40,470 bases of DNA, from the NCBI GenBank assembly GCA_016875195.1, contig VGRY01000037.1:1-40470 (forward strand), written 5' to 3'. The notes beneath the pieces were generated by a model. It was given only the letters and a program-made list of their open reading frames with translations. It had not been told where the DNA came from and did no database searches. How positions within the stretch are numbered: position 1 is the stretch's first letter; each line of letters begins with the position of its first letter. Position numbers and translations under genes: made by a program. Source of the DNA: Deltaproteobacteria bacterium (GTDB taxonomy: Bacteria > Desulfobacterota > BSN033 > UBA1163). Below are positions 1 through 40,470 of the stretch, one piece after another.

Positions 1-80
1 AAAGGCAACGTACATCCTATCAAAAAATGATTAGGCGGGTTATCGATTGGTATGCTTCGCAGTATCAGAAGAGTGCCTAA
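1..80 (+). CDS. C-terminal tail of a small protein, possibly a CopG/BrnA-type antitoxin (partial)
   Basis: The window opens inside a reading frame (codons starting at base 3) that ends at TAA 78-80. The visible 25 residues contain S-Y-Q-K-M-I-R-R-V-I-D-W-Y, which resembles the second helix of ribbon-helix-helix antitoxins of the CopG or BrnA type, where a Y-Q-x-L-I-x-x-x-L pattern is usual. The N-terminus and any toxin partner lie outside the window, so the assignment rests on one short motif and could be chance. Confidence 0.35.
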   Translation, partial: RQRTSYQKMIRRVIDWYASQYQKSA

Positions 81-129
81 CCTATCCAACATCGTCCTAT
101 GTCATGACAAATAGCGATAGAGTCGTCCA

Positions 130-1146
130 ATGGCATATAAGCCCTTGGAAAAGATAAAACGGGTTAACAGAAGAGACTTTTTAAAGGTCACTGGCACAGC
201 AGGAGCGGCTCTATTTCTTGGCATGAGTGGAGGTAGAACCATGTCCAATACAACAAGCCGTGTGGCATTGGTAAAGACAGATGACAGGAAGAATGGAGTC
301 AAAGCTTCTTTGAAGACACTTCATATTAATCCTGCCAAAGGGAAGGATGTTCTGATCAAGCCCAATTTCAATACGGCAGATATTACACCAGGCTCCACAC
401 ATAATGACACACTGGTAGCATTGGTGGAAGAAGTCTGGGAGATGGGGGCAAAGTCGATCAGCCTCGGAGAGAGGAGCTATCCACCCACCCAAGAGGTGAT
501 GGAGAAAAAGGGCATCTTGCCCATTCTAAACAGGTTGAATGTAAAAGTTATCAACTTTGATGATCTTGGCAGCAAGGACTGGGTGTTATTTAAACCGAAG
601 AAGAGTCATTGGCCCAATGGGTTTCGTATTGCACGGCCCATTCTTGATTCAGAGTGCCTCATCTCTACGTGTTGCTTAAAGACCCATCAGTATGGAGGAA
701 TCTTTACCTTGTCATTAAAACTCCATGTTGGTGTTGTCCCCACATCCCGTCATGGGTATGAATATATGGGAGAACTTCACAGCTCTCCATATCAACGCAA
801 GATGATTGCGGAGATCAACGAGCCTTTCAAACCCGCTCTTGTCGTCCTTGACGGGATCGATGCCTTTGTGGACGGAGGGCCCATGACCGGAAAGCGTGCA
901 AAGGGGGATGTCTTTCTCGCCTCAACCGATCGCGTGGCGACGGATGCTGTTGGAGTGGCCTTATTAAAATTTCTCGGGAGCAATCCAAGCATTATGAAAC
1001 CGAAGATCTTTGACCAGGAGCAGATTGCAAGGGCCGTGGAACTTGGTTTGGGGGCATTGTCTCCTTCAGAGATCGAAGTGGTTCCGGCTGATGAAACAAG
1101 CCAGGACTATCGGGATCGAGTTTTAGAAATATTAAAGAAAGGATAA
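130..1146 (+). CDS. DUF362 domain protein with Tat signal
   Basis: A 338-residue protein with a twin-arginine signal at the N-terminus: N-R-R-D-F-L-K at residues 13-19, followed by an Ala/Gly-rich hydrophobic stretch to about residue 35. The rest matches the DUF362 family, with the typical early segment V-L-I-K-P-N-F-N (about residues 74-81) and the later C-C-L-K-T-H-Q region (about 181-187). The family is of uncertain function; members are often found with Fe-S or redox proteins, and Tat export suggests the protein folds in the cytoplasm, perhaps with a cofactor, before crossing the membrane. No four-Cys ferredoxin domain is present, unlike longer DUF362 proteins. It is followed after 307 bases by an amidohydrolase and a QueG-like Fe-S protein on the same strand. 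The start has only a weak ribosome site. Confidence 0.8.
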   Translation: MAYKPLEKIKRVNRRDFLKVTGTAGAALFLGMSGGRTMSNTTSRVALVKTDDRKNGVKASLKTLHINPAKGKDVLIKPNFNTADITPGSTHNDTLVALVEEVWEMGAKSISLGERSYPPTQEVMEKKGILPILNRLNVKVINFDDLGSKDWVLFKPKKSHWPNGFRIARPILDSECLISTCCLKTHQYGGIFTLSLKLHVGVVPTSRHGYEYMGELHSSPYQRKMIAEINEPFKPALVVLDGIDAFVDGGPMTGKRAKGDVFLASTDRVATDAVGVALLKFLGSNPSIMKPKIFDQEQIARAVELGLGALSPSEIEVVPADETSQDYRDRVLEILKKG

Positions 1147-1206
1147 TATAGAATCTTCCTTTATCCTAAACTGACATCATAGAACCAAAGAGGGTTTGAA
1201 GCTGAT

Positions 1207-1376
1207 AAATCCGAAAACCGAATATCGAAACTCGAAACAAATCCGAATTTTTAAAATTCAAATATCTTAAACTTATATTTGCTTCGAATCCCGCCATGGC
1301 GGGAAAATTTGGTCATTTGAGACTGTTTCGAATTGGTCCTGCTGGACGCTTCGCCCGTGTTTCGTGCTTCGGATTT
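1207..1376. repeat. MITE-like inverted-repeat element, copy 1
   Basis: This fills most of the 307-base gap 1147-1453. The left end AAATCCGAA (1207) and right end TTCGGATTT (1376) are inverted, and the left arm (CGAATATCGAAACTCGAAAC) is also found at the ends of a similar element at 6033-6169. An internal CCCGCCATGGCGGG palindrome lies near 1291. No coding potential is seen inside. The ribosome site AAGGAG for the next gene lies just after, near 1438-1443. Confidence 0.55.
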
Positions 1377-1453
1377 GGACCCGCTTGCCAGTGAATAATC
1401 CAACCACTTTTTGCAAACCATTTTTTATAAAAATTGCAAGGAGATAATCGAAC

Positions 1454-2325
1454 ATGGAATATTATGACGCGCATATTCATTTCATTTATAACTGTTCCTC
1501 AGGCGAACTCCAGCAAAAAATCGGACTTTTGGAAAAGGCCGGTCTTGGTGGTATCAACATTTTGGTCATGAGTGAATTTCCCGCCGAAATAGAGACATGT
1601 CTTAAGATGATCCCCGGGATCTATCATCCTCTTATCGATCAGCAGGCCCTTGAAAATCAAAAGGACCCATTTGCGGTGATGAACTTACCCCATCACCTGA
1701 AGATGATCCCCTTTTTAGATGCCCGTTTTATGGAAAATCGTATCGAGGAGAAGATCAAACTTTACAGGCAGAGGGGGTTTCGAGGCATTAAACTTCTTTA
1801 TGTTCCAGAAGAAGATAAAGAATTTCGCATACGAGGAATGGAAGAGGCGTTTGGTCGAACTTGCAAGCAATCCGAGAAGATCACCTCGTTGATCATCAAG
1901 CAGGCATCCTCTCTTAGCATGCCTATCCTGATGCATGTTGATTTGACAAGGTATGGAGAGTTCGTTGAAGAGATGATCAGAATTTTCCGAGGACCCATTT
2001 TAATATCCCCCATTTTGGATATTCGAGAAAGGCTATTTCCCGTCTGTTGGAGCGCTATCCAAATTGCTACACGGATATGTCCTCCTTGATCTCGTTTATG
2101 GAGAAAGATCCGGCTGCCTATAAAGGCTTTATTGAGCAGTATCAAGATCGGGTGCTTTTTGGCAGCGATGCCTTGATTGGTCAGCCCGAACGGATCGAAT
2201 CAACGCTTCAATTTATGAAACGGTTTCTGGAAGATGCAGAGATCTTCGATAAGTTAGCGAGCAAAAATTACATCAATTATATGAGTGCATCGGGGTGGAA
2301 AGATGATCAATGCACAGAAGGTTAA
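1454..2325 (+). pseudogene. Metal-dependent amidohydrolase (TIM-barrel), interrupted by a one-base frameshift
   Basis: The reading frame starts at ATG 1454 after AAGGAG and opens with D-A-H-I-H, the metal-binding motif of amidohydrolase-2 family enzymes. It continues in frame past a Lys-containing strand (G-I-K-L-L-Y) and I-L-M-H-V-D to about base 1981, then drifts into nonsense and stops at 2089. The true continuation is in the next frame from about 1981: it reads F-N-I-P-H-F-G-Y-S-R-K, then R-Y-P-N-C-Y-T-D, and L-F-G-S-D-A near the end, ending at 2325. Restoring one base in the A/T run near 1979-1986 gives about 290 residues with every expected ligand (HxH, K, H, H, D). Both halves are well conserved, so this is either a very recent mutation or a sequencing/assembly error. 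It overlaps the start of the next gene. Confidence 0.8.
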
Positions 2326-2983
2326 GAGCATGGCGGTGGATGCAGGGGCAGATTTGGTGGGGATTGCTTCTGTTCAGAGGTTCGATGTGGCGCCGGAGGG
2401 GTTTAGACCAAAGGATATTTTTTTAGGTGCCCAATCGGTGATTGCCTATGCAAAACGGTTTCCTGATGGCGTATTTTCCACGGAGAGTCCTGTACCCTAT
2501 ACCTTTGCCAGCTCTGTAACCCTGCAAGAGGTCTTCAGAGTGACCTATGGGCTGATCATGCGACTGGAAGATCAGGGGGTGACGGCCATGCCCATCCCGA
2601 GCGAACCCTATGAGCACTGGGTAGAGGAGAAACGGGAAGGCAGAGGTCTAATGTCTCTCAAACATATCGGAAACCTTGCTGGTTTGGGAGTGATAGGCAA
2701 AAATACTCTTCTGACCAATGATCAATATGGCAACCTGATCACCCTGGGTGCGATATTGGTGGATACCGCCCTTCAAGAAGACCCCATTGCGGAATACTCT
2801 TTTTGTAGAGATGATTGCGAAATATGTCTGCGAAACTGTCCTGCAGGCGCTCTTGACGGGATGACCGTTGACCAGAAGACGTGCAGAGAGAGGTCACAAT
2901 CGGTGACCAAGAAGGGGTACTCCCTGTACACCCGTAACCTCTGCCGAAAGATCTGCCCGAATCGAACTGGAATCGTCAAATGA
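2303..2983 (+). CDS. QueG-like 4Fe-4S protein (epoxyqueuosine reductase family, short paralog)
   Basis: A 226-residue protein related to COG1600 (epoxyqueuosine reductase-like). The N-terminal half includes the G-A-Q-S-V-I-A-Y-A segment typical of that family and a middle G-L-G-V-I-G-K-N-T-L-L motif. The C-terminal third carries the cluster motif C-x3-C-x2-C-x3-C-P, then a further Cys in K-T-C-R and a C-x3-C-P near the end, enough for one or two Fe-S clusters. Its shorter length and lack of HEAT repeats argue against a housekeeping QueG. The upstream GTG at 2285 is in frame, but ATG 2303 has a purine-rich ribosome site (GGGTGGAAAG) and overlaps the preceding amidohydrolase by 23 bases, implying co-translation. 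A redox role alongside the DUF362 protein is a guess. Confidence 0.75.
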   Translation: MINAQKVKSMAVDAGADLVGIASVQRFDVAPEGFRPKDIFLGAQSVIAYAKRFPDGVFSTESPVPYTFASSVTLQEVFRVTYGLIMRLEDQGVTAMPIPSEPYEHWVEEKREGRGLMSLKHIGNLAGLGVIGKNTLLTNDQYGNLITLGAILVDTALQEDPIAEYSFCRDDCEICLRNCPAGALDGMTVDQKTCRERSQSVTKKGYSLYTRNLCRKICPNRTGIVK

Positions 2984-2990
2984 ACCCACT

Positions 2991-3123
2991 CCCTGGGCTT
3001 AAGCCCAGGGTTTCAGGCCTCTGGCATACCTGTCATGACCTTCAGCCATGCCAGACATGCCGGAAAAGGCCTCCGCTTCGCTCCGAAAGGATGCCATTCA
3101 TCCCCAGGTTTAAAAGCCTGGGG
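2991..3123. repeat. Paired-hairpin intergenic repeat, copy 1
   Basis: Two palindromes fill the gap after the QueG-like gene. The first is a perfect 20-base palindrome, CCCTGGGCTTAAGCCCAGGG (2991-3010). The second, at 3102-3123, has stem CCCCAGG/CCTGGGG around a TTTAAAAG-type loop and is followed by TTTT, so it may also stop transcription. A unit of the same design lies at 18359-18434. The rest of the gap 2984-3336 holds no gene. Confidence 0.6.
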
Positions 3124-3149
3124 TTTTCTGGCATATTTCATAAAATAAT

Positions 3150-3178
3150 TTGACTTTAAAAGGGAATTCGTGTAAATT
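3150..3178 (+). promoter_or_regulatory. Candidate sigma-70 promoter for the peptide-type ABC operon
   Basis: TTGACT (3150-3155) and TAAATT (3173-3178) are separated by 17 bases, and lie about 160 bases before the binding-protein gene. The same -10 hexamer and spacing occur upstream of the other ABC binding protein (18495-18523). The -10 matches the consensus only moderately. Confidence 0.4.
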
Positions 3179-3336
3179 TCGATTCACTTCGGTTTTTCTC
3201 AAGGGGTGATTTTTTAAGAAAAGCATTATTAAAGAGAGGGGGTGAATAGAAGGTCCAAGTGACCAGTGGACAGTAATCAGTTAACAATAATTACAGGTTA
3301 AAAGTAATCGTTCAGATTCTGAGAGGAGGAATGAAG

Positions 3337-4992
3337 ATGAGAATGAATTTTGGAAAAAAGAGGATTTCAGGACTTGTCGTTTTACTTGCGCTGGGCTTCT
3401 TCTTTTACCTCACTATGGGGTTGATGGATAGCCCTTCCGCCCAGACCAAACCGGCAGAGGTGAAGACAAAACCCGCAGAGACTAAACCCGCGGACAAACC
3501 AAAACCTGTGGCCGCCAAACCCAAACCAAAGGTTCCCCAGAAGTTGACCATTGCACAGGGAACGGACGTCCTCTCGATGGACATCAACCATGTCACCGAT
3601 GCCCCAAGCTTTACCGTTCTTGACCACATGGTAGAAACTTTGGTAGCCATTACTCCGGCTGGCGAATTCGCACCTTTATTGGCGGAAAAATGGGAGGCCT
3701 CAGCAGATGCCACTGAATATACCCTTAGATTGAGAAGGGGTGTGAAATTCCACGATGGGTCGCCCTTTAACGCTGAAGCCGTTAAGATCAACTTTGACCG
3801 CCGCTTAGATCCCAAAGCAGCTACAAAATTCCCTGCACTCGTTGCTCCCATTGCTTCTGTTAATGTCGTGGATGAGTTCACGATTAGGATTAAAACGAAA
3901 TTTCCTTATGCCGCCATGCTGGCTAACCTGACTCATCAGGCCAATGCCATTCAAAGCCCTGCTTCCCTGAAGGCTTCTTGGGAGAAACCTGTATCCAAGC
4001 CAGTGGGTACCGGACCCTATATGTATAAAGAGTGGGTACCGGGCACCAAATGTGTTATGGTGCGCAATGATGCCTATTGGGGAACGAAACCAGCCCTGGA
4101 AGAGGTGACCTTTCGGGCGATTCCTGATGATGCCTCCCGTGTGGTAGCTCTCGAAACAGGTGAGGTGCATGTCGCCGTCCGCATTCCGCCTTTCGATATT
4201 CCCCGGTTGAAGGCCAATCCTAAAATTGTGATTGACAATACCGCCAGTGTGAGAACGATCTACATGGGGTTCAACAACACCCAGGCGCCCCTAACCGACA
4301 AGAGGGTTCGTCAGGCCTTAAATTATGCGGTCAACAAGGAAGCCATTGTAAAACACATTTTGGGCGGGACAGCCCGCGTATCGGATGCTCCGATCAGTCC
4401 GGGCATCTTTGGTTACACTCCTATTAAAACATACGAATACAGTATAGAAAAAGCAAAAGCCCTTCTGGCTGAAGCCGGTTTTCCAAAAGGATTTGAAATA
4501 ACCCTTCATCCAGCAGTAGGTCGGTACTATATGGATGTTTCTGTGGCCACCGCAGTGGCAGCGGATCTGCTTAAAGTCGGCGTCAAAGCGGACATTAGGA
4601 TGATGGAATGGGGCACCTACCTGCCCTTTGTGTTGAGGGATAGAGAGGTGGCGGAACACAAAATTTTCATGCTTGGCTGGGGTTGTGTTACCGGTGATGC
4701 GGACTATGGCCTCTATTCCCTTTTCCACTCCGGCGAATGGCCGAAGAAAGGAAACGCAGCTGCTTTCTATAAGAATGAAAATGTGGATAACCTGCTTGAG
4801 GCAGCGCGTCGGACTGCGAAACCCGAGGAACGAAAGAGACTTTATAAAGAAGCTATGACGATTATCAATGACGATGCCCCCTGGATTTTCCTCCACAGCG
4901 AGTCACAGATTACAGGCATCAGGGCCAATGTGAAGGGCATCATTGTTCATCCAACCGAAAGGGTCATTGCAAGAGAGGCGAGAATCGAATAG
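3337..4992 (+). CDS. ABC transporter substrate-binding protein, family 5 (peptide/nickel type)
   Basis: A 551-residue extracytoplasmic binding protein of the SBP_bac_5 family. It has a signal peptide (basic start, hydrophobic core about residues 11-28) and then an unusual Pro/Lys/Ala-rich linker of about 35 residues (repeats of K-P-A-E and K-P-K) before the mature fold begins at K-L-T-I-A-Q-G-T-D. Family landmarks include L-A-E-K-W-E-A-S, L-R-R-G-V-K-F-H-D-G-S-P-F, and T-D-K-R-V-R-Q-A-L-N-Y-A-V-N. The in-frame ATG at 3331 sits one base after AGGAGG (3324-3329) and is too close, so ATG 3337 with a 7-base spacing is preferred. It heads an operon with two permeases and two ATPases. The ligand (peptide, nickel, opine or other) cannot be told from sequence. 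Confidence 0.92.
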   Translation: MRMNFGKKRISGLVVLLALGFFFYLTMGLMDSPSAQTKPAEVKTKPAETKPADKPKPVAAKPKPKVPQKLTIAQGTDVLSMDINHVTDAPSFTVLDHMVETLVAITPAGEFAPLLAEKWEASADATEYTLRLRRGVKFHDGSPFNAEAVKINFDRRLDPKAATKFPALVAPIASVNVVDEFTIRIKTKFPYAAMLANLTHQANAIQSPASLKASWEKPVSKPVGTGPYMYKEWVPGTKCVMVRNDAYWGTKPALEEVTFRAIPDDASRVVALETGEVHVAVRIPPFDIPRLKANPKIVIDNTASVRTIYMGFNNTQAPLTDKRVRQALNYAVNKEAIVKHILGGTARVSDAPISPGIFGYTPIKTYEYSIEKAKALLAEAGFPKGFEITLHPAVGRYYMDVSVATAVAADLLKVGVKADIRMMEWGTYLPFVLRDREVAEHKIFMLGWGCVTGDADYGLYSLFHSGEWPKKGNAAAFYKNENVDNLLEAARRTAKPEERKRLYKEAMTIINDDAPWIFLHSESQITGIRANVKGIIVHPTERVIAREARIE

Positions 4993-5019
4993 AAACAGAG
5001 GACCAGAAAGAAAGCGTTA

Positions 5020-5076
5020 AAGGGGCTGACTTTTTTTTTAAAACCTGTTAAAGAAAAGGGTCAGCCCTTTCCTTTT
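5020..5076 (+). terminator. Strong hairpin after the family-5 binding-protein gene
   Basis: Bases 5020-5030 (AAGGGGCTGAC) pair with 5060-5070 (GTCAGCCCTTT), and the T-run after the first arm pairs with AAAA before the second, extending the stem. CCTTTT follows. It lies between the binding-protein gene and the first permease, so partial termination or 3'-end protection would lower permease expression relative to the binding protein. Confidence 0.6.
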
Positions 5077-5101
5077 ATACCATGGGCAGTGCTTCATAAA
5101 T

Positions 5102-6025
5102 ATGTCCGGTCAATATATTATTCGAAGACTTCTCATCATGATTCCCGTGATCCTCGGGATTTCCCTGATCATCTTCACGGTCGTGCGGGTAATCCCGGGG
5201 GATCCGGCTTATATCTTGGCAGGTCCACATGCCACCCAAGAGCAGATGGATCAGATCCGGGCACAGCTTGGATTGGATAAACACCCTGTCACCCAATACT
5301 TCATTTTTCTAAAGCATCTATTTCAGGGAGATTTAGGGACTTCAACACGAACAGGGCTTCCGGTGATCCGAGAGATCATGACAAGGTTTCCTAATACCCT
5401 TGTTCTGGCGCTGGCCAGCATCCTCCTTGCGACGGTATTTGGGGTGACGATTGGAATCATCGCAGGGGTGAAACAGAACTCGAAATTTGATTATCTGAGC
5501 ATGCTCGTTGCCCTGCTTGGCCTCTCGATGCCGGTCTTCTGGCTTGGACTGATGCTCATGCTACTCTTTTCAATCAAATTGGGCTGGTTTCCTGCGGTGG
5601 GTGCGGATAGCCTGAAACATATCGTCCTTCCCGCCATCACTCTTGGAGCCAACTCAACAGCGATCATTGCCCGGATGACACGATCGAGTATGCTCGAGGT
5701 GATCCGGCTCGATTACATCCGGACAGCGAGGGCAAAAGGGTTAGCCGAAAAAGTGGTGATCTCACGCCATGCCCTGAAGAATGCTCTCATTCCCGTGGTC
5801 ACGGTCATAGGACTTCAGACCGGAACACTTCTGGGAGGGGCAGTGCTTACAGAAATCGTCTTTGCTTGGCCTGGCATTGGCCGGCTTCTCGTCGAGGCGA
5901 TCCTTTCCCGTGATTATCCAGTTGTCCAGGGTGTTGTATTGCTCATTGCGACGGTGTTTATTTTTGTCAACTTGATTGTGGATATACTTTACTCCTATCT
6001 TGACCCGAGGATCAGGTATCATTAG
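5102..6025 (+). CDS. ABC transporter permease, DppB/OppB type
   Basis: A 307-residue inner-membrane permease of the BPD_transp_1 family. The N-terminus has the usual Y-I-I-R-R-L-L-I-M-I-P-V first membrane helix, followed by a periplasmic segment with D-P-A-Y and a G-L-D-K-H-P-V motif seen in DppB proteins. The cytoplasmic coupling loop is near residues 197-224 (R-L-D-Y-I-R-T-A-R-A-K-G-L then A-L-K-N-A-L-I-P-V). The C-terminus D-P-R-I-R-Y is typical of the family. The ribosome site before ATG 5102 is weak. It pairs with the DppC-type permease downstream, from which it is separated by a repeat element at 6033-6169. Confidence 0.92.
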   Translation: MSGQYIIRRLLIMIPVILGISLIIFTVVRVIPGDPAYILAGPHATQEQMDQIRAQLGLDKHPVTQYFIFLKHLFQGDLGTSTRTGLPVIREIMTRFPNTLVLALASILLATVFGVTIGIIAGVKQNSKFDYLSMLVALLGLSMPVFWLGLMLMLLFSIKLGWFPAVGADSLKHIVLPAITLGANSTAIIARMTRSSMLEVIRLDYIRTARAKGLAEKVVISRHALKNALIPVVTVIGLQTGTLLGGAVLTEIVFAWPGIGRLLVEAILSRDYPVVQGVVLLIATVFIFVNLIVDILYSYLDPRIRYH

Positions 6026-6032
6026 AAGGCGT

Positions 6033-6169
6033 AAATTCGAATATCGAAATTCGAATTTCGAAACAATCTCGAATGCCCCAATTTCAAATGTTCTACACGA
6101 GACCGTTGTTAGGTTTGAGTTTTGAAAATTTGAATTTGTTTCGAGTTTCGATATTCGAATTTCGGATTT
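6033..6169. repeat. MITE-like inverted-repeat element, copy 2
   Basis: The roughly 137-base segment between the two permease genes has long terminal inverted repeats. The left arm AAATTCGAATATCGAAATTC and the right arm (reverse complement AAATCCGAAATTCGAATATC) pair over about 25-30 bases with few mismatches. The same arms occur at 1207-1376. There is no reading frame of note. It splits an operon without disrupting a gene. Confidence 0.65.
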
Positions 6170-6213
6170 AAGCTAAATAACATTGGAGTTGACTAAGTAA
6201 CCTGGGATCATTG

Positions 6214-7089
6214 ATGGCAGAGCTTAATAAAAAATCGGAGTTCAAAGAAAGGGGTCCTCTCGGGGATGTGTTTCGGCGTCTCTCCAAGAGAGTGACGGCC
6301 ATGATGGGACTGGTCATCGTAGTGATCTTTCTTCTTATGGCCCTCTTTGCACCTCTTCTTGCACCTCATGATCCGTTTGAACATAGCCTGGCCCATAAAC
6401 TCGCTACCCCTACTTGGGACTATCCTCTTGGAAGGGATGAATTGGGCAGATGCATTCTCAGCCGGATCATCTACGGAGCGCGCATCTCCCTACTTATAGG
6501 GTTGATCGTCATCTCGATCGGCATCCTCATCGGCGTTCCTGTGGGCGTAGCCTCGGCTTACTTCGGAGGGAAGGTGGACTTTTTTGTCCAGCGTTTTGTA
6601 GATACGTTGTTGGCCTTTCCCGGAATATTGCTGGCGTTGTTACTCATCGCCATGCTTGGCGTTGGACTCCATAATGTGATGATTGCTGTTGGGATCTCGA
6701 CCATCCCCATTTATGCACGGTTGGCGAGGAGTTCGGTTCTTGCCATCAAGGCAAGGCAGTATGTGGAAGCTGCTCGCTCGATTGGTTCGAGCCATTTGAG
6801 AATTATCCTTCAACATCTCATTCCCAACAGCCTTTCTCCGATCATTGTCCAATCCACGCTACACATGGCAACCGCTATCCTCTGGGCGGCAGGGCTGGGA
6901 TTTCTTGGGCTGGGAGTGGCGCCTCCGACTGCAGAATGGGGAGCCATGCTCAACGGAGGAAGACTCTACATCCGGGTGGCATACCATGTCGCTACCTTTC
7001 CGGGGTTGATGATCTTTGTTACGGTATTAGGTTTTAATCTTTTAGGAGACGGATTGAGGGATGCCCTGGATCCGAGGCTTAAAACATAG
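6214..7089 (+). CDS. ABC transporter permease, DppC/OppC type
   Basis: A 291-residue permease. A cytoplasmic N-tail (about 30 residues) precedes the first membrane helix (about 31-51), as in DppC proteins. Then come L-A-P-H-D-P-F and P-L-G-R-D-E-L-G-R-C-I-L-S-R, the hallmark G-x-D-x-x-G-R-D-x-x-S-R-like stretch of this subfamily. The coupling loop is A-R-Q-Y-V-E-A-A-R-S-I-G-S-S and the C-terminus is G-D-G-L-R-D-A-L-D-P-R. A TTG at 6211 is directly before ATG 6214; the ATG is the likelier start. It forms the channel together with the DppB-type partner. Confidence 0.92.
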   Translation: MAELNKKSEFKERGPLGDVFRRLSKRVTAMMGLVIVVIFLLMALFAPLLAPHDPFEHSLAHKLATPTWDYPLGRDELGRCILSRIIYGARISLLIGLIVISIGILIGVPVGVASAYFGGKVDFFVQRFVDTLLAFPGILLALLLIAMLGVGLHNVMIAVGISTIPIYARLARSSVLAIKARQYVEAARSIGSSHLRIILQHLIPNSLSPIIVQSTLHMATAILWAAGLGFLGLGVAPPTAEWGAMLNGGRLYIRVAYHVATFPGLMIFVTVLGFNLLGDGLRDALDPRLKT

Positions 7090-7105
7090 ATAACGAAGGA
7101 TGAAA

Positions 7106-7126
7106 GACGATAGACGATGGACGATG
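7106..7126. repeat. Three tandem 7-base repeats
   Basis: GACGATA, GACGATG and GACGATG follow one another in the short gap between the DppC-type permease and the DppD-type ATPase. They have no obvious function and may reflect slippage. Confidence 0.5.
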
Positions 7127-7152
7127 AACTTTACCGAGGGTAAAAAATATAA

Positions 7153-8124
7153 ATGAGTCTGCTTCAAGTTAAAGATCTAAAAACCTACTTCTACACAGAT
7201 GCGGGTGTGGTTAAGGCTGTGGATGGAGTTTCCTACGATCTCAGCCAAGGAGAGACTCTGGGCCTCGTGGGTGAAAGCGGCTGCGGAAAAAGCGTCAGCG
7301 CTCTATCCATCCTCCGCCTGATCGCCTATCCACCGGGGAAGATCGTAGGCGGAGAGATTTTCTTTGAGGGAAAAGACCTCCTTAAGATCTCCGAGGAGGA
7401 GATCCGTCAAATCCGTGGAAACCAGATCGCCATGATTTTTCAAGAACCCATGACCTCGCTGAATCCTGTTCTTACCATCGGACTCCAGATCGGAGAGGCC
7501 CTTGAGCTTCACAGAAATATGAATAAGAAAGAAGCCAGGGAAGAGATCTTAAGGCTATTGAAGATGGTAGGCATTCCGGATCCGGAGCGGCGAATCGATG
7601 ATTACCCTCATCAGTTCAGTGGAGGTATGCGTCAGCGGGTGATGATCGCCATGGCCTTGAGCTGTAATCCGAAGCTTCTCATTGCGGACGAACCCACCAC
7701 CGCTGTGGATGTGACGATCCAGGCACAACTTCTGGAGGTAGTCAAAGAGCTGACCTCCCGACTCGGAACTGCTGTGATTCTGATTACGCATAACTTAGGC
7801 GTGGTGGCAAGACATGTCAACCGGATGGCTGTCATGTATGCTGGGAGAATCGTAGAACAAGGTCCGGCCGCCGAGGTCTATGCCCATCCGCACCATCCCT
7901 ATACCATTGGATTGCTTGCCTCTGTTCCGAGGCTCGATCAACCCAGAAAGGAGAGATTGGTGCCAATTGACGGACAACCGCCAAACCTGATCTCTCTTCC
8001 TCCGGGATGTTCTTTTGTGCCGAGGTGTTCTTATCGAATGGAGATCTGTTTTAAAGAGAGACCTGAGCTCAGGCCTGTGGGTGACAGACATTTCACTGCC
8101 TGCTGGGCAGAAGTAGTCAAATAG
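7153..8124 (+). CDS. ABC transporter ATPase, DppD/OppD type
   Basis: A 323-residue ATPase with Walker A G-E-S-G-C-G-K-S (about residues 38-45), Q-loop M-I-F-Q-E-P, signature F-S-G-G-M-R-Q-R, Walker B L-L-I-A-D-E-P-T and switch His in I-T-H-N. The C-terminal extension (oligo/dipeptide domain) contains C-S-F-V-P-R-C and a further Cys in M-E-I-C-F, a pattern known in DppD/DppF proteins to hold a 4Fe-4S cluster with a fourth Cys, here probably in F-T-A-C-W. It works as a heterodimer with the DppF-type ATPase at 8358. Confidence 0.93.
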   Translation: MSLLQVKDLKTYFYTDAGVVKAVDGVSYDLSQGETLGLVGESGCGKSVSALSILRLIAYPPGKIVGGEIFFEGKDLLKISEEEIRQIRGNQIAMIFQEPMTSLNPVLTIGLQIGEALELHRNMNKKEAREEILRLLKMVGIPDPERRIDDYPHQFSGGMRQRVMIAMALSCNPKLLIADEPTTAVDVTIQAQLLEVVKELTSRLGTAVILITHNLGVVARHVNRMAVMYAGRIVEQGPAAEVYAHPHHPYTIGLLASVPRLDQPRKERLVPIDGQPPNLISLPPGCSFVPRCSYRMEICFKERPELRPVGDRHFTACWAEVVK

Positions 8125-8138
8125 TCTCATCGTCTGAT

Positions 8139-8174
8139 AGTCGAATAGTCGTTTGACTAACTGACTATCCGACT
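8139..8174. repeat. Inverted repeat after the DppD-type gene
   Basis: AGTCGAATAGTC (8139-8150) is the near-perfect reverse complement of GACTATCCGACT (8163-8174), with 11 of 12 positions pairing. It could form an RNA hairpin between the two ATPase genes; no T-run follows. Confidence 0.5.
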
Positions 8175-8240
8175 AACGGCGATAAATTCATACGTAAAAT
8201 TTGTGGAAATTTCTCTCACAAATTTGAAAAACAAAAAGTT

Positions 8241-8310
8241 GTCATGCCGAACTTGGTTCGGCATCTCGTTTTTTCCTAAACCCCAGATCCTGAAACAAGT
8301 TCAGGATGAC
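8241..8310. repeat. Double-hairpin dispersed repeat
   Basis: Two stem-loops sit in tandem: ATGCCGAA/TTCGGCAT (8244-8264) and ATCCTGAA/TTCAGGAT (8287-8307), each around a five-base loop. This is the widespread intergenic repeat whose reverse translation gives the spurious peptide H-P-E-L-V-S-G-S in many genomes. It separates the DppD- and DppF-type genes and is not itself coding. Confidence 0.7.
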
Positions 8311-8357
8311 AAGTCTGAGAAATTTTAAATATTTTTTGTTTAGGGTTTTGGTTGAAG

Positions 8358-9335
8358 ATGCCAAACGATATTCTGATCGATATTAAGAATCTTTCGATGT
8401 ATTTTCCCATTACTAAGGGAATCATCCGCCAGCAGAAGATCGCCGAGGTCAAAGCCGTAGATGGGGTCAATTTTTTTATCCGTAAGGGAGAAACCCTTGG
8501 CCTTGTAGGTGAGAGCGGTTGTGGAAAGACAACTCTGGGAAGATGTCTCCTCCAGCTCATCCGCCCTACCTCAGGAGAGGTCTCTTTTGAAGGAAAAGAT
8601 CTCTGCAATATGGAAGGTGAAGCACTGCGATCTATCCGGCAGAGAATGCAGATCATCTTTCAAGATCCCTTTGATTCCCTTGATCCAAGGATGACGGCTG
8701 GAGAAATCGTGGCCGAGCCGCTGCGGGTTCATACCCGGATCAGAGGGAAAGCATTAATGGAAAAAATTGGGGAACTTCTGAAGATCGTGGGTTTGGACCC
8801 AACGATGGCAGACCGCTATCCCCATCAATTCAGCGGGGGTCAACGACAGAGACTTGGAATCGCCCGCGCCCTTGCAATAAGGCCAAGTTTTATTGTCTGT
8901 GATGAACCCATCTCAGCGCTCGATGTCTCGATTCAAGCCCAGATCATCAACCTTCTTGAAGACCTCCAGACAGAGTTTGACCTCACCTACCTCTTTATTG
9001 CTCATGATCTTTCTGTTGTCCGTCACATCAGCCACAGAGTTGCTGTCATGTATCTTGGGAAGATTGTCGAAGTGGCGAACCGGGATGCCCTCTACCGGGT
9101 AGCCAAACATCCCTATACAATCGCCCTCCTGTCTGCCGTGCCGATTCCCGATCCGGTCGTGGAAGCCACCCGTGAGCGAATCATCTTAAAAGGAGAAATC
9201 CCAAGCCCGATTGCACTCCCACCCGGATGCAATTTTCACCCCCGCTGCCCCATTGGAATTGAAATATGCCAAAAAGAAATCCCCCCTCTTCGAGAAATCG
9301 AAGAAAATCACTGGGTCGCCTGCCATCTTGCCTAA
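8358..9335 (+). CDS. ABC transporter ATPase, DppF/OppF type
   Basis: A 325-residue ATPase with Walker A G-E-S-G-C-G-K-T-T, Q-loop I-I-F-Q-D-P, signature F-S-G-G-Q-R-Q-R, Walker B F-I-V-C-D-E-P and switch His in F-I-A-H-D. The C-terminal oligo/dipeptide extension carries C-N-F-H-P-R-C-P and E-I-C-Q-K, again the Cys set of the DppD/F Fe-S site. An in-frame TTG at 8352 is possible, but ATG 8358 gives the usual N-terminus (P-N-D-I-L-I-D-I-K-N-L). It ends the five-gene importer operon. Confidence 0.93.
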   Translation: MPNDILIDIKNLSMYFPITKGIIRQQKIAEVKAVDGVNFFIRKGETLGLVGESGCGKTTLGRCLLQLIRPTSGEVSFEGKDLCNMEGEALRSIRQRMQIIFQDPFDSLDPRMTAGEIVAEPLRVHTRIRGKALMEKIGELLKIVGLDPTMADRYPHQFSGGQRQRLGIARALAIRPSFIVCDEPISALDVSIQAQIINLLEDLQTEFDLTYLFIAHDLSVVRHISHRVAVMYLGKIVEVANRDALYRVAKHPYTIALLSAVPIPDPVVEATRERIILKGEIPSPIALPPGCNFHPRCPIGIEICQKEIPPLREIEENHWVACHLA

Positions 9336-9624
9336 GGCATTATTATTCTAAAGCCATGTATTTATTGTTAATTTCCGTATATATTCACTACATTTAAATT
9401 CCAATCTATTTCTGAATAAATATTTTATTTTAAAAATATATTTATGTATAAAATCCATATTTTTTAAAAAATTTAATGTTTTTAAGTAATTATAATCTTT
9501 TTTCTCAAACTTGAAACAATGATCGTATAATTAAAAAATTTTTCGAACAGTAAAAGAAAGGTTCAGGCAATAGGTTGTAGCAATTTTAGTTAATATTATC
9601 AATGAGTTATAAATTATTTTAATC
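9336..9624. other. AT-rich gene-free stretch upstream of a sigma-54 promoter
   Basis: Nearly 290 bases of markedly AT-rich DNA without a credible reading frame or strong hairpin. Because it lies directly before a sigma-54 promoter, it is where an enhancer-binding activator and perhaps a DNA-bending protein would bind, but no clear palindromic activator site could be picked out by eye. Confidence 0.5.
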
Positions 9625-9641
9625 TTGGCACGAGAAATGCT
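9625..9641 (+). promoter_or_regulatory. Sigma-54 (RpoN) promoter
   Basis: TTGGCACGAGAAATGCT matches the -24/-12 consensus (YTGGCACG-N4-TTGCW) closely. GG at 9627-9628 and GC at 9639-9640 are exactly ten bases apart, as required. Transcription would begin near 9652, about 28 bases before the first small membrane-protein gene. Such promoters need an AAA+ enhancer-binding protein; none is encoded nearby. Confidence 0.8.
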
Positions 9642-9679
9642 AAGTATAGAGTGAAAATCAAAGAGAGGAGGAAACGAAG

Positions 9680-9964
9680 ATGGAAAAAACAGCAAAAGGA
9701 TTAAAAGTTGGGTTGATGGTTGGATTAATGACTCTGATGGCTTCTCCGGCGTTTGCAAGGTCAATCAGCCTTAAAGAGGCAGGACCGGCTCTCTGGGTTT
9801 TTGTCATCATCGGAGCCGTCATCATCCTTCTTCAACTGATCCCCGCAGCCATTCTCTTCTTCAGCTTCATCGGAACGGCCACGACCATGGCATTCAAGAA
9901 AGAGAAGAAGGTTGAGGAAGAAGTGGTGCTTCCCAGTGTTGAGCCCGTGGCTGTAAAAAAGTAA
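9680..9964 (+). CDS. Small membrane protein A (unknown family) of the sigma-54 operon
   Basis: A 94-residue protein of no family I can name. It begins with a signal-like hydrophobic stretch ending A-S-P-A-F-A-R (residues 21-27), then has one strong membrane helix (about 36-66) containing Q-L-I-P-A-A-I-L-F-F, and ends in a Lys/Glu-rich then Pro/Val tail. The helix is clearly related to that of the next gene (Q-V-I-P-A-G-I-L-L), so the two are tandem paralogs. A good ribosome site (GAGGAGG) precedes ATG 9680. It is the first gene after the sigma-54 promoter. Confidence 0.75.
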   Translation: MEKTAKGLKVGLMVGLMTLMASPAFARSISLKEAGPALWVFVIIGAVIILLQLIPAAILFFSFIGTATTMAFKKEKKVEEEVVLPSVEPVAVKK

Positions 9965-9996
9965 ATGGATTGAAAATCAAAAAGAGGTGAAAAACA

Positions 9997-10251
9997 ATGT
10001 CTAAGAGCATGAAGAAAATCCTAAGCATTCTGAGTCTGGTCCTGGTTCTGTCAATTGCAATCGGTTCTCTGGTAGTTGCTTATGCAGGGGGGATCAGGGG
10101 AATAGGGCTTCTTGGAGTCTGGTTCTTCTTGACCTTCGGAATCATTGTCGTGCTGGCACAGGTGATTCCCGCAGGAATTCTTCTGACTTCCTTGATCGGA
10201 TCGGCGTTTACTCCTTATCGAAGGGCTGAAGTACCCATTCATGTAATATAA
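9997..10251 (+). CDS. Small membrane protein B, paralog of the preceding gene
   Basis: An 84-residue protein with an N-terminal hydrophobic segment (about residues 7-29, ending V-V-A-Y-A-G-G) and a second helix (about 38-65) with the shared Q-V-I-P-A-G-I-L motif. Unlike its neighbour it has a short, non-charged C-terminus. AAGAGGTG precedes ATG 9997. The pair likely makes a small membrane complex, but function is unknown. Both sit in one transcript with the receiver gene. Confidence 0.75.
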   Translation: MSKSMKKILSILSLVLVLSIAIGSLVVAYAGGIRGIGLLGVWFFLTFGIIVVLAQVIPAGILLTSLIGSAFTPYRRAEVPIHVI

Positions 10252-10271
10252 GGGTTTGAGGAGGGGTTGCC

Positions 10272-10700
10272 ATGCAAAACAAAAAGATACTCATCGCATA
10301 TCAGGACGATTTATGGGTCAGGTCGATGACCACCTATTTTCACGGGAAAGGGTACCGGGTGGAGACAGCCAAGGTTTTGAGCGAGATGATCCGGAAGGTC
10401 CAGAAAAATCATTTTGAGGTCCTGCTTCTGGATGATGAGATCGAAGGATTAAAGGCCTGCGATGTCGTTTCCCTCTTGAAAAAGGTCAATTCGAAAATTC
10501 AGGTCATCATGATCTCATCAGAAGAATCCCTCAGCTTGGTGAGACGGCTCCGGGGTGCCGGGATCTTCTATCAGGCGATGAAACCCGTGGACATGGAGGA
10601 GATCCGCTCCGCGGTGGAGTGCGCCTTTGAGAAGATCGAACGGGAGAACGAGAAAGAAGGGTTCTTGTCCTTCTTGATCCCCAAACTGTCTCCAGCTTAA
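10272..10700 (+). CDS. Stand-alone response-regulator receiver domain
   Basis: A 142-residue CheY-like receiver without an output domain. The acidic pair D12-D13, the phospho-acceptor D54 in L-L-L-D, Ser82 in M-I-S-S and Lys104 in A-M-K-P-V are all in place, so it should be phosphorylated. The C-terminal 25 residues (E-K-I-E-R-E-N-E-K-E) form a charged helix. GAGGAGG precedes ATG 10272, 20 bases after the small membrane gene. No histidine kinase is in the window. The gene order suggests it relays a signal to, or from, the small membrane proteins; this is inference. Confidence 0.85.
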   Translation: MQNKKILIAYQDDLWVRSMTTYFHGKGYRVETAKVLSEMIRKVQKNHFEVLLLDDEIEGLKACDVVSLLKKVNSKIQVIMISSEESLSLVRRLRGAGIFYQAMKPVDMEEIRSAVECAFEKIERENEKEGFLSFLIPKLSPA

Positions 10701-10762
10701 TCGAGGAAAGAGAGAGGGTCTAAAAAACCTTCTGGATATAGAGGATAAAAAGGGGGGGTGGT

Positions 10763-10796
10763 AAAAATAGCCGCAAGAAGTTGCGGCTATTTTTTT
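10763..10796. terminator. Bidirectional rho-independent terminator
   Basis: AAAAATAGCCGCAA (10763-10776) and TTGCGGCTATTTTT pair perfectly around a GAAG tetraloop, with A-run and T-run flanks. It lies between the plus-strand receiver gene and the minus-strand EcfT gene and can stop transcripts from both. Confidence 0.92.
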
Positions 10797-10810
10797 ACTC
10801 CTGCAACTCT

Positions 10811-11569
10811 TTATAATTCCAACCATCCTATAACTACGAAAAACCCCAGAAGAAAGAAGAGTGGAACCAGATGTGAGAGGGATATTTTAGAGAGATGAAT
10901 GGAGAGGTCATCTCGGTAACCACGGGCGGCGAGAGCGAAGGTGACTTCTTCGACCTCAAGAAGGGAGCGCCTGAGAACCGGTAAAGCGAGAAGTTTTGCT
11001 TTACGGAAAGGATTTTTGTTTTGATCGCCCAAGCGTGCCTGATGAGCAATGTTGACCTCTTCAACCCAATCGAGCGTGCGTGAGAAGAAACGGAGAGTGA
11101 GGGAGACCATCAGTCCAATCCTTCGCTCAGGTAAGAAAGGAATGGGTTTTAAGATCCAGATCAAAGCATCTTGAAGTTCACGGGGCCGTGTCACCGCCGT
11201 AAAAAGTATTGCATAACCAAAGATCAAACCTAGTCGCCAGCAGGTCAATCCTCCCAGAAGAACCCCCTCCTTACTGACAGGTAGCCAATGAGATGAGTGA
11301 AAACGGGTTCCCGGAGTCAGAAGAACCTGAAAGAGAAATAGGATGAAGAGGAAGATGGCCCAGAATCTCAGCTCACGGAGTAGCTGTTTGAAAGGAAATT
11401 GTGAAAGGAAAAAAAGAGCGACGAGAAGGAGCGAGTCGAAGATGAATAATGAGATATTCGTCTGAATCAGGGTTGCCGTAATCATGAGGAGTCCGAAGAA
11501 TTTACAGCGTCCATCCCATTGGTGGAGAAGAGAATCTCCGGGAAAGTAGTGAAGGGCTATTCGAGCCAT
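10811..11569 (-). CDS. ECF transporter transmembrane subunit EcfT (BioN-like)
   Basis: A 252-residue CbiQ/EcfT-family protein, the coupling membrane subunit of an energy-coupling-factor importer. Several membrane helices occupy the first 140 residues, then a cytoplasmic coupling domain contains the two Ala-Arg motifs expected of the family: A-H-Q-A-R-L-G near residue 175 and A-L-A-A-R-G-Y near 214. A further helix ends the protein. It overlaps the ATPase gene by 13 bases and has GGAGGAG upstream, implying translational coupling. Biotin specificity is inferred from bioY in the same operon. Confidence 0.88.
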   Translation of the reverse strand: MARIALHYFPGDSLLHQWDGRCKFFGLLMITATLIQTNISLFIFDSLLLVALFFLSQFPFKQLLRELRFWAIFLFILFLFQVLLTPGTRFHSSHWLPVSKEGVLLGGLTCWRLGLIFGYAILFTAVTRPRELQDALIWILKPIPFLPERRIGLMVSLTLRFFSRTLDWVEEVNIAHQARLGDQNKNPFRKAKLLALPVLRRSLLEVEEVTFALAARGYRDDLSIHLSKISLSHLVPLFFLLGFFVVIGWLEL

Positions 11570-12300
11570 GAGATTTTTTCTCCTCCAAGAATCACATAAC
11601 AGGGAGGTCGGACCCCAAATTGCGGGAGTTCTTTGACCAGATGGTCAGGGAGGCCTGAGGCTTTAATTTCCCCTTTATGGATGATGGCTATTCGATCAAT
11701 ATGGGCAATCACCTTTTCGACATCGTGAGTGGTCACAATTAAGGTGTGTCCTTCTTGATGTAATCGGGTCATATACTTCAGAACTTCTTGAATGCCGGGA
11801 TAATCCAGATGGGTAAAGGGCTCGTCAAAAAGAATCACTTCCGGCTTCATGGCCATCACACCAGCAATGGCAAGCCGCCTCTTTTCTCCTCCGGAGAGCA
11901 AGTAACAGGATTTTTCTGAAAGACTCTGAAGGCCCATCTTTTCAAGTGCCCAATCCACACGTTCTTTTATCTCCTTTAAAGAGAGTCCTAAATTTTCAGG
12001 ACCAAAAGCAATATCTTCTCTTACTGTTTCTCCAACAATCTGGCTGTCAGGGTCCTGAAAGATCATCCCCACAATCTGTCTAACTTTCCAAGGTTCTTTC
12101 ACAGGGTTGAGACCATTTATAGAAATGGAGCCTTCTGTTGGTTTCAGAAGACCGCTCATGATACGGAGCAGGGTGGTTTTACCGCTTCCATTGGCCCCAC
12201 AGATGAGAAGAAATTCACCCTTTGAGATCGTGAGATCAATTCCTCTTAAGGCATAAGTCCCATCGGGATAACGATGATGGAGGTTATGGAGTTGGATCAT
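11557..12300 (-). CDS. ECF transporter ATPase (BioM-like)
   Basis: A 247-residue ABC ATPase with Walker A C-G-A-N-G-S-G-K-T-T, Q-loop M-I-F-Q-D-P-D-S-Q-I-V (the D-S-Q form is typical of ECF ATPases), signature L-L-S-G-G-E-K-R-R, Walker B V-I-L-F-D-E-P and switch His in V-T-T-H-D. A single ATPase gene suggests a homodimer, as in BioMNY. It lies between bioY and the EcfT gene. The ribosome site is weak; the gap to bioY holds an inverted repeat. Confidence 0.9.
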   Translation of the reverse strand: MIQLHNLHHRYPDGTYALRGIDLTISKGEFLLICGANGSGKTTLLRIMSGLLKPTEGSISINGLNPVKEPWKVRQIVGMIFQDPDSQIVGETVREDIAFGPENLGLSLKEIKERVDWALEKMGLQSLSEKSCYLLSGGEKRRLAIAGVMAMKPEVILFDEPFTHLDYPGIQEVLKYMTRLHQEGHTLIVTTHDVEKVIAHIDRIAIIHKGEIKASGLPDHLVKELPQFGVRPPCYVILGGEKISWLE

Positions 12301-12311
12301 AAATAAAGAAC

Positions 12312-12380
12312 ACGAATAAGACGAATGTTAACGAATGGTTCGAATATTTCGTCAAATTCGATGTCATTCGTATCATTCGT
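12312..12380. repeat. ATTCGT-rich inverted repeat at the end of bioY
   Basis: ACGAATAAGACGAATG (12312-12327) is close to the reverse complement of CATTCGTATCATTCGT (12365-12380). The right arm supplies the stop codon and last residues of bioY, so the repeat seems to have become part of that gene's end. Confidence 0.5.
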
Positions 12381-12918
12381 TTATAAATTGCCTGTTTAAC
12401 ATCGGTCTCACTGCACGGGTCAAGACAATGGCAACGACAGCTTTCACAGCATCTCCGGGAAGAAAAGGAATCATTCCTACCATCCAGGCTTTGTTCCATG
12501 ACATATTGGCGATCATTTTGAGCCAGGGAACTCCAAAGCAATAAACGGAGAGTGAACCGATGATGACACCCATAATCCCTCCGATTAGCGAGTGGCGGGA
12601 TCGTTCGGAGATAAAACCAGTTAACCAGGCGGAGAAAGCAAATCCGAAAAGATAGCCACCCGTTGGGCCAAGAATATGAGCCAATCCTCCCTTGCCACCG
12701 TAAAAGACAGGCATGCCGATGGTTCCGACCAGAAGGTAAAGGCCTACACTGGCAAGTCCCCAGCGACTTCCAAGCAGGAGACCCGAAAGAAGCACGAAGA
12801 GATTGGTCAAAACAATGGGCACCGGCCCAATAGGGATGTGGATGTAGGCTCCCACAGCCATTAAGGCTGCCATCAGGGAGGCCAGGACGACCATTCGCAA
12901 TTTTTCAATAGGCATCAT
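12373..12918 (-). CDS. bioY: Biotin transporter substrate-binding subunit BioY
   Basis: A 181-residue S-component with about six membrane helices. The family landmarks I-P-I-G-P-V-P-I-V-L-T-N, L-L-L-G-S-R-W-G, and G-P-T-G-G-Y-L-F-G-F are all present, making this a confident BioY. It binds biotin in the membrane and works with the ATPase and EcfT encoded after it. AAAGGA precedes tandem ATGs at 12918 and 12915. A candidate BirA operator lies about 150 bases upstream, consistent with repression when biotin is plentiful. Confidence 0.93.
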   Translation of the reverse strand: MMPIEKLRMVVLASLMAALMAVGAYIHIPIGPVPIVLTNLFVLLSGLLLGSRWGLASVGLYLLVGTIGMPVFYGGKGGLAHILGPTGGYLFGFAFSAWLTGFISERSRHSLIGGIMGVIIGSLSVYCFGVPWLKMIANMSWNKAWMVGMIPFLPGDAVKAVVAIVLTRAVRPMLNRQFINE

Positions 12919-13068
12919 AAAATCCTTTCTGTAGAATATTTTTTAGTATAGTTGTTAAATTTCAAGCTCCAATTTACAAATTCCAAATAATATCCAATCC
13001 CCAATGACCAAAAGAATTTAAGTTTTTTTAAGAAACTTCGGCCATTCCGCAATCCGCAATCGAAATGA

Positions 13069-13100
13069 TTGTCAACCAAAATTATGAATCAGGTTAACAA
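13069..13100 (-). promoter_or_regulatory. Candidate BirA (biotin) operator
   Basis: TTGTCAACC (13069-13077) and GGTTAACAA (13092-13100) are inverted half-sites 14 bases apart, matching the known BirA site (TTGTAAACC-N14/15-GGTTTACAA) with small changes. On the minus strand a TTGACA box (13114-13119) sits 17 bases before a weak -10 (TAACCT) inside the operator, so bound BirA would block transcription of bioY and its partners. Confidence 0.7.
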
Positions 13101-13211
13101 ATAATATTAATCCTGTCAATGGCTTGGGACAGGTACAAACCGGAATCATCGGCCTTGACATCTTGAACTAATCGATACATGATGGCCAATAAAGAGAAGA
13201 GGAGAATGGAC

Positions 13212-14339
13212 ATGGTTCAAAAGGATTGGATAGGTGTCTCAAAGTGGGAACTGGATACTCCGTGCCTGGTGATCGATGAGGAAATTCTTGAGGAGAATAT
13301 CAGAACCATGCAGGGACATGCGGCATCGTTTGGCAAACAATTGCGGCCTCATGTCAAGACTCACAAATGTTCTCATATTGGCAAGATGCAAATCGAGGCA
13401 GGATGTACCGGGCTCTGTGTTGCCAAAGTTTCAGAGGCTGAGGCCCTTGTAAAGAATGGAATTCGAGGTACCCTCATCACCTCACCGGTTGTCACTGGCT
13501 TTAAGATGGAACGGTTGATGGATTGTTTGCAGGAAGACCCGGAACTGATGGTCGTTATCGGTGATTCTGCCAATGCAAGAGATTTGGATGCAGCAGCCAG
13601 GAAGAGGGGAGTGAAGCTGAGTGTCCTTGTGGACCTTGACCCAGGGAGTGGCCGAACGGGTGTCTCCTTCAAGGATGGGCTGTCCCTGGGACGATTGATT
13701 GAAACCCTTCCCTCCCTTCGTCTTTGTGGCGTTCAATGTTACGCAGGCCAAGTTCAACATATCGTTTCATTTGATGAGAGATATCAGGCTTCATTGCATT
13801 GGATGGGACAGGCAGCGGAAGTTGTCCGACAATTTCGTCAATCTGGACTGCCCTGTCATATCTTTACCGGCGCAGGAACAGGGACGTATGAAATTGACTG
13901 CAGGATTCCTGAGCTCACCGATCTCCAGGTGGGCTCTTATACCCTGATGGATGCCGAATATTTGAGCATCGCGTCCTCTCAAAATCCCACCCGCTTTGAA
14001 AAATTTCCACCCGCCCTGACTTTGCTGACCACGGTAATCAACACAAACCACGATCATTTTGTTACGGTGGACGCAGGGCTGAAAGCCCTCTACCACCACG
14101 GAGCGACTCCTTATGTCCTTCATCCACCTGACTCGGGTTTCGAATATGATTGGTGGGGGGATGAACACGGAAGGATTGCTTTATCGCATCGATCGAAAAA
14201 ACCACACATAGGGGAGGTCCTTGAATTGGTCGTTTCCCACTGCGATCCGACCGTTAATCTTTTTGACCAATTGTACTTTACGAGAAAAGGGAAGGTTATT
14301 GGTATATGGCCTGTTGACCTCCGGGGAAAATGCCAGTGA
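13212..14339 (+). CDS. D-threonine aldolase-like PLP enzyme (alanine-racemase fold)
   Basis: A 375-residue fold-type III PLP enzyme of the D-threonine aldolase / D-serine dehydratase-like group. The N-terminus L-D-T-P-C-L-V-I-D leads to R-P-H-V-K-T-H-K, where Lys49 should bind PLP. Near the C-terminus S-H-C-D places His343 and Asp345 as the divalent-metal pair used by D-threonine aldolase and D-3-hydroxyaspartate aldolase. The expected reaction is retro-aldol cleavage of a D-3-hydroxy amino acid to glycine and an aldehyde. Upstream ATGs at 13179 and 13206 are in frame, but AAGAGGAG (13197-13204) is best spaced for ATG 13212. It is divergent from bioY, with the BirA site between. Confidence 0.82.
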   Translation: MVQKDWIGVSKWELDTPCLVIDEEILEENIRTMQGHAASFGKQLRPHVKTHKCSHIGKMQIEAGCTGLCVAKVSEAEALVKNGIRGTLITSPVVTGFKMERLMDCLQEDPELMVVIGDSANARDLDAAARKRGVKLSVLVDLDPGSGRTGVSFKDGLSLGRLIETLPSLRLCGVQCYAGQVQHIVSFDERYQASLHWMGQAAEVVRQFRQSGLPCHIFTGAGTGTYEIDCRIPELTDLQVGSYTLMDAEYLSIASSQNPTRFEKFPPALTLLTTVINTNHDHFVTVDAGLKALYHHGATPYVLHPPDSGFEYDWWGDEHGRIALSHRSKKPHIGEVLELVVSHCDPTVNLFDQLYFTRKGKVIGIWPVDLRGKCQ

Positions 14340-14399
14340 GATCGGTCCCCACGGGGATAAGATATTTAAAAATTCAAACGATTCCAAGAGGGAGGGATT

Positions 14400-14741
14400 A
14401 TGTTTTTAATCGTTCGTTTAATCATCAACATGGTAGCCATTTTGATCATCGCCTATCTTTTCCCAGGGTTGATCGGAGTGGATAGTTTCTGGGCGGCTTT
14501 GGTGAGCGCTTTTATTTTAGGGATTGTCAATACCATCATCAAGCCCATACTGATCTTTTTCACTCTTCCCATCACGGTCTTAACCCTTGGGTTCTTCCTG
14601 CTGGTCATCAATGGATTGATGCTCTGGTTGGTCTCAGTCCTGGTAAGGGGATTTCATGTCTATGGCTTCTGGGGGGCTGTGATCGGGGCAACCCTCATCA
14701 GCATCGTAAGCTGGATTTTATCCAGATTTATTCCAAAGTAA
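14400..14741 (+). CDS. YvlD / phage-holin-4 superfamily membrane protein
   Basis: A 113-residue, very hydrophobic protein with four predicted membrane helices. The pattern N-T-I-I-K-P-I-L-I-F-F-T-L-P-I-T-V-L-T-L-G is the signature of the YvlD family (holin IV superfamily, 4-TMS). Function in this family is not settled. It starts at ATG 14400 after GAGGGA, 61 bases behind the aldolase-like gene, and may be cotranscribed with it. Confidence 0.85.
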   Translation: MFLIVRLIINMVAILIIAYLFPGLIGVDSFWAALVSAFILGIVNTIIKPILIFFTLPITVLTLGFFLLVINGLMLWLVSVLVRGFHVYGFWGAVIGATLISIVSWILSRFIPK

Positions 14742-14765
14742 TCCTACTATATTCCATTCTTATAA

Positions 14766-14797
14766 CTCCCCCTTCCCCCTTAAATTAAGAGGGGGAG
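14766..14797. repeat. C/G-run hairpin between convergent genes
   Basis: CTCCCCCTT and AAGAGGGGGAG pair across a short spacer. It lies between the YvlD-type gene and the minus-strand rubrerythrin gene, so it may act as a terminator, but it has no clean T-run and resembles other CCCCC/GGGGG intergenic repeats here (15870-15933, 33792-33814, 37546-37618). Confidence 0.4.
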
Positions 14798-14839
14798 AGT
14801 AGAGGGAACGTTAGAGGGGGGGATGAAGAGGGGGTTAGT

Positions 14840-15364
14840 CTATGCGCCGTCAAGGGTGTGGTGTTCCATTTTTCGGAACCAGGATTGTGGGTCAATGAAA
14901 TATTCTTCGGTATCCTTGAGAGAGAGGTAGTGTTCGTTTTCCATCCGGACAAGGAGATCGAAGAACTGTTTCTCTTTGGGATCAGAAGAGGCGTCCCTTA
15001 TTTCAGCATAGAACTTTGCACCCTTGGCTTCAAAGTCGAGGGCGATCCGGACCGCCTCTAAATCGCTTGAATCGCCTTTGGTTTTTTCAGCAGCTTTCTT
15101 TAAAAAGTCCAGCAAAATGTCTTTGACAACGGTATCATTCACTTTGAGAGGAACCGTCTCAGGCCACTTCTCCTGTTTGGTCCATTTTTCATGGAGTTGT
15201 TTGAGCCTTTGGTAGTGCTCCAATTCGTCATCCCCGATCTGCTGAAACATCTTCTTGCCGAGAGGATTGGCTGTCCTCTCAGCGTTTTTAAGGTAGAATT
15301 CTCGCTCCCTCATCTCGTTATTAAGAGCAACCTCCAGAGCATTTAAACGATCTTTCTCATTCAT
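14840..15364 (-). CDS. Rubrerythrin-like di-iron (ferritin-fold) protein
   Basis: A 174-residue protein made of two ferritin-like helix pairs. Two E-x-x-H motifs are present (D-D-E-L-E-H and M-E-N-E-H) along with the partner Glu-bearing helices (E-M-R-E-R-E-F-Y and D-F-E-A-K-G-A-K-F-Y), so a di-iron centre is expected. There is no C-terminal rubredoxin domain. A longer frame begins upstream, but GGAGGAATAGGA sits just before ATG 15364, giving the N-terminus N-E-K-D-R-L. The role is probably peroxide or oxygen defence, matching the nearby superoxide dismutase. Confidence 0.85.
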   Translation of the reverse strand: MNEKDRLNALEVALNNEMREREFYLKNAERTANPLGKKMFQQIGDDELEHYQRLKQLHEKWTKQEKWPETVPLKVNDTVVKDILLDFLKKAAEKTKGDSSDLEAVRIALDFEAKGAKFYAEIRDASSDPKEKQFFDLLVRMENEHYLSLKDTEEYFIDPQSWFRKMEHHTLDGA

Positions 15365-15446
15365 TCCTATTCCTCCTTCCAAGGATTTTTTTAATGCTAT
15401 CCCACTTTTTTCTATCAATCAAGAAGTCGGTGTGAAAGATAATGAG

Positions 15447-15734
15447 TTATCCCCTTATTCTCCGGAGTTCCATGACCATGGGATTGAATGGATCTGGGCA
15501 GGCGATCGTGGTCATATCTTTATCCTCTTCCCATGGGAATTCTCCTCCGTGGCGGAGCACGCGCCATGAGGGAAAAACCGCATGAAATGCCGAAGGACAG
15601 AGGGTTGTCTTTTTTCCTGATACTCCAAGAGTGAAATCCTGGCTCAGATCAAATTCCTGGCCCACATAGTGTCCTGCAGCGCAGGTCCCTTTGACCGAAA
15701 CAATCTTTAAAATAACCTTTTCCGGATTTGCCAT
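15447..15734 (-). CDS. TIGR04076 family protein
   Basis: A 95-residue protein with the family pattern V-K-G-T-C-A-A-G-H near residue 14-22, L-C-P-S-A-F-H-A near 46-53, the G-G-E-F-P-W-E segment, and A-C-P-D-P-F-N-P near the end. These conserved Cys and His residues look metal- or cluster-binding, but the family has no known function. A clear AAAGGAGG lies upstream of ATG 15734. It is on the same strand as the rubrerythrin and dismutase genes. Confidence 0.85.
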   Translation of the reverse strand: MANPEKVILKIVSVKGTCAAGHYVGQEFDLSQDFTLGVSGKKTTLCPSAFHAVFPSWRVLRHGGEFPWEEDKDMTTIACPDPFNPMVMELRRIRG

Positions 15735-15966
15735 GAATCAAGCCTCCTTTCTGGTTTTATACGGATCAACAGGATCATCTTTTAAATATCATTTCTAACG
15801 GCCTTAATCATATTGCCACCATAGCGTTGAAATTGACGAAGTAGGAAGGGTTATAATCTAACGCACCCATCCATCTTCCCCCTCTTAAGGTAAGTCGAAT
15901 AGACCCGACCACGGGAGGGGAAAGGGGAGGTTATGAGATAGGTGGTGGTTACAAAATCTCGATCTT

Positions 15967-16677
15967 TTACTGCAACCTCGCTTCGGCGGTCTTCCAGTGG
16001 ATATTTTTAAAGAAGGCTTCAATGTAATCCGCTCTTTTAAGGCCGTAGTCAATCATAAATGCATGTTCAAAGACATCCAGTATGAGGATGGGCGCACACC
16101 CAGCGGGGTGGCCAACATCGTGTTCGTTGACCCAGAAGTTGATGAGCTTTCCTGAAAGTTGATCCTGATACAACACTGCCCAGCCAATCCCACGTATCAT
16201 GCCTGTAGCCTTGAAATCTTTCTCCCATGCTTCGACACTACCAAAGTCTTCTGATAATTTTTTAAAGAGTTTCCCGGTCCTATCCAGTCCTCCCTTACCT
16301 CCGAGGTTTTCGAAGTAGAATTCGTGAAGTCTCATGCCGTTGAATTCCCATCCCAACCTTCTCTTCAACTCAGCATACTCCGTGGAATTCATTTTTCCAT
16401 CCCTGAGCATTTGACCGAGCGTATCCAACAATTTATTGGTGTTGGTGGCATAGCCCTGGTAGAGGGCGAAGTGGTTTTTGAGGAGGGTTTCGCTGAATCC
16501 TTCCATGCCCAAAAGTCGGGTGTAATCTTTCGCCGTATAAGCCATTTTCACGTCGCCTTTTGCCTGAGCGAAAGAGCGTCCGGGCAACCCGGACAGAAGT
16601 CCAATGCTCCCAAGACCTGAGAACATTAAAAACGTACGCCGGCTTAAAATCCATTTATTCAGAAATTCTTCTCCCAA
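15967..16677 (-). CDS. Exported Fe/Mn superoxide dismutase with Tat-like signal
   Basis: A 236-residue iron/manganese superoxide dismutase with an N-terminal extension of about 40 residues. The extension has a twin-arginine S-R-R-T-F-L at 12-17, a hydrophobic core and an S-F-A cleavage-like site at 35-37, pointing to export. All four metal ligands can be placed: His69 (N-H-F-A-L-Y), His118 (L-H-E-F-Y), Asp201 and His205 (L-D-V-F-E-H). The usual Trp of D-V-W-E-H is Phe here. The start is TTG 16677, preceded by GGAGAG; no upstream ATG fits. It follows the 53-residue candidate selenoprotein by 22 bases and is probably cotranscribed with it. It would remove superoxide in the periplasm. Confidence 0.88.
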   Translation of the reverse strand: MGEEFLNKWILSRRTFLMFSGLGSIGLLSGLPGRSFAQAKGDVKMAYTAKDYTRLLGMEGFSETLLKNHFALYQGYATNTNKLLDTLGQMLRDGKMNSTEYAELKRRLGWEFNGMRLHEFYFENLGGKGGLDRTGKLFKKLSEDFGSVEAWEKDFKATGMIRGIGWAVLYQDQLSGKLINFWVNEHDVGHPAGCAPILILDVFEHAFMIDYGLKRADYIEAFFKNIHWKTAEARLQ

Positions 16678-16699
16678 TTTTCTCTCCAGCGATTCGGCC

Positions 16700-16861
16700 T
16701 TAGCCTAAGGCCAAGATCAACCCCACAACAGCGCCCAGCGGGACACTGACATAGGGGTTGCAAGTTAAGGCTCAGGAACTTCCAATACCACGGGTGAGGT
16801 AGCTTAGAAGAAAACCAGCCAGGCCGCCGATGATTAAACCTAAAAAGATTCTTAAAATCAT
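16700..16861 (-). CDS. Candidate selenoprotein: small DUF6132-like membrane protein with in-frame TGA
   Basis: ATG 16861 follows an ideal GGAGG and opens a two-helix protein. TGA occurs at codon 30 (16774-16772), but the frame continues as A-L-T-C-N-P-Y to TAA at 16702-16700, giving 53 residues if read through. Small two-helix proteins of the DUF6132 type carry C-P-[IL]-T-x-N-P at this point, so TGA replaces the conserved Cys, as expected for selenocysteine. Downstream of the TGA the RNA can fold: an outer CAACCCC/GGGGTTG stem and inner CAGTG and CCC stems topped by a GCT loop that starts 32 bases after the TGA, within the range for bacterial SECIS elements. The alternative is a nonsense mutation or sequencing error. 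The dismutase gene follows. Confidence 0.6.
16718..16760 (-). promoter_or_regulatory. Candidate bacterial SECIS hairpin
   Basis: On the minus strand CAACCCC (16760-16754) pairs with GGGGTTG (16724-16718); inside, CAGTG (16748-16744) pairs with CGCTG (16733-16729) including one G-T, then CCC with GGG around the triloop GCT (16739-16737). The loop begins with G, as bacterial SECIS loops usually do. It is read here by eye, not folded by program. Confidence 0.45.
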
Positions 16862-16999
16862 AAAGTCCTCCTTTTTTAAGGGTAGCATTGAAGTAGGATT
16901 TTATCAAGGAAAGTTGAAAAGAAAGATAGGGTGATGGGAAGGTTGGGAATGGGAGATGGTGTGATTTTTTTCTCCTCAACGCCCCATCTCCTTATCTCC

Positions 17000-18241
17000 C
17001 TATCTCTTTTTCGGGGAGAAAGCGTAAAAAATGACGCTGGCACTCATCCCTATGAAGCAGATGAGAAAAGCAAGGTGATAAGCCTCAGCCGGATAGGCAT
17101 TGTTCATCCGTGGAAAGGATTCGATCACTTTTCCAAGGGCTGGCATGAAGAGGGCCGCCCCTGCCATCGTGAAGAAATTGACATACGTCATCACCGTCCC
17201 TGAGATCGAGATGGGAAAAGAATCTTTGGCGTGAGCGTAAATCGACATCACAGAGCCGTGGAAGAAACCGATAAAGAAGAAGATGAGACCAAACAGAAAA
17301 GGATGTTCAATTTTCCATAAACCGATGAGGGGAAAGAGGCTGATACAGTAAAGACTCAATCCCACCATGGCAACGCCCTTGCGCGATTGAGCGTAGCGAT
17401 CCGAAAGACGCCCTCCGATTGGACTTCCCAGAATAACACCAATAGCTAGCAGGATCAGGAGATTTCCTGTCTGCACAGGGGAAAACCCCCTGATATAGAT
17501 CAGATAAGGCCCTAACCATAAACCCTGAAGGCTGACAAAGACACCATATCTAAAAAAAGCGACTACCCCGAATTGCCAAAAGGCAAGGGAGCCGATGATA
17601 AGGCGAATCGATTGAAAAATTCCCATCTCTGGTTTATCGGAAGAAGAGGTGATTCTGCGGTTCTGCGTCTTTTCCCCCCTTAAGATCCAGAAGACCAGGA
17701 AGCCGAGAAGTATGGTGATGAATCCGGTGATGATAAACGTCATTCTCCATCCTATGGTAGACGTTAGATAGGCGAGGGGAGAGGCGGCGAAGATATTCCC
17801 TGTGGTTCCCACAGCAGAGATCATGCCCACAAGGGTGGCAAATTGCTCCGGAGGATATCGAAGGGTAAAGGTTTTAAATGCACCCATCAACATTGGAGCC
17901 ATTCCAGCCCCGATCAATACTCTTCCCAAGAAAACGGCATAAAACGTGTTTCCAAAGGCGAATAGAAAGGCTCCAAGGGCTCCGACGAGGCAGGAGAGAG
18001 ACATGATCATGCGAGGACCGATTCGGTCGAGCATCGGTCCCATGGGGATCTGGAGAAGGGTAAAGGCATAGAAGAATGCGCCTCCGAGGATGCCCAACAG
18101 TTCTGCGTTCAAGCCGAGATCCTGGATCAGATTGGGGGCCATCACTGCACTGGAGACCCGATAGAATTGAGAGAGGGTAAAAAGGGCTGAAAGAATAAAG
18201 AAGAGGAGAAAGTGGTTTGACGTTTGAGAGGTTCTGGCCAT
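17000..18241 (-). CDS. MFS transporter
   Basis: A 413-residue major facilitator protein with twelve predicted membrane helices. The first half has F-Y-R-V-S-S-A-V-M-A-P and the inter-helix motif L-D-R-I-G-P-R, and the second half the matching G-G-R-L-S-D-R, both variants of the MFS A-motif. The family alone does not give a substrate; the N-terminus resembles organic-anion or nitrate-type members. The start lacks a strong ribosome site. It lies on the same strand as the dismutase group, about 140 bases upstream of it, and is divergent from the ABC operon at 18645. Confidence 0.9.
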   Translation of the reverse strand: MARTSQTSNHFLLFFILSALFTLSQFYRVSSAVMAPNLIQDLGLNAELLGILGGAFFYAFTLLQIPMGPMLDRIGPRMIMSLSCLVGALGAFLFAFGNTFYAVFLGRVLIGAGMAPMLMGAFKTFTLRYPPEQFATLVGMISAVGTTGNIFAASPLAYLTSTIGWRMTFIITGFITILLGFLVFWILRGEKTQNRRITSSSDKPEMGIFQSIRLIIGSLAFWQFGVVAFFRYGVFVSLQGLWLGPYLIYIRGFSPVQTGNLLILLAIGVILGSPIGGRLSDRYAQSRKGVAMVGLSLYCISLFPLIGLWKIEHPFLFGLIFFFIGFFHGSVMSIYAHAKDSFPISISGTVMTYVNFFTMAGAALFMPALGKVIESFPRMNNAYPAEAYHLAFLICFIGMSASVIFYAFSPKKR

Positions 18242-18358
18242 GAGGATTCTATTTTAGAAGTTTGATAAAGAAATCATTAAAAAAACTCTAAAAGAAATTG
18301 GTGACTCCGTCAAGGAGGATTTGGGGCCAAATTTTTGGATTTAAATCAACCCTTTCGA

Positions 18359-18434
18359 CTCCCCGGTCTTAAGCCCGGAGTATGCTCAGGGTTGATACTG
18401 AGCGGTGCTTTTTACCCCGATTTGAAAATCGGGG
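18359..18434. repeat. Paired-hairpin intergenic repeat, copy 2
   Basis: An imperfect palindrome around CTTAAG (CTCCCCGGTCTTAAGCCCGG, starting 18359) is followed by a perfect stem CCCCGATTT/AAATCGGGG (18415-18434). The design matches 2991-3123. It accounts for part of the 403-base gap 18242-18644, which otherwise holds a promoter candidate and no gene. Confidence 0.55.
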
Positions 18435-18494
18435 TTTGACGCCGTCGAACGTATCAAAAAGTTATAATTATTATAATATTTCGACATTTTTCTC

Positions 18495-18523
18495 TTGACA
18501 AATTGGCCTCGCTATTATAAATT
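18495..18523 (+). promoter_or_regulatory. Candidate sigma-70 promoter for the branched-chain-type ABC operon
   Basis: TTGACA (18495-18500, perfect -35) and TAAATT (18518-18523) are 17 bases apart. A TATAAA two bases earlier is an alternative -10 with short spacing. It is about 120 bases before the binding-protein start. Confidence 0.5.
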
Positions 18524-18644
18524 TTGCGTTCAGATGTGATTCAATGTTCTCCTGTTTAAGAAAGATTCTCAAGTTTAACATGTCAGAAAAAGCCATCCTA
18601 TTTCCAAACCTTCATCTAAAAATTAACTAAAAGGAGGAATGTGT

Positions 18645-19895
18645 ATGAAGACAAAGAAAGGGATAATTTTCGTTTTTTTGTTCATGTTTATGCTGAGCAT
18701 GGGCCTGGCCAGCCATGTCTATGCCCAAAGGGTTGACAAGATAAAGATAGGACTGATGTATGGATTAACCGGTGCAGGCTCACCGATTGGTCCAGTTCAG
18801 ATGGAAGGTTCGAAACTTGCGATTAAAGATATCAACGAAGCAGGGGGAGTGAGGATCGGAGATAGAAAAGTTCCAGTGGAGTTCGTCCAGCGGGACGATG
18901 AGACAAAGCCTGATGTGGCCCTCCGAAGACTCAGAGAGTTGGTTTATGAGGATAAGGTCCATGCGGTTGTGGGATCGACCTTTGCTGCCATCTCTGCCGC
19001 CCTGAACAAAGAAGTGAAGAAAACGCCTATTCCTTATTTCTCGGTCTGCGTTGCCCCGATGACCATGTTCAAGAAGGATGAGCTTGCCGACACGACCTTT
19101 GGCGTCCACGGAGGAGCCTATGCCATCGGTTTTTCCGGAGCGGCTTACATCATCAACAAACTTGGGTATAAGAATATCTACTTTTTCGCCCCTGCCTATG
19201 CCTTTGGTTGGGACCAGAAAGCAGGCGCTAAAGATGCCATTGAGAAATACGGGGCCAAGTGGGAATATGCAGAATCGCCGGTTGGGACCCCGGATTTCAC
19301 TCCCTATCTTTTGAAAATAGCCGAGAAGAAACCGGACATCGTCATGATGGCCCACTGGGGAGTCGATGCGATCAATGTTCTGAAACAGGCCCACGAAACA
19401 GGACTGAAGAAACATACCAAGATCTGGTTTAACTGGATGACGAACGTTTTCGGAGGCGGTATTCCACCCGAAGCGCTGGAGGGAGTCAATTCCTTGATGT
19501 CCTGGTATTGGAACATGACAGGTTTCAATGATCCTGCCATTGTGAAAGCGGCTGATGAGTTCGTTAAGAAATATGTCAAAGAGTATAATTATCCGCCCGA
19601 TCCTTACGCTGCCAATGCCTACATCGGGGTCAAAGAAGCCATCCGGGGCATTGAACTTGCCAAGTCAACCGATCCGATGGCTATTGCCAAAGCGCTTAAA
19701 GACAACCCGAAATTCGACTCCATGAGAGGCCCGGGGGTCTGGAGAACCGACCACCAACCCCTTTTCAAATACGGATCTTTCGTCGTCGTTGGAAAATCGC
19801 CTCAGGAGAAGAAAGATAAATGGGACCTCGTCAAAGTGCTCGGGGCATATACTGGAGAGGATTACCTCCCACCTTTGAAAGAACTGGGATATTAA
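18645..19895 (+). CDS. ABC transporter substrate-binding protein, branched-chain amino acid type (LivK-like)
   Basis: A 416-residue periplasmic binding protein of the Peripla_BP_6 family. The signal peptide has a Lys-rich start, a hydrophobic core to about residue 24 and A-S-H-V-Y-A-Q as the cleavage region. The mature protein opens with I-K-I-G-L-M-Y-G-L-T-G and contains G-A-K-L-like S-K-L-A-I-K-D-I-N-E-A-G-G. ATG 18639 directly abuts AAGGAGGA, so ATG 18645 is the better start. This family binds amino acids but also urea, amides and aromatic acids. Its place before a molybdenum hydroxylase suggests an aromatic or heterocyclic ligand; this is inference. Confidence 0.92.
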   Translation: MKTKKGIIFVFLFMFMLSMGLASHVYAQRVDKIKIGLMYGLTGAGSPIGPVQMEGSKLAIKDINEAGGVRIGDRKVPVEFVQRDDETKPDVALRRLRELVYEDKVHAVVGSTFAAISAALNKEVKKTPIPYFSVCVAPMTMFKKDELADTTFGVHGGAYAIGFSGAAYIINKLGYKNIYFFAPAYAFGWDQKAGAKDAIEKYGAKWEYAESPVGTPDFTPYLLKIAEKKPDIVMMAHWGVDAINVLKQAHETGLKKHTKIWFNWMTNVFGGGIPPEALEGVNSLMSWYWNMTGFNDPAIVKAADEFVKKYVKEYNYPPDPYAANAYIGVKEAIRGIELAKSTDPMAIAKALKDNPKFDSMRGPGVWRTDHQPLFKYGSFVVVGKSPQEKKDKWDLVKVLGAYTGEDYLPPLKELGY

Positions 19896-19904
19896 TCAGA
19901 TGAA

Positions 19905-19934
19905 AGGGACAGGGGAACTCTTTCCCCTGTCCTT
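19905..19934 (+). terminator. Attenuator-like hairpin after the LivK-type gene
   Basis: Bases 19905-19917 pair with 19922-19934 (13 base pairs including one G-T) around a CTCT loop, starting ten bases after the stop codon. No T-run follows, so partial termination or protection of the upstream mRNA end is likelier than full stop. Confidence 0.65.
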
Positions 19935-19947
19935 CCACAGGTGTCAC

Positions 19948-20727
19948 TTGTCAGGCAACATCCTTATTCAAACAAAGAATCTCTACAAGAGGTTCAATGG
20001 CCTCACCGCGGTCTATGACGTCAACTTCGAGTTAAAAGAGGGAGAAGTCGCTGGCATCATCGGACCCAACGGAGCCGGCAAATCAACCTTTTTCAATCTC
20101 TTGACCGGCTTTTTTCCCCCCAGTGAGGGGAAGATCTTATTCATGGGCCAGGATATCACCATGGTCCCTTCTTATCACAGGGTGAGAATGGGGCTGGTGA
20201 GGACCTTTCAACTCGTATCCGTCTTTGAATCCCTTACGGCCCTGAACAACCTTGTCCTCGCCAAGATTCGTTTCGATAAAAATTACGACTCGAAGAGCAA
20301 GTTCTTCTTTAAGGATGCCCATCACGCTGAAACCGTGAATGCCTGCCTTGAAGCATTAAAGACCGTAGGGATCAGTGATCGGGCAGACGTGAAGACGTTT
20401 GAACTCTCCTATGGAGACAAAAGAAAATTGGAGATTGCCTTGGCCTTATCGCTGAATCCTCGCATTCTTCTGCTTGACGAACCCCTCTCCGGATTAAGCG
20501 ATGTTGAAATCAATGAGGTCTTGGACCTCATCCGGCTGGTGAAAAAGAATTTTACACTCATCCTGATCGAACATAAAATCTCACGGATTCTTGATCTGGT
20601 GGAACGATTGAGCGTGATGCATGAGGGGAAACTGATTGCCGAGGGGAAACCGCAGGAGGTGCTTTGTGATCCCTTGGTCAGGCAGGTTTATTGGGGAAGG
20701 GAGGAAGTGGTATGCTCCTTACCGTAA
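19948..20727 (+). CDS. ABC transporter ATPase, LivG type
   Basis: A 259-residue ATPase of the branched-chain group: Walker A G-P-N-G-A-G-K-S-T, Q-loop R-T-F-Q-L, signature L-S-Y-G-D-K-R, Walker B I-L-L-L-D-E-P, switch His in I-E-H-K, and the characteristic C-terminal V-R-Q-V-Y-W-G. The frame is open back to ATG 19900, but those 16 extra codons would be translated from the hairpin at 19905-19934 and look nothing like the family, so TTG 19948 is preferred; its ribosome site is weak. It overlaps the LivF-type gene by 16 bases. Confidence 0.9.
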   Translation: MSGNILIQTKNLYKRFNGLTAVYDVNFELKEGEVAGIIGPNGAGKSTFFNLLTGFFPPSEGKILFMGQDITMVPSYHRVRMGLVRTFQLVSVFESLTALNNLVLAKIRFDKNYDSKSKFFFKDAHHAETVNACLEALKTVGISDRADVKTFELSYGDKRKLEIALALSLNPRILLLDEPLSGLSDVEINEVLDLIRLVKKNFTLILIEHKISRILDLVERLSVMHEGKLIAEGKPQEVLCDPLVRQVYWGREEVVCSLP

Positions 20728-21404
20728 CCGACCTCGATGTCCACTATGGTCATGCCAAGGCCCTGCATCACATCAACCTCCACCTCTCCAAGGGAGAAGT
20801 GATCTGTATGGTGGGCCGCAATGGGGCAGGGAAGACAACGCTGTTAAAAACGATCGCGGGTTTTCTCAAACCCACCCAGGGCTCTATTCTCTTTGAGCAA
20901 AAAACGATTCAAGGACTTGTCCCCGAGAAGGTTTCCATGATGGGGATTCGATATGTGTTTCAGGACAAGAGGGTCTTCGGAGAACTGACGGTGAAGGAAA
21001 ATATCGAACTGGCTGCCTACCCGACGAAAGAGAAGGTTTCCGATTCCATCGACAGGATCGTCAATCTCTATCCGAGGATGAGCGTCCTGCTGGACTCCAA
21101 GGCAAAAGGTTTGAGTGGTGGCCAGAGGCAGATTCTTTTGATTGGGAGAGCGCTCATTGGAGAGCCGAAACTTCTGCTGATCGATGAGCCCACGGAAGGA
21201 TTATCTGCGGGCATCATCGAAGAGATCGTCAATGTCATTGGAAGGATGAAGGGGCAGCTCTCCATGGTGATCGTGGAGCAGAATCTTTCAGTCGTCTCAA
21301 GAATGGCCGATCGTGTCTACATTATGAAAGAGGGGAGTATCTTCAAGGAGATTATTGATCGGGCGGTGATCGCACAATCGAATGCCCTCGAGGCTTATCT
21401 TTAA
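20712..21404 (+). CDS. ABC transporter ATPase, LivF type
   Basis: A 230-residue ATPase: Walker A G-R-N-G-A-G-K-T-T, signature L-S-G-G-Q-R-Q, Walker B L-L-L-I-D-E-P-T-E-G-L-S, and V-E-Q-N at the switch position, typical of LivF. GGGGAGGAAG precedes ATG 20712; an upstream TTG at 20691 is in frame but unlikely. It partners the LivG-type ATPase. Confidence 0.92.
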   Translation: MLLTVTDLDVHYGHAKALHHINLHLSKGEVICMVGRNGAGKTTLLKTIAGFLKPTQGSILFEQKTIQGLVPEKVSMMGIRYVFQDKRVFGELTVKENIELAAYPTKEKVSDSIDRIVNLYPRMSVLLDSKAKGLSGGQRQILLIGRALIGEPKLLLIDEPTEGLSAGIIEEIVNVIGRMKGQLSMVIVEQNLSVVSRMADRVYIMKEGSIFKEIIDRAVIAQSNALEAYL

Positions 21405-21434
21405 ATTGACCTTTCCAATGAAAAGGGAGAAGAG

Positions 21435-22394
21435 GTGACATCAAAGATTCGAGATTCAGGAGGACTGGGGGTTATCCTGATTGCCCTTGGATTCACCATT
21501 TTGGGAACAGGGACCTCCATCCACAGGACGACAGACTTCATCATCTTCTGTATCTTTGTCCTTGGGTTCGACCTCCTTTATGGACACATGGGAAGGCTCT
21601 CCTTTGGCCACATGCTCTTTTTTGGCTCCGGGGCTTATGCGGCTGGGTTGCTGGTGCGATACATCACCCCCCATCCTCTTCTGGCCCTCCTCGCTGGAAT
21701 CTGTGGCGGGGCGCTGGTAGGCGGGATACTCGGGCCTGTCGTGGTCAGGGCAACCGGCGCCTGCTTCGCTCTCATCAATCTCGCCTTTAATCAGGTCGGG
21801 CACTTTTTAGCCCTTGTGGCCTTTGCCAAAGTTACAGGCGGTGAGGACGGACTTTCACTCACTTTTTCAAAGATCCCCTTCCTGAACATTTCCAACCCAA
21901 AGGTCTTTTTTGGATTCACCATCTTCTGTCTCTGCTTGGTCTACTATTTTCTGAAGAGACTGACTTCTTCTCCTTACGGCATTCTCCTGAGAACGATCAG
22001 AGAGAATGAGACGCGCGCCCAATTTATTGGATACAATACGTTTCAATATAAATGGATCACGTTTGTGATCTCTTCATCCATCTCTGCCTTTGCAGGGGCT
22101 CTCGCCACCCTCAATTATGGCTATGTCAATCCAAGTTTCATCGATCCGACAAGAAATGTGGAGGTCGTCTTTGCGGCGTTGATCGGAGGCGCGGGAAGCC
22201 TTTACGGCGCCATCCTTGGAGGCGTCTCTTACATGGTGATCAGCAACTATCTGGCAAGGTACATTCCGAGATGGGAGATCTTTCTCGGGCTCGCCCTCCT
22301 GCTCCTCGTCTTCAAGTTTAAAGAGGGGATCTGGGGCAACATCCTCGCGGTCTGGAAAAGGCGAACCCAAGCCCGGAGCGTGAACAGAACATGA
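21435..22394 (+). CDS. ABC transporter permease, LivM type
   Basis: A 319-residue permease with about ten membrane segments. Family marks are G-F-D-L-L-Y-G-H-M-G-R-L-S-F-G-H near residue 45, the G-x-x-x-x-R-A-T-G-like V-V-V-R-A-T-G-A-C-F-A-L, and the coupling region I-R-E-N-E-T-R-A-Q-F-I-G near 199. It begins at GTG 21435 after GGGAGAAGAG and overlaps the LivH-type gene by four bases (ATGA), implying tight coupling. Confidence 0.92.
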   Translation: MTSKIRDSGGLGVILIALGFTILGTGTSIHRTTDFIIFCIFVLGFDLLYGHMGRLSFGHMLFFGSGAYAAGLLVRYITPHPLLALLAGICGGALVGGILGPVVVRATGACFALINLAFNQVGHFLALVAFAKVTGGEDGLSLTFSKIPFLNISNPKVFFGFTIFCLCLVYYFLKRLTSSPYGILLRTIRENETRAQFIGYNTFQYKWITFVISSSISAFAGALATLNYGYVNPSFIDPTRNVEVVFAALIGGAGSLYGAILGGVSYMVISNYLARYIPRWEIFLGLALLLLVFKFKEGIWGNILAVWKRRTQARSVNRT

Positions 22395-23224
22395 TAAGCA
22401 CCCTGATCTACGGTTTGACGATCGGAGGCATCCTCTACATCATCTCCATCGGATTATCTCTCACCTTCGGGAGCATGAGAATCGTCAATTTTGCTCACGG
22501 GATGGTCTACACCACTGGCGCATACATCCTGATTGCCGCCTTGCCTTTCCTTCACAACAATTTCTTCGCAGGAGTCCTAGTCGCCATTGTCGTGGTCATT
22601 CCACTCAGCTTCATCATTGAGAAGTTCATCATCCGGCGTCTCTATGGAGAATCGATCGACTACGCCATCATTGCCACCTATGCTGTCCTGTTGATCGGAG
22701 TCGATCTGGTCAAGTGGATCTGGGGAACGAGCCCAATTCCCTTGAGCGACCCCGTGGGCAAGAGCGTCACGTTCCTTTCCATAGAGGTTCCCCTCTACCG
22801 GCTCATCATCATCGCTATTTCTTTGACCCTCTGTGTTGGCCTCTGGTTGTTCTTCAAGAAAACCATTGTTGGAAAGATCATCATCGCTGGTCTTCAGGAC
22901 AGGGAGGCCGTGAGAAGTCTGGGGATCAGCGTCGACAAATATTTCTCCCTGGTCTTTGTTCTGGGGAGCTGTCTGGCTGCCTTAGGAGGCGTGCTCTATG
23001 CTCCGATCACAACTGTACATCCTTATATGGGTTTCCACATCCTGCTCATCAGTTTCGCTGTGGTGATCGTAGGAGGGCTTGGAAGTTTGAAGGGCACGAC
23101 GATCTCCGCTTTTGTGCTGGGCATGGTGATGGCAATTACCGGAAGATTCTGGGGACCAGCGGCAGAGGCCATGGTTTTTGCCGTGATGGCAGTGGTCTTA
23201 ATCTATAAACCCATCGAAGTGTAA
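22391..23224 (+). CDS. ABC transporter permease, LivH type
   Basis: A 277-residue permease. S-I-G-L-S-L-T-F-G-S-M-R-I-V-N-F-A-H-G is the N-terminal hallmark of LivH, and V-V-I-V-G-G-L-G-S-L-K-G-T near residue 224 is the matching C-terminal one; the coupling helix R-E-A-V-R-S-L-G-I lies near 172. It closes a complete five-gene importer, in the order binding protein, G, F, M, H. Confidence 0.92.
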   Translation: MISTLIYGLTIGGILYIISIGLSLTFGSMRIVNFAHGMVYTTGAYILIAALPFLHNNFFAGVLVAIVVVIPLSFIIEKFIIRRLYGESIDYAIIATYAVLLIGVDLVKWIWGTSPIPLSDPVGKSVTFLSIEVPLYRLIIIAISLTLCVGLWLFFKKTIVGKIIIAGLQDREAVRSLGISVDKYFSLVFVLGSCLAALGGVLYAPITTVHPYMGFHILLISFAVVIVGGLGSLKGTTISAFVLGMVMAITGRFWGPAAEAMVFAVMAVVLIYKPIEV

Positions 23225-23248
23225 GATAAAGTGACAGGAGGACAATCG

Positions 23249-24169
23249 ATGAGGTCGAAACAAAGTCTTGTATGGCCCAAGCGACTGCACTGGGATAAAT
23301 ACTTCCGCCCACAAAGCATTCCTGAAGCGCTTCAGATATTAGGAGAGTTTCAAGGGAAGGCGAAACTTCTTGCCGGAGGCACTGACCTTATCCTTCAGAT
23401 CAGGAATGGGGAGATAGCACCCAAGGCCCTGGTGGACATCACCCGTATTCCTGGCCTAGATCAAATTACGTTGGAGGGTGGGGTGATTCGGATCGGTCCA
23501 TTGGTGACGCATACCCAACTCTCCCAATCACCTCTGATCAGAGAGAAGGCTACCGCATTGAGCGAAGGGGCTTCGCAGCTTGGGTCTCCCCAGATACGAA
23601 ATCTCGGGACGGTTGCCGGCAATATTGTGAGCGGTCAACCCGGTGCAGATACGACAATACCCTTGCTTTCCCTCGATGCAAAGGTGAAGGTGGTGAGCAA
23701 GCAGGGAGAGCGGACGGTTCCTTTGACCGAATTCTTCCTCAGCACCGGCAAGACGGTTGTGGATAGCATGCGTGAGATGGTGACGGAGATCTATTTCTCT
23801 CCTCTGGCTGAAGATGAATCGAGCGTTTCCCTCCGGCTGGCGAAACGGAAGGCGCTTGCCTTACCCATCCTGACCGTTTCCGTCGTCGTTTCAGCAAATA
23901 TGAAGCAGAGGAAGTTCAATCGCGTAAAAATTGGACTGGGTCCTGTGGCACTGATTCCCTTCAGACCCAGAGAGGCAGAGCAGATGTTTGCTTCTGCGCC
24001 CCTCACTGACAAGGTGATCAAGGGGGCAGCGAGGAAAGCTGCTCAGGAAGCCAATCCCAGAACGAGTCTGTTGAGAGGAAGTGAAACATACCGGAGGGAG
24101 GTTGTTGCCAATCTGGTGGAACGGGGGATTCGTCAGGGGATAGAGCGGTTGGAGGTAAAACATGGCTAA
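23249..24169 (+). CDS. Molybdenum hydroxylase FAD-binding subunit (XdhB/CoxM type)
   Basis: A 306-residue medium subunit of the xanthine-oxidase family. The two FAD-binding motifs can be seen as L-L-A-G-G-T-D-L near residue 39 and L-G-T-V-A-G-N-I near 120, with a CO-dehydrogenase-flavoprotein C-terminal domain following. GTG 23231 is in frame, but ATG 23249 is preceded by AGGAGG at ideal distance. It passes electrons from the Fe-S subunit to an acceptor. The gene starts 24 bases after the ABC permease gene, so the transporter and enzyme share an operon, and it overlaps the Fe-S subunit gene by eight bases. Confidence 0.92.
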   Translation: MRSKQSLVWPKRLHWDKYFRPQSIPEALQILGEFQGKAKLLAGGTDLILQIRNGEIAPKALVDITRIPGLDQITLEGGVIRIGPLVTHTQLSQSPLIREKATALSEGASQLGSPQIRNLGTVAGNIVSGQPGADTTIPLLSLDAKVKVVSKQGERTVPLTEFFLSTGKTVVDSMREMVTEIYFSPLAEDESSVSLRLAKRKALALPILTVSVVVSANMKQRKFNRVKIGLGPVALIPFRPREAEQMFASAPLTDKVIKGAARKAAQEANPRTSLLRGSETYRREVVANLVERGIRQGIERLEVKHG

Positions 24170-24644
24170 GGAGAAGATCCAATTCGAAGTGAACGGGAAA
24201 CATGTCAGACTGGAGGTGGAGCCGGATGAGCTTTTGATCGATGTGCTCCGGGATCACTTAGGGTTAAAAGGGACCAAGGCAGGATGCCGGGCCGGGGAGT
24301 GCGGCGCCTGCTCTGTCATCCTGAACGACAAAGTCGTCACTTCCTGTCTGATCCCGGCAATGAAGGCCGATGGAGGGAAGATCAAAACCGTGGAGGGGCT
24401 TGAGACCGATGGAGAACTCCATCCACTTCAGAAGGCCTTTGTTGAGAAGGGAGCGATCCAGTGCGGTTTCTGTACTCCGGGGATGCTTCTGTCTGCAAAG
24501 AGCCTTCTGGATCAAAATCCTCACCCCACGATCGAAGAGATTAAGGTGGCCATTTCCGGAGTGCTCTGCCGGTGCACAGGATATCAAAAGATCATCCATG
24601 CGATTGATTATGCAAGCAAGGCCACTCCAAGCAAAGAGGCTTAA
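24162..24644 (+). CDS. Molybdenum hydroxylase 2Fe-2S subunit (XdhC/CoxS type)
   Basis: A 160-residue small subunit with both clusters evident. The plant-ferredoxin-type cluster uses C-R-A-G-E-C-G-A-C and a later V-V-T-S-C; the second uses Q-C-G-F-C-T-P-G-M and C-R-C-T-G-Y. It carries electrons from the molybdenum site to FAD. It lies between the FAD and molybdenum subunits, ending two bases before the latter. Confidence 0.95.
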   Translation: MAKEKIQFEVNGKHVRLEVEPDELLIDVLRDHLGLKGTKAGCRAGECGACSVILNDKVVTSCLIPAMKADGGKIKTVEGLETDGELHPLQKAFVEKGAIQCGFCTPGMLLSAKSLLDQNPHPTIEEIKVAISGVLCRCTGYQKIIHAIDYASKATPSKEA

Positions 24645-24646
24645 TC

Positions 24647-27028
24647 ATGGAGAAAGAAAAGACAAAAAAGAAGGTCCTGGTCAAAGAGAAAGTTCTGGAG
24701 ATGCCTCCGGTCATGGCCGAACTGAGTACAGTTGGGAAATCGGTGATCCGGGTGGATGCCTATGATAAGGTGCGGGGCAAATTGCAGTACGGAGCGGATA
24801 TTGACTATCCAGGCGCTCTCCATGGAAAAGTGCTCAGGAGTCCTTATCCTCACGCCCTGATCAAAAAGATCGATACGGAAAAGGCAAAAGAAGTACCCGG
24901 TGTGGTCGCTGTTCTGACAGCGAAGGATGTTCCAGGAAGAAACGGTTTTGGAGCAATTGTACCTGATCAGCCTGTTCTATGCGGAGACAAGGTCCGATTT
25001 GTCGGAGACGGAGTCGCTATGGTCGCAGCCATTTCCGAAGACATCGCCTTCAAGGCTATTGAACAGATTGAAGTGGAATACGAGGTTCTCCCGGCTGTGT
25101 TCTCTCCGATCGAAGCACTGAAACCGGACGCTCCCAAGATCTACGATAAAGGCAATCTCTTGACCACCAGCAGGGTTGAAAAGGGAGACATTGAGAAGGG
25201 ATTCAAAGAAGCAGACATCGTATTGGAAAGAACCTACACTGTTCCGATCCTGGAGCACGCCTATATCGAGCCGGATGTTGTCATTGCCATCCCCCACCCT
25301 GACGGGACGATCACGGTGAAAGGTCCGATGCAAGCCCCTTTTACAGTTCGAAGAAACATTGCTCCTGTTTTAGGAATTCCCATCAACAAGGTTCAATGTG
25401 TTCAAACTCCGATCGGAGGAGGATTTGGAGGGAAAGAGGATTCTCCCATTGATATCGGTGCCCGCGCAGCTGTCCTGGCGTGGAAGACCGGAAAACCGGT
25501 CAGAATGGAATTCGACAGGGAAGAGATCACTCTCTCCACCTGCAAGCGCCATCCCATGATCATCACGTGTAAGATTGGTGCCAAGAAAGATGGTACCTTT
25601 GTGGCCCTCGAAGGGACCATTTACAATGAGCAGGGGGCTTATGCCTCTCTGGGACCGGTCATCCCTCCAGCGGGTGGCGTCCATGCCCATGCTGTGGTCA
25701 TGCTTGCTGGCCCCTATATGATTCCGAATGTGAAGATAGAGGGTTACCTGGTCTACACCAACCATCCCTATGGTGGCGCCATGAGGGGATTCGGAGCGCC
25801 TCAGGTCAATTTCGTCCATGAGTCGCTCATTGATGAACTGGCCGCTCTGATGAAGATGGATCCATACCAGCTTCGGATGAAGAACTGTTTTGAGCTGGGC
25901 TCAGAGACAGCCACCGGCCAGGTTCTGGACCAGAGCGTTGGTTTGAAGGATACTTTGGAGAAGGCGAGAAGCGAATTTCATTGGAACCCAAAATGGAAGC
26001 CAGCGCCCCCCGTGAAAGAATTGGAGAAAGCCGATAAACGAAAAGGAGTTGGCATGGCCATCGGGTGGTACCGGACGAGTATTGGAACCTATGGCGATGG
26101 CTGCGGCGTGAACCTTCATCTCCAGGAAGATGGTTCTGTGCTCATCTTCCAGGGCCTCACCGAGATGGGCCAGGGGATCTGCACCGTCCTTTCGCAGATT
26201 GCAGCGGAAGCCCTCGGCACAGCCCTCGAAGATGTCAGGATCGTCACTCCTGATACGGATGTGGCTCCTGAATCAGGGCCCACTGTGGGCTCCCGTTCCA
26301 CCACCCTGATGGGGAATGCCATTCTGCTCGCAGCAGAACCCATCCGGAGATCTTTGCTGGAATCAGCCTCTGAATTGCTGGTCATCCCGATGGAGAGGCT
26401 GGTCATCAAGAACCGCCGGGTCTACGACAGGGATGATCCGAATCGATTCGTTGATTTGAAAGAAGCAGCCCGCCGAAGCATGGCCATGGGAAGAAGAATG
26501 ATGGGCCAGGGTTGGTATGCCCCGCCGAAACCGTCCTTTCACCCGGAGACAGGACAGGGATCCCCTTACTTTGTCTACACTTACAGCACCCAGATGGCTG
26601 AAGTGGAGGTGGATGTGAAAACAGGCGCAGTCGAAGTCCTCAACCTTGTCGCTACCTTCGATATTGGCAAAGCCATTAATCCGCTGATGGTGGAGGGTCA
26701 GATTGAGGGGGGAGTGATGATGGGACTGGGATACGCGCTGATGGAAGAAGTTGTGATGAAGGACGGAATGATCCAGAATCTGAATCTTCAGGATTACATC
26801 ATTCCGACCGCCTTGGATATGCCTGACATCAAGCCCATCTACGTGGAATACCTAAATGCTTATGGCCCTTTTGGCGCTAAAGGAATTGGCGAGATGCCCA
26901 ATATCCCGGCTGCGCCGGCCATCACGAATGCCATTGCCAATGCCGTGGGAGTTAGGATTTATGACCTTCCAGCCCATCCCGAACGGGTTTATACAGCGAT
27001 CAAGAAAAGAGTTGCGGAAGGAACCTGA
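24647..27028 (+). CDS. Molybdenum hydroxylase catalytic subunit (XdhA/CoxL type, substrate unknown)
   Basis: A 793-residue large subunit of the xanthine-oxidase family. G-G-G-F-G-G-K-E-D (about residue 259) and G-A-M-R-G-F-G-A-P-Q (about 376) bind the molybdopterin cytosine-dinucleotide cofactor region, and Glu749 in G-I-G-E is the catalytic base. The CoxL form I loop (A-Y-x-C-S-F-R) is missing, so it is not a carbon monoxide dehydrogenase; the loop fits enzymes that hydroxylate N-heterocycles or aromatic thioesters. The first 30 residues are a Lys-rich extension. Linkage to an ABC importer, a GntR regulator and a TRAP transporter points to catabolism of an imported compound. Confidence 0.9.
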   Translation: MEKEKTKKKVLVKEKVLEMPPVMAELSTVGKSVIRVDAYDKVRGKLQYGADIDYPGALHGKVLRSPYPHALIKKIDTEKAKEVPGVVAVLTAKDVPGRNGFGAIVPDQPVLCGDKVRFVGDGVAMVAAISEDIAFKAIEQIEVEYEVLPAVFSPIEALKPDAPKIYDKGNLLTTSRVEKGDIEKGFKEADIVLERTYTVPILEHAYIEPDVVIAIPHPDGTITVKGPMQAPFTVRRNIAPVLGIPINKVQCVQTPIGGGFGGKEDSPIDIGARAAVLAWKTGKPVRMEFDREEITLSTCKRHPMIITCKIGAKKDGTFVALEGTIYNEQGAYASLGPVIPPAGGVHAHAVVMLAGPYMIPNVKIEGYLVYTNHPYGGAMRGFGAPQVNFVHESLIDELAALMKMDPYQLRMKNCFELGSETATGQVLDQSVGLKDTLEKARSEFHWNPKWKPAPPVKELEKADKRKGVGMAIGWYRTSIGTYGDGCGVNLHLQEDGSVLIFQGLTEMGQGICTVLSQIAAEALGTALEDVRIVTPDTDVAPESGPTVGSRSTTLMGNAILLAAEPIRRSLLESASELLVIPMERLVIKNRRVYDRDDPNRFVDLKEAARRSMAMGRRMMGQGWYAPPKPSFHPETGQGSPYFVYTYSTQMAEVEVDVKTGAVEVLNLVATFDIGKAINPLMVEGQIEGGVMMGLGYALMEEVVMKDGMIQNLNLQDYIIPTALDMPDIKPIYVEYLNAYGPFGAKGIGEMPNIPAAPAITNAIANAVGVRIYDLPAHPERVYTAIKKRVAEGT

Positions 27029-27095
27029 GCACCTCGAAGGTTTTTAGGATCGGGAGATTCACTTCATCCGGGTTGGAATAAGGAGAAACCCATTG

Positions 27096-27842
27096 ATGTT
27101 CAATTCCGTTAAGTCCAATAAGGTTTCCGAACACATCGTCGAGCAGATTCGCAAAGCGATTTTTGGGGGAACCCTGAAGCCGGGCGATAAACTTCCCCCT
27201 GAAAGAGAATTAATAAACAGTTTTAAAGTGAGCAAAGCGACCCTTCGGGAGGCGATGCGCTCGTTAGAGGTTCTAGGATTTTTAGACATTCGGAAGGGGG
27301 TCTCCGGGGGAGCCTTTGTCACTGAAGTGGACATGAAAAAGGCAAGAGACTCCTTTATCAATTTCCTTCATTTTAAACACCTCTCTCTGAGCAACCTTAC
27401 CGAGGTTCGCCTCATCTTAGAGTCTCATATTGCAGAGAAAGCCACCCTCGCCATCACGGAAGAGGATTTAAAGGGATTGAAAAAGTTGATCGAGGAATGC
27501 GAGTACGTCCTCAAGCATGATATCCCCATTGAATCCCGAAAAAATGAGATTGAGTTCCATCGAATTATTGGAAGCGTCACAGGCAATCCCATTCTGATGT
27601 TTATTCTCGATTTTGTTGAAGATTTGCTCATTGACACGAAAGAGATTCTTCAGCCAGGAAAGGAGTTTTCAAAAAAAGTTCTCAATGCCCATAAACGCAT
27701 TTATAAAGCGCTCCTCGAAAAGAACAGTAAGAAAGTTAGGCAGGAGATGGTCAAGCATATCAGAGAAGTGGAAAGGGATCTCATGACCATTCAGAAGGCA
27801 AAGGGCATTGGAGGTTCCAATCTGCAAAAGCTCCAATTCTGA
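27096..27842 (+). CDS. GntR-family transcriptional regulator, FadR subfamily
   Basis: A 248-residue regulator with an N-terminal winged helix (G-D-K-L-P-P-E-R-E-L then S-K-A-T-L-R-E-A-M-R-S-L) and a helical FCD ligand domain. Metal-binding residues of the FCD pocket appear as E-F-H-R near residue 150 and a later H-K-R/H-I-R pair. AAGGAG precedes ATG 27096; the TTG at 27093 is less likely. It sits between the hydroxylase and TRAP genes and probably controls one or both in response to an organic acid. No TGGTnnnACCA-type operator was found nearby. Confidence 0.88.
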   Translation: MFNSVKSNKVSEHIVEQIRKAIFGGTLKPGDKLPPERELINSFKVSKATLREAMRSLEVLGFLDIRKGVSGGAFVTEVDMKKARDSFINFLHFKHLSLSNLTEVRLILESHIAEKATLAITEEDLKGLKKLIEECEYVLKHDIPIESRKNEIEFHRIIGSVTGNPILMFILDFVEDLLIDTKEILQPGKEFSKKVLNAHKRIYKALLEKNSKKVRQEMVKHIREVERDLMTIQKAKGIGGSNLQKLQF

Positions 27843-27928
27843 GGGGGAATGCGTGAGGAAGGAGGTGGTTGCGGGCGGAAGATCATGGGTAGCAAATGGC
27901 CATAATTTAATTCATGGAGGTGAAAAGG

Positions 27929-29167
27929 ATGAAAAGAAGACTATTACTATTTGTCGCCGCAGTTATTTTTATTAACCTCATTCTGATTGCAAGTTGGGCG
28001 CCCCCTGCTCCTGCCGCCGCAGCCAAATGGCGATACCAGAGCATGTGGGTTCCCTCCATCACCCTCTGGAGGGGTGACAAATATTTCGGAGATCTGATGA
28101 ATGTCCTGGCCAAAGGGGAGTTAGAGATTCAATATTTCCCGGGCGGCACCCTCATCACCAGATCCGATGAGATCTTCGATGCCGTCTCAAAAGGCACTCT
28201 CGATATGTCAACCGACTGGCCAAGCTATTGGGAGGGTAAAAATACCGCCTTTGGTCTGATTACCTCCACCCCCGTATGGTTTACCCCTAGCGACTATATG
28301 CTCTGGTTCTGGCAGGGAGGGGGCTTGGAATTATCACAGGAACTCTATGCCAAGTATGGAATCGTCTGGTTTCCTCATTCGGTCACTGGTCCTGAATCAG
28401 GCCAGCGCTCCAATAAGCAGATTCGCAAGGGAGATGACTATAAGGGCGTGAAGATGAGACAGTGCGGTCGCGTCCAGGCCAAGATTCTCCATGACCTTGG
28501 CGGAGCAGCCATCTTTATGCCCGGAGCAGAGATCTACTTAGCCCTTTCAAGGGGAACCATTGATGCGGGCGAATTTTCCGTGCCGGAGTGCGACTGGGCC
28601 ATGGGATTTCAGGAAGTGACCAAGTTCTGGGTCCTTCCGGGATGGCATCAGCCAGGTCCGGTTTCAGGAGTGATGATCAGCAAGAAATCGTGGGACAAGT
28701 TATCCGACCGGGTGAAATTCATGTTTAAAGAGGCAGCCATGGCCACCATGATGTGGAGCTGGACCTACTTTGAATACAGTTCGGGCGAGTATACGAGGAA
28801 ATTTAAAGAAAAGGGGACGACCTACTCCATCCTGGACAAAGCCACCCTCGACAAGATCCATGATTATGCCTATAAGTACCTGCTGGAAGATGCAGAGGCG
28901 AACCCAGACCATGCCAAGATTGCATTTTCCCAGGCGAAGTATTTTAAAGACCTTCATGAGTGGCGCACGATCCAGGAACCCTTCACATTCGGCCGGACTC
29001 CTCCAAAGATGGATGAGATTTATTCAAAACTGGAGGCGATTGCAAAGAAACATAAGGTTTATGATTCGGTGATCGCTCTTGAGAGAACGGTTCGGAAGAG
29101 GATGGAAAAGCAGGATTTTTGGAAGGAAGGAACTCCGTATAAAGAGAATCCCATTACTCCTAAGTAA
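27929..29167 (+). CDS. TRAP transporter solute-binding protein (DctP/TakP type)
   Basis: A 412-residue periplasmic binding protein. The signal peptide ends with A-P-A-A-A-A near residue 28. The conserved Arg that grips a carboxylate is likely in K-M-R-Q-C-G-R (about residue 179), and G-G-T-L-I and S-K-G-T-L-D-M match the DctP fold. The ligand is therefore probably an organic acid. Upstream ATG 27914 overlaps the GGAGG used by ATG 27929, which is taken as the start. The cluster is complete with small and large membrane subunits. Confidence 0.9.
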   Translation: MKRRLLLFVAAVIFINLILIASWAPPAPAAAAKWRYQSMWVPSITLWRGDKYFGDLMNVLAKGELEIQYFPGGTLITRSDEIFDAVSKGTLDMSTDWPSYWEGKNTAFGLITSTPVWFTPSDYMLWFWQGGGLELSQELYAKYGIVWFPHSVTGPESGQRSNKQIRKGDDYKGVKMRQCGRVQAKILHDLGGAAIFMPGAEIYLALSRGTIDAGEFSVPECDWAMGFQEVTKFWVLPGWHQPGPVSGVMISKKSWDKLSDRVKFMFKEAAMATMMWSWTYFEYSSGEYTRKFKEKGTTYSILDKATLDKIHDYAYKYLLEDAEANPDHAKIAFSQAKYFKDLHEWRTIQEPFTFGRTPPKMDEIYSKLEAIAKKHKVYDSVIALERTVRKRMEKQDFWKEGTPYKENPITPK

Positions 29168-29178
29168 TCAACCCATAC

Positions 29179-29216
29179 AAAGCTCTCGGGAGGCATCGCT
29201 GCCTTCTGAGAGCTTT
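29179..29216 (+). terminator. Attenuator-like hairpin after the DctP-type gene
   Basis: A 17-base-pair stem (29179-29195 with 29200-29216, two G-T pairs) closes a TCGC loop, starting 11 bases after the stop codon. Such hairpins between a binding-protein gene and its membrane-subunit genes usually protect the first part of the message. Only AAT, not a T-run, follows. Confidence 0.7.
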
Positions 29217-29235
29217 CAATGTGCGGAGGTATTTT

Positions 29236-29748
29236 GTGGAAACGATCAGGGCAATCGTCAACCAGATTGAGAAGATCTCCGAATGGTGCGGACGGATTTT
29301 CAGCTGGTTTATCGTCGCCGTCATTCTATTGTCGCTCTTTGAGGTATTCACAAGAAGAATTCTCGGAAAGCCCACCATCTGGACTCATGAGGTCCTGAGC
29401 TACCTTTTCTGCGGGGCCATTATGCTGACCATGGGTTATGCACTGAAATATAAGACGCATGCCAATATTGATATTTTTTATGAAAGGCTTTCTTCGAGAG
29501 GGCAGGCAATGGTCGATACCATCACGTTTATTTTTTTTCTCGGTTTTTTCTCTATTATTTTTTTATGGAAAGGAGTCGTTTTTGCCGCCACCTCTTGGGC
29601 GATGCTGGAAAGGACACCGAGCGCCTTCAACTTCTATGTCTTTCCTGCAAAAACACTGCTTCCCGTCGGGGCTTTCTTATTACTTATCCAAGGCCTGTCT
29701 GACTTTATCAAAAACATTGTCTTTCTGATTAGAGGAGAGCGATTATGA
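29236..29748 (+). CDS. TRAP transporter small permease (DctQ type)
   Basis: A 170-residue protein with four membrane helices and the family pattern F-E-V-F-T-R-R-I-L-G-K-P-T-I-W-T-H-E near residue 36-53. GTG 29221 is in frame, yet GGAGGT (29225-29230) fits GTG 29236 far better. It overlaps the large permease gene by four bases. Confidence 0.88.
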   Translation: METIRAIVNQIEKISEWCGRIFSWFIVAVILLSLFEVFTRRILGKPTIWTHEVLSYLFCGAIMLTMGYALKYKTHANIDIFYERLSSRGQAMVDTITFIFFLGFFSIIFLWKGVVFAATSWAMLERTPSAFNFYVFPAKTLLPVGAFLLLIQGLSDFIKNIVFLIRGERL

Positions 29749-31079
29749 TAGAGATGTCTCCTGAAATTTCAGCCATTCTGATGTTTGCTGGAATAATCGT
29801 AGGGCTCTGGTTAGGGCATCCCATCGCCTTTGTCCTCGCCGGGCTTGCGGCGATTTTTGGTTTCCTCGGATGGGGACCTGAGGCCTGGTATATGTTTATG
29901 GGCCGGGCCTTCGATGCGGCAACCAATAACATCCTCATCGCCATCCCCAACTTTATTCTCATGGCCTCTTTTTTAGGAAGAACAGGCATTTCCGACGGAT
30001 TATTTCGCGCCATGATGTTCCTATTCGGTCCTATGAATGGAGCCATCGCTTTGGCAGTCATCGTCATGTGTGCCATTGAGGCGGCCTGCACAGGAGTCAT
30101 TGGGGCTAGCGTGGTGAGCATGACGATTTTAGCCATGCCGGTCATGTTGAAACACGGATATGACAAACACCTTTCTTGTGGGACGATCGCTGCCGGAGGG
30201 ACCTTAAGCATCCTCATCCCGCCCAGTATCATGTTGGTCATGATGGCCGATCAGGCCGGAGTTTCCGTAGGAAAACTATTTGCAGGCGGCTTCCTCCCCG
30301 GACTGATTTTGACATCCTTGTTTTTCATTTACATCGTGATCGTCACTCGTTTGAATCCCGAAAAGGGTCCGGCCCTCCCCCTTGAGGAGAGGACGGGCCT
30401 TTCCGTGCAACAAAAGATCAGATTTATCCTTGTGCACATGGTCCCACCCATCTTCCTTATCCTCGGGGTTCTGGGCACCATCTGGACAGGAGTGGCAACG
30501 GCAACCGAAGCCTCCGGAGTAGGCGCCTTCGTTGCTTTCATTATGATGATTGCCTACGGTAAGTTCAGTTGGAAGACATTGGCAGAATGTATCTGGTCGG
30601 CGGCCAGGACGAACTGCATGGTCATGGCTATCATCATCGGAGCCTCGCTCTTTACGGGCGTCTTCCTTGGCCTGGGGGGAGGGAAGGTGGTGACCGATAT
30701 CATCATGGCCTTCGATTTTTTGGGTAAATGGGGCATGTTGGGAATCATGATGTTCATCGTCTTCGTCTTGGGGTTTCTCATCGACTGGATTGCGATCGTC
30801 TATATTTCTTTCCCTATTTTTCTTCCGATAGCCACCCAACTCGGTTTTGACAAAATCTGGTTTATCATCCTGATCGCTGTTAATTTGCAGATGTCTTTCC
30901 TAACCCCTCCTGTTGGTTATGCATTGTTCTATATGAAGACGACGGTTCCACCCGAGGTAAAGTTGATCGACATTTACAGGGGCATCATTCCTTTCGTTAT
31001 CATTCAAGCGATAGGTTTGATGATCTGCATCCTTTTCCCAGCGTTAATCACATATATCCCGAGCATCGTTATAAGATGA
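29745..31079 (+). CDS. TRAP transporter large permease (DctM type)
   Basis: A 444-residue permease with about twelve membrane helices. G-H-P-I-A-F-V-L near residue 23, the A-A-G-G-T-L-S-I-L-I-P-P-S motif near 148 and L-T-P-P-V-G-Y near 385 are DctM hallmarks. GGAGAGC precedes ATG 29745. It couples uptake to a sodium or proton gradient together with the small permease. Confidence 0.93.
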   Translation: MIEMSPEISAILMFAGIIVGLWLGHPIAFVLAGLAAIFGFLGWGPEAWYMFMGRAFDAATNNILIAIPNFILMASFLGRTGISDGLFRAMMFLFGPMNGAIALAVIVMCAIEAACTGVIGASVVSMTILAMPVMLKHGYDKHLSCGTIAAGGTLSILIPPSIMLVMMADQAGVSVGKLFAGGFLPGLILTSLFFIYIVIVTRLNPEKGPALPLEERTGLSVQQKIRFILVHMVPPIFLILGVLGTIWTGVATATEASGVGAFVAFIMMIAYGKFSWKTLAECIWSAARTNCMVMAIIIGASLFTGVFLGLGGGKVVTDIIMAFDFLGKWGMLGIMMFIVFVLGFLIDWIAIVYISFPIFLPIATQLGFDKIWFIILIAVNLQMSFLTPPVGYALFYMKTTVPPEVKLIDIYRGIIPFVIIQAIGLMICILFPALITYIPSIVIR

Positions 31080-31101
31080 TGTCAAGAAGGGAGGGTTAGA
31101 T

Positions 31102-32271
31102 ATGTTGCCGACAAGAACTTTTTTAATTCCGTCTGTATTAGTTACTGGATCTGGTTCATCCGAAAAAGTGGGAGAAGAGAGCAAAAGATTGGGGGGGCGA
31201 AAGGCGTTGATCGTCACCGATCAGGTGATGGTCAAATTGGGAGTCGTTGAGGGGACGAAGAAAGCGCTTGGGCAGCATCAGGTTCCGTTCATCATTTACG
31301 ACGCGGTTGCCACGGAACCCACGGTCGATTATGTGAAGGAAGGCCTCAAGATATTCAAAGAAAGCGGGTGCGATTTCTTAGTTGCGGTTGGAGGAGGAAG
31401 CCCGATTGATACTGCAAAAGCCATCGCCATTATGGCGACCAATCCTGGCTCGATTGAGGAGTTTAAGGGATTGGGCAAGGTTCCCAAAGAGGGCGCTCCC
31501 CTCATAGCAATTCCCACGACAGCCGGCACGGGAAGCGAAGTGACCCAGTTTACAATCATCACCGATACCCAGACCAGCGTGAAGATGCTGATCGGCAGTC
31601 CTTTCATCATGCCCAGGGTGGCCCTGGTAGATCCGTTGCTTACCCTCTCATGTCCGCGGGGACTTACCGCAGCCGTTGGAATCGATTCATTAACACACGC
31701 CATCGAAGCCTATGTTTCACTCAAGGCCCAACCCATGAGCGATATCTTCTGCCTCTCAGCCATTGAACTCATCTCTGGTAATTTGAGGCAAGCCTGGGCT
31801 AATGGAAATAACATCGAGGCAAGGGAAAAAACGATGCTGGGCGCCCTTCAGGCGGGCATTGCCTTCAGCAATGCCTCGGTCGCTTTGGTCCATGGCATGT
31901 CGAGACCGATCGGAGCCTATTTCCACGTGGCCCATGGCGCTTCGAATGCCGCCCTTTTAGGAACGGTGACTGAGTTCAGCCTGATCGGAAATCCAGGCCG
32001 GTATGCGCAGATTGCAAGAGCCATGGGAGAGAATGTCGGAGGGCTTTCCGATCTGGAAGGCGCCCAGTTGGCGGCAAAGGCAATTAAAAGTTTAATCAAA
32101 GATATTAAGATTCCCTCGTTAAAAGATCTGGGAGTGGATCGAGCGAAATTGGAGCAACTGGCTCACAAGATGGCTGAGGATGCCATTGCCAGTGGTAGCC
32201 CCGGAAACAATCCACGGCAGGCAACCAAAGAGGAGATCGTTGAGCTCTATAAGATTGCCTATTCACAATGA
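31102..32271 (+). CDS. Iron-containing alcohol dehydrogenase
   Basis: A 389-residue group III alcohol dehydrogenase. G-G-G-S-P-I-D-T-A-K binds NAD(P), T-A-G-T-G-S-E-V-T follows, and all four metal ligands are present: Asp and His in G-I-D-S-L-T-H, His in V-H-G-M-S, and His in V-A-H-G-A. It oxidises an alcohol to an aldehyde or the reverse; the substrate is unknown. Its neighbour is a semialdehyde dehydrogenase, so a hydroxyacid-to-semialdehyde step (for example 3-hydroxypropionate or 4-hydroxybutyrate) would fit. GGGAGGG lies upstream. Confidence 0.9.
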   Translation: MLPTRTFLIPSVLVTGSGSSEKVGEESKRLGGRKALIVTDQVMVKLGVVEGTKKALGQHQVPFIIYDAVATEPTVDYVKEGLKIFKESGCDFLVAVGGGSPIDTAKAIAIMATNPGSIEEFKGLGKVPKEGAPLIAIPTTAGTGSEVTQFTIITDTQTSVKMLIGSPFIMPRVALVDPLLTLSCPRGLTAAVGIDSLTHAIEAYVSLKAQPMSDIFCLSAIELISGNLRQAWANGNNIEAREKTMLGALQAGIAFSNASVALVHGMSRPIGAYFHVAHGASNAALLGTVTEFSLIGNPGRYAQIARAMGENVGGLSDLEGAQLAAKAIKSLIKDIKIPSLKDLGVDRAKLEQLAHKMAEDAIASGSPGNNPRQATKEEIVELYKIAYSQ

Positions 32272-32332
32272 TCACTCATTTCACCTTGAAGGGGAACAGA
32301 AGGAAAGATAACTCAATGGAGGGGACTCACAT

Positions 32333-33781
32333 ATGAAAAGGGTTAAAAATTACATCAATGGAGAATGGGTTGATTCGAAAACAAAGGAGTACGGGGACGT
32401 CTGGTGTCCAGCCAGCGGCGAGAAGATCGGGGAAGTCCCTTTTTCAACGGCCGAAGATATTGACAAGGCGGCTCAAGCGGCCAAGAAGGCCTACTGGGAA
32501 TGGCGATGCACTCCTCCGCTCACGCGAGCCAGATACTTTTTCAAACTGAAGGATCTCTTTGAGAAGGCCTTTGAAGACATTTCCCGAACCCTGGTCACCG
32601 AGGAGGGGAAGACGCTGGATGAATCGAGGGGCGAGGTGCGCCGGATGATTGAGAATGTGGAGCATGCTACAGGCGTGACCACCCTGATGACAGGTTATAA
32701 TCTCGAAGATATTGCCCAGGGGATCGACTGCACGGCCGAACGTCAGCCCATCGGTGTCTTCGGAGTCATTGCTCCATTCAATTTTCCGGCCATGGTACCT
32801 TGGTGGTTCTTGCCCTATGCAGTTGTCTGCGGTAACACCTATATTGTGAAGCCCTCGGAACAGGTGCCCATGACCCAGACACGCATTTTCGAGGTGATTG
32901 ATGAATGCGGATTTCCGGAAGGCGTGATCAATATGGTCCATGGAGCAAAAGATGCCGTAAACGGAATGCTTTATCACCCGGATATCAAGGGGATCTCCTT
33001 TGTGGGCCAGAGTTCAACAGCCCGGTATGTTTATAAGGCCTGCGGGGAGACGGGAAAGCGAGTCCAGTCCCTCGGCGGAGCGAAGAATTTTGTCCTGATC
33101 ATGCCGGATGCGGAGCTGGATAGAAACATGCCATCCATGATCACTTCCTTTTATGGCTGTGCAGGAGAGCGCTGCCTTTCCGGTTCAGTGCTCGTAGCGG
33201 TAGGAGATGTTTATAAAGAATTGAAAGAGAAATTTGTTGCCGCAGCAAAGGCCCTTAAAGTCGGCAATGGCCTGGAAGAAGGAATTCAGATGGGGCCTGT
33301 CGTTTCAAAGAAGCATAAAGAAAAGGTTCTCGGTTATATTGAAAAGGGAATTCAGGAGGGCGCAAAACTGATCCTCGATGGCCGAAATATCAAGGTTGCA
33401 GGATATCCAAATGGATTTTACATTGGCCCAACCGTCTTTGATGAGGTTTCTCCAGAGATGGCCATCGCCAAAGAAGAGATCTTCGGACCTGTTGTTTCGC
33501 TTGTTCGCGTTAAGAATCTTGACGAGGGTCTGAAATTGATCGAGAACAGCGAGTACGGGAATGCGACCTGCCTTTATACGACCAACGGAAAGACCGCCCG
33601 GGAATTCAAATACCGCGCAGTTGCCAGCATGATGGGAATCAATCTGGGGATTGCCGCACCCATGTCCTTCTTCCCCTTCGGCGGAGCCAAAGGCTCTTTC
33701 TTCGGCGATATCAAAGGGCATGGCCGGGAGGTCTTTCAATTCTTTACCGATACAAAGGTGGTAATTCAACGCTGGACATAA
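32333..33781 (+). CDS. mmsA: CoA-acylating semialdehyde dehydrogenase (methylmalonate-semialdehyde dehydrogenase family)
   Basis: A 482-residue aldehyde dehydrogenase of the MmsA group. The nucleophile is Cys281 in A-G-E-R-C-L-S. The catalytic Glu of hydrolytic enzymes is replaced in S-L-G-G-A-K-N, as in MmsA proteins that release the acyl group to CoA. S-F-V-G-Q-S-S-T-A is the NAD-binding turn. It should convert malonate or methylmalonate semialdehyde to acetyl- or propionyl-CoA, though other semialdehydes are possible. GGAGGGG precedes ATG 32333, 61 bases after the alcohol dehydrogenase gene. Confidence 0.88.
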   Translation: MKRVKNYINGEWVDSKTKEYGDVWCPASGEKIGEVPFSTAEDIDKAAQAAKKAYWEWRCTPPLTRARYFFKLKDLFEKAFEDISRTLVTEEGKTLDESRGEVRRMIENVEHATGVTTLMTGYNLEDIAQGIDCTAERQPIGVFGVIAPFNFPAMVPWWFLPYAVVCGNTYIVKPSEQVPMTQTRIFEVIDECGFPEGVINMVHGAKDAVNGMLYHPDIKGISFVGQSSTARYVYKACGETGKRVQSLGGAKNFVLIMPDAELDRNMPSMITSFYGCAGERCLSGSVLVAVGDVYKELKEKFVAAAKALKVGNGLEEGIQMGPVVSKKHKEKVLGYIEKGIQEGAKLILDGRNIKVAGYPNGFYIGPTVFDEVSPEMAIAKEEIFGPVVSLVRVKNLDEGLKLIENSEYGNATCLYTTNGKTAREFKYRAVASMMGINLGIAAPMSFFPFGGAKGSFFGDIKGHGREVFQFFTDTKVVIQRWT

Positions 33782-33791
33782 CTCCCTCTCT

Positions 33792-33814
33792 CCCTCTCCC
33801 CAATGGGGAGAGGG
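33792..33814. repeat. CCCTCTCCCC/GGGGAGAGGG hairpin repeat
   Basis: Ten-base arms pair around an AAT loop, eleven bases after the mmsA stop. This common intergenic palindrome could double as a terminator but lacks a T-run. Confidence 0.55.
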
Positions 33815-33883
33815 GAAGGGTGAGGGGAAATTTCGAATATTTTGTTTAGTAGCATTAAGGATATTACAGAAAAGAGGTTTGTT

Positions 33884-34345
33884 ATGAGTTTGAGCACCTT
33901 TGGAGCAATCATGGGATTTGCCACAGAAATGGTGAGCCAGTCCGGGAATATTTACCAGAGCCTGGCCCACCAGGCCAAGGACCATGGCCTGAAAGAGACA
34001 TTACAGGCGTTATCAGCAGAAGAGACTAAGAACCATTCCCTGATGGAGCAGACACGGCGGGAGAATGTGACGGAGATGATCCTGGAGCCTATTGCCGGAC
34101 TCCAAAAGGAAGATTATGAAATCAATTTGAAAGAAGAAGAGCGCATGGAAGATGGAGATCTTGTCAGGATTGCCCTGGCCCTGGAGAAGAGGGAGAAGAG
34201 ATTCTTTAGTGATGCTTCCTCAAAGCTTCCCCTTCCTGAGGTGGCAAGGATTTTCAGGAAAATTGCCCAGAGGAAACAGGAAAATATTACCAGACTCCAG
34301 GACCTTGGATTCAATCAAACGTTAAAGAGAAGCATTTCAGCTTAG
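33884..34345 (+). CDS. Ferritin-like helical protein with degenerate metal site
   Basis: A 153-residue all-helical protein resembling the rubrerythrin/ferritin-like superfamily: four long helices, with S-A-E-E-T-K-N-H-S in helix 2 and R-K-Q-E-N-I in helix 4. The E-x-x-H motifs are not intact (Glu and His are three residues apart in the first, and His is absent in the second), so a standard di-iron centre is doubtful. The upstream TTG 33842 is in frame but ATG 33884, after AAAGAGG, starts the conserved part. Function unknown. Confidence 0.65.
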   Translation: MSLSTFGAIMGFATEMVSQSGNIYQSLAHQAKDHGLKETLQALSAEETKNHSLMEQTRRENVTEMILEPIAGLQKEDYEINLKEEERMEDGDLVRIALALEKREKRFFSDASSKLPLPEVARIFRKIAQRKQENITRLQDLGFNQTLKRSISA

Positions 34346-34401
34346 GGCGTCCGATTCTCGCTCCCCGGCGAGTTTGAAATTCATTCAAAGGAGAATCACA
34401 C

Positions 34402-34617
34402 ATGTCAACCAAACCGAAGATGCCTCACCCCGAACATGAGATACATCTCTGCTTCCTTGAGAATATTGGCTATTTGAGATCACCGGAGTTGCTCGAAATC
34501 GGAGTGGATCGAAGAGAAGAGTACAAGAGACTTGTCAGAGGAGCCAAATTCCTCTGTAAAAAATGCGGTCGTGCTGCAGCGAAAAAGAAAAACCTTTGTG
34601 AACCCGAACCATTATAA
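34402..34617 (+). CDS. Small Cys-containing protein of unknown function
   Basis: A 71-residue protein with a clear ribosome site (AAAGGAGAATC) before ATG 34402. C-K-K-C-G near residue 52-56 and a third Cys in N-L-C near the end could bind zinc or form a partial metal site; a Cys at 17 is a fourth candidate. I do not recognise the family. Its end overlaps the start region of the large membrane protein gene that follows, so the two are probably translated together. Confidence 0.65.
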   Translation: MSTKPKMPHPEHEIHLCFLENIGYLRSPELLEIGVDRREEYKRLVRGAKFLCKKCGRAAAKKKNLCEPEPL

Positions 34618-36976
34618 TTTAGGAAAGAAGGGCTGGATTCTCACGGGCGGTGTGTTTCTCACTTCTTTCAGCCTGATTACCTTTGAGATCACCCTTTCCA
34701 GAGTCCTTTCGGTCTTACTCTCTTACCATTATGTATTCATCGTTCTCTCCTTAACCCTCCTTGGTCTTGGAATAGGGGGCGTCTCAGTCCATCTTTTCAG
34801 ATCAAGTATTTCGAAAGAGCATAATCGGTCCTTTGTTTTAACCTTTTTCGCCTCTCTCTATGCGCTTGCTATTTCTTCCTGCATCCTCTGTCTTATATGG
34901 ATAGGTTATCTTGACAACATCCTTTTCTATTGTCTCATCCTGTTCATCCCTTTTCTTTTCGCCGGAATGCTTCTCGCTACGATCTACGCCAGATTTTCTG
35001 AAGCAAGCGCAAGGATTTACGGTATGGATCTGATAGGAGGAGCGGCAGGCGCTATCGGCGTCATTCCATTGCTAGATCTTTTGGGCGGGATAAGCGCCGG
35101 CCTTCTTCTTGGTGTCGTCGCCTCTGTGGCTGCAATACTCTTTGCATTGATGGAGACAGAAAGTGGGAAGAAAGGGAGGGTACTTTCAACAGGAGTTTTT
35201 TTAATTCTCTCTCTTCTGTGGGGAACAAATCTTATTGGCATCTTTCTGCCTGCCTTGCCCATCGGTGATAATCCCGGGAAGGAGATTCACGATGTTCTTT
35301 TCAGACCTTCCTCACCGGGGAAAATCATCGAGACGAAGTGGAGCGGTTTCGGTCGGACAGACCTTGTCTCTTTTGGCAAGGACGCTGACCACATGGACCT
35401 CTACATTGATGGGACAGCCGGCTCCCCCATGTATCAATTCAATGGGAATCTTAATAGCCCTGACGCTGCGGTCAACGCTCTCAGGACCAGTTTTCCAGGT
35501 TACGTTCCATTTCTCCATCTCCAGGAGCCCGACAAAGACCACATCCTCATCATCGGGCCGGGCGGGGGAAGGGACGTGCTTCTGGCACTCATGGCCGGTT
35601 TTCAAAAAATTACAGCGGTGGAAGTGAACAGAGATCAGGTAGACATCGTCCGGAAATACTCAGCCTACAATGGCGGGATCTATCGAGACACGAATCGTGT
35701 GAGAATTATGATTGGCGAAGGAAGGCATTTCCTCAGACGTCGGGCAGAACGATATGACATGATCCTGCTTAGCCTTCCTGTGACCCATACCAGCCGGAGC
35801 CTTGAGGGATATGCACTCACAGAGAATTTTCTTTTTACAACGGAGTCCATCCATGACTACCTGGAGCATTTAACGGAAGAGGGACGGCTGGTGGTCGTGG
35901 GCCATAACGACGCTGAAGTCTTGAGGCTCCTTTCCATCTCTCTTAATGTGCTGAATCGAAGAGGGATCGAAACGGTAGAAGCGATGAAACAGGTTTACAT
36001 CTTAGGCTCTGATCTTTACCCTGTATTCGTCCTCAAAAAAACCCCATTTGAGGCAGCGGAAATGTTGCTTACATATCAAGCAATGGGTCAATTCGAACTG
36101 GAACCGAAGACCTCTTACCTTCCATCCCTTGGCCAGGTGGGAGCGCTCAACCCGGCCCTGATGCGTCTTGCAAGTGGGGAATTCATGCTCGAACGTTTTA
36201 TCTCTATGGTGACAGAGCGGGGTTACGATATCAGCCCGGTCTCGGACAACCGGCCTTTTTTTTACAAAATTGAGAGAGGCATCCCAACCCCTGTCATCCT
36301 GGTTTTCTGGCTATCCATATTCATATGGCTTTTCATTATATCCATACCCTCTCTCTTCTGGAGAGAGTCGGTGTCCCGGAAAGTGAAGGGGGCAGGTAGT
36401 CAAAAAAGATTCGCCCTGAGCAAATGGCAGTCCATCACCTTCTTCTCGATGCTTGGGATGGGGTTTATGTTATGCGAGATCTCTTTGATCCAGAGGTTTA
36501 CGCTCTTCCTTGGCCAGCCTACTTTCACCCTGGCACTTTTAATCTTTTCCTTACTGGGATGGGCGGGATTGGGCAGCTTATGGAGCGGGCGCTTCGGTCC
36601 GGAGAGTATCAGGAGAGGAATCGCCATTTCCTCCTTAACCGTCACCATCCTCCTTTGCCTCTATGCTTTTCTGCTTCCTCCGCTTCTGGACCAATTCTTA
36701 AAGCATACCCTTGCTCTGCGGGGATTGATTGTTAATCTGATACTGGCTCCTATAGGCTTTTTCATGGGACTGCCTTTTCCCCTGGGCATCAGATCGCTTA
36801 AAGAGATGGGGATGGAAAACCATATTCCCTGGATGTGGGGCGTGAATGGGAGCGCTTCGGTTTTGGGGTCGGTGATGACGATCCTGATAGCGATCAGCCT
36901 CGGATTCACCGAGGCGCTTTTAGTCTGCGCAGGTTGTTATCTGATTGTATTTTTAATATTTTTTAAGAGAGGTTGA
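34598..36976 (+). CDS. Membrane-embedded spermidine-synthase-like protein
   Basis: A protein of about 792 residues with a membrane domain of roughly seven helices (residues 10-230), a soluble Rossmann-like domain (about 280-480), and a second membrane domain (about 565-790). The soluble part has I-I-G-P-G-G-G-R-D-V-L, the SAM or decarboxy-SAM site, and V-E-V-N. The catalytic Asp segment of aminopropyltransferases (D-x-x-D-P) is replaced by L-S-L-P-V-T-H, so polyamine synthesis is unlikely. The frame is open from TTG 34532, overlapping the small gene by 86 bases; GTG 34598 is chosen but the start is uncertain. It is followed closely by a carbonic anhydrase gene. Confidence 0.75.
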   Translation: MNPNHYNLGKKGWILTGGVFLTSFSLITFEITLSRVLSVLLSYHYVFIVLSLTLLGLGIGGVSVHLFRSSISKEHNRSFVLTFFASLYALAISSCILCLIWIGYLDNILFYCLILFIPFLFAGMLLATIYARFSEASARIYGMDLIGGAAGAIGVIPLLDLLGGISAGLLLGVVASVAAILFALMETESGKKGRVLSTGVFLILSLLWGTNLIGIFLPALPIGDNPGKEIHDVLFRPSSPGKIIETKWSGFGRTDLVSFGKDADHMDLYIDGTAGSPMYQFNGNLNSPDAAVNALRTSFPGYVPFLHLQEPDKDHILIIGPGGGRDVLLALMAGFQKITAVEVNRDQVDIVRKYSAYNGGIYRDTNRVRIMIGEGRHFLRRRAERYDMILLSLPVTHTSRSLEGYALTENFLFTTESIHDYLEHLTEEGRLVVVGHNDAEVLRLLSISLNVLNRRGIETVEAMKQVYILGSDLYPVFVLKKTPFEAAEMLLTYQAMGQFELEPKTSYLPSLGQVGALNPALMRLASGEFMLERFISMVTERGYDISPVSDNRPFFYKIERGIPTPVILVFWLSIFIWLFIISIPSLFWRESVSRKVKGAGSQKRFALSKWQSITFFSMLGMGFMLCEISLIQRFTLFLGQPTFTLALLIFSLLGWAGLGSLWSGRFGPESIRRGIAISSLTVTILLCLYAFLLPPLLDQFLKHTLALRGLIVNLILAPIGFFMGLPFPLGIRSLKEMGMENHIPWMWGVNGSASVLGSVMTILIAISLGFTEALLVCAGCYLIVFLIFFKRG

Positions 36977-36979
36977 AAC

Positions 36980-37507
36980 ATGATGATGGAGTTTAAAGGA
37001 AAGCATCCGAGGATTGACCCGACGGCATTTATCGCAGAGAATGCAATGATCATAGGCGATGTCGAGATCGGGCCGGGAAGCAATGTCTGGTTTTACAGCG
37101 TCGTCCGGGGAGACATGAACTATATCAAGATCGGATCAAATGTGAATATTCAGGATGGTTGTATCCTTCACATCGATAAGCAGTTCTATCCTCTCGTCAT
37201 CGAAGATGAAGTGATCCTGGGCCATCGGGTTGTAGCCCATGGGTGTACGATTAGAAGAGGTTCGCTTATCGGAATAGGGGCCATTGTTTTAAATGGAGCT
37301 GAAATCGGTGAGGAATCGATTGTCGGTGCAGGCTCAGTGGTGACACCCAATACGATCATCCCGCCGAGAACCATGGCTTTAGGCGCTCCAGCTAAGCCCA
37401 TCCGGTCTCTGAAGGAAAAAGACCTCGAGATGATCAAAGACACCCTCCAGGACTACCAGGAGTTAAAAGGCATCTACCAATCTCTTTCACACCATAAGGA
37501 TTCTTAG
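36980..37507 (+). CDS. Gamma-class carbonic anhydrase-like protein (left-handed beta helix)
   Basis: A 175-residue hexapeptide-repeat protein. V-V-R-G-D near residue 43 and three His ligands (I-L-H-I-D, L-G-H-R, V-A-H-G-C) match the gamma-carbonic anhydrase/YrdA group, and the I-G-x-G-A-I-V turns continue through I-G-A-I-V-L-N. It would form a trimer with metal at subunit interfaces. Many relatives lack measurable activity. It begins three bases after the preceding gene's stop, so it is in that operon. Confidence 0.88.
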   Translation: MMMEFKGKHPRIDPTAFIAENAMIIGDVEIGPGSNVWFYSVVRGDMNYIKIGSNVNIQDGCILHIDKQFYPLVIEDEVILGHRVVAHGCTIRRGSLIGIGAIVLNGAEIGEESIVGAGSVVTPNTIIPPRTMALGAPAKPIRSLKEKDLEMIKDTLQDYQELKGIYQSLSHHKDS

Positions 37508-37771
37508 TCTGTTTGTAACACTTTAGCTCTTTGAAAAACGTTATCTAATCCCCCTTTATTAAAAGTAGGAGATGTTTTACCTCCCTTTGGAAAAGGGAGG
37601 TGGGGAGGGATTTTAAAAACTTTATTCAAACAGCAAAATTATTACGTTTGTTTATAATTTTATATTTTGCGTTGCCTATGTATACTCCCCAATCTCGAAA
37701 ATTGATCTATCACCCCTCTCCAATAGAATTTGGGTCATCGCATTTTAAAATGACAGTCATTATTTAAATAG
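37508..37771. repeat. Gene-free stretch with a CCCTCCC/GGGAGG repeat
   Basis: No gene is seen between 37508 and 37983. Near 37546-37618 there is an imperfect inverted repeat (AATCCCCC against GGGAGGGATT, with an inner CTCCCTTT/AAAGGGAG hairpin at about 37581-37600). This is the same kind of C/G-run repeat found at other intergenic sites in the window. The right part holds a promoter and leader for the next gene. Confidence 0.5.
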
Positions 37772-37800
37772 TTGCCTTGACTTAAGAATCTGAATATAAT
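37772..37800 (+). promoter_or_regulatory. Sigma-70 promoter upstream of tcmP
   Basis: TTGCCT (37772-37777) and a perfect TATAAT (37795-37800) are 17 bases apart. Transcription from about 37807 would leave a leader of some 175 bases before tcmP, unusually long for this window. Confidence 0.6.
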
Positions 37801-37983
37801 GGCAGAAATTTGTCGTTATGGTTGAAGAGTTCTTTACGATTTTTATCTTTCTTACTGGAGCTATTGCTGAACATAAAGCTATGTACTGTGTTTACGTAAT
37901 CCCATAGACCCAGGGTGTAGACTGCAGACCACAAGAGTCGGATGAGTATCAGAAACGAAGATGTCCAATAAGGAGACAAAAGA

Positions 37984-38841
37984 ATGGTGAATGAACGAAG
38001 CTGGAATGCAGGTCAACTCTCCTTCGATGAAATCGGCTACTGGACAGAGATCAAACTGGATATCGTGAAGGACTATGCGAAGGAATACTCGACTATTCTG
38101 GCTAAGAAACCTTTTCAGTATGCTTACATCGACGGGTTCGCGGGATCAGGGGTCCATCTATCGAGAGATACTCAAGAGTTTGTTTTAGGCAGTCCCTTGA
38201 ATGCGCTGAAAATAAAACCACCTTTCCACGAATATTTCCTGGTCGATCTGGATGGAGACAAAGTTGAGCAGCTACGGAGTTTCCCGGAAATTAAAGATAG
38301 ACCTGAGGTCCACGTAATTCACGGCAACTGTAACCAAGTCTTATTGGAAGAAGTTTTCCCCAAAGTGAAGTTTGAAGACTATCGGCGTGCTTTATGCGTC
38401 CTCGATCCATACGGTCTTCAACTTAATTGGGAGGTTATCGAGGTTGCCGGACGAATGAAATCCATTGAAATTTTCCTTAATTTTCCTATTATGGATATGA
38501 ACCGAAATGCTCTCTGGCGGAAACCAGAGCTGGCGAGCCAGGAGGGACGGGTTAGGATGACCGCATTTTGGGGGAACGAATCCTGGTTGAATGCAGCCTA
38601 TCAGCAGCAGACAACCCTTTTCGGCGACGACGAAGCCATTAAGCTGGGGAATAAGCAGGTTGTAGATGCATTCAGCGATCGCCTCAAAAAAGTGGCTGGT
38701 TTCAAATATGTTCCTGAACCTATCCCTATGCGCAATTCCATGAATGCTGTGATATACTATCTCTTTTTTGCAAGTCAGCAACCGGTTGCATCGACCATTG
38801 TCGACTACATTTTCAAGAAATATCAAAACCGAGGGGCCTAA
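37984..38841 (+). CDS. tcmP: Three-Cys-motif partner protein TcmP
   Basis: A 285-residue TcmP-family protein (partner of the three-Cys-motif protein encoded next). The N-terminal half looks like a class I methyltransferase core: D50-G-F-A-G-S-G56 as motif I, F-L-V-D-L-D (85-90) as the acidic strand 2, and L-D141-P-Y-G144 as a DPPY-like motif IV. That arrangement resembles DNA or RNA methyltransferases, but activity is unproven. The C-terminal part is helical (Y-Y-L-F-F-A-S). AAGGAG precedes ATG 37984. One base separates its stop from the partner gene, so the two are made together. Confidence 0.88.
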   Translation: MVNERSWNAGQLSFDEIGYWTEIKLDIVKDYAKEYSTILAKKPFQYAYIDGFAGSGVHLSRDTQEFVLGSPLNALKIKPPFHEYFLVDLDGDKVEQLRSFPEIKDRPEVHVIHGNCNQVLLEEVFPKVKFEDYRRALCVLDPYGLQLNWEVIEVAGRMKSIEIFLNFPIMDMNRNALWRKPELASQEGRVRMTAFWGNESWLNAAYQQQTTLFGDDEAIKLGNKQVVDAFSDRLKKVAGFKYVPEPIPMRNSMNAVIYYLFFASQQPVASTIVDYIFKKYQNRGA

Positions 38842-38842
38842 G

Positions 38843-39550
38843 ATGGCTAAAACCACAATCGAATGGACTGAGTCCACGTGGAATCCTGTAACGGGGTGCA
38901 CAAAAATCAGCTTGGGCTGTAAAAACTGCTACGCAGAGCGGATGGCCAAGCGATTAAAAGCTATGGGACAACCAAACTACGATCGGGGCTTCCAGGTGAC
39001 CGTTCACGAAGAGACGCTGGGATTTCCCTTAATGTGGAAGAAGCCGCAAATGGTTTTTGTTAATTCCATGAGCGACATCTTCCACGAAGATGTCCATGAG
39101 GGCTTTATCAGGCGTGTTTTTGATGTCATGTGCCGTGCTTCCTGGCACACCTTTCAGGTTCTGACAAAAAGAACCAAACGAATGGAATGCCTTGCTGATG
39201 ATATCCAGTGGCCGGCGAATGTGTGGACGGGAGTGACCGTAGAAGCAAAGAAATATTTGTATCGACTGGACCATCTCAAGAAGGTCCCTTCACGCGTTCG
39301 ATTTATCTCATTTGAGCCTCTCATCGAACCAGTGGGTGAGATAGACCTCTCCGGAATTGACTGGGTCATCGTTGGAGGCGAATCCGGCCCCCATGCGCGT
39401 CCGATGGAGAAGGGCTGGGTGGTGGAGATTCGGGACCAATGCTTAAACGCTCGAATTCCATTCTTTTTCAAACAGTGGGGTGGACCGAACAAAAAGAAGA
39501 GAGGCCGCCTCCTGGATGGCCGGACGTGGGACGAATTACCCAGGATGTAG
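38843..39550 (+). CDS. Three-Cys-motif protein, phage Gp37/Gp68 (DUF5131) family
   Basis: A 235-residue protein with W-N-P-V-T-G-C near its start and three Cys spaced C19-x6-C26-x2-C29, followed by Y-A-E. The spacing recalls, but does not match, the C-x3-C-x2-C of radical SAM enzymes. Later family marks are F-V-N-S-M-S-D-I-F-H, L-T-K-R, S-F-E-P-L and V-G-G-E-S-G. A longer frame from 38768 overlaps tcmP; ATG 38843, after GAGGGG, is the true start. The family is frequent in phages and mobile regions. Function is unknown. Confidence 0.9.
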   Translation: MAKTTIEWTESTWNPVTGCTKISLGCKNCYAERMAKRLKAMGQPNYDRGFQVTVHEETLGFPLMWKKPQMVFVNSMSDIFHEDVHEGFIRRVFDVMCRASWHTFQVLTKRTKRMECLADDIQWPANVWTGVTVEAKKYLYRLDHLKKVPSRVRFISFEPLIEPVGEIDLSGIDWVIVGGESGPHARPMEKGWVVEIRDQCLNARIPFFFKQWGGPNKKKRGRLLDGRTWDELPRM

Positions 39551-39790
39551 GGGGTAGAGGGTGGAGAACCGCAGAGTCCAATCAATATTCTGCTATGTGT
39601 GCTCAATGAGACTAAGACTGGCAGGGAGAAAACAATCGGAGATGCTACGGATCACACCCACAGTCACGATTGAACGCCTAACGCCTTACGATAAAAAAGG
39701 AAAGGTTCCTGAGAGAAAAAATAAGTGATAAAAGTGAACAACGTCCGCCAGATTAGGCCTGACACCTAAGAAGTGGGAGAACAAAAATTA

Positions 39791-40470
39791 ATGGGAAAAG
39801 ATACTTCTTTCACCGTTCACGATCTTCCAAAACCAGAGAGGCCTCGTGAGAGGCTTCAAAAATTTGGGGCAGAGGCACTCTCTGCGCAAGAACTCTTAGC
39901 TCTGGTTATTGGCCGTGGTATTCCAAAAAAATCTGTAATGAATATCGCGCAAGAATTACTGGCAAAGTTTGGTAATATCAAGGCAATAAGCGAGGCAACC
40001 ATAGAGGAGCTTTCTCAAATAAAGGGGATTGGTCTTGCCAAAGCAGCCCAAATCAAAGCATGTTTTGAGCTTGGCAAGAGAGAGGAATTGGAACCAGAGC
40101 TAAAGAATTTCGATATCAAAGACCCTGAAGCAGTTGTAAAAGCTGTCCGGGCAGGCATCAAGGACAAAGCCAAAGAGTATTTTAAACTCATACTCCTCAA
40201 TCACCGCAATAAAATTGTTGGTATCTCTACCATCTCCATTGGTACACTGAATGCCAGCTTAGTACACCCCAGAGAAGTATTTAAGGATGCAATAAAGCAT
40301 AGCGCCGCTTCAATAGTTTTAGCTCATAACCACCCTTCTGGCGACCCTGAGCCCTCAGAAGATGATTTAACGATTACAAAACGATTAACAGAAGCGGGTA
40401 AGATTTTCGGAGTCGAAGTTATAGATCATATCATTATTGGTAAAGACCGATTTTTCAGTTTCAAGGAGAA
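39791..40470 (+). CDS. radC: RadC/JAB-domain protein (runs off the right edge)
   Basis: At least 226 residues are visible from ATG 39791, preceded by GGGAG at a long spacing. The N-terminus has P-R-E-R-L, then a helix-hairpin-helix (I-K-G-I-G-L-A-K-A) near residue 75, and the JAB metalloprotease-like motif H-N-H-P-S-G-D-P near 180-187 with a trailing S-E-D-D. Only a few residues should be missing, judging from the usual length. The name is historic; the family's role in repair is doubtful, and copies are common on genomic islands, where they sit near defence or mobile genes. The 240 bases before it contain no gene. Confidence 0.9.
   Translation, partial: MGKDTSFTVHDLPKPERPRERLQKFGAEALSAQELLALVIGRGIPKKSVMNIAQELLAKFGNIKAISEATIEELSQIKGIGLAKAAQIKACFELGKREELEPELKNFDIKDPEAVVKAVRAGIKDKAKEYFKLILLNHRNKIVGISTISIGTLNASLVHPREVFKDAIKHSAASIVLAHNHPSGDPEPSEDDLTITKRLTEAGKIFGVEVIDHIIIGKDRFFSFKE

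Follow-up and report, generated by a model that had tools for sequence, protein, structure and literature searches.

The window analysed here, a stretch of 40,470 nucleotides at its full length, carries on its minus strand an open reading frame with a single internal TGA (16700..16861). The frame starts at the ATG at 16861, runs through 29 codons to the TGA (16772..16774, minus strand), and continues in the same frame through 23 codons to the TAA at 16702-16700. A ribosome-binding site, AAGGAGG, lies at 16867..16873 on the same strand, with 5 nt between it and the ATG. The original prediction had named a strong ribosome site, an ATG, 29 codons, the TGA, 23 further codons and a TAA while leaving the strand unstated, and we found all of these elements on the minus strand. 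With the TGA taken as a selenocysteine (Sec) codon at residue 30, the predicted read-through product has 53 residues, MILRIFLGLIIGGLAGFLLSYLTRGIGSS-U-ALTCNPYVSVPLGAVVGLILALG, in which Cys34 (TGC, 16760..16762, minus strand) is the putative resolving partner of Sec30 in a U-x3-C arrangement. A SECIS-like hairpin (16718..16760, minus strand) lies within the codons that follow the TGA.

Both flanking genes are on the same strand. An Fe/Mn superoxide dismutase gene (15967..16677, minus strand) begins with a TTG 22 nt past the stop of the predicted selenoprotein gene, and the SRRTFL leader of its product, read from the sequence, is presumably of the twin-arginine type. Upstream lies an MFS transporter gene (17000..18241, minus strand), which was a neighbour in all eight loci of the genus.

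Conservation of the in-frame TGA

With the window protein as query, a search of 148 relatives' genomes gave 25 rows at E<=2.6e-4, of which 24 had one internal TGA (15 in the window's family) and one was a stop-free remnant. Rows from E 0.006 on were mostly stop-free and chance-like, and one of them, G130:C48, turned out to be a family member. In the genus of the window, the gene was present in 8 of 10 genomes. A profile of 23 members was also run against 395 genomes of the phylum (E<=3.2e-4), where it identified 43 homologues, spread over 41 genomes and 13 family codes. Each of the 43 had one in-frame TGA, and the profile search of these 395 genomes returned no homologue with Cys at the Sec position. 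Because the survey profiles write C at the Sec column, any homologue with Cys there would have been expected to score no worse. Excluded from the phylum survey were the remnant, which ranked next (E 9.8e-4), and seven rows of lower significance, with E between 0.0039 and 0.0099. When a wider profile of 44 rows was applied to the same genomes, the identical 43 loci were recovered, and the one additional match, weak and interrupted by both a TGA and a TAG, was dropped.

The working set used below comprises 45 loci, namely the 43 from the phylum survey plus G005 and G016 from the first survey. The Sec codon was TGA in all 45, and a Pro stood six residues on in every one of them. As the TGA and the downstream frame are conserved in relatives, a chance origin of the window's TGA and open frame is excluded by this sequence comparison. 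Two genomes, G101 and G130, each had two different TGA-bearing paralogues (L105/L106 and L108/L109, respectively).

The stop-free remnant (G006:C52, L132:102-173) is a decayed partial copy of 24 residues that starts at the Sec codon and lies at a contig edge. In this copy the Sec codon is TGT and Cys34 is replaced by Ile, and seven codons separate the upstream stop from the Sec-codon position.

Coding selection downstream of the TGA

Among eight genus members, pN/pS was 0.210 before the UGA and 0.201 after it, and rose to 1.070 after the TAA. Similarly, fifteen family members gave 0.284 before the UGA, 0.294 after the UGA and 1.066 after the TAA. Synonymous divergence itself was lower after the UGA (pS 0.356 vs 0.611 before). 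Downstream of the UGA, stops appeared in frame +1 in 15 of 15 sequences and in frame +2 in 8 of 15. By these measures, purifying selection acts as strongly on the codons past the UGA as on those ahead of it.

We considered whether the TGA might be an ordinary stop, ending a 29-residue peptide or marking a decayed gene, with the downstream frame open by chance. Such a reading would agree with the use of TGA as a normal terminator in 3 of the 12 window genes checked and with the decayed partial copy in one relative. However, downstream purifying selection equals that upstream, the frame and the TGA are kept in 43 of 43 homologues, and a Cys before the UGA and a Cys after it are mutually exclusive in all 45 loci. 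We ruled out an ordinary stop codon or a pseudogene on the basis of the selection after the UGA, and regard the reading as extremely improbable.

Hairpin downstream of the TGA

The hairpin at 16718..16760 has an outer stem, CAACCCC/GGGGTTG, an inner stem and the apical loop CGCU. A hairpin following the TGA had been proposed and was indeed found, but its apical loop had been described as G-first and 32 bases away; in the MFE fold of the window the loop starts 31 nt past the UGA and has its G in second place. According to a 2026 review (PMC13188914), the bacterial SECIS (bSECIS) consensus places the apical loop mostly 16-37 nt from the UGA, with a G in the first or second loop position. The window's hairpin fits this model in both respects. 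Across the family, in contrast, 15 of 45 members missed even the loose bSECIS criteria set in this analysis, and 30 passed, against 17.2 expected.

The window hairpin was more stable than synonymous recodings (z -3.90) and than another codon-level null (z -3.41), while the 66 nt before the UGA, used as a control, gave z 0.05. Over the 45 loci, the mean z was -2.02, and 26 folds fell under -1.64; five folds were above zero and thus no more stable than the null, for example that of G130a (z +1.91).

Covariation was assessed on 18 sequences, with a structure of 17 base pairs derived from the fold of the window and with 500 shuffles for comparison. In these sequences 87.9% of cells were paired, compared with 34.6-45.8% when the structure was slid. 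Cells with double changes numbered 22 vs 9.8 in the shuffles, and the covariation score was reached by none of the 500. Two further counts showed only a modest excess: changes on both sides occurred at 8 of the 17 pairs, a count reached in 25 of 500 shuffles, and 19 further pair types were seen, a number reached in 20 of 500. RNAalifold, run unaided, predicted 14 of the 17 pairs; its covariation term was small (-1.29). In the outer stem, the third positions of Cys34 (TGC/TGT) and Leu48 (TTG/TTA) covary. Leu48 was TTR, never CTN, in 22 of 22 sequences, a count that is not a probability because the sequences are related; across nine genes of the window, TTR made up 76 of the 311 Leu codons. Taken together, the hairpin stands out clearly in the lineage of the window and is not uniform across the family.

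Selenocysteine machinery

The assembly that contains the window comprises 187 contigs totalling 4.08 Mb, with an estimated completeness of 87.21% and contamination of 5.11%. The search of this genome for selA, selB, selC and selD was positive throughout: tRNA-Sec scored 79.3 bits against a cut-off of 47, selB scored 361 bits, over its cut-off, selA scored 631 bits (E 7e-190) and lies about 2.2 kb from the tRNA-Sec gene, and selD scored 368 bits. As far as the assembly shows, the cell would be able to make selenocysteine, although at 5.11% contamination the machinery need not all be the window organism's own. The selD gene contains one in-frame TGA of its own and serves as an internal control, since SelD is a listed selenoprotein family in the review table (PMC13188914). 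The selD product (G000:C79:3123-4043) is probably a selenoprotein itself.

We identified selA in 40 of the 41 carrier genomes; the exception, G114, had no selA match and did have tRNA-Sec. This lends weak support, because selA is present in 355 of the 395 sampled phylum genomes anyway, and co-occurrence with the machinery was set aside as proof for the same reason. TGA is an ordinary terminator in this genome too, ending 3 of the 12 window genes checked, which rules out genome-wide recoding of TGA.

Probable Sec-Cys pair and predicted membrane topology

Within ten residues of Sec, each of the 45 proteins has exactly one Cys, never one on both sides and never none. This Cys stands at +4 relative to Sec in 29 loci, at -5 in 13 and at -6 in 3, and the window protein belongs to the +4 branch. 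A tree built with the Cys columns masked requires two changes of side, and well-supported branches force two; the tree is weak, with 50 columns and several long branches. The pattern likely reflects a Sec-Cys redox pair in which the resolving Cys may stand on either side, as judged from the sequences.

The AlphaFold model (mean pLDDT 84.6) has helices at residues 2-24 and 36-52, and the loop between them carries Sec and one Cys. A Foldseek search of the PDB returned 19 matches, none at E<=0.001, and the fold comparison was set aside. Four matches came from searching PDB sequences with a profile, the best being to an Rh blood-group protein (E 0.0081 over 24 positions), and these were not used either.

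We then summed Lys and Arg over the 45 proteins, obtaining 60 in the first six residues (the starts being approximate), 36 in the loop and 23 in the tail. The N-terminus had the higher count in 19 loci, an equal one in 25 and a lower one in 1. This charge bias weakly suggests that the N-terminus is inside and the loop outside. With the loop outside, a cytoplasmic thioredoxin could not reach it.

Relation to DUF6132 and catalogued selenoproteins

A kinship with DUF6132 (PF19628), a family that to our knowledge has no known function, had been proposed from the loop motif, and it proved weak for the window protein alone and firm through its relatives. With C at residue 30, the window protein matched DUF6132 at E 0.094 and 12.8 bits, below the Pfam cut-off of 23.2; with X at that residue no match was listed, so that the DUF6132 column seems to favour Cys. 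DUF6132 proteins of other phyla presumably have Cys at the Sec position, as the loss of the match with X indirectly indicates. Among the relatives, the best match reached E 9e-13, and 16 of 23 members matched at E<=1. Moreover, the DUF6132 profile found 12 matches above its cut-off in the 395 phylum genomes, and all 12 carry the TGA. On these matches, DUF6132 looks like a selenoprotein family within this phylum sample. The 12 belong to the branch with Cys at -5 or -6, which one profile joins to the window branch.

The window protein resembles DUF6132 in its length, its two glycine-rich helices, its loop motif and a near-full alignment (5-55 of 60). It differs in having Sec where the DUF6132 match wants Cys and, as a member of the window branch, in having its Cys at +4 rather than before Sec.

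The table of the review PMC13188914 comprises 119 catalogued prokaryotic selenoprotein families or subfamilies, and DUF6132 has no entry there. The present family shares with them an in-frame UGA with a downstream hairpin and, as in many of them, Sec near a Cys. The motif given in that table for TsoA (LULAxC, NF045695) shows the U-x3-C spacing of the window branch, but the TsoA model spans 144 positions and had no match at the family's loci in any of the 12 genomes tried. Identity with TsoA was thus ruled out. The one TsoA match above cut-off lay elsewhere, on another contig of G322: this gene (G322:C43:163174-163605, L171) scores well above the NCBIfam cut-off and has one in-frame TGA, in a genome that also has a member of the present family.

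The window protein had no NCBIfam match at E<=10, and the 12 NCBIfam families matched by the 23 members at E<=1 included no selenoprotein-named model. Our literature search, with preprints and most subscription papers outside it, found nothing that joins selenoproteins and DUF6132; the sole paper with DUF6132 that it found concerns nucleotide sugar transporters. The family was not found catalogued, and no earlier report of it was found within the literature searched. Very probably, these proteins are the Sec form of DUF6132 and make up a selenoprotein family that is new, with a Sec-Cys pair in a predicted two-helix hairpin.

The inserted residue is invisible to computation, and the UGA might be read through with another amino acid, such as Trp, by a suppressor tRNA or by leaky decoding. 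Several observations argue against this: TGA terminates normal window genes, the Sec genes are present in the genome, the hairpin is conserved, and the DUF6132 match is lost with X at residue 30, the column seeming to favour Cys. We consider insertion of another amino acid very improbable. Selenocysteine at residue 30, as the original prediction had it, is supported by the machinery, by TGA in 43 of 43 homologues, by coding selection after the UGA and by the covarying hairpin, and we predict its insertion there with great confidence. The locus very probably represents an overlooked gene for a bacterial membrane protein of 53 residues in which UGA is read as Sec.

Gene neighbourhoods and proposed function

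Using the window's dismutase as the probe (E<=1e-6), we found a dismutase gene as the same-strand downstream neighbour in 5 of the 8 genus loci and adjacent to none of the 37 loci outside the genus. A dismutase piece of 26 residues lies about 1.2 kb downstream in G014. The link to the dismutase held locally in this way but did not extend over the family, and the dismutase was ruled out as a family-wide partner. It had been proposed that the selenoprotein acts with the exported dismutase, removing in the periplasm the peroxide that the enzyme makes. The two genes are on the same strand and 22 nt apart in the window, they adjoin in those five genus loci, and the weak N-in charge bias would put the loop outside. 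However, the dismutase is missing in 3 of 8 genus loci and is not adjacent in the other 37 of the 45, G014 having only its distant piece, and such a partnership is unlikely.

Other neighbours differ from lineage to lineage. All seven loci of family f21 have a thioredoxin gene immediately upstream, and the spacing, measured in five of them, is 12-23 nt. A pyridine-nucleotide-disulfide oxidoreductase gene (Pfam Pyr_redox_2), whose product we take from sequence likeness to be thioredoxin-reductase-like, is found downstream in both loci of family f15. A rubrerythrin gene is directly downstream in G010, and a CGGC-domain gene is upstream in 2 of 4 loci of family f10. In genus g4, the next gene downstream at five loci encodes a galactose-1-phosphate uridylyltransferase, which is not a redox enzyme. 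None of the eight probe genes occurred in the flanks examined at 20 of the 45 loci, the flanks being short for some. Genes of the FmdB/Zn_ribbon_8 type follow the selenoprotein gene in 6 of 7 f21 loci (for example L114, L101, L103 and L112) and the thioredoxin-reductase-like gene in 2 of 2 f15 loci (L104 and L125).

A selenoprotein without a part in redox defence might instead handle metal or selenium, or assemble a membrane complex, with Sec and Cys as ligands. Exactly one Cys beside Sec would fit a two-ligand site, the neighbours vary, zinc-ribbon genes of the FmdB type are nearby (6/7 and 2/2 loci of two families), and the glycine-rich helices suggest oligomers. Against this, thioredoxin, a thioredoxin-reductase-like protein, rubrerythrin and superoxide dismutase adjoin the gene in separate lineages. 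We regard a role of this kind as possible, though doubtful.

The best explanation, which we hold to be highly likely, is an uncatalogued selenoprotein family with Sec at codon 30, forming a two-helix membrane hairpin with Sec and Cys in its loop. The RNA hairpin, which lies within the coding sequence past the UGA of codon 30, would direct SelB and tRNA-Sec to insert selenocysteine at that codon. In the protein, Sec and one Cys would sit in the loop that joins the two membrane helices. At the membrane face, the Sec selenolate may react with an oxidant, either a peroxide or a disulfide; the nearby Cys, at +4 here and at -5 or -6 in the other branch, would then close a selenenylsulfide, and a thioredoxin-type reductant would reset it. 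For thioredoxin as the reductant, together with an antioxidant role, we see about even chances. More tentatively, and at slightly below even chances, we propose a minimal membrane redox switch of about 50 residues, Sec-only in the phylum sample and served by thioredoxin, whose resolving Cys switched sides at least twice.

Gene prediction in which UGA always means stop would overlook this short gene or truncate it to 29 residues, and its presence at 43 loci in 41 of 395 genomes suggests that small selenoproteins of this kind can go unnoticed throughout a phylum. The deep-Sep authors state that every selenoprotein known so far now seems to have homologues with Cys, and that selenoproteins lacking them may escape their method; given that statement, it is unusual for a family to show no Cys form in a phylum sample. 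By its change of side, the Cys partner offers a natural experiment in Sec-Cys pairing. DUF6132, a family without an assigned function, gains a concrete chemical hypothesis.

Between the rubrerythrin and dismutase genes of the window lies a further small gene (15447-15734, minus strand). It encodes a protein of 95 residues with three Cys that had no Pfam match at E<=0.001, and a conserved counterpart lies next to the selenoprotein gene of G009.
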